Shown: positions 1 to 64,000 of the stretch, piece after piece
Position numbering within the stretch: the first letter of the stretch is position 1
How the letters are laid out: each line of letters begins with the position of its first letter
Assembly: GCA_017536545.1 (NCBI GenBank)
Contig: JAFXHF010000014.1
Location: 1 to 64,000, forward strand
From: a bacterium
Lineage (GTDB): Bacteria; Cyanobacteriota; Vampirovibrionia; Gastranaerophilales; Gastranaerophilaceae
Reading direction: 5' to 3'
Length of the DNA: 64,000 nucleotides
Translations under genes and position numbers: made by a program
The notes under the pieces: model-generated
What the model saw: only the letters and a program-made list of their open reading frames with translations
Database searches by the model: none
What the model was told of the DNA's origin: nothing

Positions 1-354
1 AAGTTTACCCAGTGCAATATAACCATCTGGGATTAAAACGTAAGTCTTTAGTCCAGCTTTAGCACCATAGGCAGCAGCTGAAGCTGAAGTGTTACCTGTT
101 GAAGCACAAATAATTGCACCTGAGCCTGCTTCTTTTGCTTTTGTAACTGCCATTGTCATACCACGGTCTTTGAAACTTCCTGTTGGGTTACATCCCTCAA
201 ATTTCAAATAGATTTCAGCATCCACTCCGATTTTTTTAGCCAAATTGTCAGCTTTGATAAGTGGAGTATTTCCTTCGTTAAGTGTAACAACTGGAGTTGA
301 GTCTGTTACTGGTAAATATTCTCTGTATTTGTTAATTAATCCTTGATGGTACAT
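1..354 (-). CDS. thrC: Threonine synthase, N-terminal part (cut by window edge)
   Basis: Threonine synthase converts O-phosphohomoserine to threonine with pyridoxal phosphate. Only the first 118 residues are in the window; the frame stays open to base 1. The start ATG (352-354) follows a good AAGGA ribosome site on the minus strand. Visible hallmarks are the N-terminal LNEGNTPL stretch, the PLP-lysine segment [11 protein letters not shown] and the following [10 protein letters not shown] phosphate-binding loop. It is the third gene of a minus-strand unit after homoserine dehydrogenase and a small membrane protein, which fits the pathway. Threonine dehydratase shares the fold, but the [13 protein letters not shown] pattern and the hom neighbour favour ThrC. 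Confidence 0.93.
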
Positions 355-368
355 AATTTATTTCCTTT

Positions 369-794
369 TTAAAATTTAATGTATATATTTGCTTTATCTT
401 GAGTTGTTGGAAGATAACTGTTTAATTCATTAACAATTCCTTGTGCTGTTTGTTCTGTAGTTAAAGAACTTTTAAAGAATCTATATGTTTCTCCGTTTTT
501 GTTTGTGACGTATATTGTATATCTGTGCCTATGGCGACGATTAGAAGCTCCTTCAAATTGACTATAATAATCTTGTAAACTAAAATATTCAACATTTTTA
601 ATATCAATATTTTGTTTGCTTATAGTTCGTCCGTTTGCACTTAGGTTAGAAACTTGGCAGATTCTTGGGTTACATTCAAAAATATCGCTTTCGACTTTAA
701 AAAAATAACACCATGAACAAAAAGCTACAAATGCAATAGCAGTTGCCCAAAATTCTTTAGATGTAAAATCAATATCATAACCAAAAAAATTCAT
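369..794 (-). CDS. Single-pass membrane protein between hom and thrC
   Basis: A 141-residue protein I do not recognise. One hydrophobic segment lies at about residues 15-32, followed by a polar domain. The end of that domain (YTIYVTNKNGETYRFFKSSL and onward) alternates polar and hydrophobic residues and ends in a helix, as in bacterial PH-like domains, but that is only an impression. The gene starts 12 nt after the hom stop and ends 14 nt before thrC, with an AAGG ribosome site, so it is very probably co-transcribed with both. A role in threonine synthesis is not implied by the sequence; it may simply ride in the operon. Confidence 0.8.
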   Translation of the reverse strand: MNFFGYDIDFTSKEFWATAIAFVAFCSWCYFFKVESDIFECNPRICQVSNLSANGRTISKQNIDIKNVEYFSLQDYYSQFEGASNRRHRHRYTIYVTNKNGETYRFFKSSLTTEQTAQGIVNELNSYLPTTQDKANIYIKF

Positions 795-806
795 AATAAC
801 CTTCTT

Positions 807-2081
807 TTACACTTGAACTCTAATTAAGCTATTAACCTTTGTAATTGCAGGGTCGTTATTGAATATAGAAATAACGTTTTGCATATCTTTTTCTCTACAA
901 AGTTCAGTAATAACAGTAATTCTAGCCGCAGTACCTTCGGCAACTTCTTTTTGAACAATACTTGCTAAGCTTATATTGTTTTCTTCGCAAGCCTTACCAA
1001 TTCTACCGATTACCCCTTTGCTATTTTGTGCTGTAATTGATAGATAGTATTTATTTTCAGTTTCTGAAACATCCATCATAACTGCATTTTCGTCGTGGTG
1101 GCATCTCATCATAGGTAAGATATAATCAGTTTTACCTAATTCAGCTGCTATTGCTAAAATATCACCAACAACAGAACTTGCAGTTGGGAATTCTCCAGCT
1201 CCAGGACCTGATAAAGTTACGTCCCCTACAGGATGTCCAGTTAAACTTACTGCGTTTGTTACGTAATCAATATGTGCTAAGGTTTTTGATTTTGGAACTA
1301 GCATTGGATGAACTCTAACGTCCGCTCTGCCATCTTTATTCAATTCAGCTGATGCGATAAGTTTGATTTTATAACCCATTTCATTAGCGGCTTTCATATC
1401 GTCAGGGCTGATTTTTGTAATACCTTCACGATATACTTTATCAATTTTAATTCTTTTACCAAAAGCAATTGTTGCAAGAGTTGTGATTTTGTATGCAGCA
1501 TCAAAACCTTCAACGTCCCCTGTTGGGTCAGCTTCAGCATAGCCTAACTCTTGAGATTCTTTTAAAACATCTTCGTATGATGCACCTTGAACATCCATTT
1601 TAGTCAAGATGTAGTTTGTTGTGCCATTTAAAATTGCTTTAATTTTGTTGATTTTGTTACCCGCTAAAATTGTTTTAATAGGCATAATCAGTGGGATACC
1701 ACCAGCAATTGCTGCTTCATATAGAACAACTTTATTATTGCTTTCTGCAAAGTTGAATAATTCTTCGCCGTGTTTTGCAAGAAGTTCTTTGTTAGCGGTA
1801 ACAATGTGTTTACCATTTTTAATTGCAGTTTTGATTAAATCAAAAGCTGGTTCAATACCGCCTACTAATTCCGCAACAATTTGAATTTCAGGGTCATTAA
1901 CAACCTCGTAAGGATTATCCGTAATAATGCTCTCATCTAAGTTCTCAATATTTCTTTTTTTGTTTTTGTTGCGTACTGCAATTTTTGTAATTTCTACATT
2001 TTCAAAGTTTTGAAGGGTTTTGAATACGCCACTACCAACTGTACCCAACCCAATAAGTCCGATTTTAATTTTCTTTTCCAT
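807..2081 (-). CDS. hom: Homoserine dehydrogenase
   Basis: Reduces aspartate semialdehyde to homoserine with NAD(P)H, the branch point to threonine and methionine. At 424 residues it has the usual monofunctional length. The Rossmann motif GLGTVGSGV is at residues 10-18; the substrate region holds NGTTNYILTKM and GYAEADPTGDVEG. The C-terminus (from about 350) is an ACT domain (SITAQNSKGVIGRIG), the site of threonine feedback in this family. It heads the operon with the small membrane gene and thrC. There is no Shine-Dalgarno sequence; an extended -10 (TGC TATACT, 2091-2099) lies 9 nt before the ATG, so the mRNA is probably leaderless or nearly so. Confidence 0.96.
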   Translation of the reverse strand: MEKKIKIGLIGLGTVGSGVFKTLQNFENVEITKIAVRNKNKKRNIENLDESIITDNPYEVVNDPEIQIVAELVGGIEPAFDLIKTAIKNGKHIVTANKELLAKHGEELFNFAESNNKVVLYEAAIAGGIPLIMPIKTILAGNKINKIKAILNGTTNYILTKMDVQGASYEDVLKESQELGYAEADPTGDVEGFDAAYKITTLATIAFGKRIKIDKVYREGITKISPDDMKAANEMGYKIKLIASAELNKDGRADVRVHPMLVPKSKTLAHIDYVTNAVSLTGHPVGDVTLSGPGAGEFPTASSVVGDILAIAAELGKTDYILPMMRCHHDENAVMMDVSETENKYYLSITAQNSKGVIGRIGKACEENNISLASIVQKEVAEGTAARITVITELCREKDMQNVISIFNNDPAITKVNSLIRVQV

Positions 2082-2090
2082 AATACGGTT

Positions 2091-2113
2091 AGTATAGCAT
2101 AAATATCCTTATT
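2091..2113 (-). promoter_or_regulatory. hom promoter with extended -10
   Basis: On the minus strand the bases TGCTATACT (2099 to 2091) form an extended -10 element 9 nt upstream of the hom ATG. A weak -35-like TTAACC lies 17 nt further upstream. The predicted start point is within about 3 nt of the ATG. Confidence 0.55.
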
Positions 2114-2137
2114 GGTTAAGTATTTTTAACATGTAGC

Positions 2138-2165
2138 TTGCAAAAATGTATTTTTGGGGTAAAAT
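2138..2165 (+). promoter_or_regulatory. rpmB promoter
   Basis: TTGCAA (2138-2143), a 16-bp spacer and TAAAAT (2160-2165) form a good sigma-70 promoter. It lies 45 nt before the rpmB ATG, and its presence excludes the longer in-frame reading that would begin with TTG at 2138. Confidence 0.7.
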
Positions 2166-2209
2166 TTAGGTATCTGAGTAAAAAACTAGCTAGAAAAGGA
2201 AATAAAATC

Positions 2210-2398
2210 ATGGCAAAACATTGTGAAATTTGTGGAAAAGCTCCAATTAAAGCAGCTAAATTGACTTTCTCTCACAAACAAATCGTACACACTCAAGAAC
2301 CTAACTTACAAACAGTTAAAGCTGTTGTAAATGGTGCTACAAAAAGAATTAAAGTTTGTACATCTTGTTTAAAAGCAGGTAAAGTTCAAAAAGCGTAA
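2210..2398 (+). CDS. rpmB: 50S ribosomal protein L28
   Basis: L28 is a structural protein of the large ribosomal subunit. The 62-residue product begins MAKHCEICGKAP and carries two Cys pairs, CEIC near the N-terminus and CTSC near residue 51, so it is the zinc-binding (C+) type. The start at 2210 is set by the AAAAGGA ribosome site at 2194-2200 and by the promoter at 2138-2165; a longer open frame overlaps the promoter and is not used. It is divergent from hom and monocistronic, ending in a strong terminator. Confidence 0.96.
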   Translation: MAKHCEICGKAPIKAAKLTFSHKQIVHTQEPNLQTVKAVVNGATKRIKVCTSCLKAGKVQKA

Positions 2399-2421
2399 TA
2401 GCTTTTCAAGCAATAAAGATT

Positions 2422-2455
2422 AAAAAAGAGAACCTTTTAGGTTCTCTTTTTTTTC
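2422..2455. terminator. Bidirectional terminator between rpmB and 2456 gene
   Basis: AAAAAAGAGAACC, a 5-base TTTTA loop and GGTTCTCTTTTTT form a perfect stem with T tracts on both strands, so it serves rpmB on the plus strand and the convergent secreted-protein gene on the minus strand. Confidence 0.9.
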
Positions 2456-2947
2456 TTAATAACAACTAATTATTTTGATTGGTTCTGCTGGTTTTAATGG
2501 TGGAAAATCTGGAAGCCCAGATTTTCTGTATTTATCATCATATGTTCTAGAATATCTTGGAGCCTCTGGTATAAGGTATGGCTTTGCAGGTTTTAATCTT
2601 CTTTCATTACAGATAGATTTTGGATCATCTATACATCTAAGTTTTTTTACCTTAGCAACTTTTGGTTTTGGTTTTTCAATTTCATATATTTTCAAGCCAA
2701 GATATTGTGGTTTTGATGGTTTAGCTTTTTTTGCAGTCTTTGTCTTGTTCTGTTTTTTGCAACAAGGAGGAGTTTTTTTGCTTTGAAGTTCTTTTGTTGG
2801 TTGTTTTACTTCTTCCTTTTTCTTTTCTCTGGTTACAAGAACAGGATTATTGTTTGGTACATCCTTTACTGTTTGTTCTGCAAACACAGCTGTCCCTATC
2901 AGAATTATGCCTAATATTACAATTAATTTTTCAAGTTGTTTCCCCAT
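2456..2947 (-). CDS. Secreted Lys/Pro-rich protein, paralogue A
   Basis: 163 residues of unknown function. The N-terminus (residues 1-23) is a signal peptide with the hydrophobic core LIVILGIILIGTAVFA ending in AVFA-E. The mature part is rich in lysine and proline, with a CC pair and two further cysteines that could form disulphides in the periplasm. The segment PSKPQYLGLKIYE closely matches KQPKYPGLIIYD in the next gene, so the two are diverged duplicates. There is no clear ribosome site; the start is the only Met before the signal peptide. Confidence 0.75.
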   Translation of the reverse strand: MGKQLEKLIVILGIILIGTAVFAEQTVKDVPNNNPVLVTREKKKEEVKQPTKELQSKKTPPCCKKQNKTKTAKKAKPSKPQYLGLKIYEIEKPKPKVAKVKKLRCIDDPKSICNERRLKPAKPYLIPEAPRYSRTYDDKYRKSGLPDFPPLKPAEPIKIISCY

Positions 2948-2987
2948 ATATATAATAACAATTTTTGTTGATAAAAATTGCTAGTGA

Positions 2988-3479
2988 TTATTTGCAGATT
3001 TTTTTCCCTCTACGGCTTAGTCCATCATAGCGAAGAAGTCCACCACCGCCAGGTTTCATAAATTTTTCCATTTTTTTTGCTTTTTCTTCTTTTTCTTCTT
3101 TTGTCAATGCTTTTCTATCGTAATAAGTATTTTTTCTATATTTACCTGCTTTAAATGTATGTTCGTAGTAATAATAGCAATTATCACAAGGTTTATCTTC
3201 TGGCTTATCATAAATAATTAAGCCAGGATATTTAGGTTGTTTAGATTTTTGTTCGGTTGTTTTTGGTGTTACTCTATCTGTTACTGGGGGCTGTTCTTCG
3301 ACTATATCTTCAGGTTTTTGTACATTGTCCTCAATCTCTGGTGGTTGTGTTTCAGAAATCGGAGTTCTTCTTTGTAAAGTGACAGGTTTACCTGTTTTTG
3401 TTGTTGCGTCTTGCAAATCTTTCGCTACAGCTGGATAACTCAAAAATAATATTAAAAATACAAAAATTATCTTTTTCAT
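2988..3479 (-). CDS. Secreted Lys/Pro-rich protein, paralogue B
   Basis: 163 residues from the ATG at 3479; a longer frame begins 19 codons upstream but has no support. The signal peptide is MKKIIFVFLILFLSYPAVA, cleaved after AVA. The mature protein has a proline/threonine/glutamate-rich stretch, the shared motif KQPKYPGLIIYD, a CDNC pair followed by YYYYEH, and a basic C-terminus. The -10 box TATAAT (3486-3491) ends exactly 6 nt before the ATG with no ribosome site, so the transcript should be leaderless. Function unknown; the pairing with the gene at 2456 suggests a small lineage-specific envelope family. Confidence 0.75.
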   Translation of the reverse strand: MKKIIFVFLILFLSYPAVAKDLQDATTKTGKPVTLQRRTPISETQPPEIEDNVQKPEDIVEEQPPVTDRVTPKTTEQKSKQPKYPGLIIYDKPEDKPCDNCYYYYEHTFKAGKYRKNTYYDRKALTKEEKEEKAKKMEKFMKPGGGGLLRYDGLSRRGKKICK

Positions 3480-3630
3480 ATAAATATTATAACGTATTTT
3501 GTTAATAATTTCACTTGTAAAAATTACAAAATTCACCTTTACATTTCTTCATGTTTATCGATTTTTGTTTGCCACTTTTATATGAATGTAATAGAATGAT
3601 GATGGGAATGTTTTTAAGGGATAGATAAGA

Positions 3631-4158
3631 ATGATAAAAGACAGATTGAATGAGAGAACTTTAACACCTCAAGAGGTTAGATCTATATTGAAAGCTGACA
3701 ATAAAGAGATTGTTGATCTTTGTAAAAAAGCTGCAATTAGACCTAGAAAAAATGCTAAAGGTCACACATATTTTTCTTACGATGAGGTGAAAAACTTGAG
3801 AAAAGTTCAAGCACAAGTTAGGGGTGTTGTTTCAAACCCTGTTGCTGCTAGAGTTCCTGCAATGGCAGGTGCTTCAGGCATTCAAAATAACAGTGCAGCA
3901 GTTAGAAGTATTTTAACAACATTACAAGATTTAGAAGTTAAACTAAGCAATAAAATCGCTAAAGTTATTGATGAAAAACTTGAAGGTATGGATGATGTTG
4001 TTGTTGAATTAATTCGTTGCAAAACTGATAATGAAACTTTAAAACAAAAAATTGTTGATTTGAATAAAGAAGTTTATCAGTTAAAGAATGAATTAAACAG
4101 CTACAAGCCAGTTGCTTTAGGATTTTACAAGAAAAAAGAAGTTTACGTTTGGGAATAA
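3631..4158 (+). CDS. MerR-like DNA-binding protein with C-terminal coiled coil
   Basis: 175 residues. Residues 10-60 (LTPQEVRSILKADNKEIVDLCKKAAIRPRKN...YFSYDEVKNLRK) look like a winged helix of the MerR/excisionase type. A glycine/alanine-rich linker follows, then a long helical region (about residues 95-160) with heptad-like leucine and isoleucine spacing typical of a dimerising coiled coil. No effector domain is visible. It lies just before recA on the same strand, separated only by a terminator, so it may share transcription with recA. Function is unknown; a regulatory or nucleoid role is inferred from the fold only. Confidence 0.65.
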   Translation: MIKDRLNERTLTPQEVRSILKADNKEIVDLCKKAAIRPRKNAKGHTYFSYDEVKNLRKVQAQVRGVVSNPVAARVPAMAGASGIQNNSAAVRSILTTLQDLEVKLSNKIAKVIDEKLEGMDDVVVELIRCKTDNETLKQKIVDLNKEVYQLKNELNSYKPVALGFYKKKEVYVWE

Positions 4159-4159
4159 A

Positions 4160-4191
4160 AAACAACAGGGCGTTAAGCCCTTTGTTTTTTT
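4160..4191 (+). terminator. Terminator or attenuator directly upstream of recA
   Basis: AACAACAGGGC, the loop GTTAA and GCCCTTTGTT pair into an 11-bp stem with one bulged C, followed by a run of T. It ends 22 nt before the recA ATG, leaving almost no room for a separate promoter. Confidence 0.8.
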
Positions 4192-4213
4192 GTAATAAAG
4201 AAAGAGGATAATT

Positions 4214-5233
4214 ATGGCAGTGAAAGAATCACCGGCTACAAATATTAGTGAGGAAAGAAGCAAAGCACTAAAATTAGCTATTGAGAAAATTGAAAAAGAT
4301 TTTGGTAAAGGCTCAATTATGAAGTTGGGTGATAAGACTACCGTTAATGTTGATGCTATCCCTACAGGAGCATTGTCATTAGACGTTGCTCTTGGAATTG
4401 GCGGTATCCCACGTGGCCGTATTATCGAAATTTATGGTCCTGAGTCTTCAGGTAAAACAACTTTGGCTCAACACATCGTTGCTGAGTGTCAGAAAAAAGG
4501 TGGTATTGCAGCATTCGTTGATGCAGAGCATGCTCTAGATCCTGAATATGCAAGAAATCTTGGTGTTCAAGTTGATGATTTATTAATCTCTCAACCAGAT
4601 ACTGGTGAACAAGCGTTAGATATCACAGAAGAACTTGTTCGCTCTGGTGCAGTTGATATTGTTGTTGTTGACTCTGTTGCAGCACTTGTTCCAAAAGCTG
4701 AAATTGAAGGCTCTATGGAAGATCAACAAATGGGTCTTCAAGCTCGTTTGATGTCTAAAGCTTTGAGAAAACTAACAGGTATTATCGGTAAAACAAATAC
4801 AACTGTTATTTTCATCAACCAATTAAGAATGAAAATTGGTGTTATGTATGGTAACCCAGAAACTACAACTGGTGGTAATGCTTTGAAATATTATGCATCA
4901 GTTCGTATGGAAATTAAACGTACTGAAACACTTAAAGGTGATGAAGGTGAAATCGGGAACCATGTAAGAGTTAGAGTTTTGAAAAACAAGGTAGCACCTC
5001 CTTTCAGAACTGCAGAATTTGATATTATCTTTGGTCAAGGTATTTCAAAAGTTGGTAATATTTTAGATGTTGCAGTTAATTTAGATATCGTTAAAAAAGC
5101 TGGAGCATGGTTTAGTTACAACGATGAAAAACTTGGTCAGGGTAGAGAAAAAGCTAAAGAATTCTTAGAACAAAACCCAGAAGTTTTAGCAGAAGTTGAA
5201 AAACTTGTTCGTGAAAAATTAGCTCAATCTTAA
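4214..5233 (+). CDS. recA: RecA recombinase
   Basis: DNA strand-exchange ATPase that also triggers the SOS response in bacteria that have one. The 339 residues are the usual length. Walker A is GPESSGKTT (about residues 75-83), followed by the conserved [12 protein letters not shown], Walker B ([19 protein letters not shown]), loop L1 and L2 ([40 protein letters not shown]). The ribosome site AAAGAGGA precedes the ATG. An intrinsic terminator lies immediately upstream and a second one downstream; I see no LexA-box-like palindrome in the gap. Confidence 0.99.
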
Positions 5234-5251
5234 TTAAAAATTTTAATTTTA

Positions 5252-5285
5252 TAAAGGCCTTTGTTTAGATACAGAGGCCTTTTTA
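5252..5285 (+). terminator. recA terminator
   Basis: AAAGGCCTTTGT and ACAGAGGCCTTTTT form a 12-bp stem with one G-T wobble around the loop TTAGAT, followed by T residues. Confidence 0.85.
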
Positions 5286-5366
5286 ATTGTAAAAAATTTT
5301 TAAATATACTAGCAAGTTAATTTATGTTCGGTTTTATAATGATATGATTATAATCAGGAGGCAATT

Positions 5367-6305
5367 ATGCAAGTAAATTCAATTAGAAATTATAATATTT
5401 CAACCCCAAACAAAGTTAACTTAGAAAACAAAACAGCTAACATGTCTGATGTGGCATTTGTTGGTGAAAAGAAAGATAATAAAGCATTAAGAGCAGCAAG
5501 AGATTTGGCTATTGCGTCAATGTTTTTGTTGCCTGTTGCAACAACAACACTAACAAGTTGTGAAGATGATGGTTTTGCTTATGCCAGAGCGGAAGCTTGG
5601 GGTGGAGAAGGTTATGTAGATACCTTGGGTTGTAATCACCCTGCAGATACTATCATTCAATGGTGGTATGCATGGGAACGCCCAATGCCGTTAGATTCAC
5701 TGAATAATAATTTTGATAACTGGGATATTCCAGGTGTTGACCCACGTTGGCGTGATTCTTTGGCAAATAGAAATATCATTCACTATGAAGGTACTCGTGA
5801 ATGGGAATATGGCACAAAAGAAATTGGTGATATAAATGTTTTAGAATCTTCTAGAAAGATTTTAGTATATGATACTGAAATTCAAGATTACAAGGGTAAT
5901 CATGAAAGTTATGGTAAAAGAGTTTTAAGAATTCCATCAGGTAATTTCACAATTACAACAAAAGATGGTGTGACTCTAAATTCACCAAAAGGTCTATTTG
6001 TCGAAGAATATGAAAATGAATTTGATCAACAAAATGGTTCAATTTTAGATTGCAGATTGAAAACTAGAGCGTTTGTAACAACAAATGGTGATACATTGAA
6101 TGTTGCAAAAAGAAAAGGTACATCTGAATTCGTTGAAACAGGTAAAGTTGCAAAAGGTTACTTAGGTGCAAATTCAATTCTATTGAGAAACTTAATTGGT
6201 CAATACTCAACTGATGATCATTATGTAGATTTTAAAGTTGAAGCTGTTGAAGATAAGAGATTAAGAGCAATGTATGTACAAGCAATGGACCAAAAAGAAG
6301 ACTAA
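5367..6305 (+). CDS. Putative lipoprotein with displaced lipobox
   Basis: 312 residues, not recognised. A polar N-terminus of about 45 residues (with the short motif SDVAFVGE) precedes a hydrophobic segment (LAIASMFLLPVATTTLTSC) that ends in LTSC, a valid lipobox, followed by acidic EDD and a long exported-looking region rich in Trp, Tyr and Asp. The late position of the lipobox is unusual, because type II signal peptides normally begin within a few residues of the start. The ATG follows a strong AGGAGG ribosome site, so the long N-terminus is real and not a misplaced start. No known domain is apparent. Confidence 0.75.
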   Translation: MQVNSIRNYNISTPNKVNLENKTANMSDVAFVGEKKDNKALRAARDLAIASMFLLPVATTTLTSCEDDGFAYARAEAWGGEGYVDTLGCNHPADTIIQWWYAWERPMPLDSLNNNFDNWDIPGVDPRWRDSLANRNIIHYEGTREWEYGTKEIGDINVLESSRKILVYDTEIQDYKGNHESYGKRVLRIPSGNFTITTKDGVTLNSPKGLFVEEYENEFDQQNGSILDCRLKTRAFVTTNGDTLNVAKRKGTSEFVETGKVAKGYLGANSILLRNLIGQYSTDDHYVDFKVEAVEDKRLRAMYVQAMDQKED

Positions 6306-6342
6306 TATAAATTAAGGCAATAATTAATTAAACTCGAGATGT

Positions 6343-6372
6343 AAAAAGACCTCTGTAAAAAGAGGTCTTTTT
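6343..6372. terminator. Bidirectional terminator
   Basis: AAAAAGACCTCT and AGAGGTCTTTTT pair perfectly over 12 bp around GTAAAA. It sits between convergent genes and has T tracts on both strands. Confidence 0.9.
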
Positions 6373-6374
6373 CG

Positions 6375-6740
6375 TTAATCGAATTTTAATTCTGTTTCTA
6401 GTAAATTTAATATTAGATTTAATCTGTCTTTATCGTGTGTGTGCCACCAGCCGATAAGTGTTTCAAATGCTGTTGCTTGACGGTATTCTGTTTGAATATT
6501 GCGTCTGCCAACTGGGATTGGTAAATTCCTTGCTCGGCGAGTCAGTTCTAGTTCTTCTTCTGTTAAATTTGGTTCTAGAAAATGAAGTAGTTCGCATTGA
6601 CAAGATGTTTTTACCAAATTGGTTGTTATTTGGTGAAGTTTTTTAGCGTTATTAGTCGCTTTTACAGTTTTTTCTCGAATGTATAATTCCCAAACTGCAT
6701 CACCTAAATATGCATAATTTCTTAAATTCATTTCTTCCAT
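6375..6740 (-). CDS. mrnC: Mini-ribonuclease III
   Basis: A dimeric RNase III catalytic domain without the double-stranded RNA-binding domain; in Bacillus it matures 23S rRNA ends, and cyanobacteria carry it too. The 121 residues include the signature AYLGDAVWELYIRE near the N-terminus (metal-binding Asp and Glu), RRARN in the middle and EYRQATAFETLIGWW near residue 85-100, whose Glu is catalytic. There is no Shine-Dalgarno; a TAAAAT (6747-6752) ends 6 nt before the ATG, suggesting a leaderless message. An in-frame ATG three codons later is an alternative start. Confidence 0.9.
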   Translation of the reverse strand: MEEMNLRNYAYLGDAVWELYIREKTVKATNNAKKLHQITTNLVKTSCQCELLHFLEPNLTEEELELTRRARNLPIPVGRRNIQTEYRQATAFETLIGWWHTHDKDRLNLILNLLETELKFD

Positions 6741-6830
6741 ATTTTAATTTTACTACAAAATCTTTCGACTAAAAAGAGGATTTAAAATTTGAAGGTTCGA
6801 TTTATTATGGTAAAACCATCGGGAGAGATT

Positions 6831-7211
6831 ATGAAAAAAATTTTGGTAATATTAGGTATATTATTATTTATAAATATGGTTGTAATGTCTTTAAGTAAGG
6901 CGTTTGCTTATGCTTATGATAACGATTTTAAAACAGCTTTTTATGATAGTTTTGTTGTCGGAATGTTTGAAGGTTTGAAAGGATCTTTGTTATCTCAAGG
7001 TTTCACTACTTCTAGTGTGAATACATATATTGCAACTTTGAAACCAAAAGTTAATAGAGCAAATTTGGAACAAACTACTTGGGATTGTGTTTCAAAATAT
7101 ACTGTTCAACAAATGCAAACTCCTGGAATTGTAGATAAATGCTTTGAGCAATGGTCAAATAATTTCTTTTTTGTAGAAAATTCAAAAGCTTTGGAGATAT
7201 TAAGAAAATAA
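6831..7211 (+). CDS. Small exported or membrane-anchored protein
   Basis: 126 residues, unknown. The start at 6831 is chosen because GGGAGAGA lies just upstream; an open frame continuing upstream from a TTG has no ribosome site. The first 25 residues (MKKILVILGILLFINMVVMSLSKAFA) form a signal peptide or anchor with AFA-Y as possible cleavage site. The remainder is mixed helical with two cysteines (WDCVSKY and DKCFEQW) spaced for a disulphide. It is monocistronic and ends at a strong terminator. Confidence 0.7.
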   Translation: MKKILVILGILLFINMVVMSLSKAFAYAYDNDFKTAFYDSFVVGMFEGLKGSLLSQGFTTSSVNTYIATLKPKVNRANLEQTTWDCVSKYTVQQMQTPGIVDKCFEQWSNNFFFVENSKALEILRK

Positions 7212-7225
7212 TTGAGGTAAAAGAG

Positions 7226-7262
7226 AAGCGACCACTCAAGTTTGAGTGGTCGCTTTCTGTTT
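7226..7262. terminator. Strong terminator, 14-bp perfect stem
   Basis: AAGCGACCACTCAA and its perfect complement TTGAGTGGTCGCTT, separated by two bases, are followed by T-rich sequence. It lies between convergent genes and probably acts mainly on the plus-strand gene at 6831. Confidence 0.8.
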
Positions 7263-7271
7263 AATAACTTA

Positions 7272-8735
7272 TTAGATATTTGCCAACTTTTTATAGAAAT
7301 CATTTGCTTGTTCAAATTTATATGCAAAGTTAAGCAATTTAGTTTCTTGAAGTTGTGGTGCAAGAATTTGTAAACCGATTGGCATACCTGAATTATCAAA
7401 TCCTGCTGGAACGCTGATACCAGGAAGACCGGCCAAGTTACAGCTAATTGTTGCGATGTCTGTTAAGTACATTGCAAGTGGATCTGATGATTTTGCACCC
7501 ATTTCAAATGCTGTGTTAGGACAAGTTGGTGAAATTAGTACGTCAACTTTTTTGAATGCTTCAACAAATTCTTCTGTTACTAATGCTCTTAATTGTTGAG
7601 CTTTTTTGTAGTAAGCATCATAGTAACCAGAAGATAATGCGTATGTTCCAAGCATTATACGACGTTTAACTTCAGGACCAAAGCCTTCAGCTCTTGATTT
7701 TGTGTACATTTCCATCAAGTTTTCTGGATTTGAAGTTCTATAACCGTATTTAACACCATCAAATCTTGCTAAGTTTGATGAACATTCAGCAGTTGCTAAG
7801 ATGTAGTAAATTCCGATAGAGTATTTTAATTTGTCTAATGAAATTTCAACGATTTCGCAACCTAATTTTTTGTATGTTTCAATAGCGTTTTGAAGAGCTT
7901 GTTGTACTTCTGGAGCTAAACCTTCAGACATAAGTTCTTTAATAACGCCGACTTTTTTACCTCTGATATCATCACCTAAGTTTTGTGCATAGTGTTCAAC
8001 TGGTAAGTTTAATGAAGTTGAATCTTTAGCATCATAACCTGAAATTACTTCAAGTAGGTTTGCAGCATCTTCAACTGTTCTTGCAAATGGGCCGATTTGG
8101 TCTAAAGATGATGCGAATGCAATCAAACCATAACGAGAAACTCTACCATAAGTAGGTTTCATGCCAACAATACCACAAAAACTTGCAGGAAGACGGATTG
8201 AACCACCAGTATCAGAACCTAATGCAAGAGTAGATTCGCAAGCTGCAACGGCTGCTGCAGAACCACCTGATGAACCACCAGGAACTTTGTTTAAATCCCA
8301 AGGGTTGTGAACTTTATTAAATGCGGAGTTTTCATTTGAAGAACCCATTGCAAATTCGTCTAAGTTTGCTTTACCAACAATTGGAACTAAGTTATTTAAT
8401 AATTTTTCTGTAACAGTTGCGTTGTATGGAGAAACAAAGTTTTCCAAAATTTTACTTGATGCAGTTGTTTTAGAACCAACCAAGTTCATATTATCTTTTA
8501 ATGCAAGAGGAATACCTGCTAATAGAGGTAACTCTTCGCCTTTTGCAATTTTTTCGTCAACTTTTTTAGCTGTTTCAATAGCTGTATCTTGTGTTAATGA
8601 ATTGAAAGCACCTAATTTGCCCTCAAGTGAATTTATTCTTTCAAATGCCGCCTGAGTTAGTTCTAAAGCTGAAACTTCTTTATTTTTAAGAGCTTTGCTT
8701 TGCTCTGTTGCGGACTTTTTCAATAGCTCGTTCAT
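7272..8735 (-). CDS. gatA: Aspartyl/glutamyl-tRNA amidotransferase subunit A
   Basis: GatA is the glutaminase subunit of GatCAB, which converts Glu-tRNA(Gln) (and often Asp-tRNA(Asn)) to the amide form, so the organism charges at least tRNA-Gln indirectly. The 487 residues have the amidase-signature triad: Lys in LALKDN, cis-Ser in GGSSGGSAAAVAA and the nucleophile Ser in GSDTGGSIRLPASFCG. The ribosome site AAGGAGATAAT fixes the start. gatB and gatC are not adjacent. Confidence 0.97.
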   Translation of the reverse strand: MNELLKKSATEQSKALKNKEVSALELTQAAFERINSLEGKLGAFNSLTQDTAIETAKKVDEKIAKGEELPLLAGIPLALKDNMNLVGSKTTASSKILENFVSPYNATVTEKLLNNLVPIVGKANLDEFAMGSSNENSAFNKVHNPWDLNKVPGGSSGGSAAAVAACESTLALGSDTGGSIRLPASFCGIVGMKPTYGRVSRYGLIAFASSLDQIGPFARTVEDAANLLEVISGYDAKDSTSLNLPVEHYAQNLGDDIRGKKVGVIKELMSEGLAPEVQQALQNAIETYKKLGCEIVEISLDKLKYSIGIYYILATAECSSNLARFDGVKYGYRTSNPENLMEMYTKSRAEGFGPEVKRRIMLGTYALSSGYYDAYYKKAQQLRALVTEEFVEAFKKVDVLISPTCPNTAFEMGAKSSDPLAMYLTDIATISCNLAGLPGISVPAGFDNSGMPIGLQILAPQLQETKLLNFAYKFEQANDFYKKLANI

Positions 8736-8801
8736 ATTATCTCCTTAAAGCTAATCCTCTGAAAAAATTGTATGACAAACATGTCCGACAATCAAGCAAA
8801 T

Positions 8802-9497
8802 TTAAACGGTTTTACCTAATGTTTTAGAAATCTTTGAATGAATCACGTTTGCTTGGTTTAAATATTCAGTTAGTTTTTCGTAATTCTGTACTTTTTCACC
8901 ATAAGGAACGTTGATATCGATTAGCTCATCAACGCTTTTGCTGATTTCTGAAAGTTGTTCAAGTGAATCTGAAAGAGTTACAACAGAATTTATCTTCTTA
9001 GAAACTCTTGCTAAAATATGGCGTGAAATAAAATCTTGGATTTTATAAATTACAGGCATTTTTTCTTTAAAAGATTTATGAGAGAGTTGTTTTTTCTCCC
9101 CTAAAACTCTTCCACCGTACATTTGTTGTTTTCTTAATGTACTTAGTTCTTCCATAACCCTTTGGCGTTTCGCTTTTAAGCCAAGAGCTTCGTTTTGAGT
9201 TCCATAATTGTCTGCAACTTTGATTTTTGCATCTAAATCTTTAATAATAGATTCTTTTTCTTTGATGCGATATTCAACGCTCAAATCTTCTGTTTCGGCT
9301 TCGTCAAATTTGGTTTGATTTAGGATGGCAGAATCATAACCATTAAGACGTTTGATTGGATTGGTAGTATTTTGGACGGTATTAGGTTGTGGAGCATTCG
9401 CTGGGTTGAATTCTCCACTAAAAGGATTTACAGCCGAAAAATTATACTTTTGGCTGAATATATTTCCACCTATTTCATTTTTATTTCTACCATCCAT
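8802..9497 (-). CDS. Coiled-coil protein of unknown function
   Basis: 231 residues. The N-terminal 60 residues are Asn/Pro-rich and look disordered (FSAVNPFSGEFNPANAPQPN). Residues about 75-125 are charged and heptad-like (EYRIKEKESIIKDLDAKIKVADN...LKAKRQRVMEELSTLRKQQM), consistent with a coiled coil, and the C-terminal third is also helical. There is no signal peptide or membrane segment. It is the gene after the LptF/G permease on the same strand, 53 nt downstream; its own TAAAAT (9504-9509) lies 6 nt before the ATG, so it may have its own leaderless transcript. Confidence 0.65.
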   Translation of the reverse strand: MDGRNKNEIGGNIFSQKYNFSAVNPFSGEFNPANAPQPNTVQNTTNPIKRLNGYDSAILNQTKFDEAETEDLSVEYRIKEKESIIKDLDAKIKVADNYGTQNEALGLKAKRQRVMEELSTLRKQQMYGGRVLGEKKQLSHKSFKEKMPVIYKIQDFISRHILARVSKKINSVVTLSDSLEQLSEISKSVDELIDINVPYGEKVQNYEKLTEYLNQANVIHSKISKTLGKTV

Positions 9498-9550
9498 ACT
9501 TCTATTTTAAAACATGAAAAATAATTTTTTGCCCATTAAAAGTATGATTT

Positions 9551-10687
9551 TTAGCAAATAGTATAAACTTTTTTATAATATAACCAAGTTCCCCAGATTG
9601 TAAGAACAATATTTGGTAACCACGCTGCAATAAATGGTGCAAGTGAACCAGTTTCTCCAAAGGATAGAGATAGTGCTCTTACAAGATAATATGCAAAAAT
9701 AATTAAAATGCTGAATAAGAAGCCACGGTTATATCTTACACGAGGTGGTGTAATTGCAAGTGGAACTCCCAATAATACAAATACCAAAGTTGTTACTGGA
9801 AGTGCGATTTTATCGAATAATTCTGTTGTATAAACTTGTCTATCTTTTTCACTAAGGTCAGGATTTGATAAATGTTTCAATAGTCCTACAAAATTCATTT
9901 CTTTTGCAAGGTTTTTATTCATTTCTTTTGTCAAATCTAGTCCGAATTGTACTATTGATGTATCAAATAATGTTGTGTTTAGAACCTGTCCATCGTTTGC
10001 AATTGTATATGCAGCACCTTTTTCAAATTCCCATCCTTTTGGTGAGGTTTTACCTTCTCTAGCCTGTAGAACTTGAATTGTACCATCTTTTGAATTGTCT
10101 AAAACGGTTACGTTATGAAGAGTTTTCTTTTCGCAAGAACCAACATAGAATAATCTTTTAAGGTTTCCTCCACTAGAAATTTCTTTGAATACGAAATTCT
10201 TTTTACCATCAGGAATGTTCTTTTGACCCAATGCCCATAATGCCAAATCTTTTGATTGTCTATTCATTACTGGGACAAGGGTTTCGTTAATGAAGAAACT
10301 AGATAATGCCATTACTATTGCGAAAATAAAAATAGGTTTTGCAATCCTATTTAATCCAATACCGCAAGCTCTCATTACCGTAATTTCTGATGATAAACTT
10401 AGTCTATTTAGGGTCATTACTGTTGAAAGTAGAACGCCCATTGGGATTGTCATAACAATAACTGCAGGTAAGTTTAACAAAATAATAATGAATGCAACTT
10501 TGAATGGGATTCCAAATTTTGCAATCTGTTTAATCAAAGTAATAAAAGTGTCTGTCGCAAACAAAATAGTTGTGAAGATAAATACTCCCATTAAAAACAT
10601 TTCTATTACTTGTTTTAAGATATATTTATCTAAAATTTTTGTATTATTATACTTTTCTTTTATACTCTGAACTAATGTGTTAAACAT
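9551..10687 (-). CDS. LptF/LptG family lipid-export permease
   Basis: YjgP/YjgQ-type inner-membrane protein. LptF and LptG with LptB extract lipopolysaccharide from the inner membrane for the periplasmic bridge. The 378 residues show three N-terminal membrane helices (about 25-125, including LDKYILKQVIEMFLMGVFIF and NLPAVIVMTIPMGVLLSTVMTLNRLS), a periplasmic beta-jellyroll-like region (about 140-280) and three C-terminal helices (ALPVTTLVFVLLGVPLAITPP...). Only one such gene is here, so I cannot say F or G. The promoter TTGATT-17-TAAAAT (10717-10722, 10694-10699) ends 6 nt before the ATG, another leaderless arrangement. Its presence supports a two-membrane envelope. Confidence 0.9.
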   Translation of the reverse strand: MFNTLVQSIKEKYNNTKILDKYILKQVIEMFLMGVFIFTTILFATDTFITLIKQIAKFGIPFKVAFIIILLNLPAVIVMTIPMGVLLSTVMTLNRLSLSSEITVMRACGIGLNRIAKPIFIFAIVMALSSFFINETLVPVMNRQSKDLALWALGQKNIPDGKKNFVFKEISSGGNLKRLFYVGSCEKKTLHNVTVLDNSKDGTIQVLQAREGKTSPKGWEFEKGAAYTIANDGQVLNTTLFDTSIVQFGLDLTKEMNKNLAKEMNFVGLLKHLSNPDLSEKDRQVYTTELFDKIALPVTTLVFVLLGVPLAITPPRVRYNRGFLFSILIIFAYYLVRALSLSFGETGSLAPFIAAWLPNIVLTIWGTWLYYKKVYTIC

Positions 10688-10726
10688 AACCTGATTTTAA
10701 TCTAAAAAAAAGTTTTAATCAAATTA

Positions 10727-11374
10727 TTAATTAGAGTCTTTTAAAATCATAATTGTTTCTTCAATTTCGGTTTTTAGATATTCAAGTTGTTCTGAGATAT
10801 TGTTAGGATTGTAAATATAACCTGCACTACCATATGCTAAGTAAGGGTTGTATTTTTCGGCTTCACTTCGAAGTAGTGCAATAGATTTTGCGTGCATACT
10901 TAATTCCATTAGTCTTTTAAAAGATATGAAATGGCTTTCTGGTCTTTTTTCATATTTTGCTCTCAAATATTCAGCACTTTTGTTGAAATAATAAACTTTT
11001 GCATTGAAAATCTGTACATTGTCATTATTTTCAATCATGTCATAAATGCTTTCTAGCATTGGGATAAATTCATTTATGTCATTTATGTACTGAGAAGTTT
11101 TTTCACTCTTTAAAATTATATTTACAAATGTAGGGTTATCTCTTGGGGTTGGTTTAATTTCATTTTCAGAATTAAAGCTTTTTGAAGGGGTTACTTCAGG
11201 TGTTGGTTTTGATTCTTCTCTTGGCTCGTATCCTCGTGTTAGGTCTGGAAGCGTTCCGACATAACCCTTACCACCAGCAAAGCTTTCTGGTCTATCTGCG
11301 ACAGCTGATAAGCCACTTGATAATATCAGTAGCGACAAGATTAAAAGATTGTAAAAAAACTTACACTTTCTCAT
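10727..11374 (-). CDS. Exported protein of unknown function
   Basis: 215 residues. A signal peptide (MRKCKFFYNLLILSLLILSSGLSAVA-D) opens it, then a disordered Pro/Glu/Thr-rich linker, then a helical domain from about residue 85 (FVNIILKSEKTSQYINDINEFIPMLESIYDMI) to the end. No catalytic motif is visible. TATAAT (11381-11386) ends exactly 6 nt before the ATG with no ribosome site, so the mRNA is likely leaderless. It is followed by the LptF/G gene with its own promoter. Confidence 0.75.
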   Translation of the reverse strand: MRKCKFFYNLLILSLLILSSGLSAVADRPESFAGGKGYVGTLPDLTRGYEPREESKPTPEVTPSKSFNSENEIKPTPRDNPTFVNIILKSEKTSQYINDINEFIPMLESIYDMIENNDNVQIFNAKVYYFNKSAEYLRAKYEKRPESHFISFKRLMELSMHAKSIALLRSEAEKYNPYLAYGSAGYIYNPNNISEQLEYLKTEIEETIMILKDSN

Positions 11375-11420
11375 ACCATAATTATAATAATTATTTAGAA
11401 AAAATCATCGTATATTTACT

Positions 11421-11762
11421 TTATTTTTTATTGTGGGTATTTGAATTTGGGCAATTTATAGGGTTCCCGAAAGGTTGCATCAAGGGATTTGATTTGTAGT
11501 AGTTTTTTTGTTTGTGAGATTTTTTTCTTTCATCTTTTTCTAACTTTTTTATCATATTGTATTTTATTCTTTGGTCACTGGTAAGACATTTTTTGAATGC
11601 TTTACAATCAAGGTGTTTTAGTGTGATTTGTTCAGTGGATAAGTTTAAAACATTATTTATAATTGCTTCTGTATAAATATTTGATTCTTGGCATAAAATT
11701 TGAGCGTAACTAACATTTTGCAAAATTAAAAGAACAGATAATAATGGAACTATTTTTCTCAT
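11421..11762 (-). CDS. Small exported protein with LTxxQ-like region
   Basis: 113 residues. A signal peptide (MRKIVPLLSVLLILQNVSYA-Q) is followed by helices and the stretch CLTSDQRIKYNMIKKLEKDERKK, which resembles the LTxxQ motif of periplasmic stress proteins of the Spy/CpxP type, although the resemblance is short. Four cysteines may pair. The C-terminus is Asn/Lys-rich. Function unknown. Confidence 0.65.
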   Translation of the reverse strand: MRKIVPLLSVLLILQNVSYAQILCQESNIYTEAIINNVLNLSTEQITLKHLDCKAFKKCLTSDQRIKYNMIKKLEKDERKKSHKQKNYYKSNPLMQPFGNPINCPNSNTHNKK

Positions 11763-11954
11763 AAGAACAATTTTCTATCGAAAAATTTGTTGAAGATATA
11801 CCCAGTTAGAGAATGTTATATTAGCCTGCTATATACGTATGAAAAAGTTTTCAAATACTTGTCTAGTTTTTTTATTTGTAGTAAACTGACTATATATAGG
11901 TTAAATGTAAATTTTACACTTTATATAACTTTTTAGTAGAAAAAGGAGAAAATT

Positions 11955-13616
11955 ATGACAACAAAAGAATTCTTTACAACATCAGAAGAATTGAAACAAG
12001 TGATGTCAGCTGCTCGTGCTACTATTACAGCTCCTTTCTTTGGCAATAATGTTGAAGAAGTTAAATCTGTATCAGAAGCTTACAAGTTAGCTAAATCATC
12101 TTCAGGTACTATCGAATTAACTGGCATGCCAGTATTTCAACCTGAAAAATTAGGTTTACCTCAAGGTGCTAATCAATTGTTATTCAACGATGGTACAGTA
12201 GTTGGTCGTTGTGCAGCTGCTAGAAAAATCGTTGGCGAACCAGGTTGCGATTTAGGTTATTTATTACCAATCATCCGTGAAGCTATCTATGGAACACGTG
12301 ATAAATTGATGTATAAAACTGAAGCAGTTGTTGGCTTAGACAATGACTTCATGATTAAAGCTCACTTAATGATTCCAGAAGGATTCGAAAACGTTATGTA
12401 TTCTTGGATGTTAAACTTCCAATACATCAACGAAGCATATGCTGCAATGTACTCTGAATCAAGAGAATTACCAGAAGGTGATATCTATGTATTCTCTGAT
12501 CCAGATTGGACTCACCCAGACTTCCCATATGGTCTAACATTCTTTGACCCAGAACACAACTGTGCTTGTATCTTGGGTATGAGATACTTCGGTGAACACA
12601 AAAAAGGTACATTAACTCTTGCTTGGGGTGCTGCTGCTCGTAACGGTTATGCTTCTTGCCACGGTGGTATGAAACGTTATAACTTAGACGGCGGAAAATC
12701 TTTCCAAGTTGCAGTATTTGGTCTATCAGGTTCTGGTAAATCAACAATTACTCACGCTAAACACGGCGGTAAATATGATATTACAGTTCTTCACGATGAC
12801 GCTTTCATCATCAACGTTGAAGACAAATACACAATTGCTTTGGAACCAGCTTACTTTGATAAAACAGCTGACTACCCAATCGGTTGTGATGATAACAAAT
12901 ATATCTTAACTCAACAAAACAATGGTGCTATCGCTTTAGCTGATGGTAAAGTTGTTTCAGTTACTGAAGATATCAGAAATGGTAACGGTCGTGCAGTTAA
13001 ATCTAAATTATGGTCACCAAACAGAGTTGATAGAATTAACGAACCTATCAATGCTATTTTCTGGTTGATGAAAGACCCTACAATTCCTCCTGTATTGAAA
13101 TTGTCAGGTGCTTCATTAGGTTCAGCTATGGGTGCTACTCTAGCTACAAAACGTTCTTCAGCTGAAAGACTTGCTGCAGGTGTTGACCCTAACGCATTAG
13201 TTGTTGAACCATATGCTAACCCATTCAGAGTTTACCCATTATCAGTAGACTACACAAGATTTAAACAATTAATCGCTGATGGCGTTGATTGCTACATCTT
13301 GAATACTGGTGAATTCATGGGTACTAAAGTTCAACCTAAACATACATTAGGTATTATCGAAGCTATCGTTGAAGGTTCAGCTAACTTCCACAAATGGGAA
13401 AACTTCTCAGATATCGAAATTATGGATATCGAAGGTTTTGATGCTTCATTCTCTAATAAAGAATATGCTTCTCAATTTGTTGCTCGTATGAATGATAGAG
13501 TTAACTTCGTTAAATCAAGAGAAACTGAAAAAGCTGGTATCGACAAACTTCCTGCTGATGCTTTAGAAGCATTAGAAGCAGTTGTTTGCCAAGCTACTTC
13601 TTTAGCTTCAGTTTAA
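11955..13616 (+). CDS. pckA: Phosphoenolpyruvate carboxykinase (ATP), divergent
   Basis: PEPCK interconverts oxaloacetate plus ATP with PEP, CO2 and ADP; fermenters often run it toward oxaloacetate to gain ATP. Of 553 residues, 200-208 (YFGEHKKGT) match the catalytic Lys region (YAGEMKKS in the classical enzyme), CHGGMK supplies the metal-binding His, the P-loop is VFGLSGSGKSTI, and LHDDAFI takes the place of the kinase-2 motif GDDEHGW. These departures mark a divergent subfamily. Codon use is enriched in C-ending codons (AAC, TTC, CAC, ATC) compared with its neighbours, a sign of high expression. It has a strong AAAGGAG ribosome site and its own terminator. Confidence 0.8.
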   Translation: MTTKEFFTTSEELKQVMSAARATITAPFFGNNVEEVKSVSEAYKLAKSSSGTIELTGMPVFQPEKLGLPQGANQLLFNDGTVVGRCAAARKIVGEPGCDLGYLLPIIREAIYGTRDKLMYKTEAVVGLDNDFMIKAHLMIPEGFENVMYSWMLNFQYINEAYAAMYSESRELPEGDIYVFSDPDWTHPDFPYGLTFFDPEHNCACILGMRYFGEHKKGTLTLAWGAAARNGYASCHGGMKRYNLDGGKSFQVAVFGLSGSGKSTITHAKHGGKYDITVLHDDAFIINVEDKYTIALEPAYFDKTADYPIGCDDNKYILTQQNNGAIALADGKVVSVTEDIRNGNGRAVKSKLWSPNRVDRINEPINAIFWLMKDPTIPPVLKLSGASLGSAMGATLATKRSSAERLAAGVDPNALVVEPYANPFRVYPLSVDYTRFKQLIADGVDCYILNTGEFMGTKVQPKHTLGIIEAIVEGSANFHKWENFSDIEIMDIEGFDASFSNKEYASQFVARMNDRVNFVKSRETEKAGIDKLPADALEALEAVVCQATSLASV

Positions 13617-13639
13617 TCTATAACTTAGTTATATGGTAG

Positions 13640-13670
13640 AAAAGGTGGGTTTTTTAATCCACCTTTTTTA
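13640..13670 (+). terminator. pckA terminator
   Basis: AAAAGGTGG, a TTTTTTAAT-containing loop and CCACCTTTTTT form a stem followed by T residues directly downstream of the PEP carboxykinase gene. Confidence 0.8.
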
Positions 13671-13743
13671 TTTGTAATATATTTGCCCAAAGTTAAATTT
13701 ATGCTAAAATGAGGGTACTAAGAGTTGAAAAGGGAGAGTTTTT

Positions 13744-14127
13744 ATGGAAAGTATGAATAAATTTAAAGTTTTAACGGTAGTTATTATCTGTATGTTTTTA
13801 TTCGTTGTAGCTGCAATATATTCAAACACCAAAGATGTTGCTGGAAATCATATGCAAAAAGTTGAAAAAGCTGGTTCATATGACAAAAAACAAATAACAA
13901 ACTCTACTAAAACTAGTGATTCTGTTGAATCATTGCAATCTCAAGTTGAATTTTTGAACAAAAGAGTTGATGAATTAAGTCAAAAAGTTCGTTCAAATTC
14001 TTCTGGTATGAAATGTAAAGTTATCGGTGTTTACTCTTCAGAAGGTATTTTAAGATTAAGTCAAACTGCTGCTATTGAAGAGGCTCAAGATACAGGTGCA
14101 GATTTAGTTATTACTTGCTCATTATAA
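13744..14127 (+). CDS. Membrane-anchored coiled-coil protein
   Basis: 127 residues, unknown. One membrane segment at about residues 8-26 (LTVVIICMFLFVVAAIYS) is followed by a Ser/Thr-rich linker, a short coiled coil (SLQSQVEFLNKRVDELSQKVRS) and a compact C-terminal part (MKCKVIGVYSSEGILRLSQTAAIEEAQDTGADLVITCSL). The start follows AAAAGGGAGAG. Monocistronic with a terminator. Confidence 0.7.
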   Translation: MESMNKFKVLTVVIICMFLFVVAAIYSNTKDVAGNHMQKVEKAGSYDKKQITNSTKTSDSVESLQSQVEFLNKRVDELSQKVRSNSSGMKCKVIGVYSSEGILRLSQTAAIEEAQDTGADLVITCSL

Positions 14128-14142
14128 TAAAAGTTTTGCATA

Positions 14143-14182
14143 AAAAAAGAACTGGTGAAAATTTTTCAACCAGTTCTTTTTT
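14143..14182. terminator. Bidirectional terminator
   Basis: AAAAGAACTGGTGAAAA and TTTTTCAACCAGTTCTTTT pair almost completely, with A and T tracts on the two sides. It lies between the convergent 13744 gene and the ferredoxin gene. Confidence 0.85.
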
Positions 14183-14196
14183 ATTTGTTAATTTAA

Positions 14197-14373
14197 TTAT
14201 TCAACTTCGATTGCTGCAACTGGGCATGCATCAGCAGCTTCTTTAACTGCGTCAATGTTATCAGCAACTGCTGCTTCATTAACTACTGCTTTGTCTTCGA
14301 TTGAAAATACTGCATCACAGATAGATTCGCAAGCGCCGCATCCGATGCAACTGTCATTAACTTTAACTGTCAT
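14197..14373 (-). CDS. Single-cluster [4Fe-4S] ferredoxin
   Basis: A 58-residue low-potential electron carrier. The sequence starts MTVKVNDSCIGCGACESIC, giving Cys at positions 9, 12 and 15 plus 19, and a distal Cys in ACPVAAIEVE near residue 50. This is the Thermotoga/Desulfovibrio-type fold with one [4Fe-4S] cluster held by CxxCxxC and the distal CP; Cys19 is extra and could form a disulphide or help a second site. Very acidic. The AAGGAGAA ribosome site fits the start. A natural partner for the hydrogenases of this genome. Confidence 0.93.
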   Translation of the reverse strand: MTVKVNDSCIGCGACESICDAVFSIEDKAVVNEAAVADNIDAVKEAADACPVAAIEVE

Positions 14374-14401
14374 TTTTACGTTCTCCTTATTTTACATTTA
14401 C

Positions 14402-14452
14402 GTGAAATTTCTTTCACATTGAAATTATATAACAAACTATAGAAAATATCTA
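14402..14452 (-). promoter_or_regulatory. Ferredoxin promoter with palindromic operator
   Basis: On the minus strand TAGATA (14452-14447), a 17-bp spacer and TATAAT (14429-14424) form a promoter. The palindrome GTGAAATTTCTTTCAC (14402-14417) begins at the predicted start point, a position where a bound repressor would block initiation. Confidence 0.5.
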
Positions 14453-14463
14453 GTATGATATTT

Positions 14464-15639
14464 TTAAATCCACTCTCTGATGTATGAAGCAATTACATCA
14501 AAGCCTTCAATTTCACCTAAATTACCATTTGACGGTAATGATTTTGAGTAAATTAGGCAAGGAACTTTTTCTCTTGTGTGGTCAGTACCTGCAACGCATG
14601 GATCACAGCCGTGGTCAGCTGTTATGATTAACATATCATCTTCTTTTAATGCTTCTAAAATTGGTGTTAAGTATTCATCAATTTCTTCAATTGCTTTACC
14701 GTAACCTGCTGGGTCGTTTCTATGTCCAAATAACATATCAGTATCAACTAGATTTGTGAAAATTATTTCTCTATCTGAATATTTTAAACCTTTTTCGTAT
14801 GCAAGTTCTTCTAAAGGAAGTTCTTCTTTAATTGCTTTTAGGGTTAATTCTAAACCTTCTTTATTTGAACCTGTATGGATTGCGTGAGTGATGCCAGATT
14901 TTGAGAAAATATCTTCAATTTTCCCGATACCAATAACTTTTCCACCATCATCTTTTACTTCGTTTAATAAAGTTGGTGCGATAGGTTCGATTGAGTAATC
15001 ACGTCTATCTTTTGAAATTCTTGTCGGTTTTCCATCAATAACTTTGTATGGACGAGCAATTACTCTTGATACATAATAATCATCCTCTGTTAAAATTCTT
15101 CTTGCGATTTCACACCATTCGTATAATGTTTCAAGTGGGATAAGGTCTGTATCAACAGCAATTTGGAATACGCTGTCTGCAGATGTGTATATGATTGGGA
15201 ATTTTGTTGCGTGATGTTCATCGTTTAATTTTTCAATAATTGCTGTTCCGCTTGCTGGACAGTTTGCCAAAATTCCGCCACAATTTGTTTCTTTTATAAA
15301 TTTGTCGATTAGTTCTTGAGGGAAACCATTCGGGAATGTTGAAAAAGCTCTGTCTAAAACAATACCTGCAATTTCCCAGTGTCCAGTTGTGGTATCTTTC
15401 CCTTTAGATTTTTCCACTAAAGTTGCGTAAGTTGCAATCGGGTTTTCAACTTTTTTAATTCCTTCAAAATCTTGAAGGTTTCCTAATCCCATCTTTTCTA
15501 AATTAGGAACATTCAAACCTTTGTTAAATTCGCAAACGTGTTTTAGTGTGTTGCATTCTGGTACATCATTAAATTCGTGGCAATCAGGCATAGCACCAAT
15601 TCCCATAGAATCAATCACCATAATAATCGCTCTTGTCAT
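14464..15639 (-). CDS. deoB: Phosphopentomutase
   Basis: Interconverts ribose or deoxyribose 1- and 5-phosphate in nucleoside salvage. Alkaline-phosphatase fold with metal sites in IMVIDSMGIGAMPD (N-terminus), GKDTTTGHWE, TNLVDTDMLFGHRNDPAGY and ITADHGCDPCVAGTDHTREKVP. 391 residues, the usual length. Two ATGs are close together; the one at 15639 sits 8 nt from the AAAGGGGG ribosome site while the one at 15645 is only 2 nt away, so 15639 is chosen. Confidence 0.96.
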   Translation of the reverse strand: MTRAIIMVIDSMGIGAMPDCHEFNDVPECNTLKHVCEFNKGLNVPNLEKMGLGNLQDFEGIKKVENPIATYATLVEKSKGKDTTTGHWEIAGIVLDRAFSTFPNGFPQELIDKFIKETNCGGILANCPASGTAIIEKLNDEHHATKFPIIYTSADSVFQIAVDTDLIPLETLYEWCEIARRILTEDDYYVSRVIARPYKVIDGKPTRISKDRRDYSIEPIAPTLLNEVKDDGGKVIGIGKIEDIFSKSGITHAIHTGSNKEGLELTLKAIKEELPLEELAYEKGLKYSDREIIFTNLVDTDMLFGHRNDPAGYGKAIEEIDEYLTPILEALKEDDMLIITADHGCDPCVAGTDHTREKVPCLIYSKSLPSNGNLGEIEGFDVIASYIREWI

Positions 15640-15678
15640 ACTCATTTCCCCCTTTATTTGATATTAGCACAAAAGGGG

Positions 15679-16014
15679 TTATTTGTACCATGGTCTAAAG
15701 TTTTTAATTTGATTAATTGTATTGCTAAAATTTCCGTCAAAACAAATGCATCTATCATCTATATGTAGATGGGAAGGTTCTTTAATGTCGGTAATATCTG
15801 TTATGTATTTATCCAGATTATTTTTAATAAGCCATTTTGTTGCAAGGATTTTATTTCTTGTTGTGAAAATTTTTACGATAAAATTTTGCGATAAATTTTC
15901 AACAAATTCTTTTGCACCCTCTTTTATGTCGGGGATTTGCAACTCGTCAAATCTACCGTTATATTGGTTTAGAACTCCGTCAAGATCAACTAAAATGGTT
16001 TTTTTCTTTGTCAT
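15679..16014 (-). CDS. HAD-superfamily phosphatase-like protein
   Basis: 111 residues. Motif I is ILVDLDGVLNQ (two Asp, nucleophile and acid), motif II is the Thr of IFTTRN, and a late KEPSHLHIDDR gives the acidic motif IV. The short length without a cap domain resembles small 5'-nucleotidase-like HAD proteins found in bacteria and phages. Substrate is unknown. It is 39 nt upstream of deoB on the same strand and may feed the same nucleotide salvage route, which is inference from position. Confidence 0.75.
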   Translation of the reverse strand: MTKKKTILVDLDGVLNQYNGRFDELQIPDIKEGAKEFVENLSQNFIVKIFTTRNKILATKWLIKNNLDKYITDITDIKEPSHLHIDDRCICFDGNFSNTINQIKNFRPWYK

Positions 16015-16097
16015 ATATTCCTAATTCCTTTATCTAAATATAACGATAAAAGATTATTTTTTAAATTACCCATGTATCTATAATTTGTTTTAAATAA

Positions 16098-16147
16098 TTG
16101 GAATGTCATTCCTGTTAATATTCCAAAATATATCACAAAATTGGAAT
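16098..16147. promoter_or_regulatory. Repeated TTGGAAT half-sites before XRE gene
   Basis: TTGGAAT at 16098-16104 and again at 16141-16147, and the inverted form ATTCCAA at 16120-16126, flank the probable promoter of the XRE gene. The last copy touches its ATG, suggesting autoregulation. Confidence 0.45.
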
Positions 16148-16360
16148 ATGAGTCAAGAAATTAGAAACAGAATTGCTAATAATGTGAAAGTTCTTAGAAC
16201 TGAAAAGAAATTAAAGAGAGAAGAATTATCTCTTCTATTAGGCTTTGATAATTCATATATAAGTAAATTAGAACGAGGTTCTGTAAATATAACTATTGAT
16301 AGATTGTCAAAAATAGCAGAATATTTTGCAGTTGATATTTGTGCTTTATTGAAGAAGTAA
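16148..16360 (+). CDS. XRE-family transcriptional regulator
   Basis: A 70-residue one-domain protein. The helix-turn-helix covers about residues 8-62 (VLRTEKKLKREELSLLLGFDNSYISKLERGSVNITIDRLSKIAEYF), a near-complete Cro/C1-type fold with the recognition helix around NSYISKLERG. The ATG at 16148 gives the typical XRE N-terminus; a longer frame begins inside the promoter region. It lies 58 nt upstream of the histidine kinase gene, which has its own promoter. Function is inferred from the fold only. Confidence 0.85.
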   Translation: MSQEIRNRIANNVKVLRTEKKLKREELSLLLGFDNSYISKLERGSVNITIDRLSKIAEYFAVDICALLKK

Positions 16361-16383
16361 TTATTTTCAAATACCTTAATAGA

Positions 16384-16412
16384 TTGCCTAAAGTCTAGTA
16401 TTTGCATATAAT
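16384..16412 (+). promoter_or_regulatory. Promoter of the histidine kinase gene, leaderless
   Basis: TTGCCT (16384-16389), 17 bp and TATAAT (16407-16412) form a near-consensus promoter. Only 6 nt separate the -10 from the ATG at 16419, so transcription should begin at the start codon. Confidence 0.75.
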
Positions 16413-16418
16413 TTTGTT

Positions 16419-18074
16419 ATGAAGAAATTTGATTTTTTCAATCAGTATAGGGATCCAGTAATTATTGTTAGGGATTATGAGAATGTTGTTTTTAGAAACA
16501 ATATTTTTTGTCGTGTTTTCCAACATTTTGGAGATATCAGAAAATTCGCTCACAAGATGAGTTTTGATATGTGCCCTATGGATAGTGAAAATGTCGATTT
16601 ATATTCACCTATTTTTCAGGCAATAGTGTCAACGGAAAATTTCTTTGCAAGGGTTACTTATTTGAATAGTCAAAATCAGTTTGTATATTATGATTTGACT
16701 GCGATTAAGCGTGGAGCGTATACAATTATATTTTTGGTTGATGTAACCTCAGAAGTTTTATTACAAGACAAACAAAAAGAACGTGAAGCCTTTCAGAATA
16801 AGCTTTCAAAATTGGAAGAAGAAAATGATGAATTGCAAAAAATACGTTTGAAAGCTCAATCTCAAGCAATCAGAATTGCATTGATTAACAAAGTTTCAAA
16901 TATTATAAGAGAATCTATGGATATTTCAGTAATTTTGAATTCTGCGTTGAAAGAATTGGCGATAATGTTTGGGTGTTTCAGGGCTTATTACGCTTCTTTA
17001 AATAATTCAGAGTTTTGTATTGAGCAAACTTTTGGTGAAAATAGTTTAAAAGGGCAGAAGATTACTTTTGATGCTCTTGTGATGAGGCAGCTTGGTGCAC
17101 ATAGAACATCTATTAGTTATTCTTTAATGGAATACATTGGTGCAAGCCCGTTTAAACAATCAGTTTTGAGAATTGTTGTTCCTGTTTTTCATATGCAAAA
17201 AATGATTGGAGCATTGGTTCTTTTGAGTTATCAAAAAAGAGAGTTAAATGAAGAGTTAGAAATTTTGGAAGCTGTATCTTCCCAGCTTGGTAACGCAATT
17301 ATCAGAGCGGAGCTTTATCAAAAGAACGCAAAAAACGTTCGAGAATTGAAAAAGACCTTAGAAGAGCTGAAAGAAACTCAATTACAACTTATTCATTCTG
17401 AAAAAATGGCGTCATTAGGTCAGCTTGTGGCTGGGGTTGCACATGAAATTAACACTCCAGTTGCATCAATAAAATCTAATAACTCAATAATTTCAAAACT
17501 AATTTCAAAAATTGAGCAAGAAGATTTGAAAGAGATGTTTATGGAGATAAATTCTCTTGATAATGAAGCTATTCAAAGAATTAGTAATATTGTAGTTTCA
17601 TTGAAAAAGTTTGTTCGCCTTGATGAATCTGAGCTTCAAGAAGCAAATATTAACAAAGAAATTGATTTGACGTTAGATTTGATTCGCCATGAAACAAAAA
17701 ATAAAATAGAGATTGTGAAAAATTATGGCGAAATTCCACCAATTAAATGCTATCCGAATATGTTAAATCAAGTGTTTACAAATATTTTGGTGAATGCTTG
17801 TCAAGCTATTGAAAGTGATGGCAAAATCACGATTACAACAGAATTTGATATTGGGATTTTGACCGTGAAAATTAAAGATACTGGACGGGGAATAGCAAGA
17901 GAAAATTTAAGTAAAATTTTTACAGCGGGTTTTACTACGAAAAATGTAGGAGTAGGGACTGGTTTGGGGCTTGCAATTAGCCAAAAGATTATTGATAAGC
18001 ATAATGGCAAAATTAAGGTAAACAGTGAAGTTGGGGTTGGTACAGAGTTTATTATTACTATCAAATGTGAGTAG
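16419..18074 (+). CDS. Orphan sensor histidine kinase with GAF domain
   Basis: 551 residues, no membrane segment, so a cytoplasmic sensor. Order: an N-terminal PAS-like region (about 10-110), a coiled coil (115-150), a GAF-like domain (about 155-295), a second coiled coil, the HisKA dimerisation domain with phospho-accepting His342 in GQLVAGVAHEINTP, and a HATPase domain with the N box (FTNILVNACQAI), G1 (DTGRGIA) and G2 (GVGTGLGLAIS). No response regulator is adjacent, so the partner must lie elsewhere. It has a strong leaderless promoter and stands alone between the XRE and HEAT genes. Confidence 0.92.
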   Translation: MKKFDFFNQYRDPVIIVRDYENVVFRNNIFCRVFQHFGDIRKFAHKMSFDMCPMDSENVDLYSPIFQAIVSTENFFARVTYLNSQNQFVYYDLTAIKRGAYTIIFLVDVTSEVLLQDKQKEREAFQNKLSKLEEENDELQKIRLKAQSQAIRIALINKVSNIIRESMDISVILNSALKELAIMFGCFRAYYASLNNSEFCIEQTFGENSLKGQKITFDALVMRQLGAHRTSISYSLMEYIGASPFKQSVLRIVVPVFHMQKMIGALVLLSYQKRELNEELEILEAVSSQLGNAIIRAELYQKNAKNVRELKKTLEELKETQLQLIHSEKMASLGQLVAGVAHEINTPVASIKSNNSIISKLISKIEQEDLKEMFMEINSLDNEAIQRISNIVVSLKKFVRLDESELQEANINKEIDLTLDLIRHETKNKIEIVKNYGEIPPIKCYPNMLNQVFTNILVNACQAIESDGKITITTEFDIGILTVKIKDTGRGIARENLSKIFTAGFTTKNVGVGTGLGLAISQKIIDKHNGKIKVNSEVGVGTEFIITIKCE

Positions 18075-18408
18075 TAATATCTAAAGAAATGTAACAAGAA
18101 CTTTTTAATTATTCCTAAATTAGAAATATTATTAATAAAACAATTATAAAAATTTTTATAATTATCTATAAAATTGCTGATTTAATTAAAATTATATGTT
18201 ATAATAGTAGTACAGCATAAATAAGTGTCGGAATTACCCTTAATCAACTATCTGACAAAATTAACATAGTAGTAGGAATAAATTTAAGTACTTTATGAAT
18301 TGTAAACAATCGTTAATATATAGAAGATAAATAAGCAATAATTTTCGAAAAGAAAACTTTATAAAAGAGTAGGTGTGAAAATTATTGTAATAGTGTCGGA
18401 GGAAAATA
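18075..18408 (+). promoter_or_regulatory. Gene-free region with promoter and long leader of HEAT gene
   Basis: The first 120 bases are AT-rich with nothing I can name. An extended -10 (TGT TATAAT, 18197-18205) follows, giving a 5' leader of about 195 nt. The leader holds a possible hairpin (GTCGGA at 18227 with TCTGAC near 18251, one wobble), the phrase ACATAGTAGTA and a GGAGGA ribosome site. The promoter and phrase recur before the gene at 57219. No known riboswitch was recognised. Confidence 0.5.
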
Positions 18409-19266
18409 ATGACAATTAGTGTGAATAGTAAGAAAAAACAAGTGAAAAAATCGTTTGACGAATTATTAACTGACTTAAGAACAAGTAATTCTGAAAAAGT
18501 TAGATATAATGCGGCACGTATTTTAGGCGAAATGGGTGACTCAAAAGCAGTTGAACCATTAATTGACGTTCTAAAAAATGATAAAAACGGTTCTGTAAGA
18601 TTATATGCAGCTAGAGCTTTAGGCGAATTAGGTGATTCTGCTGCTACAATCCACTTGATTGAATCTTTACGCGAAGATCGCAACGTTGACGTTAGAGTTC
18701 GTGCAGCTCGTGCGTTGGGTCGTTTAGGTGGCGCTATCGTAGTTGAACCACTTGTTGAATCTTTAAACGATGAAAACCCACAAGTTTGTATCACTGCAAC
18801 TGATGCTTTAATCGAAATTGGTGATGTTGCAACTGATGCTTTAATCGAATCTTTAGATCATGAAAAAGTTAACGTAAGATGTGATGCTACAAGAGCATTA
18901 GGCGAAATCGGAAACAAAAAAGCTGTTGATAAAATTATTAACATGTTGTATGACGAATGGGTTAACGTAAGAATTTATGCGGTAACTTCATTAGGTAAAT
19001 TGAATGATACAAAAGCTGTTCCAGCTTTAATCGATGTTATGAGAAATCATTCAGAAAACGAATTAGTTAGAGCAGGTGCTGCGGCTGCTTTAGGTGTTTT
19101 AAGAGACCAAAGAGCTTTGATGCCGCTAAGAGAATTGATTATGGAAGCTGAAGAACTAGGTGAACTAGAAGATACAGCTCTAAAATCATTCAAAAAAATC
19201 ATGGCTGCAAACTGGCAATCAATTCCAGGTGCAACTCCTCAGAAAAAACCTGCAGGTACATTTTAA
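18409..19266 (+). CDS. HEAT-repeat protein
   Basis: 285 residues made of about seven HEAT repeats of some 31 residues (KVRYNAARILGEMGDSKAVEPLIDVLKND, SVRLYAARALGELGDSAATIHLIESL and so on). Such repeats form a curved helical solenoid for protein binding. In Cyanobacteria close relatives are phycobilin lyases (CpcE/PecE) or IaaA-like scaffolds, but no pigment gene is here and this lineage is non-photosynthetic, so a scaffold role is likelier. Codon use suggests good expression. The start follows GGAGGA at 18400. The long leader hints at post-transcriptional control. Confidence 0.88.
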   Translation: MTISVNSKKKQVKKSFDELLTDLRTSNSEKVRYNAARILGEMGDSKAVEPLIDVLKNDKNGSVRLYAARALGELGDSAATIHLIESLREDRNVDVRVRAARALGRLGGAIVVEPLVESLNDENPQVCITATDALIEIGDVATDALIESLDHEKVNVRCDATRALGEIGNKKAVDKIINMLYDEWVNVRIYAVTSLGKLNDTKAVPALIDVMRNHSENELVRAGAAAALGVLRDQRALMPLRELIMEAEELGELEDTALKSFKKIMAANWQSIPGATPQKKPAGTF

Positions 19267-19296
19267 TTAGCTAATGGTTGTTTATTATATAAACTG

Positions 19297-19326
19297 AAAA
19301 GTGGTTCTGAAAAGAGCCACTTTTTT
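19297..19326 (+). terminator. Terminator of HEAT-repeat gene
   Basis: AAAAGTGGTTCT, the GAAA loop and AGAGCCACTTTTTT form a 12-bp stem with one wobble pair and a T run. Confidence 0.85.
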
Positions 19327-19344
19327 AATGCTTGTTAACTAAAA

Positions 19345-19373
19345 AATAACCGCTGTAGAATCTACAGCGGTTC
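19345..19373 (-). terminator. hpf terminator
   Basis: On the minus strand AACCGCTGTAGA pairs with TCTACAGCGGTT and is followed by ATTTTTTA, so it ends the hpf transcript. Confidence 0.75.
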
Positions 19374-19401
19374 AAAATCGATTTAATATAAAAACTTTTA
19401 A

Positions 19402-19782
19402 TTATTCTTCAATAGCTTTTACATCTTCAACTTCTTCTTCAGCTACTTCTTCAACAATACCTGTGCGGATTGATGCTTTGTCTGAAGAAATGTTTTTATC
19501 TTTTAGTTTTGTAATTTGTCTAGCTAATTTGTCAGCTAACAAATCGATGCTTGCATACATTGATTCTGCAGCTTCTTCGCAACGAATTACGCCTGCGTTA
19601 GTTTTGCATGAAACTTCTGCGATGTGTTTGCCTTCTGCAGCTGGATTTTTGATTACAGATAACACTACGTCAATACCTTGAATTTGGTCATAGTGAGTTG
19701 CAACTTTACCGATTTTTTCTTTAACGTATGCTTTGATTGCATCTGTAATTTCAATGTTTCTGCCGTTTACGTGTATGTGCAT
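19402..19782 (-). CDS. hpf: Ribosome hibernation promoting factor, short form
   Basis: HPF/RaiA binds the small subunit decoding region and stores ribosomes in stasis. The 126 residues hold the N-terminal S30AE domain (MHIHVNGRNIEITDAIKAYVKEKIGKV to KLARQITKLKDK). After it comes only a short acidic tail (VEEVAEEEVEDVKAIEE) and no C-terminal dimerisation domain, although Firmicutes and Cyanobacteria usually have the long form. The start at 19782 is fixed by GGAGGT directly upstream. Confidence 0.93.
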   Translation of the reverse strand: MHIHVNGRNIEITDAIKAYVKEKIGKVATHYDQIQGIDVVLSVIKNPAAEGKHIAEVSCKTNAGVIRCEEAAESMYASIDLLADKLARQITKLKDKNISSDKASIRTGIVEEVAEEEVEDVKAIEE

Positions 19783-19855
19783 TTGTACCTCCAATTTCTA
19801 TACTAATACTTTCTTAGTATAACACATTTTGAATAATTTTTAAAGGGTAAACCTG

Positions 19856-20059
19856 TTATTCATCTGCTAAAAATTGTGGTAATTCAACGTCAGGAGTACC
19901 AATAACTCTAACCAATTCCAAAACTGATGCTTTCATTTGACATTTTTGAGAAGAACCGCTGAAGAAATCTCTATAAAAACATCCTTCGCAATTACATCCT
20001 CTCTTGTAGCACTCTAATGCAGTTGTAGTCCATCTTCTAACCGCTACTGCTCTTCCCAT
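19856..20059 (-). CDS. Small Cys-rich protein of unknown family
   Basis: 67 residues from the ATG at 20059, preceded by AGTAGGGA; a GTG twelve codons upstream is less likely. Five cysteines are arranged as ECYKRGCNCEGC and later KCQMK, a spacing (CxxxxCxCxxC...C) typical of a Zn or Fe-S site. The C-terminal part (MKASVLELVRVIGTPDVELPQFL) is a conserved-looking helix. I remember similar sequences in Gastranaerophilales and Clostridia but no function. It is a single gene next to the structured intergenic region. Confidence 0.7.
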   Translation of the reverse strand: MGRAVAVRRWTTTALECYKRGCNCEGCFYRDFFSGSSQKCQMKASVLELVRVIGTPDVELPQFLADE

Positions 20060-20291
20060 ATCCCTACTTCTAAACAATGTATAAATCTCCACTTAAATTT
20101 TACTATCCAATCGATATCCCAAATATATACCGACCAATCTCCCCAAAGCCGTTTATATCAATGACTTCCGACTTCATAATTTCATTATAGGAAATAAGTA
20201 TTTTTTTTCAAGATGAGAACATGCTCTTATGAAGTTTTGTAACGTAACCCTGTAATAGTGCTGAATTCAGCCTTTTGAGATTTTAAAACGG

Positions 20292-20370
20292 CTAAAACCA
20301 TGTCATGACATGGTTTTAGAAATTTTGAACCATGGAAACCCATGATAGGACATGGTTTTGCATGGTTTTG
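20292..20370. repeat. 28-bp palindrome plus CATGGTTTT repeats
   Basis: Bases 20292-20319 are a perfect palindrome with half-site CTAAAACCATGTCA. The half ACATGGTTTTG recurs at 20350-20360, CATGGTTTTG follows at 20361-20370, and ACCATGG lies at 20329-20335. Several spaced copies of one half-site suggest an operator array or a recombination or packaging element. Confidence 0.6.
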
Positions 20371-20384
20371 TTGCTTATTAAGAT

Positions 20385-20413
20385 TTGTAAAATATTTCAC
20401 AAATATCTAAAAT
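20385..20413 (+). promoter_or_regulatory. Plus-strand promoter before the structured RNA region
   Basis: TTGTAA (20385-20390), a 17-bp spacer and TAAAAT (20408-20413) match sigma-70 well. No protein gene follows on this strand for 800 bases, so a non-coding transcript is the simplest product. Confidence 0.5.
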
Positions 20414-20438
20414 TGGGCATGCCCGACTGTGTAATTAT

Positions 20439-20610
20439 GAAAAAAGGACAGGTTTCAAATGCGAAATCTGTCCTTAGTTATCGGCTATTTCCCTTAGTTG
20501 AGAGAAGAATCATTTCATGCTGTATGATTCATAGCCGTCTGTATTCCGTTCGCCTGTTTTGCATGCCCCAAAATCTCCGGGTATAATTCGAACATTGGAA
20601 TACAAATTTT
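20439..20610. ncRNA. Candidate structured non-coding RNA (strand uncertain)
   Basis: Four consecutive pairings are visible. 1: AAGGACAGGTTTC (20444-20456) with GAAATCTGTCCTT (20463-20475), 13 bp. 2: GGCTAT with ATAGCC, enclosing GAATCAT paired with ATGATTC. 3: GTATTCC and GTTCG on one side with CGAAC and GGAATAC on the other, 12 bp with a 3-base bulge. 4: an inner TTTTG with CAAAA. On the plus strand a good promoter precedes it and a T-rich stretch follows; on the minus strand helix 1 is followed at once by six T, a terminator, and the RNA could be the 3' end of the hsp20 message. I matched it to no known family (not RNase P, tmRNA, SRP or tRNA). Confidence 0.5.
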
Positions 20611-21093
20611 TTATTTTTCTTTTATTTCTAATTTTTTAGGTTCTTTTGTTTCGATATTTTGTTTCGGTATTGTAATTGTCAAAACTCCATCTTTATATTC
20701 TGCTTGAGCTTCATCAACTTTGATTGGTTGATCAAAAGAGATTGTTCTTTGGTATTTGCCATATCTGAATTCTGAGGTATGATATCGTTTGTTATTTTCT
20801 TCTTGTTTTTCTTCTTCTTTTTCTTCGTGAGTTTCTGCACAAATTGTCATAAAGTCGTTATCGATTTCAACATCAATGTTGTCTTTTTTTATCCCTGGAA
20901 GTTGAACTTTGACTTTGTAGTTATCTTTATTCTGGATAACTTCAATGGCAGGACGCAGAATTGTGTTTTTTATCATATTTAAGGGATGACCGAATGTGTG
21001 GGTTATGAATGTATCACGTAAAAAATTATCTAATTCTTGATGAATACTGTCAAAATATAATTCAGGTTCTCTGACGATTAAATTGTGTTTCAT
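20611..21093 (-). CDS. Small heat shock protein, Hsp20 family
   Basis: ATP-independent chaperone that holds unfolding proteins. 160 residues: an N-terminal arm, the alpha-crystallin domain (about 47-145; AIEVIQNKDNYKVKVQLPGIKKDNIDVEID...DGVLTITIPK with the conserved GVL), and a C-terminal tail. A glutamate/lysine insert (EEKEEEKQEENNKRYHTSEFRYG) sits in the loop before the beta-6 strand. The AAGGAGC ribosome site fits the start. The gap to the divergent dehydrogenase holds an inverted repeat that might be the heat-shock operator, although it does not match CIRCE. Confidence 0.93.
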   Translation of the reverse strand: MKHNLIVREPELYFDSIHQELDNFLRDTFITHTFGHPLNMIKNTILRPAIEVIQNKDNYKVKVQLPGIKKDNIDVEIDNDFMTICAETHEEKEEEKQEENNKRYHTSEFRYGKYQRTISFDQPIKVDEAQAEYKDGVLTITIPKQNIETKEPKKLEIKEK

Positions 21094-21139
21094 ATAAGCT
21101 CCTTTCTATTCTAGATTAAAAGTTTTTTGTTAGTTTATC

Positions 21140-21190
21140 ATTGGAAAGTTGGATAATTTTTTCTTATTAAATCTTGTACTTTTTTCCAAT
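21140..21190. promoter_or_regulatory. ATTGGAAA/TTTCCAAT inverted repeat between hsp20 and dehydrogenase
   Basis: ATTGGAAA (21140-21147) and its exact complement TTTCCAAT (21183-21190) are 35 bp apart between two divergent genes. The core resembles the TTGGAAT half-sites of the XRE gene at 16148. Confidence 0.4.
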
Positions 21191-21238
21191 AGATAAAATA
21201 TTACTTCGCAGAAACAATATCTAAAAAAGGAGTATTTT

Positions 21239-22249
21239 ATGGCGTGTAGAGTTTTGTTTTTTGATTATAGGCAATCTGAAGAAAAGTTTTTTCAAGAGCA
21301 TAATTTTGAGAATTTTGACATCAAATTTTTTAAAGAAAGTTTGGATGAAAAGTTTGTAGAGAATTTAACGGAAGATGATTTTGAACAAACTATGATAATT
21401 AGTGTTTTTATAAATTCTAGTGTAAATGAAAATATAATCTCAAAATTTAAAAATCTTAGGATTATTTCAACTCGTTCAACTGGATATGATCATATTTGTC
21501 TAGATAGTTGTGCAGGTAAACATATTGCGTTGGTGAATGTTGAATCATATGGATGTACGTCTGTTGCTCAATTTACTATGGCAATGATTTTGATGTTGGT
21601 CCGAAACCTTTATCCAATGTTATTGATTCCTGAAAAATACGACTTTCGTAAGTTCGAGAATTTATGTGGTAAGGATCTAAATAAATTAACTCTTGGTGTG
21701 ATTGGTACAGGGGCGATTGGGTCTGCAGTTTGTAGATATGCTCATTCTTTTGGAATGGATATAATTGCGTGTGATCCTGTTCAGAAAAAAGAATTGATTG
21801 CGGCATTTGATGTTAAATATATGGAAATGAATGAAGTTTTAAAACAGGCAGATATTTTAACCTTACATTTACCATATACAAATGAAAATTATCATATGAT
21901 TTCGAATGAACAATTAGAGATGATGAAAGATAATTCGTATTTAGTTAATGTTTCTCGAGGAGAAGTCGTTGATACAAAAGCTTTGTTTGAGTTTACTAAA
22001 AGAGGTAAGTTTAAAGGGGTAGCATTAGATGTTGTAGCTTGTGAAAATTCCTCTAACGATAAAGATAAAACTTCTTTAATGTGTTTTGAAACCTCTCAAG
22101 CTGTTAAAGAATTATCGAAATTACCAAACGTAATACTAACTCCTCATCTGGCATATGATACAGAAGAAGCTATTTATTATATCTTAGAAACTACCTTTGA
22201 AGGTATTACAGATGTTTTAAAAGGTGGGCATCAATACCGAGTTCTTTAG
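21239..22249 (+). CDS. D-2-hydroxyacid dehydrogenase, D-lactate dehydrogenase-like
   Basis: 336 residues. The Rossmann nucleotide motif is LGVIGTGAIGSAVCRYA (about 151-167); the catalytic Arg is in NVSRGEVVDTKAL, the Glu in the following helix region, and the His in ILTPHLAYDTEEA. Length and the CxSVAQFTMAMILMLVRN helix fit the D-lactate/D-2-hydroxyisocaproate group, so NADH-dependent reduction of pyruvate to D-lactate is likely, a fermentation sink. The ribosome site AAAAGGAG is strong. Its 3' end overlaps the convergent methyltransferase gene by 44 bp. Confidence 0.88.
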   Translation: MACRVLFFDYRQSEEKFFQEHNFENFDIKFFKESLDEKFVENLTEDDFEQTMIISVFINSSVNENIISKFKNLRIISTRSTGYDHICLDSCAGKHIALVNVESYGCTSVAQFTMAMILMLVRNLYPMLLIPEKYDFRKFENLCGKDLNKLTLGVIGTGAIGSAVCRYAHSFGMDIIACDPVQKKELIAAFDVKYMEMNEVLKQADILTLHLPYTNENYHMISNEQLEMMKDNSYLVNVSRGEVVDTKALFEFTKRGKFKGVALDVVACENSSNDKDKTSLMCFETSQAVKELSKLPNVILTPHLAYDTEEAIYYILETTFEGITDVLKGGHQYRVL

Positions 22250-22919
22250 GTTTTTTCTGCATAATTTGAGCAGAAATTGTCCCGAATAAAAAGTCTTTTC
22301 TTTTAATAAATTTAAAACCTTGTTGCTCAAATTCTGCGATTATTTCATCAGGATTTGGAAATTCTTCTTTTGAATTTAAAAGATATTGATAATGTTCAGC
22401 TCCATTTTTACAAATTTTGCAAAGTAGATTAACAAATATATCAAAAGCCTTGCTTAATTTGTTATGATTTCCAAAATCAAGATGTAAAAATATTCCATCT
22501 GTTTCTAAGATTCTATAAATCTCAGAGATTGCTTTTTGTCTATCTTCAATATTGCGTAGCCCAAAGCCTATTGTTGCATATTGAAATTCTTTTTCTGGAA
22601 ATGGAATATTTGTACAGTCTGCTTGTAGAAACACTCCTGTCTTATTTTTTTCTTTTGCAAGTTTTAACATTTCTGGTGAAAAGTCTAATCCTATAACTTT
22701 TGCTCGTGGGTAGATTTTATTTATCAACTTTGTGAAGTCACCTGTTCCGCAACATAAATCCACAACCATTGAACGAGGTTTGATATCTAATTCTTTTACA
22801 CATAAATACTTAATTAAATAATGTGTGCCAAATGATATTATGTTATTTACTTTATCGTAGTAAATAGCAATTTCTTCAAACATAGATTTAATTTTTTCTG
22901 GATTTTTGTCGCATGTCAT
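22206..22919 (-). CDS. UbiE/MenG-type class I methyltransferase
   Basis: 237 residues. The SAM-binding motif I is MVVDLCCGTGDFTKLI, followed by GLDFSPEMLKLAKEK and the family phrase FPEKEFQYATIGFGLRNIEDRQKAISEIYRIL, close to the UbiE signature. In quinone pathways this enzyme methylates demethylmenaquinone. No other quinone genes are here, and fermentative relatives often lack respiration, so the substrate is not certain. The C-terminus overlaps the convergent dehydrogenase by 44 bp. Confidence 0.82.
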   Translation of the reverse strand: MTCDKNPEKIKSMFEEIAIYYDKVNNIISFGTHYLIKYLCVKELDIKPRSMVVDLCCGTGDFTKLINKIYPRAKVIGLDFSPEMLKLAKEKNKTGVFLQADCTNIPFPEKEFQYATIGFGLRNIEDRQKAISEIYRILETDGIFLHLDFGNHNKLSKAFDIFVNLLCKICKNGAEHYQYLLNSKEEFPNPDEIIAEFEQQGFKFIKRKDFLFGTISAQIMQKKPKELGIDAHLLKHL

Positions 22920-22969
22920 AATGTTAACTCCGTTGCCTAAATTCTATTTTAGCATACAATTATATTATT

Positions 22970-24310
22970 ATGAAAATTGCATTTGTGCCAATAGATAATA
23001 GACCTGTTTGTTATACGCTTCCTAAATTGATTTCTCAAATTGATGATGGGATAGAGTTCTTTTTGCCTGAGAGAAGTCTTTTAGGTGATTTAGAAAATAT
23101 TGCAAATATTCAAGGTTTGTTTGATTGGTTGAGAAGTTTACCAAAGCTAGATGCTCTTATTCTGTCGTTAGATACTTTGGCATATGGAGGTTTAATTCCA
23201 TCAAGAAGATGTCCTGAAACTTTTGATGAAATTAAATCTCGCATTGAAAAATTAAAAGAAATTCTAGTTGAAAAAGAATGTAAGATTTATGCATTTTCAA
23301 GTATTATGAGAATTTCTAATAATAATTACAACCAAGAGGAAAAAGAATATTGGTCAAAATGGGGTAAAAAGATTTTTGATTATTCGTTCCAAACTCATAA
23401 ATTAGGTTGTGAAAGTTGTATAACAAATATCATTCCAGCTGAGATTTTGGATGATTATATTGCAACAAGAAAAAGAAATTTTGAGATAAATAAAATTTAT
23501 CTTGAGTGGCAAAAAGAGGGATTGTTTGATACTTTAATCTTTTCAAAAGATGATTGTGCTGAATATGGTTTTAATGTTCAAGAAGCAAAATTTTTAGAAG
23601 ATTTAGGTGGGTTTACAAAAACTGGAGCCGATGAAATTCCTTTGAGTTTATTATCAAGAGCAATTTGTGGTGAAATTAAAATCTGTCCAATATTTTTAGA
23701 ACCAAATTCAAAAGATTTAATTTCAAACTATGAAGATGTTTCTATTGAAAAATCTGTTCAGGGTCAAATAGAATTGGCGGGTGGTAAATTAGTTTCTGAA
23801 AATGAAGCTGATATTTTGCTTTATGTGAATAATTTTGTAGATCACCAAGGCGAAATTGTTATGGGAGTGAATACTGAAAGTTTTGGGGGAAAATTTGTTG
23901 TTCCTGATAGACCTTATATGATAGCTGATGTTAGGTTTGCCAATGGTGCAGATAACAATTTTGTTGGTGAATTATTTAAGAATAATTTGGATGAAAATTT
24001 CTATGGTTATTCTGCGTGGAACACGTCAGCAAATAGTTTGGGTAGTTTGATTTGTGGGGCTAAGGTTAGATATTTTGCCAAAAAGTTTAATCAAAATGCG
24101 TTTAAAAATTTACAAGTTACAAGATTTTTAGATGATTGGGCTTATCAGGCAAATGTTCGTCAAACTTTGTCTGAGCCTGATGTTGACAAATTAATGACAG
24201 GCATGAAAGAGTTTGAAAAAGTTATAGAGAATATTTTGAAAACAGAGGTCAATGTTAAATATTCATACCCCTGGAAAAGATTGTTTGAGGTAGAAGTTGA
24301 GTTTAATTGA
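22970..24310 (+). CDS. DUF4127 family protein
   Basis: 446 residues. It starts MKIAFVPIDNRPVCYTLPKLI, matching the PLDDRPVN-type opening of DUF4127, and continues LDALILSLDTLAYGGLIPSRR and later GGADEIPLSLLSRA, also family hallmarks. Members occur in Firmicutes with unknown function, possibly linked to cell-wall or sugar processing. No signal peptide is seen. Promoter TTGCCT-16-TACAAT ends 9 nt before the ATG, so the message may be leaderless. Its end overlaps the mntP-like gene by 14 bp. Confidence 0.85.
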   Translation: MKIAFVPIDNRPVCYTLPKLISQIDDGIEFFLPERSLLGDLENIANIQGLFDWLRSLPKLDALILSLDTLAYGGLIPSRRCPETFDEIKSRIEKLKEILVEKECKIYAFSSIMRISNNNYNQEEKEYWSKWGKKIFDYSFQTHKLGCESCITNIIPAEILDDYIATRKRNFEINKIYLEWQKEGLFDTLIFSKDDCAEYGFNVQEAKFLEDLGGFTKTGADEIPLSLLSRAICGEIKICPIFLEPNSKDLISNYEDVSIEKSVQGQIELAGGKLVSENEADILLYVNNFVDHQGEIVMGVNTESFGGKFVVPDRPYMIADVRFANGADNNFVGELFKNNLDENFYGYSAWNTSANSLGSLICGAKVRYFAKKFNQNAFKNLQVTRFLDDWAYQANVRQTLSEPDVDKLMTGMKEFEKVIENILKTEVNVKYSYPWKRLFEVEVEFN

Positions 24311-24836
24311 TATTGTTTTACTTGCAATAGCTTTGGGTATTGATTGCCTTGTTGTTTCATTTTCACAAGGTTTGATTTTCAACGCTCAAAGAGTCAAATA
24401 TTCACTTCTTCTTGCTTTGATTATGGGTGTATTTCAAGGTTGTATGCCAATAATTGGATATGTTGGAACGGATTATTTGTATAATTTAATTGTGCCTTTT
24501 AGTAAATGGATAGTTTTTGCAATATTTTTAGCTTTGGGTTTGAAATTTATTTTGGAATCATTTCAGCCAAAGAAAGATGAATTTCAATGTATTGATATCA
24601 AATGTTTGTTAGGATTAGGTGTTGCAACAAGTATTGATGCCTTAGTTTCGGGGGCGTCTATTAGGTTGACAGCAACATCATTATTTGTGTCGGGTGTAAT
24701 TATTGGTATCGCATCTTTTGTAATGTCATTGGCTGGTTTTTGGAGTAGTAAATTATTTAAAAATATCCCATCAAAATATTTAGAAATTGCTGGTGGGGTG
24801 ATTTTAATTATACTGGCAGTTAAATCTTTGTTTTAG
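24297..24836 (+). CDS. mntP: MntP-type manganese efflux pump
   Basis: 179 residues with six predicted membrane helices and internal two-fold symmetry: the first half holds IALGIDCLVVSFSQG and the second half ATSIDALVSGASI, the paired Asp motifs of MntP/YebN exporters. The start is TTG at 24297; AGGTAG lies just upstream, the product then begins MSLIDIVLLAIALGID as in other family members, and the coding frame overlaps DUF4127 by 14 bp, implying translational coupling. No manganese riboswitch is visible. Confidence 0.85.
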   Translation: MSLIDIVLLAIALGIDCLVVSFSQGLIFNAQRVKYSLLLALIMGVFQGCMPIIGYVGTDYLYNLIVPFSKWIVFAIFLALGLKFILESFQPKKDEFQCIDIKCLLGLGVATSIDALVSGASIRLTATSLFVSGVIIGIASFVMSLAGFWSSKLFKNIPSKYLEIAGGVILIILAVKSLF

Positions 24837-25786
24837 GGATTTAAAAAACACGCAGATTTGTGAGTTTGAGAAATGTTTTTTAGGTCTGGAATCTGTTGTG
24901 TGCAAATATCCATACAAAATTCACAACGTGGATTGAATTTGCAACCATCTATTACTTGAGAAAGTGTTGGAGGTTGACCTTGGATAGTTTCTAATTTCTC
25001 ACCACGATTTGATGGGAGTGATTTTAATAACGCTTTTGAATATGGGTGATTTGGATTTGAGAAAAACTCTCTACTTGGTGCTTGTTCGACAATTCTACCT
25101 GCATACATAACGGCAATATCGTCTGTATTTTCGCTAACTAACGCCAAGTCGTGTGTTATTAACAAAATGGATGTCTCATTGTTTGTTTTAATATCATTTA
25201 GTAAATTCATGATTTGAGCTTGAATAGTTACATCAAGTGCTGTTGTTGGTTCATCTGCAATTAGAATTTTAGCATTACAAGCAAGTGCCATTGCAATAAT
25301 TGCACGTTGTTTCATTCCGCCAGAAAATTCGTGTGGATAATTTTTTAATCTTGACTTTGCACTTGGAATTTGTACGGCTTCAAAGGCTTCAATTGCTTTT
25401 TTCTCAGCCTCTTCACCTTGTAAATTTTGGTGATATTTCAGGATTTCTAATAGTTGATCCCCAACGGTATATAGTGGATTGAGTGAAGTCATTGGGTCTT
25501 GTGGAATAAGTGCAATCTTTGAACCTCTAAAGTGCTGCATTTCTTTTTGAGATTTTTCTAAAAGGTTTTCGCCGTTAAAAATGATTTCGCCAGATGTTAT
25601 GCGTGCAGTTTTGGGGATGAGGTTTAGAATACTCATTGCACTCATAGTTTTTCCACAACCAGATTCCCCTACAATAGAAAGCATTTTCCCTTTTTCTAAT
25701 GAAAAAGAAACATCAAAAAGTGCTTGTCTAAAGGTGTCTTCAGACTGAAATCCAAGGTTTAAATTTTTAACTTCTAAAATTGCCAT
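24833..25786 (-). CDS. Oligopeptide-type ABC transporter ATP-binding protein
   Basis: 317 residues of the OppD/DppD class. Walker A is GESGCGKTMSAM, the Q loop follows, the signature is ECSGGMKQRAIIAMAL-like (HEFSGGMKQR), Walker B is ILIADEPTTALDV, and the H switch is in LITHDLAL. The C-terminal oligopeptide region has CKFNPRCEFCMDIC, the Fe-S cluster-type Cys motif of this class. No permease or binding-protein gene is adjacent, so the rest of the transporter is elsewhere. TATAAT (25794-25799) lies 7 nt before the ATG with no ribosome site. Confidence 0.9.
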   Translation of the reverse strand: MAILEVKNLNLGFQSEDTFRQALFDVSFSLEKGKMLSIVGESGCGKTMSAMSILNLIPKTARITSGEIIFNGENLLEKSQKEMQHFRGSKIALIPQDPMTSLNPLYTVGDQLLEILKYHQNLQGEEAEKKAIEAFEAVQIPSAKSRLKNYPHEFSGGMKQRAIIAMALACNAKILIADEPTTALDVTIQAQIMNLLNDIKTNNETSILLITHDLALVSENTDDIAVMYAGRIVEQAPSREFFSNPNHPYSKALLKSLPSNRGEKLETIQGQPPTLSQVIDGCKFNPRCEFCMDICTQQIPDLKNISQTHKSACFLNP

Positions 25787-25839
25787 TAAAAAAATTATAG
25801 CTTTTTTAATGGCATAAGTCTATAAGTAAACCTGATGAT

Positions 25840-26265
25840 TTATGGAGTTGGTGGAGTTGGAGCTTTTTTAAATTTTGAAGCTATCCAAGTAAATGGAGTT
25901 TTGATAGCGTTCCAAACTGTTGAACCTAGGTTTTTAACGCTAGCAGGAATCTTAATTTTGCCTTTGCTAACCAATGCTGCAAGGATAGCTCCTCCAGCAG
26001 CTACAGTTGCACCAATTCCGAATAACCATTTCTTCCAAGATGGATTTTCAACTAGATTACCATTTTGTGGTACAAATTCATCAGTTTCTGGCATTTCAGG
26101 AAGTTTTGTTCCCTCTGGCAAAAGTGTAGGTACCATTGGCATTTTTTCAAAATTTGGATGCCCAACATATCTTGGATCTTGTCCAAGGATATCTGCAGGA
26201 GCGTCGTAATTTAATATACCGTTTGCTGCACAAGCATCGAGTGCTGAAATCCAATCTAATGACAT
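25840..26265 (-). CDS. Small membrane protein of unknown function
   Basis: 141 residues. The N-terminal half is polar with a Pro-rich stretch, then one membrane segment (WLFGIGATVAAGGAILAALVS, about residues 85-105), then an amphipathic basic tail (KIKIPASVKNLGSTVWNAIKTPFTWIASKFKK). AAGGAAT precedes the ATG. No homologue comes to mind. Confidence 0.65.
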   Translation of the reverse strand: MSLDWISALDACAANGILNYDAPADILGQDPRYVGHPNFEKMPMVPTLLPEGTKLPEMPETDEFVPQNGNLVENPSWKKWLFGIGATVAAGGAILAALVSKGKIKIPASVKNLGSTVWNAIKTPFTWIASKFKKAPTPPTP

Positions 26266-26354
26266 AAAAATATTCCTTTATATTCACCTACATGTATATA
26301 AAGTATTTTTTATGTTCAAAATTGCCCTCAAGCTAGGGATTGTTTATATATTTG

Positions 26355-26768
26355 TTACAGTTGAGGGCGACATTTACCACTTTTTGCTTGTTCAATAACT
26401 TTGTCTGTTGTTTCAAATTTATTTTCGTATTGAAAATTCTTTTTGTTATTGCAAGAAACAGAATTTGCTCCATTGCCATAAAATGTCGCACTACAACTAG
26501 TATCTGCGTAATCACAAATATAAATTTTGGTTGCTGAACGATTGTGTGTACAGGTATTTTGTTTTACAAATTGAACTTCATTATCAACGACTTCGCAATC
26601 TCCGTTAAAGAAAACTGTTCCTTTTCCGTCAGAATGCATAGCACAAGTTTTTTCTTGGTTATCCTTTGTGTATGTGCAAGTGAAAGTTCCCTTTGCTAAC
26701 ATTTCAAATGCATTAGCAGATGTTGATAATAGTAAAATTGATAAGATTGATAAGATTATTTTTTTCAT
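26355..26768 (-). CDS. Secreted Cys-rich protein, tandem paralogue 2
   Basis: 137 residues. Signal peptide MKKIILSILSILLLSTSANA, then eight cysteines spread along the mature part. The segment IYICDYADTSCSATFYGNG...VSCNNKK and the ending EQAKSGKCRPQL match the upstream gene, so the two arose by duplication. It follows that gene by 5 nt and is surely in its operon. Function unknown; disulphide-rich periplasmic or outer-surface protein. Confidence 0.75.
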   Translation of the reverse strand: MKKIILSILSILLLSTSANAFEMLAKGTFTCTYTKDNQEKTCAMHSDGKGTVFFNGDCEVVDNEVQFVKQNTCTHNRSATKIYICDYADTSCSATFYGNGANSVSCNNKKNFQYENKFETTDKVIEQAKSGKCRPQL

Positions 26769-26773
26769 CTGAA

Positions 26774-27232
26774 TTATTTATCCTGTGTTTTTTCATCTGG
26801 ATACATTGGTCTACAGTTACCGGCAAGAACATCTTGGTGAATTCTATTATTCATCGCTTTTCTTTGTTCTTTGCTAAGTTCACGTTTCTTTTTTTGTTTA
26901 CAACTTATTTTATTACGTCCATTGTATTTTATATAAGAGCATTTAGTATCTGCGTATTCACAAATGTAATACTCTCCAGGATCAGGACTCACTCTACATT
27001 CTCTACGTTTAATCATAGGTGCATATTTAGATGTTTTTGAGGTTTTATCTTCTAAGCAATCATAACCAAAATGAACCTCACCAGTTTTGTATTTATTTAT
27101 TATGCAAGGTTGGGAATTCTCCTCAGGGCAAGTATATTGTCCGGCACCAATAGCTTTGTAATGATCAATTAGTGCAAAAGCACTACTTGTAGTTAATAAA
27201 ATTCCTAATAAGCTAAAAACGATTTTTTTCAT
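26774..27232 (-). CDS. Secreted Cys-rich protein, tandem paralogue 1
   Basis: 152 residues. Signal peptide MKKIVFSLLGILLTTSSAFA, then YKAIGAGQYTCPEENSQPCII, a YYICEYADTKCSYIKYNGRNKISCKQKK block and the ending DVLAGNCRPMYPDE. Cysteine spacing parallels the downstream paralogue. AGGAG lies upstream of the ATG, so this gene leads the two-gene unit. Confidence 0.75.
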   Translation of the reverse strand: MKKIVFSLLGILLTTSSAFALIDHYKAIGAGQYTCPEENSQPCIINKYKTGEVHFGYDCLEDKTSKTSKYAPMIKRRECRVSPDPGEYYICEYADTKCSYIKYNGRNKISCKQKKKRELSKEQRKAMNNRIHQDVLAGNCRPMYPDEKTQDK

Positions 27233-27358
27233 AAATACTCCTATAATCTTTCTTCTAGTATATCATTTTTTGAATCTTTTGTAAAATAAATACAGTAAAA
27301 GTCGTGTTTTTATGGTAGGATTTTTATATAAATACAGAAATTAAGAGGGTAGAAATAG

Positions 27359-28936
27359 ATGGATAAATATTATTTAACAACGGCAATTGATTATGTTAAT
27401 GGAGCTCCTCATATTGGGCACGCTTATGAGAAAATTCTTACTGATATTATTGCAAGACATTATTCTCAAAGAACTGACAATATGTTTTTCTTGACAGGTA
27501 CTGACGAACACGGTATTAAAATTCAGAAAACTGCTGCTGCTCAAGGTAAGACTCCTAAAGAATTGTGTGACGAAAATGCTCAAAAATTCAAAGATGCTTG
27601 GAAAGTTTTGGGTGTTGATTACAATAGATTCATCAGAACTACAGACGAAGATCACGAAAGAATTGTTCAAAAAATCTTCAAAAAACTTGTTGATAAAGGT
27701 GACATTTATAAGCACGAATACGAAGGTTGGTATTGCCAAGGTTGTGAATGTTTCTTAAACCCAAAAGATTTAACAGAAGATGGACTTTGTCCAGATCACT
27801 TGAAAAAACCTGAAGTTGTTAAAGAAGAAAACTATTTCTTTAAATTATCTTCTTATAAAGATGCGATTATCAAACACATCAAAGATAACCCAGAATTTAT
27901 CGTTCCAAGTTTCAGAGCGAATGAAGTTATCAATCAGTTAGAAGATATTCAAGATATTTCTGTTTCTCGTAACAAAGCTAATGTAGGTTGGGGTATTGAT
28001 GTTTTAGATGATCCTGAACAATCAATTTATGTTTGGATTGATGCTCTATCAAATTACATTACTGCGATTGGTTATGATACAGAAAATCCATCAGAGCAAT
28101 TTAAAAAACTATGGCCAGTAGATGTTCACGTTATTGGTAAAGATATTTTGAAATTCCACAGTATTTATTGGATTGCAATTTTAATGGCGTTAGAATTACC
28201 ATTACCAAAACACATTTTCGCTCATGGTTGGATTACAATTGATGAAACAAAAATGTCAAAATCTTTGGGTAACGTTGTTTCTCCAACATCAGTTTTGGAA
28301 AACTTTGAACTTCAATATCCAGATGCTTTCAGATATTACATGGCAACATCTGCACCTTGCGGACGTGATGGTAATTATTCTGATCAAGATTTTAAAGAAA
28401 AAGTTAATGCTCATTTGGCAAATAGTATGGGTAACTTGTTGAACAGAAGTTTATCAATGCTTGTTAAATATTTTGATGGTGAAGTTAAAGCTGAATTTTT
28501 AACTGGTCGTTCAAAAGAAGCTGAAAGTCTATTAAGAACAGCTTTAGGAACAGTTAAAATTGTAGAAAACCACTTTACGCATTTTGAAATTCAAGAAGCT
28601 GCACAAGAAATTATTTCTCTTGTTGATGCTACAAACAAATTCGTAACAGACAATGCTCCTTGGACATTAGCTAAAGAAGAAAAAATGACAGAATGTGGTC
28701 AAGTATTGGCAACTGTTTTAGAAGTTATGTGCGTTGTAGCTTCTTTGATTTATCCATACTGTCCAAATATTGCAGCCGATATGGCAAAACAATTATCATA
28801 TGATTTATCAACAAAATTAGATGATATTACTATTGAAAACATCAAAGCTGGCAAGTTGATTTCTAAAGAAGATATCTTCCCAGTATTTTTAAGAGTTGAT
28901 AGCGAATTGGCTGACAAATCAAAAGCTAAGGCATAG
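27359..28936 (+). CDS. metG: Methionyl-tRNA synthetase
   Basis: Charges tRNA-Met. 525 residues: the class I HIGH signature is PHIGHAY, the KMSKS loop is ETKMSKSLGN, and the connective-peptide zinc knuckle is CQGCECFLNPKDLTEDGLCPDH. The length ends after the anticodon-binding helices, so it is the form without the C-terminal EMAP dimerisation domain. The ribosome site is AGAGGG. Followed by a good terminator. Confidence 0.98.
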   Translation: MDKYYLTTAIDYVNGAPHIGHAYEKILTDIIARHYSQRTDNMFFLTGTDEHGIKIQKTAAAQGKTPKELCDENAQKFKDAWKVLGVDYNRFIRTTDEDHERIVQKIFKKLVDKGDIYKHEYEGWYCQGCECFLNPKDLTEDGLCPDHLKKPEVVKEENYFFKLSSYKDAIIKHIKDNPEFIVPSFRANEVINQLEDIQDISVSRNKANVGWGIDVLDDPEQSIYVWIDALSNYITAIGYDTENPSEQFKKLWPVDVHVIGKDILKFHSIYWIAILMALELPLPKHIFAHGWITIDETKMSKSLGNVVSPTSVLENFELQYPDAFRYYMATSAPCGRDGNYSDQDFKEKVNAHLANSMGNLLNRSLSMLVKYFDGEVKAEFLTGRSKEAESLLRTALGTVKIVENHFTHFEIQEAAQEIISLVDATNKFVTDNAPWTLAKEEKMTECGQVLATVLEVMCVVASLIYPYCPNIAADMAKQLSYDLSTKLDDITIENIKAGKLISKEDIFPVFLRVDSELADKSKAKA

Positions 28937-28956
28937 GGGTAAATATATAAATATAA

Positions 28957-28999
28957 TAAAAGCGGGTTGAAACAACTATTTTAACCCGCTTTTATTTTT
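28957..28999. terminator. metG terminator, bidirectional
   Basis: AAAAGCGGGTT and AACCCGCTTTT pair over 11 bp with a 14-base loop; A and T tracts flank both sides, so it may also serve the convergent XRE gene. Confidence 0.85.
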
Positions 29000-29004
29000 T
29001 TTAT

Positions 29005-29241
29005 TTATAAATCTACTTTAGATACATCCATTAATGTTGTAAATTCAATTTCTAATGCGTGAGCTATTTTTTCTAATGTGCAAATATTTGGAGATACCTG
29101 TCCTGTTTCAATTTTCCATATAGTGTTTTTATTTATATTTGCACGAGACGCCAGTTCTTCTTGAGAAAAACCTTTTTTATTTCTCTCAAGTTTTATTTTT
29201 TGACTAATCTTGCTACTTATCTTACCAAAATCATTTTTCAT
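29005..29241 (-). CDS. XRE-family transcriptional regulator
   Basis: 78 residues. Residues 13-70 are a complete Cro/C1 helix-turn-helix (IKLERNKKGFSQEELASRANINKNTIWKIETGQVSPNICTLEKIAHALEI). The protein ends just after the fold, so it has no sensing domain. It is convergent with metG and divergent from the gene at 29327. Confidence 0.88.
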   Translation of the reverse strand: MKNDFGKISSKISQKIKLERNKKGFSQEELASRANINKNTIWKIETGQVSPNICTLEKIAHALEIEFTTLMDVSKVDL

Positions 29242-29326
29242 ATTATTATAATATGATATTGACTTATTTCCATCAACTTAATATAATAAGATTATATCTT
29301 ACTAAAGTATGACAAAGGGGCTAGAA

Positions 29327-29644
29327 ATGAAATTAGAAGAACTTGAAAAAGAGGTTGATGAAGCATTTGTACGATATTATAATAAAAACTTTACGGGTAG
29401 AGATGTTGAGGATGCAGTCTTTGAAGCAATGAAGGATTCTATTATGAAGTTAGGTTCAATTTATTGCCAATTTAATTTTTTAAAACAGGGTTTGGATATT
29501 GTTTTATACCATGATAAAAATGTAAGTCCTAACTTACCTAATGATTATAGGGAGCAGATAGAATATAATAGAGAAACTGCTAATATTATTTGGCAAAGGC
29601 TGGGTAATATTTTAGAAATTGTTGCAGATAGATTAGCCAAGTAA
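29327..29644 (+). CDS. Small protein of unknown function
   Basis: 105 residues from the ATG at 29327, set by AAAGGGG 10 nt upstream. All-helical and acidic (MKLEELEKEVDEAFVRYYNKNF ... RETANIIWQRLGNILEIVADRLAK). No signal peptide, membrane segment or motif. Divergent from the small XRE gene 85 nt away, a common layout for a regulator and its target. Confidence 0.6.
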   Translation: MKLEELEKEVDEAFVRYYNKNFTGRDVEDAVFEAMKDSIMKLGSIYCQFNFLKQGLDIVLYHDKNVSPNLPNDYREQIEYNRETANIIWQRLGNILEIVADRLAK

Positions 29645-29659
29645 TACAGTTTGATGTTA

Positions 29660-31006
29660 TTAAATATCTACGCCTTCCATCATTTCAACAAGTTGAGAGA
29701 TTGTACCTTCCATTGTTACGCTATCAGAAGTTCTTTGTTGTAAAAAGGCATTAACTTTCGGCATCATTTCAATTGCCGTGTCAAGTTTTGGGTTAGACCC
29801 TGGTTGATACATACCAACGTCAATTAAGTCTTTGTTTTCCCTGTACATTGACATAATTGTTCTAAGTTTACCTGCAGCTTGTTTATGCTCAGGAGATGCG
29901 ATAGCACTCATCAAACGGGAAATACTACCCAGAACATCAATTGCTGGGTAGTGGTTTGATTCGGCAACTTTTCTTGATAAGAAAATGTGCCCGTCAACAA
30001 TACCACGCACGATGTCAACGATTGGGTCTGAAATATCATCCCCTTCCATAAGAACGGTGTATAATGCAGTAATTGAACCTCTAGGGCTATTGCCTGCACG
30101 CTCTAAAACCTTTTGTAACCATGAGAAAATTGATGGCGGATAACCTTTCATTGTTGGAGGTTCACCTAAAGATAGACCAACTTCACGACCTGCCATAGCA
30201 CAACGGGTTACGGTATCTGTCATCAAGAAAACTTTTTTGCCCTGATCTCTAAAATATTCACAAACTGCGGTTGCAGTTAGTAATGCTTTTTGACGAATTA
30301 GAGGTGGCTGGTCGCCTGTAGAACAAACCAAAACTGATTTTGCCATACCTTCTTCACCCAAAGAATCTTCAACGAACTCCTTAACCTCACGACCACGTTC
30401 TCCGATTAGTGCAACAACGTTAACATCAGCATCAGAGTTTCTTGCAATCATACCCAAAAGCGTTGATTTACCAACCCCAGAGCCTGCAAATAATCCCAAA
30501 CGCTGTCCGCAACCCATTGTCATACAACCATCGATTGCACGTACTCCTGTTGAGAATTGTTCTGTAATAATTGGTCTTTCAAATGGTCCAGGTGGAGGTC
30601 CTTCGATTTCTTTCCAAAGTGCACCTGTTGTATCTAATGGTTTACCATCGATTGGGTTTCCTAGTGGGTCGATTAAACGCCCAAGTAAAAAATCCCCAAC
30701 TGGAATTGTAATCGGGCGTCTTGTTGTTGTAACTAAACTTCCTTGTCCGATACCGTTACCATCAAGAAGTAGAGATAATTGTGCAACTTCACCTTTGAAA
30801 GCTGCAACTTCTGCAGGTTTTTGTTCCCCTGCAAAGTTTTCAATATAGCATAAATCACCAATTTTTAACCCTGGTAGTTTAACTTCAACAGTCAAACCCA
30901 AAAGTTTTGATACTGAACCTTTGAAATTATAAAGTTCAGTTTCGTTAAGACGTTCTTTGACGTTTTGTTTAATCTCTTCTATACGGCTTTTATCGATATC
31001 TACCAT
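29660..31006 (-). CDS. FliI/YscN-type export ATPase, orphan
   Basis: 448 residues of the F1-beta-like ATPase that energises flagellar or type III export. Walker A is FAGSGVGKSTLLG, the Glu/Arg motif GERGREVKEFVEDS is typical of FliI, Walker B VFLMTDTVTRCAMAGREVGLSLGEPPTMKGYPPS follows, and the C-terminus is ATPase-like. No flagellar, MinD-like or secretion gene lies within the window, so its partner complex is unknown. Promoter TTGATA (31036-31041), 16 bp, TATAAT (31014-31019) ends 7 nt before the ATG with no ribosome site, a leaderless layout. Confidence 0.85.
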   Translation of the reverse strand: MVDIDKSRIEEIKQNVKERLNETELYNFKGSVSKLLGLTVEVKLPGLKIGDLCYIENFAGEQKPAEVAAFKGEVAQLSLLLDGNGIGQGSLVTTTRRPITIPVGDFLLGRLIDPLGNPIDGKPLDTTGALWKEIEGPPPGPFERPIITEQFSTGVRAIDGCMTMGCGQRLGLFAGSGVGKSTLLGMIARNSDADVNVVALIGERGREVKEFVEDSLGEEGMAKSVLVCSTGDQPPLIRQKALLTATAVCEYFRDQGKKVFLMTDTVTRCAMAGREVGLSLGEPPTMKGYPPSIFSWLQKVLERAGNSPRGSITALYTVLMEGDDISDPIVDIVRGIVDGHIFLSRKVAESNHYPAIDVLGSISRLMSAIASPEHKQAAGKLRTIMSMYRENKDLIDVGMYQPGSNPKLDTAIEMMPKVNAFLQQRTSDSVTMEGTISQLVEMMEGVDI

Positions 31007-31122
31007 AATGTTTATTATAGCAATCTTTTTTGAGATATCAATTTATTAAGTATAATTGACTTGAAATTAAAATTTCGCTATTATTATAAGACAAAGTTTT
31101 TAGTGTTTATGGAGGGCTTTAT

Positions 31123-31356
31123 ATGGGAAAAATCTTTGGTATTTCAGATTTGCCTGTTTCAACAATTGAATCAGCGTTGAAAGGGATGTATCATGTTGAT
31201 CCTCCTCCAGGAGTAAAAGTTCCAAGAGTTAAACCGACTCAAAATAAAACTATTGTTGATATTCCACAAGTTGCGAAGAAACCAAATGCTTTTGTAAGAA
31301 TGAGAAATGGTTTTGGAAAGTTAATGTCGCATTTTAGTAAAGTGAAAAATAAATAA
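31123..31356 (+). CDS. Small basic protein of unknown function
   Basis: 77 residues, Pro- and Lys-rich (DPPPGVKVPRVKPTQNKTIVDIPQVAKKP) with a basic amphipathic end (VRMRNGFGKLMSHFSKVKNK). GGAGGG precedes the ATG. No homologue recognised. It is followed by a terminator shared with adk. Confidence 0.6.
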   Translation: MGKIFGISDLPVSTIESALKGMYHVDPPPGVKVPRVKPTQNKTIVDIPQVAKKPNAFVRMRNGFGKLMSHFSKVKNK

Positions 31357-31389
31357 AAAAAGACCTCAGAAAATTCTGAGGTCTTTTTT
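31355..31389. terminator. Bidirectional terminator
   Basis: AAAAAAGACCTCAGA and TCTGAGGTCTTTTTT form a 15-bp perfect stem between convergent genes. Confidence 0.9.
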
Positions 31390-31390
31390 C

Positions 31391-32050
31391 TTAGTCATTT
31401 ATAATTTCTAAAAGTTTTTCCCAAACTTCATCAATTGATCCTTCGGCATCTAGTGTGTATAAAACTCCACGGGTTTTATAATAATCAATCAATGGGGCAG
31501 TTTGTTCAAAATATGTTTCAAATCTTGCTTTTGCGATTTCTTCTGTATCATCTTTTCTTCTAATTAAATCGCCACCGCATTTATCACATTTGCCTTCAAC
31601 TTTTGTTGGTTTGAATTTTAAGTTATAAATTTCACCACAAATTGGGCATGAACGACGGTTAACAATTCTTGAAACTAAAACATCTTGATTTAGATCAAAA
31701 TAAATTGCTCTAAAATCAACTTTAGTTTCACCATTGATTTCAGAATTGATTACATCAAGCATTTCAGCTTGTTCTAAGCTTCTTGGATAACCATCTAAAA
31801 TGTATCCTTCAGTACAATCATTTTGAGCTAATCTATTTTTAATAATCGAACCTACAAGTTTTACTGGTACCAAGTTGCCTTTATCAATAAATGATTTTGC
31901 AACAAGTCCGTCTTCTGAACCACTTGCAATTTCGGCTCTCAATAAAGATCCTGTATCAACATGAGGGAAACCTAAGTATTCCGCTAATTTAGTTGTTTGA
32001 GTTCCTTTACCGCAAGCTGGTGGTCCTAAAAATATAAGTTCTTTTTTCAT
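31391..32050 (-). CDS. adk: Adenylate kinase, zinc-lid type
   Basis: Balances AMP, ADP and ATP. 219 residues from the ATG at 32050; an upstream in-frame ATG lacks a ribosome site. The P-loop is GPPACGKGTQ, the AMP site includes YPRSLEQAEML, and the lid carries four cysteines (CPIC and CDKC) that bind zinc, as in Gram-positive and many deep-branching bacteria. The catalytic Arg pair lies in RRKDDTEEIAKAR. Confidence 0.97.
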   Translation of the reverse strand: MKKELIFLGPPACGKGTQTTKLAEYLGFPHVDTGSLLRAEIASGSEDGLVAKSFIDKGNLVPVKLVGSIIKNRLAQNDCTEGYILDGYPRSLEQAEMLDVINSEINGETKVDFRAIYFDLNQDVLVSRIVNRRSCPICGEIYNLKFKPTKVEGKCDKCGGDLIRRKDDTEEIAKARFETYFEQTAPLIDYYKTRGVLYTLDAEGSIDEVWEKLLEIIND

Positions 32051-32183
32051 AATCTCACTCTTTTCTAAGTTTATGTAAGTTTTTTTATTTTCAGTAATAT
32101 GCATATTTATATCTCTATCCTCAAAATGTGTATTTTTTCAATACATGTTAATTGTACATCAAGACTTTTAGGATTTCAAGGCA

Positions 32184-32218
32184 AAAAAGAAAGACCTTTT
32201 GGGTCTTTCTTCTTTTTT
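32184..32218 (-). terminator. Terminator of the hydrogenase operon
   Basis: AAGAAAGACC and GGTCTTTCTT pair over 10 bp with a short loop; on the minus strand the stem is followed by TTTTTT. It lies just after the last gene of the five-gene operon. Confidence 0.85.
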
Positions 32219-32233
32219 ATATTTTAAATTAGC

Positions 32234-33703
32234 TTATTCCTTTATCACGTCTTTGATTTCAGGGCTTTCTCCGACATATGCTGTTAGTTGTTTTAATGCT
32301 GGTTTATAAGCGTTAATTGTATTTGAACCGCCTAAACAACCTCCAGGGCATGCCATAACTTCGATTAAATTACCGAATTCACATACACCATTTTTAGCGA
32401 ATTTTTTCAAATCACGAATTGATTGTTTGTTTAAACCATCAACGATGTAAGGTTTTGCTTTTTCATCATCTTCAAGAAGTGAATTAACTGCTCCAGCAAC
32501 TCCACCTGTTACAGCAAAGTTTCTAGCTTGTGCGGAACTTTCTTTGCGGAAATCACTACCTTCAAAGTTTGTAACTTGAACGTTTAATGCAACAAACCAT
32601 GCACCTAATTCATCATAATTTAAAACAAAATCGATGTTTGGATTTTGAGTTGCTTCACGTCTTTTTGCGATACAAGGGCTGAAGAATACTGTTTTAGCAT
32701 TTGGATTTTCTTTTTTAACAATTTCAGCTGTATAGTATGCTGGAGTTTTTGTTTCAGAACGGAAAGGTTTCAATTCTGGAACGTGTTTTTCAACAAGCTC
32801 ATTGTAACCTGCACAACAAGAAGTTGTCATAAATTTCTGACCTTCTTCCATTCTTTCTTTGAACTCAGCAGCTTCGTTTTTAGTTGTAATATCTGCACCT
32901 TCAGCAACTTCGATAACGTCAGCAAATCCTAATGAAAGAATTGCATCTTTTAATTGTTGAGGTGTGCAAGGTAATTGTCCAAAGATTGCTGGAGCAACCA
33001 TCGCAACTAATTTTTCATTATTTTTAATTGCTTTTAATATATCAATAAGTTGGCTCTTTTTGTGAACTGCACCGAATGGGCATGCACTTACACATTTACC
33101 ACAAGAGATACATTTATCAAAATCGATTTGAGCTAAACCATTTTCATCCTTTGCAATAGCTCCAACAGGGCATGCGTTTTCGCAAGGAACGATAATTTTT
33201 GCAATAGCTTGGTATGGGCAAACTTGAGCACACATACCGCAGTTTTTACATTTTTCAGGATCAATAACTGATTTGCCGTTTTCAACTTTGATAGCCCCAA
33301 ATTTACAAGCAGATTGGCAAGGTCTTGCTACACAACCTTGGCACAAATCTGTTACATAAATTCTTGAAGGAACGCAACCCTGACAAGCTGTATGTAATAC
33401 AGTTAGCGGGTTTTTCTCAATTTCAGTTCTTTCTTCAGCTTTTCTTGCTAATGTTGAAAGTAATTCAGTATCATCAGCATTTTCAATTGACAAACCTAAT
33501 CCTGCGATGGTTCTATCTCTTAAAATTGCACGTTCTTTATGGATACAACATCTGTAAGGAACTTCACTTCCTTTTGGACGCATATCATAAGGAATCATTC
33601 TTGTAGCCTCTTCAAAATTATCACTTAAATAAGCCTTGATTAATCTTACCAAGATTTCTCTTTTTAAGTGAGAAGTTTGTTTTGGTGGGGTATTAATAGC
33701 CAT
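32234..33703 (-). CDS. Catalytic monomeric [FeFe] hydrogenase, group B-like
   Basis: Reversible H2 oxidation or proton reduction at a di-iron H-cluster. Of 489 residues, 52-53 are a CC pair; 107-133 and 152-208 bind [4Fe-4S] clusters (CKNCGMC, CISCGKCVSACPFG). The H-cluster motifs are L1 TSCCAGY (294-300), L2 SPCIAKRRE (342-350) and L3 EVMACPGGC (448-456). Cys296 corresponds to the proton-shuttle Cys of CpI, and Lys347 and Glu350 to its L2 residues, so it should be active. The usual MPC of L2 is SPC and the usual PGW of L1 is AGY, as in the monomeric group B (TIGR04105-like) enzymes. It is the last gene of the operon after a sensory hydrogenase. Confidence 0.9.
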   Translation of the reverse strand: MAINTPPKQTSHLKREILVRLIKAYLSDNFEEATRMIPYDMRPKGSEVPYRCCIHKERAILRDRTIAGLGLSIENADDTELLSTLARKAEERTEIEKNPLTVLHTACQGCVPSRIYVTDLCQGCVARPCQSACKFGAIKVENGKSVIDPEKCKNCGMCAQVCPYQAIAKIIVPCENACPVGAIAKDENGLAQIDFDKCISCGKCVSACPFGAVHKKSQLIDILKAIKNNEKLVAMVAPAIFGQLPCTPQQLKDAILSLGFADVIEVAEGADITTKNEAAEFKERMEEGQKFMTTSCCAGYNELVEKHVPELKPFRSETKTPAYYTAEIVKKENPNAKTVFFSPCIAKRREATQNPNIDFVLNYDELGAWFVALNVQVTNFEGSDFRKESSAQARNFAVTGGVAGAVNSLLEDDEKAKPYIVDGLNKQSIRDLKKFAKNGVCEFGNLIEVMACPGGCLGGSNTINAYKPALKQLTAYVGESPEIKDVIKE

Positions 33704-33726
33704 TATTTCTTAATCCTTTTCTATTC

Positions 33727-33987
33727 TTATTTCTTGCCTAACTTAGCGTCAACTGCTGCAAGAACTTTTTCAACAGTTGCTTCTTTAATAACATCGTTAT
33801 CAACTTTTACATATGGTGCTTTTGAAAATTCCCAATCAGTAGCACATAAACCTAAGCAAGGTACGCCAGATACATCTACTTTATCACCATATTTTTGAGG
33901 TACGATATCAATCAATTCTTGAAGGTTTGCAGAACCCATAACAAAACAAGTTGTACCTAAACATACTTTTACACTAACTTTTTCCAT
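33727..33987 (-). CDS. Thioredoxin-like [2Fe-2S] ferredoxin
   Basis: 86 residues with the NuoE-like cluster pattern CLGTTC (residues 9-14) and CLGLC (44-48), giving four cysteines for one [2Fe-2S] cluster in a thioredoxin fold. It sits between the PP2C gene and the catalytic hydrogenase, 23 nt upstream of the latter. In bifurcating hydrogenases a similar domain passes electrons between subunits; here it likely serves the adjacent hydrogenase. Confidence 0.9.
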   Translation of the reverse strand: MEKVSVKVCLGTTCFVMGSANLQELIDIVPQKYGDKVDVSGVPCLGLCATDWEFSKAPYVKVDNDVIKEATVEKVLAAVDAKLGKK

Positions 33988-34015
33988 TTTTTACCTTCCT
34001 CTGCTTATGCAGCCT

Positions 34016-35179
34016 CTACATAAATTCTACATTTACTTTTTTGAAGTATTTATCCTGTAATACAGTCGCCATCTTTCTTATAATATTTTTTCTGATTTCG
34101 ATTTCTACTGGTAATGCAGGATTATAGTGAGCTTGGTTTAGCTTCGCACCTACCATGAAGTTGATACAATCACTATCTAGTAAGAATTTTATCAGCTTCC
34201 CAGCTGCGTTGTCAACATCTAATTTACCTGCCTCTAAACATTCTAAAGTTTCGGTAAGAGTTAAGATACCTTCTGTTACCAAATCAACACCATCCATATA
34301 TGAACAACTTGGAAGTTTACCGATACTGATTTCTTTATCCATTGTGATTGGTCTGTTTAATTCTCTTGAAATCAGGTTTGCAGTTGTTCCACCACAAATG
34401 GCTTTTTTGCCTGGAAAATCTGCAAACATTTTTGCATAATCAGCATCTTTTTTTTGATTAAATGGAGGACCAGTGAAAATCAATGATGTTCTTGGTTCTC
34501 TGAAATATAAAACACAAGCCGAAATGTCATCTTTTGGTAATCTATTTGTTTCAATATTTTGTGTTTGTCGAATAATATATCTTGATAATTCTGAGCTTGA
34601 AATCTCAGGTTCTTCTTTAAGTTTTGCAAGAACTAATTCAATTAATCCATCTCGACGTAACCCAAGTTTTAATCTTCCATTACCTAAGCCACATTGAGTT
34701 ACACCATCTGAACAGAAGATTAATCTATCTCCTAATTCAAGGTTAATTTTATAACTTTTCATACAGCGATTTTGGAAAGTTTTTGATTGAATTGTTTCAA
34801 AAGGCGGATCCATAATTTCGCCATTTTTAATCCATAAGAATTCAGGGTTACCTTCTTCAATAATTCTTGCGTGGCCTTCATCATTAACATCAATTATAGA
34901 AAAGGTTGAATAGCTGATTTTTCTAACTTTACAAACTGGAAGTGAGTTCATAACGATTTCGGCAGCTTTTCTAATTGGGATTTCTTGTTTTTCAACAAAT
35001 CTCAAAAGCATAGTTGCCGTCATGCATGATAGAATATTTGCTTTAATTCCGCTACCTAACCCATCAGATAAAACCGCAATTAATTTCCCTTCATCTGGAT
35101 ATCTTTTTGATGTGAAATAATCTCCAAATGCGTTTTGATTATATTTTTTGATTTGATGACAATCGATATCAATGAACAT
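34016..35179 (-). CDS. SpoIIE-like PP2C serine phosphatase
   Basis: 387 residues. The N-terminal 200 or so form a SpoIIE/RsbU-type PP2C domain with the metal Asp in AVLSDGLGSGIKAN, STFSIIDV, FCSDGVTQCGLG and DDISACVLYF. A second domain (about 230-387) begins LIFTGPPFNQKK and contains GGTTANLISREL; I do not recognise it with certainty, though it accompanies this phosphatase in other HydS operons. The gene overlaps the stop of the sensory hydrogenase by one base, so the two are translationally coupled. This supports a signal pathway from H2 to a phosphoprotein. Confidence 0.85.
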   Translation of the reverse strand: MFIDIDCHQIKKYNQNAFGDYFTSKRYPDEGKLIAVLSDGLGSGIKANILSCMTATMLLRFVEKQEIPIRKAAEIVMNSLPVCKVRKISYSTFSIIDVNDEGHARIIEEGNPEFLWIKNGEIMDPPFETIQSKTFQNRCMKSYKINLELGDRLIFCSDGVTQCGLGNGRLKLGLRRDGLIELVLAKLKEEPEISSSELSRYIIRQTQNIETNRLPKDDISACVLYFREPRTSLIFTGPPFNQKKDADYAKMFADFPGKKAICGGTTANLISRELNRPITMDKEISIGKLPSCSYMDGVDLVTEGILTLTETLECLEAGKLDVDNAAGKLIKFLLDSDCINFMVGAKLNQAHYNPALPVEIEIRKNIIRKMATVLQDKYFKKVNVEFM

Positions 35180-36900
35180 TATTTTTTATCCTCTTCGTTT
35201 TTATCAATATAATCATTTGCAATTGAGTTCAATAATGTTTCAGTTTCTACCATATGTTCACCTAATAAACATGCAATTTCTTGAACGATAGAGATATTTT
35301 TAGAGATAACTTCTTTTGCTTTTTCAGAAATTTTTTCTCGGTTTGTTTCAGTTTGAGTTACATCAGTAATGATTGCACCTACAATTTCATTTGGTTCAAT
35401 TGTAAATACACTGATATCGTATAATCTATCATTTACGTTGTAATGTTCTTTATGTAGTTCTTTTCCTGTTCTTAAAATTGTTCTGAATAAATCTGAAAAC
35501 TCTACAATTCTATCGATTGCAGCTCCAGCCATACCATCTGGGCGAGCTTTAAAGATTTCATACATTTCACCAGTAAACATCTTCATAAAGCTATCGTTTG
35601 CTTCAATGATTTCCATATTACGGTCAACCATAACGATTGCAGCTGGCATACAACGAAGCATTGCTGCGGCTTTTCTCATTGCGATTTTTCTCATATATGA
35701 AATACACATTGAAGGTTCAGCAACTCCGTCAAGCAGTGCAACTGCTAGTTCTCTACAAGATGAATATCCGCAACCACCACAGTTAAGTTCATCTTCTGCT
35801 GTGTGTTTACCTATTTTCTTCAGTGTTTTTTGAATTTCTTCTAATGAATATTTAGATTCAACAACCCCTTTTGGTGCATAATTACATTCAACAACTGTTT
35901 GAGGTTCTTTTGGAATTTCATCTCTGACTTTTACTTTGTACATAACATCAGAAATTGAACTGATACTTGCGTTATTTGATGCTATACAAGGACCTGTAAT
36001 ACATCCAGATTCACAAGCAAGTGCTTCAACAAATACTGGAACCATAAGTTTGTCTGGATCAAGATTTTCTAATGCTCTTTCAAATGCTGGAATTGTACAA
36101 ATTTCCATTAATTGAACTTGAGGTTTTACACCGATTTTTTTGATTGTTTCGTTCATGCCACCATTGATTGGGTATAAAGTACCTTCGTGAGCACTATATG
36201 GTACAAATTCAAAATGACTTTCTTTTTTGATTTCAGAAATATCACCAATTTCATCGGCAATCCACATTTTTAATTCTTCGAAAGTTAATGAAACATCAAT
36301 TAAACCATCTTCTTCATCAGCTTCGTTTTTCTTACCGATACAAGGTCCAATAAACACAACTGCAATGTCATTTCCGTATAAGTTTTTCAACATTCTGGCA
36401 TGAGTTTTTGCTGGAGAACCTATTGGTGTAATGTATTTTGCATATTCGGGTTTATACAATCTGACATAATCAACAATTACTGGACAAGCACTTGAGATAA
36501 GTAAGCCTTTGTCCATTTCGTTTAGAACTTTAGCATCATGAATTGAAACTTCTTGAGCACCAATAGCTGTTTCTGAAACTTCTTTGAATCCTAATTTTTT
36601 CAAAATAGCAATCATTTTTTGTGCAGAGTTTTCAAAAACAGATCTCCAAGATGGAGCTAATGATACATAAACATCCTTTTGTGCTATTAAAAGATTTTTT
36701 ACTTTTTCTAAATCGCCACGAACGCATTTTGCATTAGCGGGACAAACTTTTACGCAAGTTCCGCAAGAAATACATTTTTCTGGAATTACAGAAGCGTGAT
36801 TGTTCTCAATTTTGATTGCCTTTACTGGACAATCACGTACGCATCTGTAACAGTCGTGACATTCATTTATCAGCGTATAGACCGGATGTTGATTATTCAT
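35179..36900 (-). CDS. hydS: Sensory [FeFe] hydrogenase with PAS domain (HydS, group C)
   Basis: 573 residues: two [4Fe-4S] clusters (CHDCYRCVRDC at 14-24, CISCGTCVKVC at 43-53), an H-cluster domain (about 60-320), a further Cys motif (CGGCGYSSC at 374-382 plus Cys399), a PAS domain (about 410-510) and a C-terminal helix. The L1 motif is SSACP (136-140): Ala138 replaces the proton-shuttle Cys that active enzymes carry. L2 is GPCIGKKNE (185-193) and L3 EALACESGC (292-300). This Cys-to-Ala change and the PAS domain match described HydS proteins thought to sense H2. It is second in the operon. Confidence 0.9.
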   Translation of the reverse strand: MNNQHPVYTLINECHDCYRCVRDCPVKAIKIENNHASVIPEKCISCGTCVKVCPANAKCVRGDLEKVKNLLIAQKDVYVSLAPSWRSVFENSAQKMIAILKKLGFKEVSETAIGAQEVSIHDAKVLNEMDKGLLISSACPVIVDYVRLYKPEYAKYITPIGSPAKTHARMLKNLYGNDIAVVFIGPCIGKKNEADEEDGLIDVSLTFEELKMWIADEIGDISEIKKESHFEFVPYSAHEGTLYPINGGMNETIKKIGVKPQVQLMEICTIPAFERALENLDPDKLMVPVFVEALACESGCITGPCIASNNASISSISDVMYKVKVRDEIPKEPQTVVECNYAPKGVVESKYSLEEIQKTLKKIGKHTAEDELNCGGCGYSSCRELAVALLDGVAEPSMCISYMRKIAMRKAAAMLRCMPAAIVMVDRNMEIIEANDSFMKMFTGEMYEIFKARPDGMAGAAIDRIVEFSDLFRTILRTGKELHKEHYNVNDRLYDISVFTIEPNEIVGAIITDVTQTETNREKISEKAKEVISKNISIVQEIACLLGEHMVETETLLNSIANDYIDKNEEDKK

Positions 36901-36923
36901 TTTTTAAACCCCTAAATTATTTT

Positions 36924-37163
36924 TTACACTAAAGTTGTTGATAAAAGTTCTTTTAATTTTTCTTCGTTGATTTCGTTATATAAAACGTCATCTATGTATA
37001 TATTTGGACCTGATGAACATTTTTCTTGGCATAAACCACCAATTAATTCTATTTCAGCGTCTAAATTATTTTCTTTTATATAATTTTCTAGGAAATTCAA
37101 ATTTTCAAGATTGCCTCGTGCAAAACAAGAACTTCCCATGCATACTTTTATATTATGTTTCAT
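36924..37163 (-). CDS. Thioredoxin-like [2Fe-2S] ferredoxin, first gene of operon
   Basis: 79 residues from the ATG at 37163, set by GTGAGGAAG upstream; an upstream in-frame ATG has no such site. Cluster pattern CMGSSC (residues 6-11) and CQEKC (47-51). It is a paralogue of the gene at 33727. It leads the five-gene unit, 23 nt before hydS. Confidence 0.85.
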   Translation of the reverse strand: MKHNIKVCMGSSCFARGNLENLNFLENYIKENNLDAEIELIGGLCQEKCSSGPNIYIDDVLYNEINEEKLKELLSTTLV

Positions 37164-37194
37164 AATCTTCCTCACTTTTTTCATATACAATAAT

Positions 37195-37271
37195 ATTATA
37201 GCCATTTTTATATGGCAAGGGGTAATTATAATATTTTTGGGTGAATTTTGTTGAAAAATCTTTACCCCTTG
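37195..37271. promoter_or_regulatory. Hydrogenase operon promoter and flanking inverted repeat
   Basis: On the minus strand TATAAT (37195-37200) has its -35 region at 37218-37223. That region lies inside the arm CAAGGGGTAA (37216-37225), whose exact inverted copy TTACCCCTTG is at 37262-37271. GCCAT and ATGGC also pair between -35 and -10. A regulator bridging the arms would block or recruit RNA polymerase. Confidence 0.55.
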
Positions 37272-37290
37272 TAAATTTAAGTAAATTCAT

Positions 37291-37320
37291 TTGGCATAAA
37301 AAGTTCTTTTGTGCTATTAT
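37291..37320 (+). promoter_or_regulatory. gyrB promoter
   Basis: TTGGCA (37291-37296), 18 bp and TGC TATTAT (37312-37320) form an extended -10 promoter 33 nt before the gyrB ATG. Confidence 0.65.
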
Positions 37321-37338
37321 ATTCTTATATTTCAGTAG

Positions 37339-39894
<2,556 letters not shown>

Positions 39895-39913
39895 TTTGAT
39901 AATTATAAGCAAT

Positions 39914-39948
39914 AAAAAAGGACTTTCAAACCGAAAGTCCTTTTTTTA
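39914..39948. terminator. Bidirectional terminator after gyrB
   Basis: AAAAAAGGACTTTC and GAAAGTCCTTTTTT form a 14-bp perfect stem with a 5-base loop, serving gyrB and the convergent gene. Confidence 0.92.
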
Positions 39949-39960
39949 TAAGTTTGAAAC

Positions 39961-40308
39961 CTAGAATGGTTTTGTTTGATTCAATTTCAATCTCAAATCT
40001 CTGAATCTTGCGATATCTTCTTGAGTTTTTCCTGAATCTTTAAATACCGCTTGAGATGTTGGGTGAACCATCAAAACATAATCCATATGAATTTCTAAGA
40101 AATTATATCTTCTTGGTGATGTATTACCTGTGCGAGGATAAATTTCAGCATTAGTAACCGCTAAGAATCTTCTTTCTTTATCGTTTAAAAGGTCAGTTAA
40201 TTCTCTGTTTGTATTTGTGTACTTTGAAACGTGAACAACCCCTTTAATGTCGTGGTCTGCTGTTAAAATTGTTACCTCTATAGGTACTGTATCACTGTGT
40301 TTTGCCAT
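39961..40308 (-). CDS. Small soluble protein of unknown function
   Basis: 115 residues, mostly beta-strand-like (VPIEVTILTADHDIKGVVHVSKYTNTNRELTDLLNDKERRFLAVTNAEIYP) with a short helical end. No signal peptide or catalytic motif. The phrase LEIHMDYVLMVHP is distinctive but I cannot assign it. An AGGAAA ribosome site precedes the ATG. Monocistronic, 64 nt after the YitT-family gene. Confidence 0.65.
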   Translation of the reverse strand: MAKHSDTVPIEVTILTADHDIKGVVHVSKYTNTNRELTDLLNDKERRFLAVTNAEIYPRTGNTSPRRYNFLEIHMDYVLMVHPTSQAVFKDSGKTQEDIARFRDLRLKLNQTKPF

Positions 40309-40372
40309 TTTATTTTCCTTTTTCTCTCTTCAATAATTTAGTATATTATATTTTTCACAAATTGTCTAGTTA

Positions 40373-41242
40373 TTAAATTTTGTCAATTTTTTTTCTAAAT
40401 CTTCCACCGTATGTTTCGTGAACATCAACAACAGAAATGAATGCGTGTGAATCAATTTCTTTTGTAATTTCAATCATTTTCGGTAATTCTAAACGAGAAA
40501 TTACGCAGTAGATAATATCTTTATCTTGCCCAGAATATCCGCCAATACCTTTAAGATATGTGATACTAATATCTAATTTTTCGATTAGGGCATTACCAAT
40601 TAATCCTGCGTCGTCGCTGATAATTCGAACAGATTTTGAGCTATTTAAACCTTCCATAACGGCATCAATAACTTTTGACGCAATGAAATATGTTAGGATT
40701 GAATACATTGCACTTTCCCAGCTGAAAACTTTCCCTGCTGCAAGATATATAAAAACATTTATCCCCATAATAAATTCACCAACAGAACATCCGAATTTTT
40801 TAGAAACTAATAATGATAAAATTTCTGTCCCATCAAGTGAAGATTCATTTTTAAGTATAAGTCCAACACCGATACCTAAAACAATACCACCAAATACAGT
40901 TGCCAAAGTGATATCGTTTGTAACCTTGTAATGATGGAAGATGTTTAATGCAAACGCTAAGATAATGTTTGCGTAAGCGGTTAAAAATACAAACATTTTT
41001 CCCATTTTTTTAAATGCTAATAAAATAAATGGAGTGTTCAAAATTATAATAAGTAAACCTAAATTCCAATGAGTTAATTGGTTTACAATCATAGATATAC
41101 CAATAATTCCACCATCAATAACTTTGTTTGGTAATAAGAACGACTCAAGTGCGAATGCAGTTATAAAAGCTCCAATAGTGATAAAAAATAAACTTTTTAA
41201 TAACTTGAAAACTGTTCTTTTTTTCTTTGGTTGTTTTGTCAT
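40373..41242 (-). CDS. YitT-family membrane protein
   Basis: 289 residues: five or six membrane helices (about 20-190, including ITIGAFITAFALESFLLPNKVIDGGIIGISMIV, the DUF161 opening) and a soluble C-terminal DUF2179 domain (VRIISDDAGLIGNALIEKLDISITYLKGIGGYSG...IYCVISRLELPKMIEITKEID). Family function is unknown; transport is suspected. It starts 2 nt after the cdaA stop and is co-transcribed with cdaA and lysA. Confidence 0.9.
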   Translation of the reverse strand: MTKQPKKKRTVFKLLKSLFFITIGAFITAFALESFLLPNKVIDGGIIGISMIVNQLTHWNLGLLIIILNTPFILLAFKKMGKMFVFLTAYANIILAFALNIFHHYKVTNDITLATVFGGIVLGIGVGLILKNESSLDGTEILSLLVSKKFGCSVGEFIMGINVFIYLAAGKVFSWESAMYSILTYFIASKVIDAVMEGLNSSKSVRIISDDAGLIGNALIEKLDISITYLKGIGGYSGQDKDIIYCVISRLELPKMIEITKEIDSHAFISVVDVHETYGGRFRKKIDKI

Positions 41243-41244
41243 TC

Positions 41245-42150
41245 TTATTTCCTGTCTTTGTTGATGGTAATTAATTTTTCCAAATTGAAAATAGATTTCT
41301 TTTCTGGTTGTTCAATATTTTTGTACCCTAAAATACTTTCTAAATCATTTTTCAAAGTTGGAATATCGTCATATTTTTTTAGTGAACCATCTAAAGTTAC
41401 AGAAACATCTCCAGTTTCTTCTGAAACAACTAAGCAAGCAGCGTTGCTAGATTCTGTCATTCCGATTGCAGCTCTGTGGCGAGTACCGTATTTCCAGCTA
41501 AGTTTTGGGTCATCTGTTAGTGGTAACAATACGCCTGCTGAAATAATTTTTGTACCATTGATTACAACAGCCCCATCGTGAAGAGGAGTGTTTTCGTGGA
41601 ATATAGTTAATAACAATTCTGTTGAAACGTCAGCATTTAATCTTGTGCCAACATCGTGATAAGTATTGCTTAAATCATTTTGGAAAACTATTAAAGCTCC
41701 TGTATGTGATTTTGATAAATATTTTACTGCTTCAATAATTTCTTTTATAACGTCAATAGCTTTGTTTGCATTTTTATCTTTATCGCTTTCAAACCATCTT
41801 TTGAAAAAGTCCATTTGACCAAGATAGCCTAAGAATCTTCTTAGTTCAGGTTGGAAAATAACGATTAAACTCAATGCAATTAAGCTAACAATAGTGCGGA
41901 TAAACACTCCTAAAATTGTTAGGTCTAATGCTACTAAAATTTCGCTTGCTAACCACATGAAAACAAGTACAATGGCACCTTTTACGAATTTTTCAGAGTT
42001 AGTATTTTTGATAAATCTTTTATAAAAAACTATCAAAACTGCGGCAATAATACAGATTTCAAAGATATTTTTCCAACCAAAAGTATCTTTGATGTAGATG
42101 TGCCAATTGCCAATGAAATTTTGAAATAACATTAATAAATCTTCAATCAT
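41245..42150 (-). CDS. cdaA: Diadenylate cyclase CdaA
   Basis: Makes cyclic di-AMP from two ATP. 301 residues: three N-terminal membrane helices (about 30-95) and a DAC domain with the catalytic DGA in LHDGAVVI and the RHR in GTRHRAAIG. The start codon overlaps the lysA stop by 4 bp. In Firmicutes cdaA is followed by the regulator cdaR (YbbR); here a YitT-family gene takes that place. Confidence 0.95.
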   Translation of the reverse strand: MIEDLLMLFQNFIGNWHIYIKDTFGWKNIFEICIIAAVLIVFYKRFIKNTNSEKFVKGAIVLVFMWLASEILVALDLTILGVFIRTIVSLIALSLIVIFQPELRRFLGYLGQMDFFKRWFESDKDKNANKAIDVIKEIIEAVKYLSKSHTGALIVFQNDLSNTYHDVGTRLNADVSTELLLTIFHENTPLHDGAVVINGTKIISAGVLLPLTDDPKLSWKYGTRHRAAIGMTESSNAACLVVSEETGDVSVTLDGSLKKYDDIPTLKNDLESILGYKNIEQPEKKSIFNLEKLITINKDRK

Positions 42151-43478
42151 TTTTTCAACCTATCAGGAATTAAATCGTGCGAAACCAAATCATCTAATGT
42201 CTCTCTATTAATAATAATATCGGACTGTGAATTATTTACAAGAACCATTGCAGGTCTTTGTACTCTATTATAGTTTGATGCCATTGAATAGTTATAGGCA
42301 CCAGTATTATAAACGCATAGAATATCGCCTTCTTCTAATTTTGGAAGTTTGATGTTTTTAATCAAAATATCACCAGATTCACAAAATCTTCCAGCGATAG
42401 TTACTAATTCAGTATCTGTTGTTTCTTTTTTGTTTGCAACTTCAGCACTATATTCAGCTTGATACATTGATGGTCGAGGGTTATCTGCCATACCGCCATC
42501 GATTGCAACATATTTTGTTCCGTGTGGAACTTGTTTTGAACTTCCAACTGTGTAAAGTGTTACGCCAGATGTTGAGATGATACTTCTGCCTGGTTCGATA
42601 AATAGTGTTGGTGGTTCAATACTATATTTTTCAGAAACTTCGTGTAATTTATTGATGATTAATTCTGCGATTTCATAAGTTGATGGAGGAACATCTGCTT
42701 CGGTATATTTTACGCCTAAACCTCCACCGATATTGATTTCGTGAAGTTCCAAATTAAATTTTTTGTTTATTCTTGAAATTTCTTTTGCCATAATTTCAAT
42801 TTCGTCAGGGAAAATACTTGTTTCAAAAATTTGTGATCCAATGTGAGCGTGAAGCCCGTGGATTTTGATATTTTTATATTCGTTTTGGATAAGTTCGATT
42901 GCTTCATCAATTTGTGTTAGGTCAAAACCGAATTTAGAATCTAAGTGTCCAGTTTGAATATATTCATGAGTATGGCATTCAATTCCTGGGGTAATTCTTA
43001 ATAGTGCATCTGCAACAATATCTTTGCTTTGAGCGATTTCATTTAGTAGTGCAAGTTCAAAGAAATTATCAACAGAAATTCTTCCAACTCCAACTTCTAA
43101 AGCTAATGTTAGTTCATCATAAGATTTGTTGTTGCCATTAAATAGAACCTTTGACATATCAACGCCAGCTTTATAAACGGTATAAATTTCGCCACCTGAA
43201 ACTGTATCAAATCCAAAACCTTCATCGGCTAAAATTGTTGCAATTGCAGATGTACAAAGTGCTTTTGAAGCATACATCATATTTGTTTTTGGATATTTCC
43301 CAAATGCTTTTTTATAATCTTGGCAAATTGAGCGAAGAGTTTTTTCATCCACTACATAAAGTGGTGTTGAGTATTTTTCAGCTAATTCAACAACATCACA
43401 TCCACCAATTTCAAGATTACCCTTACTATTAGTTTGGGTTGTTAGGGGTTTTAGAAATTGATTTGTACTTGATGTCAT
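42147..43478 (-). CDS. lysA: Diaminopimelate decarboxylase
   Basis: Last step of lysine synthesis from meso-diaminopimelate, PLP-dependent. 443 residues: the PLP-lysine region is MYASKALC, the glycine-rich phosphate site is NIGGGLGVKYTE, and IEPGRS and GRFCESGDIL close the active site. The AAGGAG ribosome site fits. First gene of lysA-cdaA-yitT, coupled to cdaA by a 4-bp overlap. Confidence 0.97.
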   Translation of the reverse strand: MTSSTNQFLKPLTTQTNSKGNLEIGGCDVVELAEKYSTPLYVVDEKTLRSICQDYKKAFGKYPKTNMMYASKALCTSAIATILADEGFGFDTVSGGEIYTVYKAGVDMSKVLFNGNNKSYDELTLALEVGVGRISVDNFFELALLNEIAQSKDIVADALLRITPGIECHTHEYIQTGHLDSKFGFDLTQIDEAIELIQNEYKNIKIHGLHAHIGSQIFETSIFPDEIEIMAKEISRINKKFNLELHEINIGGGLGVKYTEADVPPSTYEIAELIINKLHEVSEKYSIEPPTLFIEPGRSIISTSGVTLYTVGSSKQVPHGTKYVAIDGGMADNPRPSMYQAEYSAEVANKKETTDTELVTIAGRFCESGDILIKNIKLPKLEEGDILCVYNTGAYNYSMASNYNRVQRPAMVLVNNSQSDIIINRETLDDLVSHDLIPDRLKK

Positions 43479-43557
43479 TAAATTGGCTCCTTCACTACTA
43501 GCGTTTGTCTTATTATATCATAATTTGGCGGATTTTTATATAGTATATTTTTTGTAT

Positions 43558-43881
43558 TTAGTAAGAAAAATATTTGTCAAAATCGACGTCGTCAAAACTA
43601 CATAAAAGTCTAAAAATTTCGTCGTCTTCGTCCATTCTTTGGAAGTTGTATTCGTTAAATTTCCAATATTTTGGGTTAATCCCTTTTACCTTAACGATTT
43701 CTTTTTCTTTTAGAATGTTTAGTTTTTTCTTAACAGTTTCTGCTGGAAGTCCGACCAATTTTGCAAGTTCAACTGCAGTGATACCATCACTTGAGGAACA
43801 TTTTTCTGGGGTTAGAAACATTAGTTCTAATCCGACCTTTTTTAAATCTTTATCCTCTTCAATTTGGTCATAGTTTTCCAT
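43558..43881 (-). CDS. Winged-helix DNA-binding protein
   Basis: 107 residues from the ATG at 43881 (an upstream ATG six codons away is possible; neither has a good ribosome site). The middle (KCSSSDGITAVELAKLVGLPAETVKKKLNILKEKEIVKVKGINPKYWKFNEYNF) is a winged helix of the ArsR/MarR-like type. The C-terminus is acidic and aromatic. TATCAT ends 6 nt before the ATG, which favours a leaderless message from 43881. Target unknown. Confidence 0.7.
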   Translation of the reverse strand: MENYDQIEEDKDLKKVGLELMFLTPEKCSSSDGITAVELAKLVGLPAETVKKKLNILKEKEIVKVKGINPKYWKFNEYNFQRMDEDDEIFRLLCSFDDVDFDKYFSY

Positions 43882-43935
43882 ACTTTTATGATACATCAAA
43901 ACATATCGTGGGGATATCCTATATTTAATTGAAAT

Positions 43936-43968
43936 TACAAAAACGCACAGATATTTCTGTGCGTCTTT
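43936..43968 (-). terminator. Terminator of the duplicated-motif gene
   Basis: ACGCACAGA and TCTGTGCGT pair with a 4-base loop; on the minus strand the stem is followed by TTTTTG. Confidence 0.75.
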
Positions 43969-43994
43969 ATAAAATTATATTTATTTTATTATAG

Positions 43995-44366
43995 TTATTC
44001 TTCTTCAGAATCTTCGTCTTTTTTAATTTGAGCAACTACCATCTGTGCCATTTCTTTTGCGATAACTTTTTGTGTATCTGCTGGGCAATTTTGTAGCATG
44101 TTCATTGCTGTTCTTAGTGTTGTATCAATATCGTACCAACGACCACGACGGTTATCGTCTAAACCTGAACCTACTGCTGAAATAATATCATCAACTGCTT
44201 CAAATTTCTCATCTTCGATATTGTGTTCGATGATAATTTTGATTAAGTTTAGTGCAACACGAATTTGTGTTTGGTCATCAGTTTCTTCTAAAGTTTTTAC
44301 AGCTTCAGATAGAACTGGGTCTTTGTCATACCAACGTCTGTACTGATTTGAATATTCTTCTTTCAT
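43995..44366 (-). CDS. Protein with a duplicated RWYD motif
   Basis: 123 residues, acidic. Residues 9-28 (YRRWYDKDPVLSEAVKTLEE) and residues 74-92 (RGRWYDIDTTLRTAMNMLQ) are two copies of one motif (RRWYDxDxxLxxAxxxL), each followed by helix, so the protein is an internal duplication. The end is EEDSEEE-like. No known family. AAGGAG precedes the ATG. Confidence 0.7.
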   Translation of the reverse strand: MKEEYSNQYRRWYDKDPVLSEAVKTLEETDDQTQIRVALNLIKIIIEHNIEDEKFEAVDDIISAVGSGLDDNRRGRWYDIDTTLRTAMNMLQNCPADTQKVIAKEMAQMVVAQIKKDEDSEEE

Positions 44367-44412
44367 ACTGTGTCTCCTTTTTATTCAATAATATTTATTG
44401 TTGTTTTTATTT

Positions 44413-44688
44413 CTAGCCCTGTTTGAAGGTTACCCCTTTTGTGCCTTTTGGGTATTTCCAGTCGATTGATTGTTTTTCGCAGGCAATTCTGCATGCTCCA
44501 CATTCAAGACAGTTTTCGTAGTTTACTATTACTTCTTGTTTTTCTTCGCTCCACTCATAAACTTGTGCAGGACAAATATAGGTGCAGTTTTTTGATTTGC
44601 AAGTTTTGCACTTTTCTTTATCAGGCCTCAAATGAGATTCTGTATCAGGTGAGTATTTTAAGGTGTATAATTTTTTATCTAAACTCAT
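44413..44688 (-). CDS. fixX: FixX-type ferredoxin-like protein
   Basis: 91 residues from the ATG at 44688, which overlaps the fixC stop (ATGA). Cysteine clusters CKTCKSKNC and CLECGACRIAC fit a [4Fe-4S] ferredoxin of the FixX family. It passes electrons between an electron-transfer flavoprotein and the FixC dehydrogenase. The longer frame starting at 44724 lies inside fixC and is not used. Confidence 0.92.
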   Translation of the reverse strand: MSLDKKLYTLKYSPDTESHLRPDKEKCKTCKSKNCTYICPAQVYEWSEEKQEVIVNYENCLECGACRIACEKQSIDWKYPKGTKGVTFKQG

Positions 44689-45983
44689 AGCAAAATACTC
44701 CATAATAATTTGATAATTGCCCAAGCATCTTTAAATAGTTCAGAAATTTTTCTATCTGTAAAGATACTTTTAATAAATTTATGATAATTTTCTTTTTTAG
44801 GAACTCCATCAACAGATGTGAACATTTCAAAAAATGCGTTTATCTTTTTCATGTAATAAGATAAAAATGCTTTTTTACGAGAATGCATTACATCCATCAA
44901 ATCTTTGTAAGTTTCCATATCTTTCAATACGAAAGAGTTTTTCAATTTTGTTTCGTAAATAGATAGTGTTGATTTAGAAAAGTCTTTTTTCTCAAATGCT
45001 TCAAGAACAGTTTCTGCTGCAAGTTTTCCACTAATCATTGCAAGATTAGTACCTTCCCAATGTAAATTGTTAACAAGCATTGCAGCATCACCAACAATTA
45101 CAACTCCATTATCGCAAAGTTGAGGAATTGCTTTGTAACCACCTTCTGGGATAAGGTGAGCTGAATATTCTTTAATTGTTCCACCTTCAATAAGTGGTGC
45201 AATTGTTGGGTGCTGTTTAAGTTTTTCCAAAATATCGTAAGGTCTTAAACCTTCTTCAACAAGTTCGTTTAAAGTTACTCCAAGCCCAATTGTAACTGAA
45301 TCTTTATTAGTGTACATAAATCCTAAACCGAGCATGCCAAGCATTGGGCCACCAAAAATTTCAACAATTGAGCCTTCGTCATCTTTTAGTCTAAATCTTT
45401 GGTTAATAGTTTCTTTATCTAGTTTGATAACTTCTTTAACACTAAGTGCGACATCTTTCGTTTGGATATCTTTTCTTAGTCCAATTTGTTTTGCAAGAAG
45501 TGAGTTTACGCCATCTGCTAATATTACAACATCAGCGTAAAATTCTTCCAATTCTGTTTTAACACCAACAATTTTATCATTTTCTTTGATGAGTTCTCGT
45601 ACAACGGTTTCTTCAACAATGTAAGCTCCAGCTTTTCTTGCTTCTTCAGCAGCCCAGCGATCAAACTTACCACGAATTACAGAATAGCTTGTATTATCAT
45701 CTTTTCGGTATGTAATTGTTGTTGAATCTTTTTCACCTAGAATTGCAAAATTGTGTTCAATATTTCGTCTTTCAACAGGTGCTTCTGTTTCAAAATTTGG
45801 GAAAATTTCTAAAGTTGGTTTTGTGTAAATTGCTCCACCAAAAACATTTTTGCTTCCAGCAAATAATCCTCGTTCAATTATTACGACTTCTTTTCCTGCT
45901 CGTGCAAGTGTTATCCCACAAGCAATTCCAGCAGGGCCTGCCCCAACAATAATAACGTCTGTTTTATTTTCCCGATTCAACAT
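44685..45983 (-). CDS. fixC: FixC-type electron transfer flavoprotein dehydrogenase
   Basis: 432 residues. The FAD site is VIIVGAGPAGIACGITLARAGKEVVIIERG, and later VVIVGDAAMLVNNLHWEGTNLAMISGKLAAE gives the GD motif of the ETF:quinone oxidoreductase family. FixABCX complexes bifurcate electrons to ferredoxin and quinone. fixA and fixB are not in the window, so whether this pair is used for bifurcation is uncertain. AGAGAGG precedes the ATG. Confidence 0.88.
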   Translation of the reverse strand: MLNRENKTDVIIVGAGPAGIACGITLARAGKEVVIIERGLFAGSKNVFGGAIYTKPTLEIFPNFETEAPVERRNIEHNFAILGEKDSTTITYRKDDNTSYSVIRGKFDRWAAEEARKAGAYIVEETVVRELIKENDKIVGVKTELEEFYADVVILADGVNSLLAKQIGLRKDIQTKDVALSVKEVIKLDKETINQRFRLKDDEGSIVEIFGGPMLGMLGLGFMYTNKDSVTIGLGVTLNELVEEGLRPYDILEKLKQHPTIAPLIEGGTIKEYSAHLIPEGGYKAIPQLCDNGVVIVGDAAMLVNNLHWEGTNLAMISGKLAAETVLEAFEKKDFSKSTLSIYETKLKNSFVLKDMETYKDLMDVMHSRKKAFLSYYMKKINAFFEMFTSVDGVPKKENYHKFIKSIFTDRKISELFKDAWAIIKLLWSILL

Positions 45984-46210
45984 AAAACCTCTCTATAATC
46001 CTTATTATACATTATAATTTGGCTCTTGTAAAATAGTAAATCGTTTATTTATATGTATTATCACCAATTGTTAAATTACGTAAAATTTTAGCAAAATTTA
46101 CTTGCTTTTTGTTTTAGTATGAATGAAAATACTCAAAAACGGGTGTGTGAAAAATGTTAGTAAATAGTGCAACAAAATTTCGAATAGAGAATAAGTACAA
46201 GGAGGCGTAC

Positions 46211-48619
46211 ATGTCCCCAAATACCATGGCCCCTCTATCCTCAAATTTCTATTCACAAATTAATAATCAAGATATTAAGAGACCTTTAAAAACAAATCAT
46301 TCAGATTTAAGTTTTAAAGGTCTTTCTTTAGGTTATAAACAGTTAGCTAAAGTTTATTCAAAAGAAGAGTTTCTGAAATTCGCTGACAAATATGTTGGTA
46401 GAATGGGAAGAGATCTTTTAGAGGATATTACAGTAAGACATGCGGATAGAACTGGAAGCCTAATAAAAGTTGATGGGGATAATATTACAATTTTCAAAAA
46501 GACAATTCCTCACTTAGCGTGGGATGGTATTATTTATCCTTTCAAAATATTACCTGGTGATTTATTAAACGGTATTGTTGAATTGTTAGGTAAAGTTCCA
46601 TTCTTAAAAGGTTGGTCAGATGATGTTTTAGCAAAACCATTTTTTAGAAATATCAGACAACGTTCAAAAATTGATGCTAAAGTTAACTCTTTAACAGGTT
46701 TAATTACATATAGAGATGTAAAAATCGAATCAGCTTTAGAAGCTCAAGCAAAACAACTTGGTAAAAAAGTATCTGAATTATCTGATGATGTAGTTGCTAG
46801 AATTACAAAAGAAGTTGACGATAAAATGGGTTCAAGTATTTTCCAAAGCGAATTAAAAATGTTTGACCCTAAATCTGGTAATTATGATACAAAGCACGAA
46901 AGAGCATTAAACAGATTAGTATCAGGTTTACCACCTGCAATTTTCTTAGCAAACGATGCTTACAACCTATCAAGAATGATGGATGATGATGACGAAGCTG
47001 CGAAAAAAGAACATAAAACAAGATTTAAACAGGAAACAATCAGAATTTTGACAAGTGGTTATTTAACTTTAATCACAATGGGTGCATTCCAAAAATTCAT
47101 TAACAAATCAAAATTCGGTATTGTTTTAACAACAGGTGTAACAGTATTAGTTACAGAAATGTTCTCTCGTTTATCTAATGGTAAACATATTAAAAAATTA
47201 ACACCAGAAGAAGCTAGAGCAGAAAACGAAAGATTACATAATCCAGAAGCAAAAATCAAGCCAGTTGTTGAATCAAAACAAATTTCTTCAACAGGTGCTC
47301 CTCAATCAGATAAAGATAAAGAAAAAGAAAAATTACAAAAACCATTGTTATCATTTGATACTTTAATGAAAGCTGGTGCTAGTGTTCTTGCTATCGGTTA
47401 CGGTATCAAAGGATTTAAACATATTCCAGCTGTTCAAAAAGCGGCATTAAAATATTTTGAAAATCTTCAAGCAAAAGATGCAGAAAAATTTGCAAAATTA
47501 GGCATTAAAGATTTGAATTTAGAAAATGCTGTAAAAACTTTTGAAGATAAAGTAATTTACAGACCATTTACTCAATTATATAAGAGATTAACTTCTGAAG
47601 TTTATCACGTTGATACAAAGAAATTTGATAATGTAGTTGATGCATTACGTAAAAATGGTTTCAATGAATTGGCAGATAAATATGAAGAAGTAGGCCGTGC
47701 TGCATTAAAATCTACTGCTGATGGTAAACAATATATTGATATGGGTATGAAAGATAAAGGTATCAAACCTTTAGTTAACTTTGTGATTGCTCCATTCAAA
47801 TTTGCTTGGAATACAATTACTCTTCCATATTGGATGATTGATGAAAAATTGATGAGCGTATTTAGAAAAGCAAAACCGAAATCTGGTGCAAAAGATATTG
47901 ATGCATTAGCAAGAAGTTTTGATAAAATTTCTAAACAAGCTGAAAAATTAGCATCAGGTAAAATTACAGAAGCTCAATTAAAAGATTATATTCAAGTAAA
48001 CTTATTAAAAGCGTTCAACGTAGATTCATTATCAAGTGTATCAAATGCTGAATTGTCTAACTTAGCAAAAACAGCAGCATCAATTGCTACAATCTGGTTC
48101 TTGATGACAGATAACTACAATATGGTAATGTTGAAATCAAACGGTAATGACAAACACGGTGCTGAAACTAAGTTTAAAGAAAGATTTGTACAAGAAGGTT
48201 CAAGATTGTTCTATCAAACATTATTGATTGACTTGTTCAACTCAACATTCAGAAATCAATACAACGCATCACTTCTTGGTATGAGTTGGATTACATTAAC
48301 TAATACAACATTAGGTGAAATGCTTACTAGATCATCTGTTGGTACACCACTTGTAAAACATACAAGAGATGAGTTGATTGCAGCTGAAACTGAACGTGAA
48401 AATTCAACTGGATTTAAGAAAAAATACTTTACATTTATGCAACGATTAACAGGTAAACGTTCAATCAAATCATACGAAGTTGCACCTCGTAACAAAGGAA
48501 ATAATCCTAGCCAAGTTACAACAACTTCAACTGTGATTCCTGAGATTAATTCTAATAAAGATATAATCTTTAAAGATGGTGGTGAATTTACCAAGTTCAC
48601 TGCTAATATACAAGCTTAA
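46211..48619 (+). CDS. Large membrane protein with internal duplication
   Basis: 802 residues from the ATG at 46211, set by AAGGAGG 5 nt upstream; an ATG at 46154 lacks a site. Near the N-terminus is the phrase SDLSFKGLS. Two halves are related: residues around 255-360 (PAIFLANDAYNLSRMMDDDDEA...RFKQETIRILTSGYLTLI...TTGVTVLVTEMFSRLSNG) align with residues around 625-755 (IWFLMTDNYNMVMLK...RFVQEGSRLFYQTLLIDLF...TLTNTTLGEMLTRSSVG), each followed by a conserved E-R-rich helix. Hydrophobic helices suggest membrane association. No family is known to me; a lineage-specific protein. Confidence 0.8.
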   Translation: MSPNTMAPLSSNFYSQINNQDIKRPLKTNHSDLSFKGLSLGYKQLAKVYSKEEFLKFADKYVGRMGRDLLEDITVRHADRTGSLIKVDGDNITIFKKTIPHLAWDGIIYPFKILPGDLLNGIVELLGKVPFLKGWSDDVLAKPFFRNIRQRSKIDAKVNSLTGLITYRDVKIESALEAQAKQLGKKVSELSDDVVARITKEVDDKMGSSIFQSELKMFDPKSGNYDTKHERALNRLVSGLPPAIFLANDAYNLSRMMDDDDEAAKKEHKTRFKQETIRILTSGYLTLITMGAFQKFINKSKFGIVLTTGVTVLVTEMFSRLSNGKHIKKLTPEEARAENERLHNPEAKIKPVVESKQISSTGAPQSDKDKEKEKLQKPLLSFDTLMKAGASVLAIGYGIKGFKHIPAVQKAALKYFENLQAKDAEKFAKLGIKDLNLENAVKTFEDKVIYRPFTQLYKRLTSEVYHVDTKKFDNVVDALRKNGFNELADKYEEVGRAALKSTADGKQYIDMGMKDKGIKPLVNFVIAPFKFAWNTITLPYWMIDEKLMSVFRKAKPKSGAKDIDALARSFDKISKQAEKLASGKITEAQLKDYIQVNLLKAFNVDSLSSVSNAELSNLAKTAASIATIWFLMTDNYNMVMLKSNGNDKHGAETKFKERFVQEGSRLFYQTLLIDLFNSTFRNQYNASLLGMSWITLTNTTLGEMLTRSSVGTPLVKHTRDELIAAETERENSTGFKKKYFTFMQRLTGKRSIKSYEVAPRNKGNNPSQVTTTSTVIPEINSNKDIIFKDGGEFTKFTANIQA

Positions 48620-48653
48620 GGGGTAATATGTTAATTCGGTTAATGAAATTTCC

Positions 48654-48683
48654 AAGGTTAGATTTTATCTAACCTTTCTTTTT
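48654..48683 (+). terminator. Terminator of the 802-residue gene
   Basis: AAGGTTAGA and TCTAACCTT pair around TTTTA and are followed by TCTTTTT. Confidence 0.8.
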
Positions 48684-48782
48684 GTCCTCACTGGACGGGG
48701 TATTATGCTACCAATGGTCGGTGGAATTTGATAAATTTGCGTATATAGTGTATAGGTTGGGTGAAACCCAATAATCTAAAAC

Positions 48783-49445
48783 TTATTTTATTGCTGGGAA
48801 AAAGTAACGGATTCCGTCATCTGAACGCCATCTAACGTATCCAGTTTTTGGACTTTTATCCATATCCATTACGCTGATTAGAGCCCAATTCCCTCTTATA
48901 ACATTCAATTTAATTTTTGCAGGGGGTTGAATTACTGAAATTGTCTTTGCTAAATCTTCTGTTGATGCTTTTATATCTTTACAAGTTTCTGGAGCACCAC
49001 CCAATAATGTTAGACCATATTTTTTCCCATAAGTATTATAAAAATTAATCCAAGTCATAAATTTATATGGATCATCCATCTTTATCCAGCCTGTTTTGCC
49101 AGTTGAATCATCATATACGATTTCAATCCAGTCTTCTGTCATATCAGTTACGGCAACAAGTTCTAATGATTTTTGTGGTAAAAATACAACGAAAAATTTT
49201 TCGAAACCAATTTCTGTTGGGAAAAATTCATCTTTATTCCAACGAACTCTATATAAAATTTGTGATTCTTCGCTTGGTTCTTTATAAATTTTAACGTCAT
49301 CTCCAATTTGGTATAACCCGATTGTGCGAGTTTGATTTAATTCTGAACGAACAGGCATGATATCTTTTGAGTAAGTTTCATTGTTGAAACCTATTATTAA
49401 AAAACTCATAACTGTTAATACGAAGAATAACAATATTTTTTTCAT
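48783..49445 (-). CDS. Exported SH3-like protein
   Basis: 220 residues. Signal peptide (MKKILLFFVLTVMSFLIIGFNNETYS), then two SH3b-like beta domains: DDVKIYKEPSEESQILYRVRWNKD... and, after a linker with one Cys, IKLNVIRGNWALISVMDMDKSPKTGYVRWRSDDGIRYF. Bacterial SH3 domains of this type bind peptidoglycan or proteins in the envelope. It follows pheT by 4 nt and is co-transcribed with it, a curious pairing. Confidence 0.75.
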   Translation of the reverse strand: MKKILLFFVLTVMSFLIIGFNNETYSKDIMPVRSELNQTRTIGLYQIGDDVKIYKEPSEESQILYRVRWNKDEFFPTEIGFEKFFVVFLPQKSLELVAVTDMTEDWIEIVYDDSTGKTGWIKMDDPYKFMTWINFYNTYGKKYGLTLLGGAPETCKDIKASTEDLAKTISVIQPPAKIKLNVIRGNWALISVMDMDKSPKTGYVRWRSDDGIRYFFPAIK

Positions 49446-49449
49446 AGAA

Positions 49450-51930
49450 TTACTCCCTGAATGAAATTTGAGCGTATGCTTTTTGAAGTTTTTCTCTAAC
49501 AGATGTCATTTGTTGTTCAATGATTTCATCAGTTAAAGTTGCAGTTTCATCTTGCATTTTGATTCTGAAAGCAACACTTTTGAAACCTTCTTCAACGTGT
49601 TCGCCTTGGTAAACGTCAAAGATTTCAGAACCTTTGAAGATGTTTTGTTTTACGCCACTTTTGATAACTTTTTGGATATCATCGACAGAAACTGTATCAT
49701 TAATGATAAATGCCAAATCACGTCTAACTTCTGGATATTGTGGCAAGTGTTTGAATCTTGGAGTTGTTTCTTTTACTGCCGCAATAACTTGGTCCAAATC
49801 AACTTTGAACAAGAATGCATCTTGGTTAAGTTTTAATTTTTCTTGAAGTGTAGGGTGAATTTGACCAAAATATCCAATAGGTTCTAATTTTTTACCCAAT
49901 AGCATAATAACAGCGGTTCTGTATGGATGGAATATTTTGTGAGTGTTCACCAATTCAGTTTCTTCAAATGGAACGATTTTAATTCTTCTTGTGATTTCTA
50001 AATCTTCAAGTAAGTTTTCAACAATACCTTTTACTGTGAAGAAATCAGTTTTTGTAGGTGATTGCCATTTTGAGTTTTGAACTTCACCAGTTAAAACACC
50101 TTCAAGAACTTGAGTTTCTTTTACACCTGAGAATTTTTCATCAGCTTCAGCTACTTTTTTATAAGTTCTGCCAATTTCGTATGCCCAGAATGTTTTTTGT
50201 CCATTGTCAAAGTTATATTTCATGCAGTTAAGAACACTTGCTGCTAATGTTTGACGAAGCATTGAGTATTCTTCACTTGCAGGGTTTTGAACTTTTACAG
50301 CATTTTCTTCATCAAATGCCATTCTGTATCTGTCAAGCATTGATTTACCAATAAGTGAGCTTGTTTGAATTTCATTTAAGCCTGCTGATAACATCAATTC
50401 GTGAACTCTTTTGATTACTCTTTCAGCAAGTGTAATTGTAGGAGTTTGAGATTTGTTTGGAAGAGTTGGTGCGATTTTGTCGTAACCGTTAATTCTTGCA
50501 ATTTCTTCAATCAAATCAATTTCTCTTGTTACGTCATATGCTCTGAAACTTGGTACTGCAAATTTTGCTGCAGCATCGTTTCCGCCTAGTTTTTCAAACC
50601 CTAAGTTTTCTAAGATGTTGTTACATCTGTCTGCTGAAATTTCACAACCTAAAATTCTCTTCACTTGATTATAACGAAGTGTGATGTGTAAAGGTTCAAG
50701 TTTATTTTCACCATCTTCAACCAAACCAACAACTTCAGCATCAGCATATTGAACTAATAATTGCATTGCTCTCATTAAAGCTGGTTTTACTGATTCAATA
50801 TCAATACCACGTTCAAATCTTGCAGAAGCTTCACTTCTATAACCTGCAGAACGAGCAGATTTTCTGTTTGTAGCAGGTGTGAAGTATGCTGCTTCTAAAG
50901 CAATTGATGTTGTATTGTTGTCGATTTCAGAGTTAGCTCCGCCAAATACACCACCTAAGCAAACTCCTTCTTTTTCTGTTGCAATAAGTACAGAATCAGT
51001 TGTTAAGGTTCTTTCAACTTCGTCTAAAGTCACAAGTTTTTCGCCTTCAACTGCACGTCTTACGCATAGGTAACCATCAAGTTTGTCAAAGTCAAATGCA
51101 TGTAATGGACAACCATATTCAAGCATTACATAGTTTGTGATGTCGACTACGTTGTTGATAGCACGAACGCCTGATGCAACAAGTCTTTTTTGCATCCAAT
51201 CTGGAGAAGGTTTAATTTTGATATTTTTCAAAACTGCGATTGAGTAATATTTACAAACATCTTTATCTTTAATTTCAACTTTGAATTCATCAGTTGTTAA
51301 ATCTTTTGTGTATTCAACATTATTTAATTTAAGAGGAGTGTTGAATAATGCACTAAGTTCTCTAGCAACACCAATAACTGACATTTGGTCACCTCTGTTT
51401 GCTGTTGGTGCAACTTCGATTACTGTATCTTTTTCAAATCCTAAAACGTCTTTAACATCTTCGCCTAAACCAACGTTAGGGAAAATTCTGTTAAGAATTA
51501 GGATACCATCTTCTTCTTGATAGCCACGTTCAGAAACACCTAATTCATCAGATGAACATAGCATACCTTGAGATTCAACTCCACGAATAACCGCTGGAGT
51601 TAAAGTGAACATTTCACCAGTTTTTCTATCTAAAACTTGAGAGCCAACACTTGCGTAAGGTACGATTTGACCTTCTTGAATATTTTGAGCTCCACAAACA
51701 ACAGTTCTTAATTCTGTTCCGTTGTTTACTGTAACTAGGTGTAATCTATCTGAATTTGGATGGTTATCGATTTTTTCGATTTTAACTGTTTTTATATTGG
51801 TAAACATTGGTTTAACGTCTTCCCAACCTTCAACTTCAAGGCCGCTCATAGTAAGTTCGTGAGCAATTTGAGATGTTTCCACGTTTGATAAATCAACGAA
51901 TTCGTTTAACCAATTTAAAGATACTTGCAT
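49450..51930 (-). CDS. pheT: Phenylalanyl-tRNA synthetase beta subunit
   Basis: Large subunit of the alpha2beta2 enzyme. 826 residues: N-terminal OB/EMAP-type domain (KTVKIEKIDNHPNSDRLHLVTVNNG), B3/B4 editing domain, B5 domain (DAAAKFAVPSFRAYDVTREIDLIEEIARINGYDKI), the catalytic-like core and a C-terminal anticodon-binding FDX-ACB domain (KHLPQYPEVRRDLAFIINDTVSVDDI). Usual length for the family. pheS is not adjacent. AGAGGGAAA precedes the ATG. Confidence 0.97.
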   Translation of the reverse strand: MQVSLNWLNEFVDLSNVETSQIAHELTMSGLEVEGWEDVKPMFTNIKTVKIEKIDNHPNSDRLHLVTVNNGTELRTVVCGAQNIQEGQIVPYASVGSQVLDRKTGEMFTLTPAVIRGVESQGMLCSSDELGVSERGYQEEDGILILNRIFPNVGLGEDVKDVLGFEKDTVIEVAPTANRGDQMSVIGVARELSALFNTPLKLNNVEYTKDLTTDEFKVEIKDKDVCKYYSIAVLKNIKIKPSPDWMQKRLVASGVRAINNVVDITNYVMLEYGCPLHAFDFDKLDGYLCVRRAVEGEKLVTLDEVERTLTTDSVLIATEKEGVCLGGVFGGANSEIDNNTTSIALEAAYFTPATNRKSARSAGYRSEASARFERGIDIESVKPALMRAMQLLVQYADAEVVGLVEDGENKLEPLHITLRYNQVKRILGCEISADRCNNILENLGFEKLGGNDAAAKFAVPSFRAYDVTREIDLIEEIARINGYDKIAPTLPNKSQTPTITLAERVIKRVHELMLSAGLNEIQTSSLIGKSMLDRYRMAFDEENAVKVQNPASEEYSMLRQTLAASVLNCMKYNFDNGQKTFWAYEIGRTYKKVAEADEKFSGVKETQVLEGVLTGEVQNSKWQSPTKTDFFTVKGIVENLLEDLEITRRIKIVPFEETELVNTHKIFHPYRTAVIMLLGKKLEPIGYFGQIHPTLQEKLKLNQDAFLFKVDLDQVIAAVKETTPRFKHLPQYPEVRRDLAFIINDTVSVDDIQKVIKSGVKQNIFKGSEIFDVYQGEHVEEGFKSVAFRIKMQDETATLTDEIIEQQMTSVREKLQKAYAQISFRE

Positions 51931-52074
51931 TTATTTTCCCTCTTAATTTTATTAATTTATTAATCTGTGAGAATATTCTAGTACAAAAGAAGTCAGATGT
52001 AAAATAAAAAATGTTTCAATATTTGATTTTGACTGGTGTTTTGTGCTAATATTTTGATTAAGGGTAGGATAATT

Positions 52075-52827
52075 ATGATTCATAAAAAATCAAGAGATGA
52101 AATTAAGCGAATGTGCCATGCAGGACACATTGTTGCTCTTGTTCATCAAAAAATGAAAGAGGTTGTAGAACCTGGAATTTCTACAAAAGAATTGGACAAT
52201 ATTGCAATGCAAGTAATCAAAGAGAACCGTGCTATTCCAACATTCTTGGGTTATCACGGATTTCCTGGATGTATTTGCACATCAATAAATGAACAAGTCG
52301 TTCACGGTATTCCTTCTGAAAAAGTTATTTTAAAAGAAGGTGATATTATTGCGATTGATGTTGGTGCAACTTATGGTGGTATGGTTGGTGATAGTGCTTG
52401 GTCATATGCAGTTGGTAAAATCGCACCAGATGTAGAAAAATTATTAAAAGTTACAGAAGAATCATTATTTGCGGGTATTGAAAAAATGCGTCCAGGTAAT
52501 GTTTTGGATGATATTTCAAAAGCAATTGAATCTGTTGCAAATCGTGAAGGATACGGAATAGTTCGTCAATATGGTGGCCATGGTGTTGGACATGAAATGC
52601 ACGAAGATCCGTTCTTATTCAACTATAGTGTAGGTGATAATACTCTTATTAGACCAAATATCGCAATTGCAATCGAACCGATGTTAAATTTAGGCTGCGA
52701 TGATGTAATTGTTGAAGAAGATGATTGGACTGTAAGTACAAAAGATGGTAAGCCTTCTGCACACTTTGAGCACACAGTAATTGCAACTGATGATGGCCCA
52801 TTAATTACTACAAAATTAATGAAGTAG
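52075..52827 (+). CDS. map: Methionine aminopeptidase, type I
   Basis: Removes the initiator Met. 250 residues from the ATG at 52075, chosen because AGGGTAGGA precedes it; a longer frame lacks a site. Metal ligands are in IAIDVGATYGGMVGDSAW (two Asp), GGHGVGHEMHEDPF (His), and IAIEPM (Glu) with a final Glu in HFEHTVIAT. The substrate His is in YHGFPGCICTSINEQVVHGIP. Divergent from pheT. Confidence 0.97.
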   Translation: MIHKKSRDEIKRMCHAGHIVALVHQKMKEVVEPGISTKELDNIAMQVIKENRAIPTFLGYHGFPGCICTSINEQVVHGIPSEKVILKEGDIIAIDVGATYGGMVGDSAWSYAVGKIAPDVEKLLKVTEESLFAGIEKMRPGNVLDDISKAIESVANREGYGIVRQYGGHGVGHEMHEDPFLFNYSVGDNTLIRPNIAIAIEPMLNLGCDDVIVEEDDWTVSTKDGKPSAHFEHTVIATDDGPLITTKLMK

Positions 52828-52836
52828 GAGAGTTGA

Positions 52837-53499
52837 ATGAATTATTATATAGGTTTATCTTTAGCAGCTGGTTCTAGTATGGACTCTGGGGTTGCTGTTA
52901 TTGATGAAAATAATAAGATTATTCTTTTAGATAAATTATATAAAATGAATGATGTTATTTTCTTTTTTGAAAATTTTTCATCACTAAAAAATTCTAAAGT
53001 TTGTGTATCTGTACCATCAGATAGAACAATGTTAGAGGGTAAATGGCGAGTTTTATCAAAACCTTATCAATTGGTTTCAACAAATAAAAATATGCCAAAT
53101 CGTGATAATTGGACTCAACGTCAATCAACTCGAGGTTCTGAGTATTTAAGAGAATTAACTGAGCGTGGAATTCAAGTTTCAAGATTTGATGTTTATATGA
53201 CAAGACAAAGTTTACATTTGAATTCCTGTTATAAAGACAGATCTCCTGCTGATTGTAAGTTTTTACAAGAAGCTCTTAAATATGAATGGGGTTTTGAAGA
53301 ACTTCCTGTTAATATGATGCCAGTATCCCATTTAGAAGCAATTATAGGGGCGATTATGGCAAAAGAATATGCAAACAATCCTGAAAGAATTAATGTTATT
53401 TATAATTTTAAAGGATTGGATGTTATTGATATTAAAGAAAATCTAAGTATCTCAACTGATATCTATAACTTTGATAAAAAAGTTGAGATAAATAAGTAA
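52837..53499 (+). CDS. Possible RNase H-fold protein (DUF429-like)
   Basis: 220 residues. The opening MNYYIGLSLAAGSSMDSGVAVID is a beta-hairpin as in RNase H-like folds, and the later stretch DCKFLQEALKYEWGFEELPVNMMPVSHLEAIIGAIMAKEYA resembles the conserved C-terminal block of DUF429. The first catalytic Asp of that family is not evident, so activity is doubtful. The gene is 9 nt after map and 0 nt before the TPR gene, so the three form a unit. Confidence 0.6.
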   Translation: MNYYIGLSLAAGSSMDSGVAVIDENNKIILLDKLYKMNDVIFFFENFSSLKNSKVCVSVPSDRTMLEGKWRVLSKPYQLVSTNKNMPNRDNWTQRQSTRGSEYLRELTERGIQVSRFDVYMTRQSLHLNSCYKDRSPADCKFLQEALKYEWGFEELPVNMMPVSHLEAIIGAIMAKEYANNPERINVIYNFKGLDVIDIKENLSISTDIYNFDKKVEINK

Positions 53500-54738
53500 G
53501 TGTTTGTAAAAATTAAGTATGATGTTGGTGTTATGTTAAAGAAATTGTTAGAAATAATTAGTAATCCGCTATTGTATTATGTAGATAAAGAGGGTAATTG
53601 TGTCTTTAGAAATTACTGTTTTGTTAAGGAAACTGGGAATTTATATAGAACTTCAATTCCTAAATCTAATGTGGGTAAAGCTTTAGAATTTCGTTTTGAT
53701 TTGGATAAAAAATTAAAATGGGTGTATTTTTTAACTCCTGTTGTTTTATATTTTATTTTTATCCAAATAAAATTTTCTCTTTTAGCTCTTTTGTTATTTG
53801 AAATCTTATGGATTGGAATTATTACTTTAGCAAGATTATTCTGTTCATATTTGTATAGAGAATATCTAATTACTCATTTTGGGAAATATGAAATTACTGA
53901 ATTTAGACCGCCGATAACTCAAGAAAAATATGATTCTTATGTATCACTTTTGAAATCAAAAGTTTTAGCTGTGATAATTGTTATTGCATTATTTTTTGTT
54001 CCGTCATTTATTATGACAGGTGTTTTAAAATTACAGTTAAAGTCAAAACGTAATTTGTTTAAACAGGCTGTTTCTACTGCTAATACATATTTTGCACTTT
54101 ATCCAAAAAATGAAACAATTTATGATTTGAGAGCGTATGCGAAATTTATGTCAAAAGACTATGAAGGTGCGTTAAAAGATTATAAATCTGTTTTAAATAT
54201 GTCAGGTAAAAAGTTTTCAAAAAAAGATTATGTAAGATTTGCAAATTTATTGTATCTACAGAAAAAAATGAGTACATCTCAAGAAGCAGTTGATGTTTTT
54301 AATGAATATGTAACCAAGAAAAAAATGTCTACACTTCAGGAATCTCAAATGCTTTGGGTTAAATCTATATTTAAAATAGAAAACAATATTCCTGAGACTA
54401 TTGTTCAAGAATATAATGATTTATTGGCATCTTTAGATGCTAAGGATGTACAAAACAGATTCTATATTTCTTCAGATATGGCTTATATGTATTATTTAAT
54501 GGAAGAATATGTAATAGCAATTTCAGCATACAATACATTGATTGCTTTTGCATCGCAAAACCAAGAAAAATATGCAAATGAATTAAAATCACTATACGCT
54601 GAGCGTGGTTGGGCAAAAAAACGTTCAGGTGATGAATATGGGGCGAATGCTGATTTTGTAGCATCAGGAATTGATTATTCTGAGTTAAATAGTTATGAAC
54701 CAAAGTTTGCAAATCAACAGCTAGTTAAAGGTTTTTAA
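53500..54738 (+). CDS. TPR protein with two membrane helices
   Basis: 412 residues if started at the GTG at 53500, immediately after the preceding stop; an ATG at 53533 is a possible alternative. Two membrane segments lie at about residues 75-120 (KWVYFLTPVVLYFIFIQIKFSLLALLLFEILWIGIITLARL) and 165-185 (VLAVIIVIALFFVPSFIMTGVL). The rest is helical with TPR-like repeats (KQAVSTANTYFALYPKNETIYDLRAYAKFMSKDYEGALKDYKSVL). Function unknown; TPR cytoplasmic domains usually bind proteins. It overlaps the convergent ndk gene by 4 bp. Confidence 0.75.
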   Translation: MFVKIKYDVGVMLKKLLEIISNPLLYYVDKEGNCVFRNYCFVKETGNLYRTSIPKSNVGKALEFRFDLDKKLKWVYFLTPVVLYFIFIQIKFSLLALLLFEILWIGIITLARLFCSYLYREYLITHFGKYEITEFRPPITQEKYDSYVSLLKSKVLAVIIVIALFFVPSFIMTGVLKLQLKSKRNLFKQAVSTANTYFALYPKNETIYDLRAYAKFMSKDYEGALKDYKSVLNMSGKKFSKKDYVRFANLLYLQKKMSTSQEAVDVFNEYVTKKKMSTLQESQMLWVKSIFKIENNIPETIVQEYNDLLASLDAKDVQNRFYISSDMAYMYYLMEEYVIAISAYNTLIAFASQNQEKYANELKSLYAERGWAKKRSGDEYGANADFVASGIDYSELNSYEPKFANQQLVKGF

Positions 54739-55163
54739 GCTTTGGTGTCTAAAAAGTTTGCAATTTCTTTTCTTGCTTTTTCAACATCATCTGAGCAGTG
54801 AATAAGATTCAATCTTTTTTCGTTTGGTGCGTATTCGCTACGAAGTTGTTTTTTTAGGGTGCTTGCTTTATCTATGGCATCGTCGCCGCCTAAAACAATT
54901 GCTCTTAATCTTCCAGACATCATAAAATCAACCCATTCTTGGAAGAAAGGTTTTTCTTTATATTGGATATAATTCCCTTCAATCATTTCTCTTGGAGCAA
55001 CTCCACTCCATTCATCAAGCACTTCTAGTCCTGTATCTTTAATTTTAGACAGGATTATACCCTCAAGATTACGTCTAACAGCATCTGGCTTAATTATTAC
55101 AAATGTTTTTTCGTAAGCCTGAAAGTTTGGATTATAGTGTTGATTTAATGGGGTTATGTACAT
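54735..55163 (-). CDS. ndk: Nucleoside diphosphate kinase, divergent with N-terminal extension
   Basis: Transfers phosphate among nucleotides through a phospho-His. 142 residues. The normal start would be EKTFVIIKPDAVRRN, but here 17 residues (MYITPLNQHYNPNFQAY) precede it. The nucleophile region is NLIHCSDDVEKARKEI, with His conserved and Gly-Ser replaced by Cys-Ser. The usual GETNPADSKPGTIRGDF loop is replaced by an unrelated shorter loop (KASTLKKQLRSEYAPNEKRL). The AAGG ribosome site precedes this ATG, so the extension is real. Confidence 0.85.
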   Translation of the reverse strand: MYITPLNQHYNPNFQAYEKTFVIIKPDAVRRNLEGIILSKIKDTGLEVLDEWSGVAPREMIEGNYIQYKEKPFFQEWVDFMMSGRLRAIVLGGDDAIDKASTLKKQLRSEYAPNEKRLNLIHCSDDVEKARKEIANFLDTKA

Positions 55164-55206
55164 AATTCACCTTCATATATTAGAAGTCTGAACATTATTA
55201 TTTTTG

Positions 55207-55821
55207 TTAGTTTAATTTTGTTTTTATGATTTCAAGGACATCTTTTTGAACTTCTTCAATAGATCTTGTAGAATCAATTACTTTAATTCTTTCTGGTTCT
55301 TGTTTTGCAAGTTCTAAATAACCATTTCTAACTCTGTTAAAGAATTCTTTTCCAGCACTTTCCATTCTGTCTTTTTCATTTCCAACTCTTTGCATAGAAG
55401 TCTCGATATCAACATCAAATACAAGTGTTAAGTCTGGTTTTTTATTGTTTGTTGCAAGGTTGTTTAAGGTGTTAATTTGATTGATATCTAATCCTCTGCC
55501 ATAACCTTGGTAAGCAACAGAACTATCTGTGTGTCTATCGCAAAGTACAATTTTCCCTTGTTCAATTGCGGGATTTACAATAATATCTATATTTTGTGCC
55601 CTATCTGCTAAGAACAAAAAAGATTCGCAACGATTTGAAACTTCTCCATCGTAATTTAATAAAATTTCTCTAACTTTTTCACCTAAGCCTTTACCTCCAG
55701 GTTCACGAGTTAGGACAACTTCGTAACCATTATTTTCTAAATGTTCTTTTAATAAATTTAATTGAGTTGTTTTGCCACAACCATCGGCACCTTCAAATGT
55801 TATAAACAAACCTTTTTTCAT
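55207..55821 (-). CDS. tmk: Thymidylate kinase
   Basis: Phosphorylates dTMP. 204 residues: P-loop TFEGADGCGKTTQLNLL, the DRHTDSSVAYQGYGRG substrate segment (the DRY/H motif) and LTLVFDVDIETSMQR. GAGGGA precedes the ATG. Upstream lies RNase P RNA with its terminator. Confidence 0.96.
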   Translation of the reverse strand: MKKGLFITFEGADGCGKTTQLNLLKEHLENNGYEVVLTREPGGKGLGEKVREILLNYDGEVSNRCESFLFLADRAQNIDIIVNPAIEQGKIVLCDRHTDSSVAYQGYGRGLDINQINTLNNLATNNKKPDLTLVFDVDIETSMQRVGNEKDRMESAGKEFFNRVRNGYLELAKQEPERIKVIDSTRSIEEVQKDVLEIIKTKLN

Positions 55822-55851
55822 AAATCCCTCTTTCTAAAATTATTATAACGC

Positions 55852-55882
55852 AAAAAGACGAACTGTAAAAGTCCGTCTTTTG
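55852..55882 (-). terminator. rnpB terminator
   Basis: On the minus strand AAAAGACGGAC and GTTCGTCTTTT pair (with G-U wobbles) and are followed by TTTTTG, just after the 3' end of RNase P RNA. Confidence 0.8.
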
Positions 55883-55888
55883 AATAAA

Positions 55889-56226
55889 TAAAGTAGCCCG
55901 TAAGCCGTGTTCTGTTTTAGATAATCATCTATCTGGTATTAGGATTGCTCCTAATCTCTAGCGATTTTTCCGAAGTGGGCGAACAACCTTTATAACCTTC
56001 GATTCAATCTTGCATCCGACCGGGGTTTACCTAGCTGGTACCTCTCGATACCACTGGTGAAGCTCTTAACTCACCGTTGCACCATCGCCTGTGGCATAAA
56101 GCCCATCGGCAGTCTTCATTTCTGTGGCACTATCCACCGATTCACATCGTCCGGAGTTTCTCCGGCGGCCTGTTCTGGGATGCACGGACTTTCCTCACCT
56201 TGCGGCGCGATTATCCGACTACTTTA
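55889..56226 (-). ncRNA. rnpB: RNase P RNA, bacterial class A
   Basis: Catalytic RNA that trims tRNA 5' ends, about 338 nt on the minus strand. Clear conserved blocks are GAGGAAAGTCCGTGCAT near the 5' end (P4 and J3/4) and ACAGAACACGGCTTACGG near the 3' end, and P1 pairs AAAGTAG at 56220-56226 with CTACTTT at 55889-55895. The size and the blocks fit class A. The protein gene rnpA is not here. It begins only 6 nt downstream of a pilin-like gene on the same strand, so its promoter may lie inside that gene. Confidence 0.93.
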
Positions 56227-56232
56227 TTAATA

Positions 56233-56937
56233 TTAATCTTCGTCGTTAGAGTTTTTATCACTTGTGATGTTGCGGTTAACTTTAACTGCGTTGACTGCCC
56301 ATTTGTCTTCAGCTCTAATGATAACTTGACCGTTACCTAAGATTTTAACTCTAAATCTATCATAACCGCTAGTTCTTCCGCTACAAGCTGAGTCATTACC
56401 TGTGCCAAGTTGAGTAGCATATGAATATCCATCACCAGCACAGTTTGGTGCATCTTTACCGTTTACATCGACAGTAATTTGAACGGAACCACCAGTACCT
56501 GTACCTGTGTTTGTAAATGCAAAATCAGTTATTGCCCAATCCATACCATCGGGAGTTGAAAATTTTGTTTTGTTGTTTTCTGTAGTTGCACCTTCAGTGT
56601 ATAAACCTAATTTGTCTTTAAATACATATAAGAATTTTGTTTGGCTGTTGTCACTAGTTACACTTTTCCAAGGACCACAACCTACATATCCGATACCATC
56701 ATCTAAGCCAACTCTAGGTCTATCAACAGAACTTGTTCTGTCTGGATAACAAGCTTCGTCGTTAAGCATTTCACTGATAGCTGTTTGAATTGTGTAGTAT
56801 GCACGTTTTGCCATAATGATATTTTGGTTTGGCATCAAGTTAAAAATAACTGGTAACAACACTGCACAAAGTATTGCGATTACACCTAAAGCAACCAATA
56901 ATTCAGTTAACGTAAAAGCTTTATTTAATCTTTTCAT
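56233..56937 (-). CDS. Type IV pilin-like protein
   Basis: 234 residues. The N-terminus MKRLNKAFTLTELLVALGVIAILCAVLLPVIFNLMP is a prepilin signal with class III cleavage, here after Ala rather than Gly (KA-FTLTEL), with the Glu5 conserved and a long helix. The mature C-terminal region contains two Cys-containing segments (CYPDRTSS and CAGDGYSYATQLGTGNDSACSGRT) typical of pseudopilins. No pilus assembly gene is adjacent. Its stop is 6 nt before rnpB. Confidence 0.88.
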   Translation of the reverse strand: MKRLNKAFTLTELLVALGVIAILCAVLLPVIFNLMPNQNIIMAKRAYYTIQTAISEMLNDEACYPDRTSSVDRPRVGLDDGIGYVGCGPWKSVTSDNSQTKFLYVFKDKLGLYTEGATTENNKTKFSTPDGMDWAITDFAFTNTGTGTGGSVQITVDVNGKDAPNCAGDGYSYATQLGTGNDSACSGRTSGYDRFRVKILGNGQVIIRAEDKWAVNAVKVNRNITSDKNSNDED

Positions 56938-56996
56938 CCTTTAATCCTCAATTCTATCTTAACTCATAATTATACATGTAATTATATCATATTGGG

Positions 56997-57025
56997 TTGT
57001 ATTTTTCAATACAATATGCTATAAT
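56997..57025 (+). promoter_or_regulatory. Promoter of the gene at 57219
   Basis: TTGTAT (56997-57002), 17 bp and TGC TATAAT (57017-57025), an extended -10. The same TATAATAGTAGTA phrase occurs before the HEAT gene at 18200. Confidence 0.7.
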
Positions 57026-57031
57026 AGTAGT

Positions 57032-57218
57032 ATTGTAGGCGTTTAAATAAGAGGTACTAAAACAAGCGGATTGTAAAATTTTGTTTACATAGTAGCAAAA
57101 TAATCCGTTCAGACGAGTTAATAACACATCACGCATTTTATAATGTGTAGGATATTATGAAACACGGAGGTTTAGGAGTCTTTGTAATTCTTGGATTTTC
57201 GTGGAAGGGTTAGAAACT
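57032..57218 (+). promoter_or_regulatory. 187-nt structured leader of the 57219 gene
   Basis: The leader contains a long stem (CGGATT with AATCCG outside, ATTTTG with CAAAAT inside), a second stem (ACACAT with ATGTGT at about 57124-57147), the phrase ACATAGTAG and the candidate leader peptide at 57157-57213. I recognise no riboswitch class. Confidence 0.5.
57157..57213 (+). CDS. Candidate leader peptide
   Basis: A short frame MKHGGLGVFVILGFSWKG (18 residues) with an AGGAT site 6 nt before its ATG ends at a TAG 5 nt before the next gene. The downstream ribosome site (GGAAGGG) lies inside its last codons, so ribosomes finishing the peptide would control access to the next start, as in attenuation or arrest peptides. 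Supported only by position and ribosome site. Confidence 0.35.
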   Translation: MKHGGLGVFVILGFSWKG

Positions 57219-57602
57219 ATGGTCGATAACAGATCTGCAGGTTTCTTTGGTATCGGTGGAGCTTTTAATTTTAAAAGCGGAGATATTTCAGGAACAGCTG
57301 CAAAATTATCAGATGATAAGATGGGCCAAGGCGGCGAATACTTCTCTCAACGTGGTGGAGAAGAAGAATCTATGCCAGCTCAACAAAATCAATATATGGA
57401 CCAAAGTGCGGTGCTTAGAGCAACGCTTAATTCCCTTGCAATGATGAATGTTGCTAACGTTCTTAATGCTAAAAAACGCAAAGCCGTTTTAGATGAAGAA
57501 GATAAAATTACTGAAGATTTGAAAGAAATCTTGAGAGTGAAAAAACTTCAAAATATGTATAATGCGTCAAAAGATGATGAAGATACCGTTGAAGAGTATT
57601 AA
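57219..57602 (+). CDS. Low-complexity protein of unknown function
   Basis: 127 residues from the ATG at 57219; GGAAGGG precedes it. The N-terminal half is Gly/Ser-rich (FFGIGGAFNFKSGDISGTAAK) and holds the FNFKSG phrase; the middle is Gln-rich and the C-terminus helical and acidic (ATLNSLAMMNVANVLNAKKRKAVLDEEDKITEDLKEIL). No membrane segment. The long 5' leader and a possible leader peptide suggest that expression is tightly set. Confidence 0.65.
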   Translation: MVDNRSAGFFGIGGAFNFKSGDISGTAAKLSDDKMGQGGEYFSQRGGEEESMPAQQNQYMDQSAVLRATLNSLAMMNVANVLNAKKRKAVLDEEDKITEDLKEILRVKKLQNMYNASKDDEDTVEEY

Positions 57603-57707
57603 TCTTTAACTTATTTATTTTTTGTAAATTCCATTTTTTGTACTATTGAACTTTAAAAAAAAGTGTAGTTTAATTGTCTTAAGTTAGGCATTCAGGAAGC
57701 GATTATT

Positions 57708-58661
57708 ATGTTAGAAATCACTAAAACACAAGACAATGGTACCCTACAAAAATTAAATCTTAATGAAGCTGTATCAGGTTCTTGGTTTAACCTGATAAAT
57801 CCTACTCGTGAAGAAGTTCAACAGGTTGCTCTTGTGTTGGGGCTTGATGAAAGTTTCTTAAACAACTCACTGGACGCCGACGAGTTATCTCGTATGGAAT
57901 TTGAAGATGGCAATCTTTTAATCATTACTAACGTGCCAGTGATGGATGAAGAAGGTAACTTTGATACTTTACCTTTGGGTTTGATTTTTACTCCTGAAAG
58001 TATTATTACAGTTTGTTCTCATGAAAATAAAATTATTAATTCATTCAATGAAGATACTGCTAAGTTCTTTGACACAAGACATAAAGCTCATTTTATGTTG
58101 AATATCTTGTTCAGAGCTGCAAAATTCTATTTGAGATATTTGAATATTATTAATAAACAGACTGAAAATATTGAAGATTCTTTGAGAAAAACAACTAATA
58201 ATAAGGCTTTATTCCAATTGATGGAAATTCAAAAATCTTTAGTTTACTTTACAACTGCCTTAAAAGATAACCAGTTAGTATTACAAAAACTTTTGAGAAT
58301 GGTTAACGCTCCATCTTTACAAAGAATTTTGAAATTTACAGAAGATGATATTGATATGCTAGAAGACGTTATCATTGAAAATAAACAGGCTGCTGAGATG
58401 GTTGAAATGCATAGAACCATTTTAGAAAGTATGATGGACTGTATGGCGTCAATTATCAATAATAACTTAAACTTAGTGATGAAATTCTTGGCAGCGATTA
58501 CAATTATCATGTCTATCCCAACGATGATTGGTAGTTTCTGGGGTATGAACGTGCCAATCCCGTTTGGTGCAAATCCATTAGGATTTTTATTTGTAATCAT
58601 AATTTCTGTTGTTGCAACTTGTATTGTTGCGGTATTCTTTAACAGAAAAGGTATGATGTAG
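57708..58661 (+). CDS. corA: CorA-type magnesium transporter
   Basis: Mg2+ channel, pentameric. 317 residues: a long cytoplasmic N-terminal domain (about 1-250) and two C-terminal membrane helices with the pore signature GMN in SFWGMNVPIPFG (about residue 275-287) and a short basic end. AGGAAGCG precedes the ATG. It is in line with the DMT gene, 3 nt apart, but no regulatory element such as an M-box is visible. Confidence 0.95.
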   Translation: MLEITKTQDNGTLQKLNLNEAVSGSWFNLINPTREEVQQVALVLGLDESFLNNSLDADELSRMEFEDGNLLIITNVPVMDEEGNFDTLPLGLIFTPESIITVCSHENKIINSFNEDTAKFFDTRHKAHFMLNILFRAAKFYLRYLNIINKQTENIEDSLRKTTNNKALFQLMEIQKSLVYFTTALKDNQLVLQKLLRMVNAPSLQRILKFTEDDIDMLEDVIIENKQAAEMVEMHRTILESMMDCMASIINNNLNLVMKFLAAITIIMSIPTMIGSFWGMNVPIPFGANPLGFLFVIIISVVATCIVAVFFNRKGMM

Positions 58662-58664
58662 TCT

Positions 58665-59522
58665 ATGTTGACGACAATTTGTGCTTTAGTTTTTAGGATT
58701 TTTTCAAATCCTATTGCTAATATGTTGCAAAAAGCTTTATCAGAAAGGCATTCAGCAGTTTTAATAAATCTATATTCATATGGACTGTTAAGTCTGATTT
58801 GTGTTGGTACTCTTTGTATGGCTGATTATAATTTTGTTTCATATAGTTTCAGTTTTTGGAATTATGTTTTGTTGGCTGGTTTTTTATGTACTTTAGGGAC
58901 TGTTTGTTTAATAAAAGCACTTCAATATGGTGAGCTATCTGTATTAGGGCCTATTAATTCTTATAAATGCCTTGTGGGGCTTTTGTTTGGGTTTATGATA
59001 CTGGGAGAAATTCCAAGTATAAAGTCTATTTTAGGGGTGTTGTTAATCATTTGTGGAAGTTGGTTTATTTTTGATACCGTAAAGGGTGGGTTTAAACTCT
59101 CTCTATTCAAGCGAAAAGACATTGTTCTAAGATTTTGTGCATTATTTCTTACTGGGGCAGAAGCGGCAGTTTTAAAAAAGATAATTTTAATTTCTTCGCC
59201 AGAGGAATGCTTTATTTTATGGTGCTTTTCAGGTTTTATATTTTCTTTGATACTTGTTTTGTTATTGAAAAAGAAATTCCAGCCTCTTTTTAAAAAAGAT
59301 GTATTCGCAATTTTTATAATTGCTGTTTGTTTAGGGTTGATGCAATTTTCGACAAATATTGTGTTTGAGAAGTTAGATGTAGGGTTGTCGTTGGCATTAT
59401 TCCAGTTGTCTAGTATTGTCGCAATTATTTTTGGTTATAAGGTATTTAAAGAAAGTAATGTAATTAAAAAACTAATTGGGGCAGTTATAATGATTGCGGG
59501 GAGTTGTTTAATTCTACTTTAG
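58665..59522 (+). CDS. EamA/DMT-superfamily transporter
   Basis: 285 residues, about ten membrane helices in two repeated halves, each ending in the short EamA phrase (LGPINSYKCLVGLLFGFMILGEIPS and LFQLSSIVAIIFGYKVFKESN). Substrate unknown; such proteins often export amino acids or metabolites. Follows corA by 3 nt. Its last 9 bp overlap the convergent gene. Confidence 0.85.
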   Translation: MLTTICALVFRIFSNPIANMLQKALSERHSAVLINLYSYGLLSLICVGTLCMADYNFVSYSFSFWNYVLLAGFLCTLGTVCLIKALQYGELSVLGPINSYKCLVGLLFGFMILGEIPSIKSILGVLLIICGSWFIFDTVKGGFKLSLFKRKDIVLRFCALFLTGAEAAVLKKIILISSPEECFILWCFSGFIFSLILVLLLKKKFQPLFKKDVFAIFIIAVCLGLMQFSTNIVFEKLDVGLSLALFQLSSIVAIIFGYKVFKESNVIKKLIGAVIMIAGSCLILL

Positions 59523-59903
59523 GTAATCTTCAAATTTTTTTATATGAACAGTGTAACCACAGCCTTCGTGGAGTTTTCCTGGGTAAGAAATTTTTTTAGC
59601 AGGATATTTTCTACACATTCTTGGTCTATGTTTATAATCAGAACATAGTCCTTCTGGGGTTACAAGTTTGCAGGCAAAGATTAGATTACCTTCATCATCA
59701 CGACCTTTAATATAAAATCTTTTATATGTTGGGAAAATCTTTTGCATAATTTCAAATTCTTTTTCAGTATAGGTATCAACGCTGTACATATAGTTGCAAC
59801 ATTTTCCACATTTTTTGCACTTACCTGTAATTTTGTAGGTTAATCTTTCAGGTACAAAGTAAGATAAAAATTCATAAATAATTGATTTTATTAGGTTCAA
59901 CAT
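59514..59903 (-). CDS. YkgJ-type cysteine cluster protein
   Basis: 129 residues. The family signature CKKCGKCC (residues 31-38, CxxCxxCC) is followed by more cysteines (FACKLVTPEGLCSDYKHRPRMCRKYP and HEGCGY) that together bind zinc or an Fe-S cluster. N-terminus is hydrophobic but short. Family function is poorly known. Convergent with the EamA gene, divergent from mlaD. Confidence 0.85.
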   Translation of the reverse strand: MLNLIKSIIYEFLSYFVPERLTYKITGKCKKCGKCCNYMYSVDTYTEKEFEIMQKIFPTYKRFYIKGRDDEGNLIFACKLVTPEGLCSDYKHRPRMCRKYPAKKISYPGKLHEGCGYTVHIKKFEDYLK

Positions 59904-59984
59904 AGTTTCTAATTTATTATAAAAATGTGTTAAATTAAATATTAATAATTATATTATAGAAGAATTTAGTGTATAATAAAAGCT

Positions 59985-60629
59985 ATGAAGTTATTTAAGA
60001 ATGTCAGAGTATATGCTTGGATTGAATTTGTAATATGGTTAGTTATTGTAGCCATTGTTGTTGTGGGTGTTAGATACAACAATTACAAGCACCAAAAACA
60101 ATATAAAACGTATCAAATTTTTATGGATGATGTTGATGGTTTGATTGTTGGTTCTCCAGTGAAGTTTTTAGGCGTTCAAATTGGTCATGTTAAAAAAATC
60201 CAAATTGCATCTTCTGATGTGTATATAAAATTTATTGTAGAACAAGAGGGATTAGTTTTGCCGACTGGTTCTATTGCGACAGTTGAGGCTTTTGGTTTGG
60301 GCGGTTCAAAAGCGTTAGAGATTTATCCACCTGATAAAAATCATCCTACTGATCAAATTATTAGAATTAAAGCTCCTACAAGATTGAGTAAAGTAATGTC
60401 ATTGTTTGATAGTATTTTCAAAGAGCTAGATTCAATTATTACAACATTGGATTATGCCTCAAGTCAATTTGAGTTTACATCAAGTGGATCTGTTCCAAAG
60501 AATGTGGTTATGCCTGTCGAAACTGAAAAAATGTTAGACCAAGTTAATAAATCATTAGATTCTGTGATAAAAATGGAAAAAGAATTTACTGCACCATTTA
60601 AAGGTGGAGCGAATAAAAAAAGTGAATAG
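59985..60629 (+). CDS. MlaD/MCE-domain lipid-transport protein
   Basis: 214 residues: one N-terminal membrane helix (WIEFVIWLVIVAIVVVGVRY, about 11-30) and an MCE domain (about 38-118; YQIFMDDVDGLIVGSPVKFLGVQIGHVKKIQI...GSIATVEAFGLGGSKALEIYPP). Such proteins carry phospholipids between membranes in diderms, working with MlaE and MlaF, neither of which is adjacent. The promoter -10 (TATAAT 59972-59977) ends 7 nt before the ATG with no ribosome site. Its end is 8 nt before upp. Confidence 0.85.
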   Translation: MKLFKNVRVYAWIEFVIWLVIVAIVVVGVRYNNYKHQKQYKTYQIFMDDVDGLIVGSPVKFLGVQIGHVKKIQIASSDVYIKFIVEQEGLVLPTGSIATVEAFGLGGSKALEIYPPDKNHPTDQIIRIKAPTRLSKVMSLFDSIFKELDSIITTLDYASSQFEFTSSGSVPKNVVMPVETEKMLDQVNKSLDSVIKMEKEFTAPFKGGANKKSE

Positions 60630-60637
60630 GAGTTAAT

Positions 60638-61288
60638 ATGAATTTGGAGAAAGTTAGAGTTATTGATAATCCTGTAGTTGCATTAAACTTATGCACAATG
60701 CGTGATAAAGATACTGATAGTCAGGGTGTAAGGATTGCTACTCGTAAAATTACAAGATGTCTTTTGTATGAGGCAGCAAAGAATTTACCACTTGTGGAAC
60801 AAGATGTTACAACTCCTTTGACTACATTTAAGGCAAAAACCGTTGATCCAAATATTGAATTGATTATTTCTCCAATTTTAAGAGCGGGTTTAATTTTTAC
60901 TGATGAAGCAATTGATATTCTTCCACAAGCTACTATTCGCCATATTGGTATGTATCGTGATGAAGAAACTTTGAAACCTGTTTGGTACTACAACAAAGTT
61001 CCTATGGATGCTACAAATCCTGAAAAATTTTATATTTATATAACTGACCCAATGTTAGCTACTGGTAATTCACTACTTGCGGCAATTGATTTGTATGCAA
61101 GTAAAGGTATTCCTGTTGAAAATATCAAATGTATTTGTATTATTGCAGCACCTGAGGGAATTAAAAATATTCAAAAACATTATCCTGATATTGAAATTAT
61201 CACCGCCGCAATTGATGATCACTTGAACGAAAAGGGTTATATTGTTCCTGGTATGGGTGATGCAGGTGATAGAATTTTTAATACTTAG
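60638..61288 (+). CDS. upp: Uracil phosphoribosyltransferase
   Basis: Salvages uracil to UMP with PRPP. 216 residues; the PRPP-binding motif is ITDPMLATGNSLLAAIDLYASKG, the uracil flexible loop region GYIVPGMGDAGDRIF closes the C-terminus, and PLTTFKAKTVD and ISPILRAGLIFTDEAIDILPQATIRHIGMYRDEET complete the family pattern. AGGAGTTA precedes the ATG. Confidence 0.96.
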   Translation: MNLEKVRVIDNPVVALNLCTMRDKDTDSQGVRIATRKITRCLLYEAAKNLPLVEQDVTTPLTTFKAKTVDPNIELIISPILRAGLIFTDEAIDILPQATIRHIGMYRDEETLKPVWYYNKVPMDATNPEKFYIYITDPMLATGNSLLAAIDLYASKGIPVENIKCICIIAAPEGIKNIQKHYPDIEIITAAIDDHLNEKGYIVPGMGDAGDRIFNT

Positions 61289-61390
61289 TTTGTAACAACT
61301 TTGTAACTTAATTCAAAAAATGTTAAAGTTCTTCTATAAGTATGTCGTTTAGTTTTTTGTGTATTAAAATTTTATAGGAGAAGTGTACCT

Positions 61391-62938
61391 ATGGTAGAAA
61401 AAATTTCTGGGGTATCATCGTATGCGATGCAACCTGCAAATAAACCGCAAACAGAAGAAGATTTAATTGTAGAAGCAAGAAAAAATGGTCGTTACCGTGT
61501 AGGGGCTAAGGAAACTCTTTCTACAATTGCAAAGCGTTTTGGAGTTGATAATTATAAAACATTGATGAAATTGATTGGTAGATCAGAATCTAAAACATCA
61601 TTGTCTAAAGGTGAAGAATTAACAGGTTTTAAGACTGTAAAGTGTAAACAAGGTCAAGGTTTATCAGCTCTTGCAAGAGCTGCTGGCATGAGTCTTAATG
61701 ACTTTTGTACTTTAAATAATATCGACAAAAATTATGTGCCAAAAGAAGGAGAACAATTCTTTAGAGCGTTTACTGCTGAAGAAATTAAAAAAGCAAATCC
61801 AAGTGCTTCAACGTCTGGGGCTTCTTCTACATCTACAACTACTGCAGTAGCTTCTGACGAAGCTTCAGATAGAGCAAAAGGTCAATATACTGTTAAAAAA
61901 GGCGAAACGTTATATGCGATTGCTGATAGTTTTAATATGAATGTTAACGACTTTTTAAAACGTACAGGCTTAAAAAGTTCAAGTATCAATGAAGGTCAAG
62001 TCATAAAAAACGTTCCAACTTTGACTGTACAAGCTGGTAAAGGTTGGAGCTGGATTTTGGCGAATTCAAATGGTATGACTAAAACTGAAATTATGGAGTT
62101 AAATGGACTTCCTAAAAATTATGAACCTAAGGCAAATGAAAAATTGTATATCTTTGGTACAAAAGCTGCGGCTTCTGAAGCTGAAGCTGCTGCTGGAGGA
62201 GCAAGGGTAAAAGACTCAAAAACAGGCACTTATAAAGTTCCAGAGTGTGGTTATGTAACTGCTAAACCTGGTGAAAAAGTTGCAACTGGTGGTAAAAAAC
62301 CATTGATTCCTATCGGTCCAAATGGAGCAGTTCAAGCTGAAGTTATTAAATTTAACCCAACAAATAAAAATGGTGATTTAAAAGGAAAAACAATTATGGT
62401 CAATGCTGGTCATGGTTGGGGGGCGAAAAAGAGCTTTGCACCTGGTACTTCTGCTATGGATTCAAAAGGTAAAGTAATTTATGAATGGTATAAAAATAGA
62501 AACTTTGCAGATGAGTTGATTAGAGAATTGACATCTCGTGGTGCGACTGTTATCTATACTGGAGGAAGTGCAGGATTAGCAGGTGCGGCTAAAGCTAAAT
62601 TCAAACCTCATATGTTAATCAGTCTTCACTGTAATGCGGCGGGTTCTTCAAAGCCTGAAGGCTTAGAAATATTCTATTATGACCAAGCCGATAAAAATTT
62701 AGCAGATAAAGTTGATAAAAGGTTTGAAAAATTCGATAACTGTGCAGTAAAACCTGATACTCAATCTCAACACAGTGGTTTAGGTATTTTGAGAAATACT
62801 GCATCAATTCCATCCATATTGCTAGAAATGGGTTATCAATCTAATCCTGATGACTTGAAGAATATCGATTCTTTAAATTTTAGACAAGATACAATGAAAG
62901 CTGTTGCTGATGCAATTGAAGAGTATTTTGGCGTCTAA
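61391..62938 (+). CDS. LysM-containing N-acetylmuramoyl-L-alanine amidase
   Basis: 515 residues. Three or four LysM-like repeats occupy about residues 35-255 (GRYRVGAKETLSTIAKRFGVDNYKTLMKLIG; GQGLSALARAAGMSLNDFCTLNNIDKNY; GQYTVKKGETLYAIADSFNMNVNDFLKRTG; AGKGWSWILANSNGMTKTEIMELNG). The C-terminal Amidase_3 domain has the zinc His in MVNAGHGWG, the ERN...LRE-type helix, SLHCNAAG and a catalytic Glu in SILLEMGY. It cuts the stem peptide from peptidoglycan. No classical signal peptide is seen, which is odd for a wall enzyme. AGGAGAAG precedes the ATG. Confidence 0.9.
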   Translation: MVEKISGVSSYAMQPANKPQTEEDLIVEARKNGRYRVGAKETLSTIAKRFGVDNYKTLMKLIGRSESKTSLSKGEELTGFKTVKCKQGQGLSALARAAGMSLNDFCTLNNIDKNYVPKEGEQFFRAFTAEEIKKANPSASTSGASSTSTTTAVASDEASDRAKGQYTVKKGETLYAIADSFNMNVNDFLKRTGLKSSSINEGQVIKNVPTLTVQAGKGWSWILANSNGMTKTEIMELNGLPKNYEPKANEKLYIFGTKAAASEAEAAAGGARVKDSKTGTYKVPECGYVTAKPGEKVATGGKKPLIPIGPNGAVQAEVIKFNPTNKNGDLKGKTIMVNAGHGWGAKKSFAPGTSAMDSKGKVIYEWYKNRNFADELIRELTSRGATVIYTGGSAGLAGAAKAKFKPHMLISLHCNAAGSSKPEGLEIFYYDQADKNLADKVDKRFEKFDNCAVKPDTQSQHSGLGILRNTASIPSILLEMGYQSNPDDLKNIDSLNFRQDTMKAVADAIEEYFGV

Positions 62939-62967
62939 GTTTAGATTGTAAACTTTCATAACATTTG

Positions 62968-63006
62968 TATCGGTATTATTAAAGTTTATCTTTGATAATG
63001 CCGATA
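62968..63006 (+). terminator. Long hairpin after amidase
   Basis: TATCGGTATTATTAAAG pairs with CTTTGATAATGCCGATA over 17 positions with two wobble pairs and a 5-base loop. The T tract is weak, so it may be an RNA-stability or attenuation element instead. Confidence 0.55.
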
Positions 63007-63041
63007 TTTGTTATGTGTGTACTTTTAATGGAGAAAGTAAA

Positions 63042-64000
63042 ATGGTATTTTCAAATGTAAATGGAGCAAGCTCAGCAAAAGGAACAGCCTCAGTTTCTGC
63101 GACTTCTTCTGAAAGAAAATTCCCAGATGATAAAACTTTAAAAAAAGCTGCGGAACAATTGGGTATTTCTGTAGAAGATTTAAAAGCTCATTTGAAAAAA
63201 TCACCTACAGCCAGTGGTAAAGGTATTTATAACCTTGCGATTACTATGAATGAAATGGATATGAAAGCGTTTTGTATCTTAAATGGTATTGATCATAGTA
63301 AATGGCGTGATTATACTGTAAAAAGTGGCGAACAATTTTATGTAATCAATAAACCTGCTCAGTATAAAGGTAATACTTCTGCTAAAGTTACAACACCTGC
63401 ACCTGCTCAAGCAACAACTCCAGCTCCAGCGGCAGATACTGCAAAAAAAGCGGAAACAAAACCTGTTGAAACACAAAAACCAGATTCAACAGCTAAAAAA
63501 GATACAACTTCCGCCCCAAAACAGGAAGTTGTTAGAGATCCATCTAAAGCTGCAACAACTTCTGCCGCAGAAAATAGAAGAAAATGGAATTCAGATTATA
63601 CTCCAGCTGAATTGGGACAAAAAATTTATGAATTCGCAGATGATAATTCAAAAGCGGTAGGACGTCCTGATTTTGATGCCTTAATCGAGCAAATTAATTC
63701 CAAAAATGTTACTGAAGTATTATTGCAATATAATGACAATCCAGATAACAAAAAAGAAAGTTTAATTAACACCATTACAAGTGAAACAGGTAGTAAACCT
63801 GAAGATAGAAAAGCTGCCGTTATGCATATTTATGATGCATTGGCAAAGGCTACAAATTCAGCTCCTGAAAATCGTACAAAATTCGAAAACGAATTGAACG
63901 CAAGATTTGAAGATTCAGGCTTTGTTGATACTGAACGTATGGAAGATATGCTTCTTAGAATGATTGGTACTCCTGAAATTATTGCTTCTCAGTTAGAAAA
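63042..64000 (+). CDS. LysM-type protein, C-terminus beyond window
   Basis: At least 319 residues; the frame is open at the right edge. The ATG follows GAGAAAG. Residues about 53-107 (GIYNLAITMNEMDMKAFCILNGIDHSKWRDYTVKSGEQFYVI) align with a LysM repeat of the preceding amidase (DFCTLNNIDKNY...GEQFF). A long Ala/Thr/Pro/Lys-rich linker follows, then a helical C-terminal part (AELGQKIYEFADDNSKAVGR...). A duplicate of the amidase's wall-binding part, without visible catalytic residues so far. No signal peptide. Confidence 0.75.
   Translation, partial: MVFSNVNGASSAKGTASVSATSSERKFPDDKTLKKAAEQLGISVEDLKAHLKKSPTASGKGIYNLAITMNEMDMKAFCILNGIDHSKWRDYTVKSGEQFYVINKPAQYKGNTSAKVTTPAPAQATTPAPAADTAKKAETKPVETQKPDSTAKKDTTSAPKQEVVRDPSKAATTSAAENRRKWNSDYTPAELGQKIYEFADDNSKAVGRPDFDALIEQINSKNVTEVLLQYNDNPDNKKESLINTITSETGSKPEDRKAAVMHIYDALAKATNSAPENRTKFENELNARFEDSGFVDTERMEDMLLRMIGTPEIIASQLE

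Follow-up and report, generated by a model that had tools for sequence, protein, structure and literature searches.

Structured RNAs that occur as a single copy across genera are few, and each of them (6S RNA, tmRNA, raiA/ModT, and OLE) pointed to a distinct biology. OLE is an orphan structured RNA with a protein partner, far larger than the RNA described here and found in other phyla. Many bacterial 3′ untranslated regions (UTRs) release base-pairing small RNAs (sRNAs), while a compact pseudoknotted domain with an intrinsic terminator immediately behind it is the usual layout of terminating switches. The raiA RNA has eight helices, P1 to P8, and the apical loop of its P3 pairs with the P5/P6 junction (PMC11751092). 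The Gastranaerophilales are gut-dwelling relatives of the cyanobacteria. In the literature searched, papers on candidate RNAs included, we found no description of structured RNAs from the Gastranaerophilales or Melainabacteria.

In the window, i.e., the whole stretch of 64,000 nucleotides analyzed, the minus strand carries a structured RNA of about 170 nt that begins 4 nt past the stop codon of an hsp20 gene and consists of a core of 128 nt (20606 to 20479) and a terminator (20475 to 20438). The initial annotation had proposed, at 20439 to 20610, a 13-bp stem, nested stems of 6 and 7 bp, and a bulged 12-bp stem. All of them are present; the first pairs 20444 to 20456 with 20463 to 20475, the nested stems correspond to P4/P5, and the bulged one corresponds to P1/P2/P3 (Table 1). 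The proposed interval covers the RNA well but the long-range helix between 20565 to 20561 and 20520 to 20516 had been missed. When positions 20430 to 20620 were folded, the described stems formed on both strands, with z scores of −5.1 (plus) and −5.85 (minus), and 0/200 shuffles folded as well. The segment is also less AT-rich than its flanks, as had been noted (GC content of 0.39 versus 0.33 and 0.28). Six U residues follow the 13-bp stem when it is read on the minus strand, and the stem was for this reason taken as an intrinsic terminator, in line with what had been suggested for this end of the segment. The RNA was assigned to the minus strand on three grounds: the tail of this terminator, a conserved upstream block that resembles a promoter, and G-U combinations outnumbering A-C ones in the aligned pairs (50 versus 9 cells). 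The good promoter claimed for the plus strand did not hold up, since the best site just upstream reached 9/12 and the scan returned 8 sites when 5.8 are expected by chance.

Table 1. Coordinates of the RNA, its helices, and the neighboring upstream features in the window
Feature	Position	Strand	Basis or remark
Whole RNA, core and terminator	20438..20606	-	Model match 20479-20606 (minus) plus terminator
Conserved core, modeled by R1/R2	20479..20606	-	R1: 120 bits, E value of 2.7e-27, single copy in own genome
P1 5′ strand (with 20540-20547)	20597..20604	-	Covarying pairs
P1 3′ strand	20540..20547	-	Covariation
P2 5′ strand (with 20548-20552)	20589..20593	-	4/4 modeled pairs covary
P2 3′ strand	20548..20552	-	Covariation
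P3 5′ strand (with 20567-20571)	20577..20581	-	Covariation analysis
P3 3′ strand	20567..20571	-	Covariation analysis
Pseudoknot strand 1, CAUGC (with 20516-20520)	20561..20565	-	100% of cells paired; compensatory variants
Pseudoknot strand 2, GCAUG, in P5 apical loop	20516..20520	-	100% of cells paired; compensatory variants
P4 5′ strand (with 20482-20487)	20532..20537	-	5/6 pairs covary
P4 3′ strand	20482..20487	-	Covariation
P5 5′ strand (with 20507-20513)	20524..20530	-	6/6 modeled pairs covary
P5 3′ strand	20507..20513	-	Covariation
Intrinsic terminator, 13-bp stem and U tract	20438..20475	-	Terminator present in 40/47 homologous loci
hsp20 gene, upstream of the RNA	20611..21093	-	Present or absent in relatives
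Conserved promoter-like block (CAATGA... TTTTAATCTAGAATAG)	21105..21144	-	Inferred to drive hsp20 and RNA, or RNA alone; start site not mapped

Screening the window against Rfam 15 (4227 models) at the gathering cutoff retrieved only RNase P, elsewhere in the stretch. With E values of up to 10, the region from 20100 to 20700 gave 11 subthreshold matches, each covering at most a small part of the core, and a search of 20 homologous loci with E values of up to 2 found nothing over the RNA core. The initial annotation had recognized no known family, and these searches agree; judged by the lack of any Rfam match, the RNA family is previously uncatalogued. An unrecognized housekeeping RNA could be discarded, as the 6S, tmRNA, SRP, and RNase P RNAs were each located elsewhere in the genome, the 6S RNA (RF00013) at C3:55205-55382 and above the gathering score. 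The nearby gene for HPF made raiA/ModT (RF03072) a tempting candidate, but it was rejected because there was no model match, the topology is different, and HPF is not kept across genera. At E values of up to 10, neither the own genome nor its genus gave an RF03072 match, and the best one in the order (21 genomes) reached 13.9 bits versus a cutoff of 101.3. A dispersed repeat or the end of a mobile element was also discarded, given the single copy in the genome.

To collect relatives, a search with Hsp20 was run and yielded 80 loci, most of which bear Gastranaerophilales or Melainabacteria in their titles. Among the closest of them, the core aligned directly after hsp20, and over all 80 loci the 180 nt following this gene had a mean folding z score of −3.4, versus −0.35 inside it. 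Two models of the RNA were built, R1 from 12 sequences and R2 from 32 more diverse members, both without the pseudoknot and with E values that are only rough. R1 found exactly one copy in the own genome, the window sequence being one of the 12 used to build it. Among the genomes drawn from the order, each of those in the same genus had one R2 match (41/41, one of them weak, with an E value of 0.07); R2 also matched members of the genera g22, g25, g26, and g27, with weak matches in g34, g36, and g45. No homologue was detected by the model searches outside the family in the order or phylum, stricter filters being applied in the large searches, and in several other genera of the family neither model found anything although hsp20 was present. 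Loci L065 to L088, from genera without a model match, have well-folding segments after the hsp20 stop codon (z scores down to −6.6) with other architectures, whose homology remains undecided. Most of the genomes compared are metagenome assembled.

RNAalifold recovered only a partial structure from the first MAFFT alignment because the P1/P2 strands were misaligned, so the structure was named by hand and the sequences were realigned with a covariance model. In the 32-sequence alignment, 93.8% of the cells were paired and 27/33 pairs changed on both sides. Double-change cells numbered 212, versus 55 ± 5.8 in shuffled and 20 to 38 in slid controls, and the covariation score was 0.579 versus 0.192 after shuffling. 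It must be kept in mind that these cells count sequences rather than events and that the alignment was fitted to the structure, so that the figures lean towards it; an earlier MAFFT-only alignment of 12 sequences gave the same covariation picture. Covariation in orthologous regions, the check put forward with the initial annotation, is thus strong, and together with the lack of an Rfam match it supports the candidate novel structured RNA next to hsp20 that had been proposed. A covarying secondary structure on one strand, the criterion for a structured noncoding RNA, is met, and we regard the existence of the family as close to certain.

The pseudoknot helix, CAUGC:GCAUG, joins the two domains of the molecule and, across all members, varies in a compensatory way (CGUGC:GCACG, CGUAC:GUACG, CAUGUUA:UAACAUG, and CAUGUAA:UUACAUG), with extensions such as CAUGCAA:UUGCAUG. 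Rows lacking this pairing mostly reflect an insertion misplaced by the model. Read by eye, the g26 members have CGUGGUG in the strand beside P3 and CACCACG in loop 2. In a divergent class, the partner strand lies in the loop of an inserted hairpin and forms 6 to 7 bp with the second domain, again with compensatory changes (AGUCGGC:GCCGAUU, AAUCGGC:GCCGAUU, and ACUGGC:GCCAGU). The class with the inserted hairpin comprises L029, L030, L031, L033, L037, and L062, where it lies past hsp20. No linker separates P3 from the pseudoknot strand, and from this we infer that stacking of the two helices is possible. Only a few unpaired letters are conserved (A-R-U-U after P2, an A and a U in the P3 loop, and an A after the pseudoknot strand), so that no defined binding or catalytic site stands out.

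The adjacency to hsp20 pointed out at the beginning is real in the window, but the gene turned out to be an optional neighbor and not a partner that defines the RNA. Many same-genus loci have no hsp20, and there the RNA occurs by itself, with a divergent D-2-hydroxyacid-dehydrogenase-like gene (DDH) on one side and the downstream genes on the other; hsp20-less RNA loci appeared also in g22, g26, and g27, i.e., in at least four genera. The RNA was present in every locus compared, including every hsp20-less locus found. However, loci were recruited with Hsp20 or with the RNA models, and genomes lacking both hsp20 and the RNA would be invisible. On the DDH tree, the hsp20 state changed at least seven times, with the starred branches forcing seven. 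This tree alone cannot separate gain from loss; loss is favored by gene content, because the locus-type hsp20 is found in many genera of the family and the hsp20-less genomes have only a distant paralogue elsewhere (E value of about 1e-20). In L108 and L110 to L118, as well as L106 and L128, DDH matches extended over only about 100 amino acids (133-amino-acid open reading frames [ORFs] in several). This short-DDH subclade belongs to the same genus and also lacks hsp20, with DDH upstream of the RNA.

Read by eye, the DDH-hsp20 and DDH-RNA intergenic regions have in common a block made up of TAATGAAA, a spacer of about 17 nt, and TTATTCTGATAATG, which is followed either by the ribosome-binding site of hsp20 or directly by the RNA. 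In the hsp20-less loci, the RNA usually lies directly behind the same kind of block. The formal motif search settled on another one, CTATTnCnCnAAAGT, which exceeded chance in the majority of the hsp20-less loci but not in every one. This second block, common to these loci, lies in the divergent intergenic region (21094 to 21238) and is perhaps the promoter of the dehydrogenase gene. On the other side of the RNA, genes vary by genus (FAD-dependent oxidoreductase, transporter ATPase, glycosyltransferase, and others), and the downstream gene is convergent in g22 and part of g26. In the window, a 78-amino-acid ORF and HPF come downstream, with the next sense ORF about 350 nt past the terminator; HPF is found there in many same-genus loci, a neighborhood not kept in other genera. 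The 78-amino-acid ORF, on the minus strand upstream of HPF (19856 to 20092), is conserved, cysteine rich (CYKRGCNCEGCFYRDFF), and 84 to 100% identical in relatives. Past the terminator, positions 20265 to 20436 contain a TCGGGCATGCCCGA-type palindrome, an array of AAAACCATG repeats with inverted copies, and a conserved ATATTTTACAA(T/A)TCTTAATAA. Several relatives (L009, L010, L013, L023, and L024) also have these elements past the RNA, and there were only two partial matches elsewhere in the genome.

We consider that this locus encodes a stand-alone structured noncoding RNA, representing a new single-copy family that acts in trans, perhaps as a ribonucleoprotein (RNP), rather than a cis element of hsp20 or of the downstream gene (probability of about 0.7). 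The structure is observed through covariation; transcription, regulation, and the trans role are inferred, in the absence of expression, processing, or binding data. If the RNA were instead an element of the hsp20 mRNA 3′ UTR, a stability structure or a thermosensor adjusting hsp20 dosage, its start right after the stop codon, a terminator that closes the hsp20 transcript, and the unusually good folding of hsp20 3′ regions over the 80 loci would all be expected. What such an element could not explain is why the RNA is kept, usually behind a promoter-like block, in the hsp20-less loci of at least four genera, after at least seven independent changes. This retention argues against a cis role on hsp20 and has already largely refuted an explanation that we find improbable. 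A terminating riboswitch or attenuator acting on the downstream gene (the 78-amino-acid ORF and HPF in the window) has even less to recommend it: its layout, a pseudoknotted domain followed by an intrinsic terminator, and the presence of HPF in many same-genus loci would fit, but downstream genes differ between genera, no conserved sense gene follows directly (the distance to the next sense ORF in the window being an example), and where the neighbor is convergent there is nothing in sense to regulate. Taken together, the hsp20-less loci and the variable, often convergent downstream genes indicate neither a 3′-UTR device of hsp20 nor a riboswitch of a fixed gene.

Retention without hsp20 would fit any trans role, including that of a base-pairing sRNA released from the hsp20 3′ end and exposing a seed to mRNAs, a kind of release that is common in bacteria. 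We see this as unlikely, as a long run of conserved unpaired letters is lacking, the pseudoknot takes up those that are conserved in the loops, the sequence drifts while pairing is kept, and a search of 11 genomes of the order revealed no Hfq gene. Inverted repeats often occur next to genes, and the stems could in principle be one at the DNA level, a mobile-element end or terminator decoration without any functional RNA. This can practically be ruled out by the single copy in the genome, the G-U versus A-C strand asymmetry, the position conserved across genera, and a covariation that includes a pseudoknot, which a DNA cruciform would not make.

According to the preferred reading, that of a trans-acting RNA, two hairpin domains, P1-P2-P3 and P4-P5, are locked together by a 5- to 7-bp pseudoknot, in which the P5 apical loop pairs with the strand immediately 3′ of P3. 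Where hsp20 is present, the RNA would be the last part of its transcript; where the gene was lost, a similar promoter-like block usually stands directly before the RNA in the sequence, from which transcription is inferred. Most likely, the RNA is released from the hsp20 message or outlasts it and serves a protein partner in trans as a compact scaffold, forming an RNP, and we infer that its synthesis accompanies induction of the small heat-shock protein. That it acts in trans is inferred from its being kept where hsp20 is missing. In the same way, its persistence as a single copy per genome, even after loss of the heat-shock gene, suggests that the RNA itself has a job. Whether it is a housekeeping-like class of one bacterial family, unrelated to catalogued RNAs and with an activity of its own (RNP scaffold or ribozyme) within a heat-shock or stationary-phase program, hsp20 being a dispensable passenger, we judge to be an even bet. 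Repeated loss of hsp20 with retention of the 3′-terminal RNA would amount to a natural experiment in which the untranslated tail outlives the coding part, making it directly testable whether the RNA or the protein is the selected product.

Compared with known systems, the RNA resembles 6S RNA in being a single-copy bacterial noncoding RNA, but the 6S RNA of its own genome is at a separate locus. Like 3′-UTR-derived bacterial sRNAs, it sits at the 3′ end of a stress-gene transcript and carries its terminator; unlike them, it forms a compact structured domain without an evident seed, becomes free-standing after loss of the host gene, and has no Hfq found to accompany it. It shares with OLE RNA a structured nature, not being the riboswitch of one gene, and a function that is not evident from sequence, but no Rfam family, OLE included, matched the RNA in the window or its relatives. 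The likeness to raiA/ModT extends to a compact, pseudoknotted, terminator-ended single-gene RNA of similar size (210 nt for raiA), with a gene for HPF (raiA type) nearby in the genus of the window. However, the pairing of the P3 loop with the P5/P6 junction (PMC11751092) is absent here, and it is the strand 3′ of P3 that pairs with the apical loop of a later hairpin, in a molecule built of two side-by-side domains.
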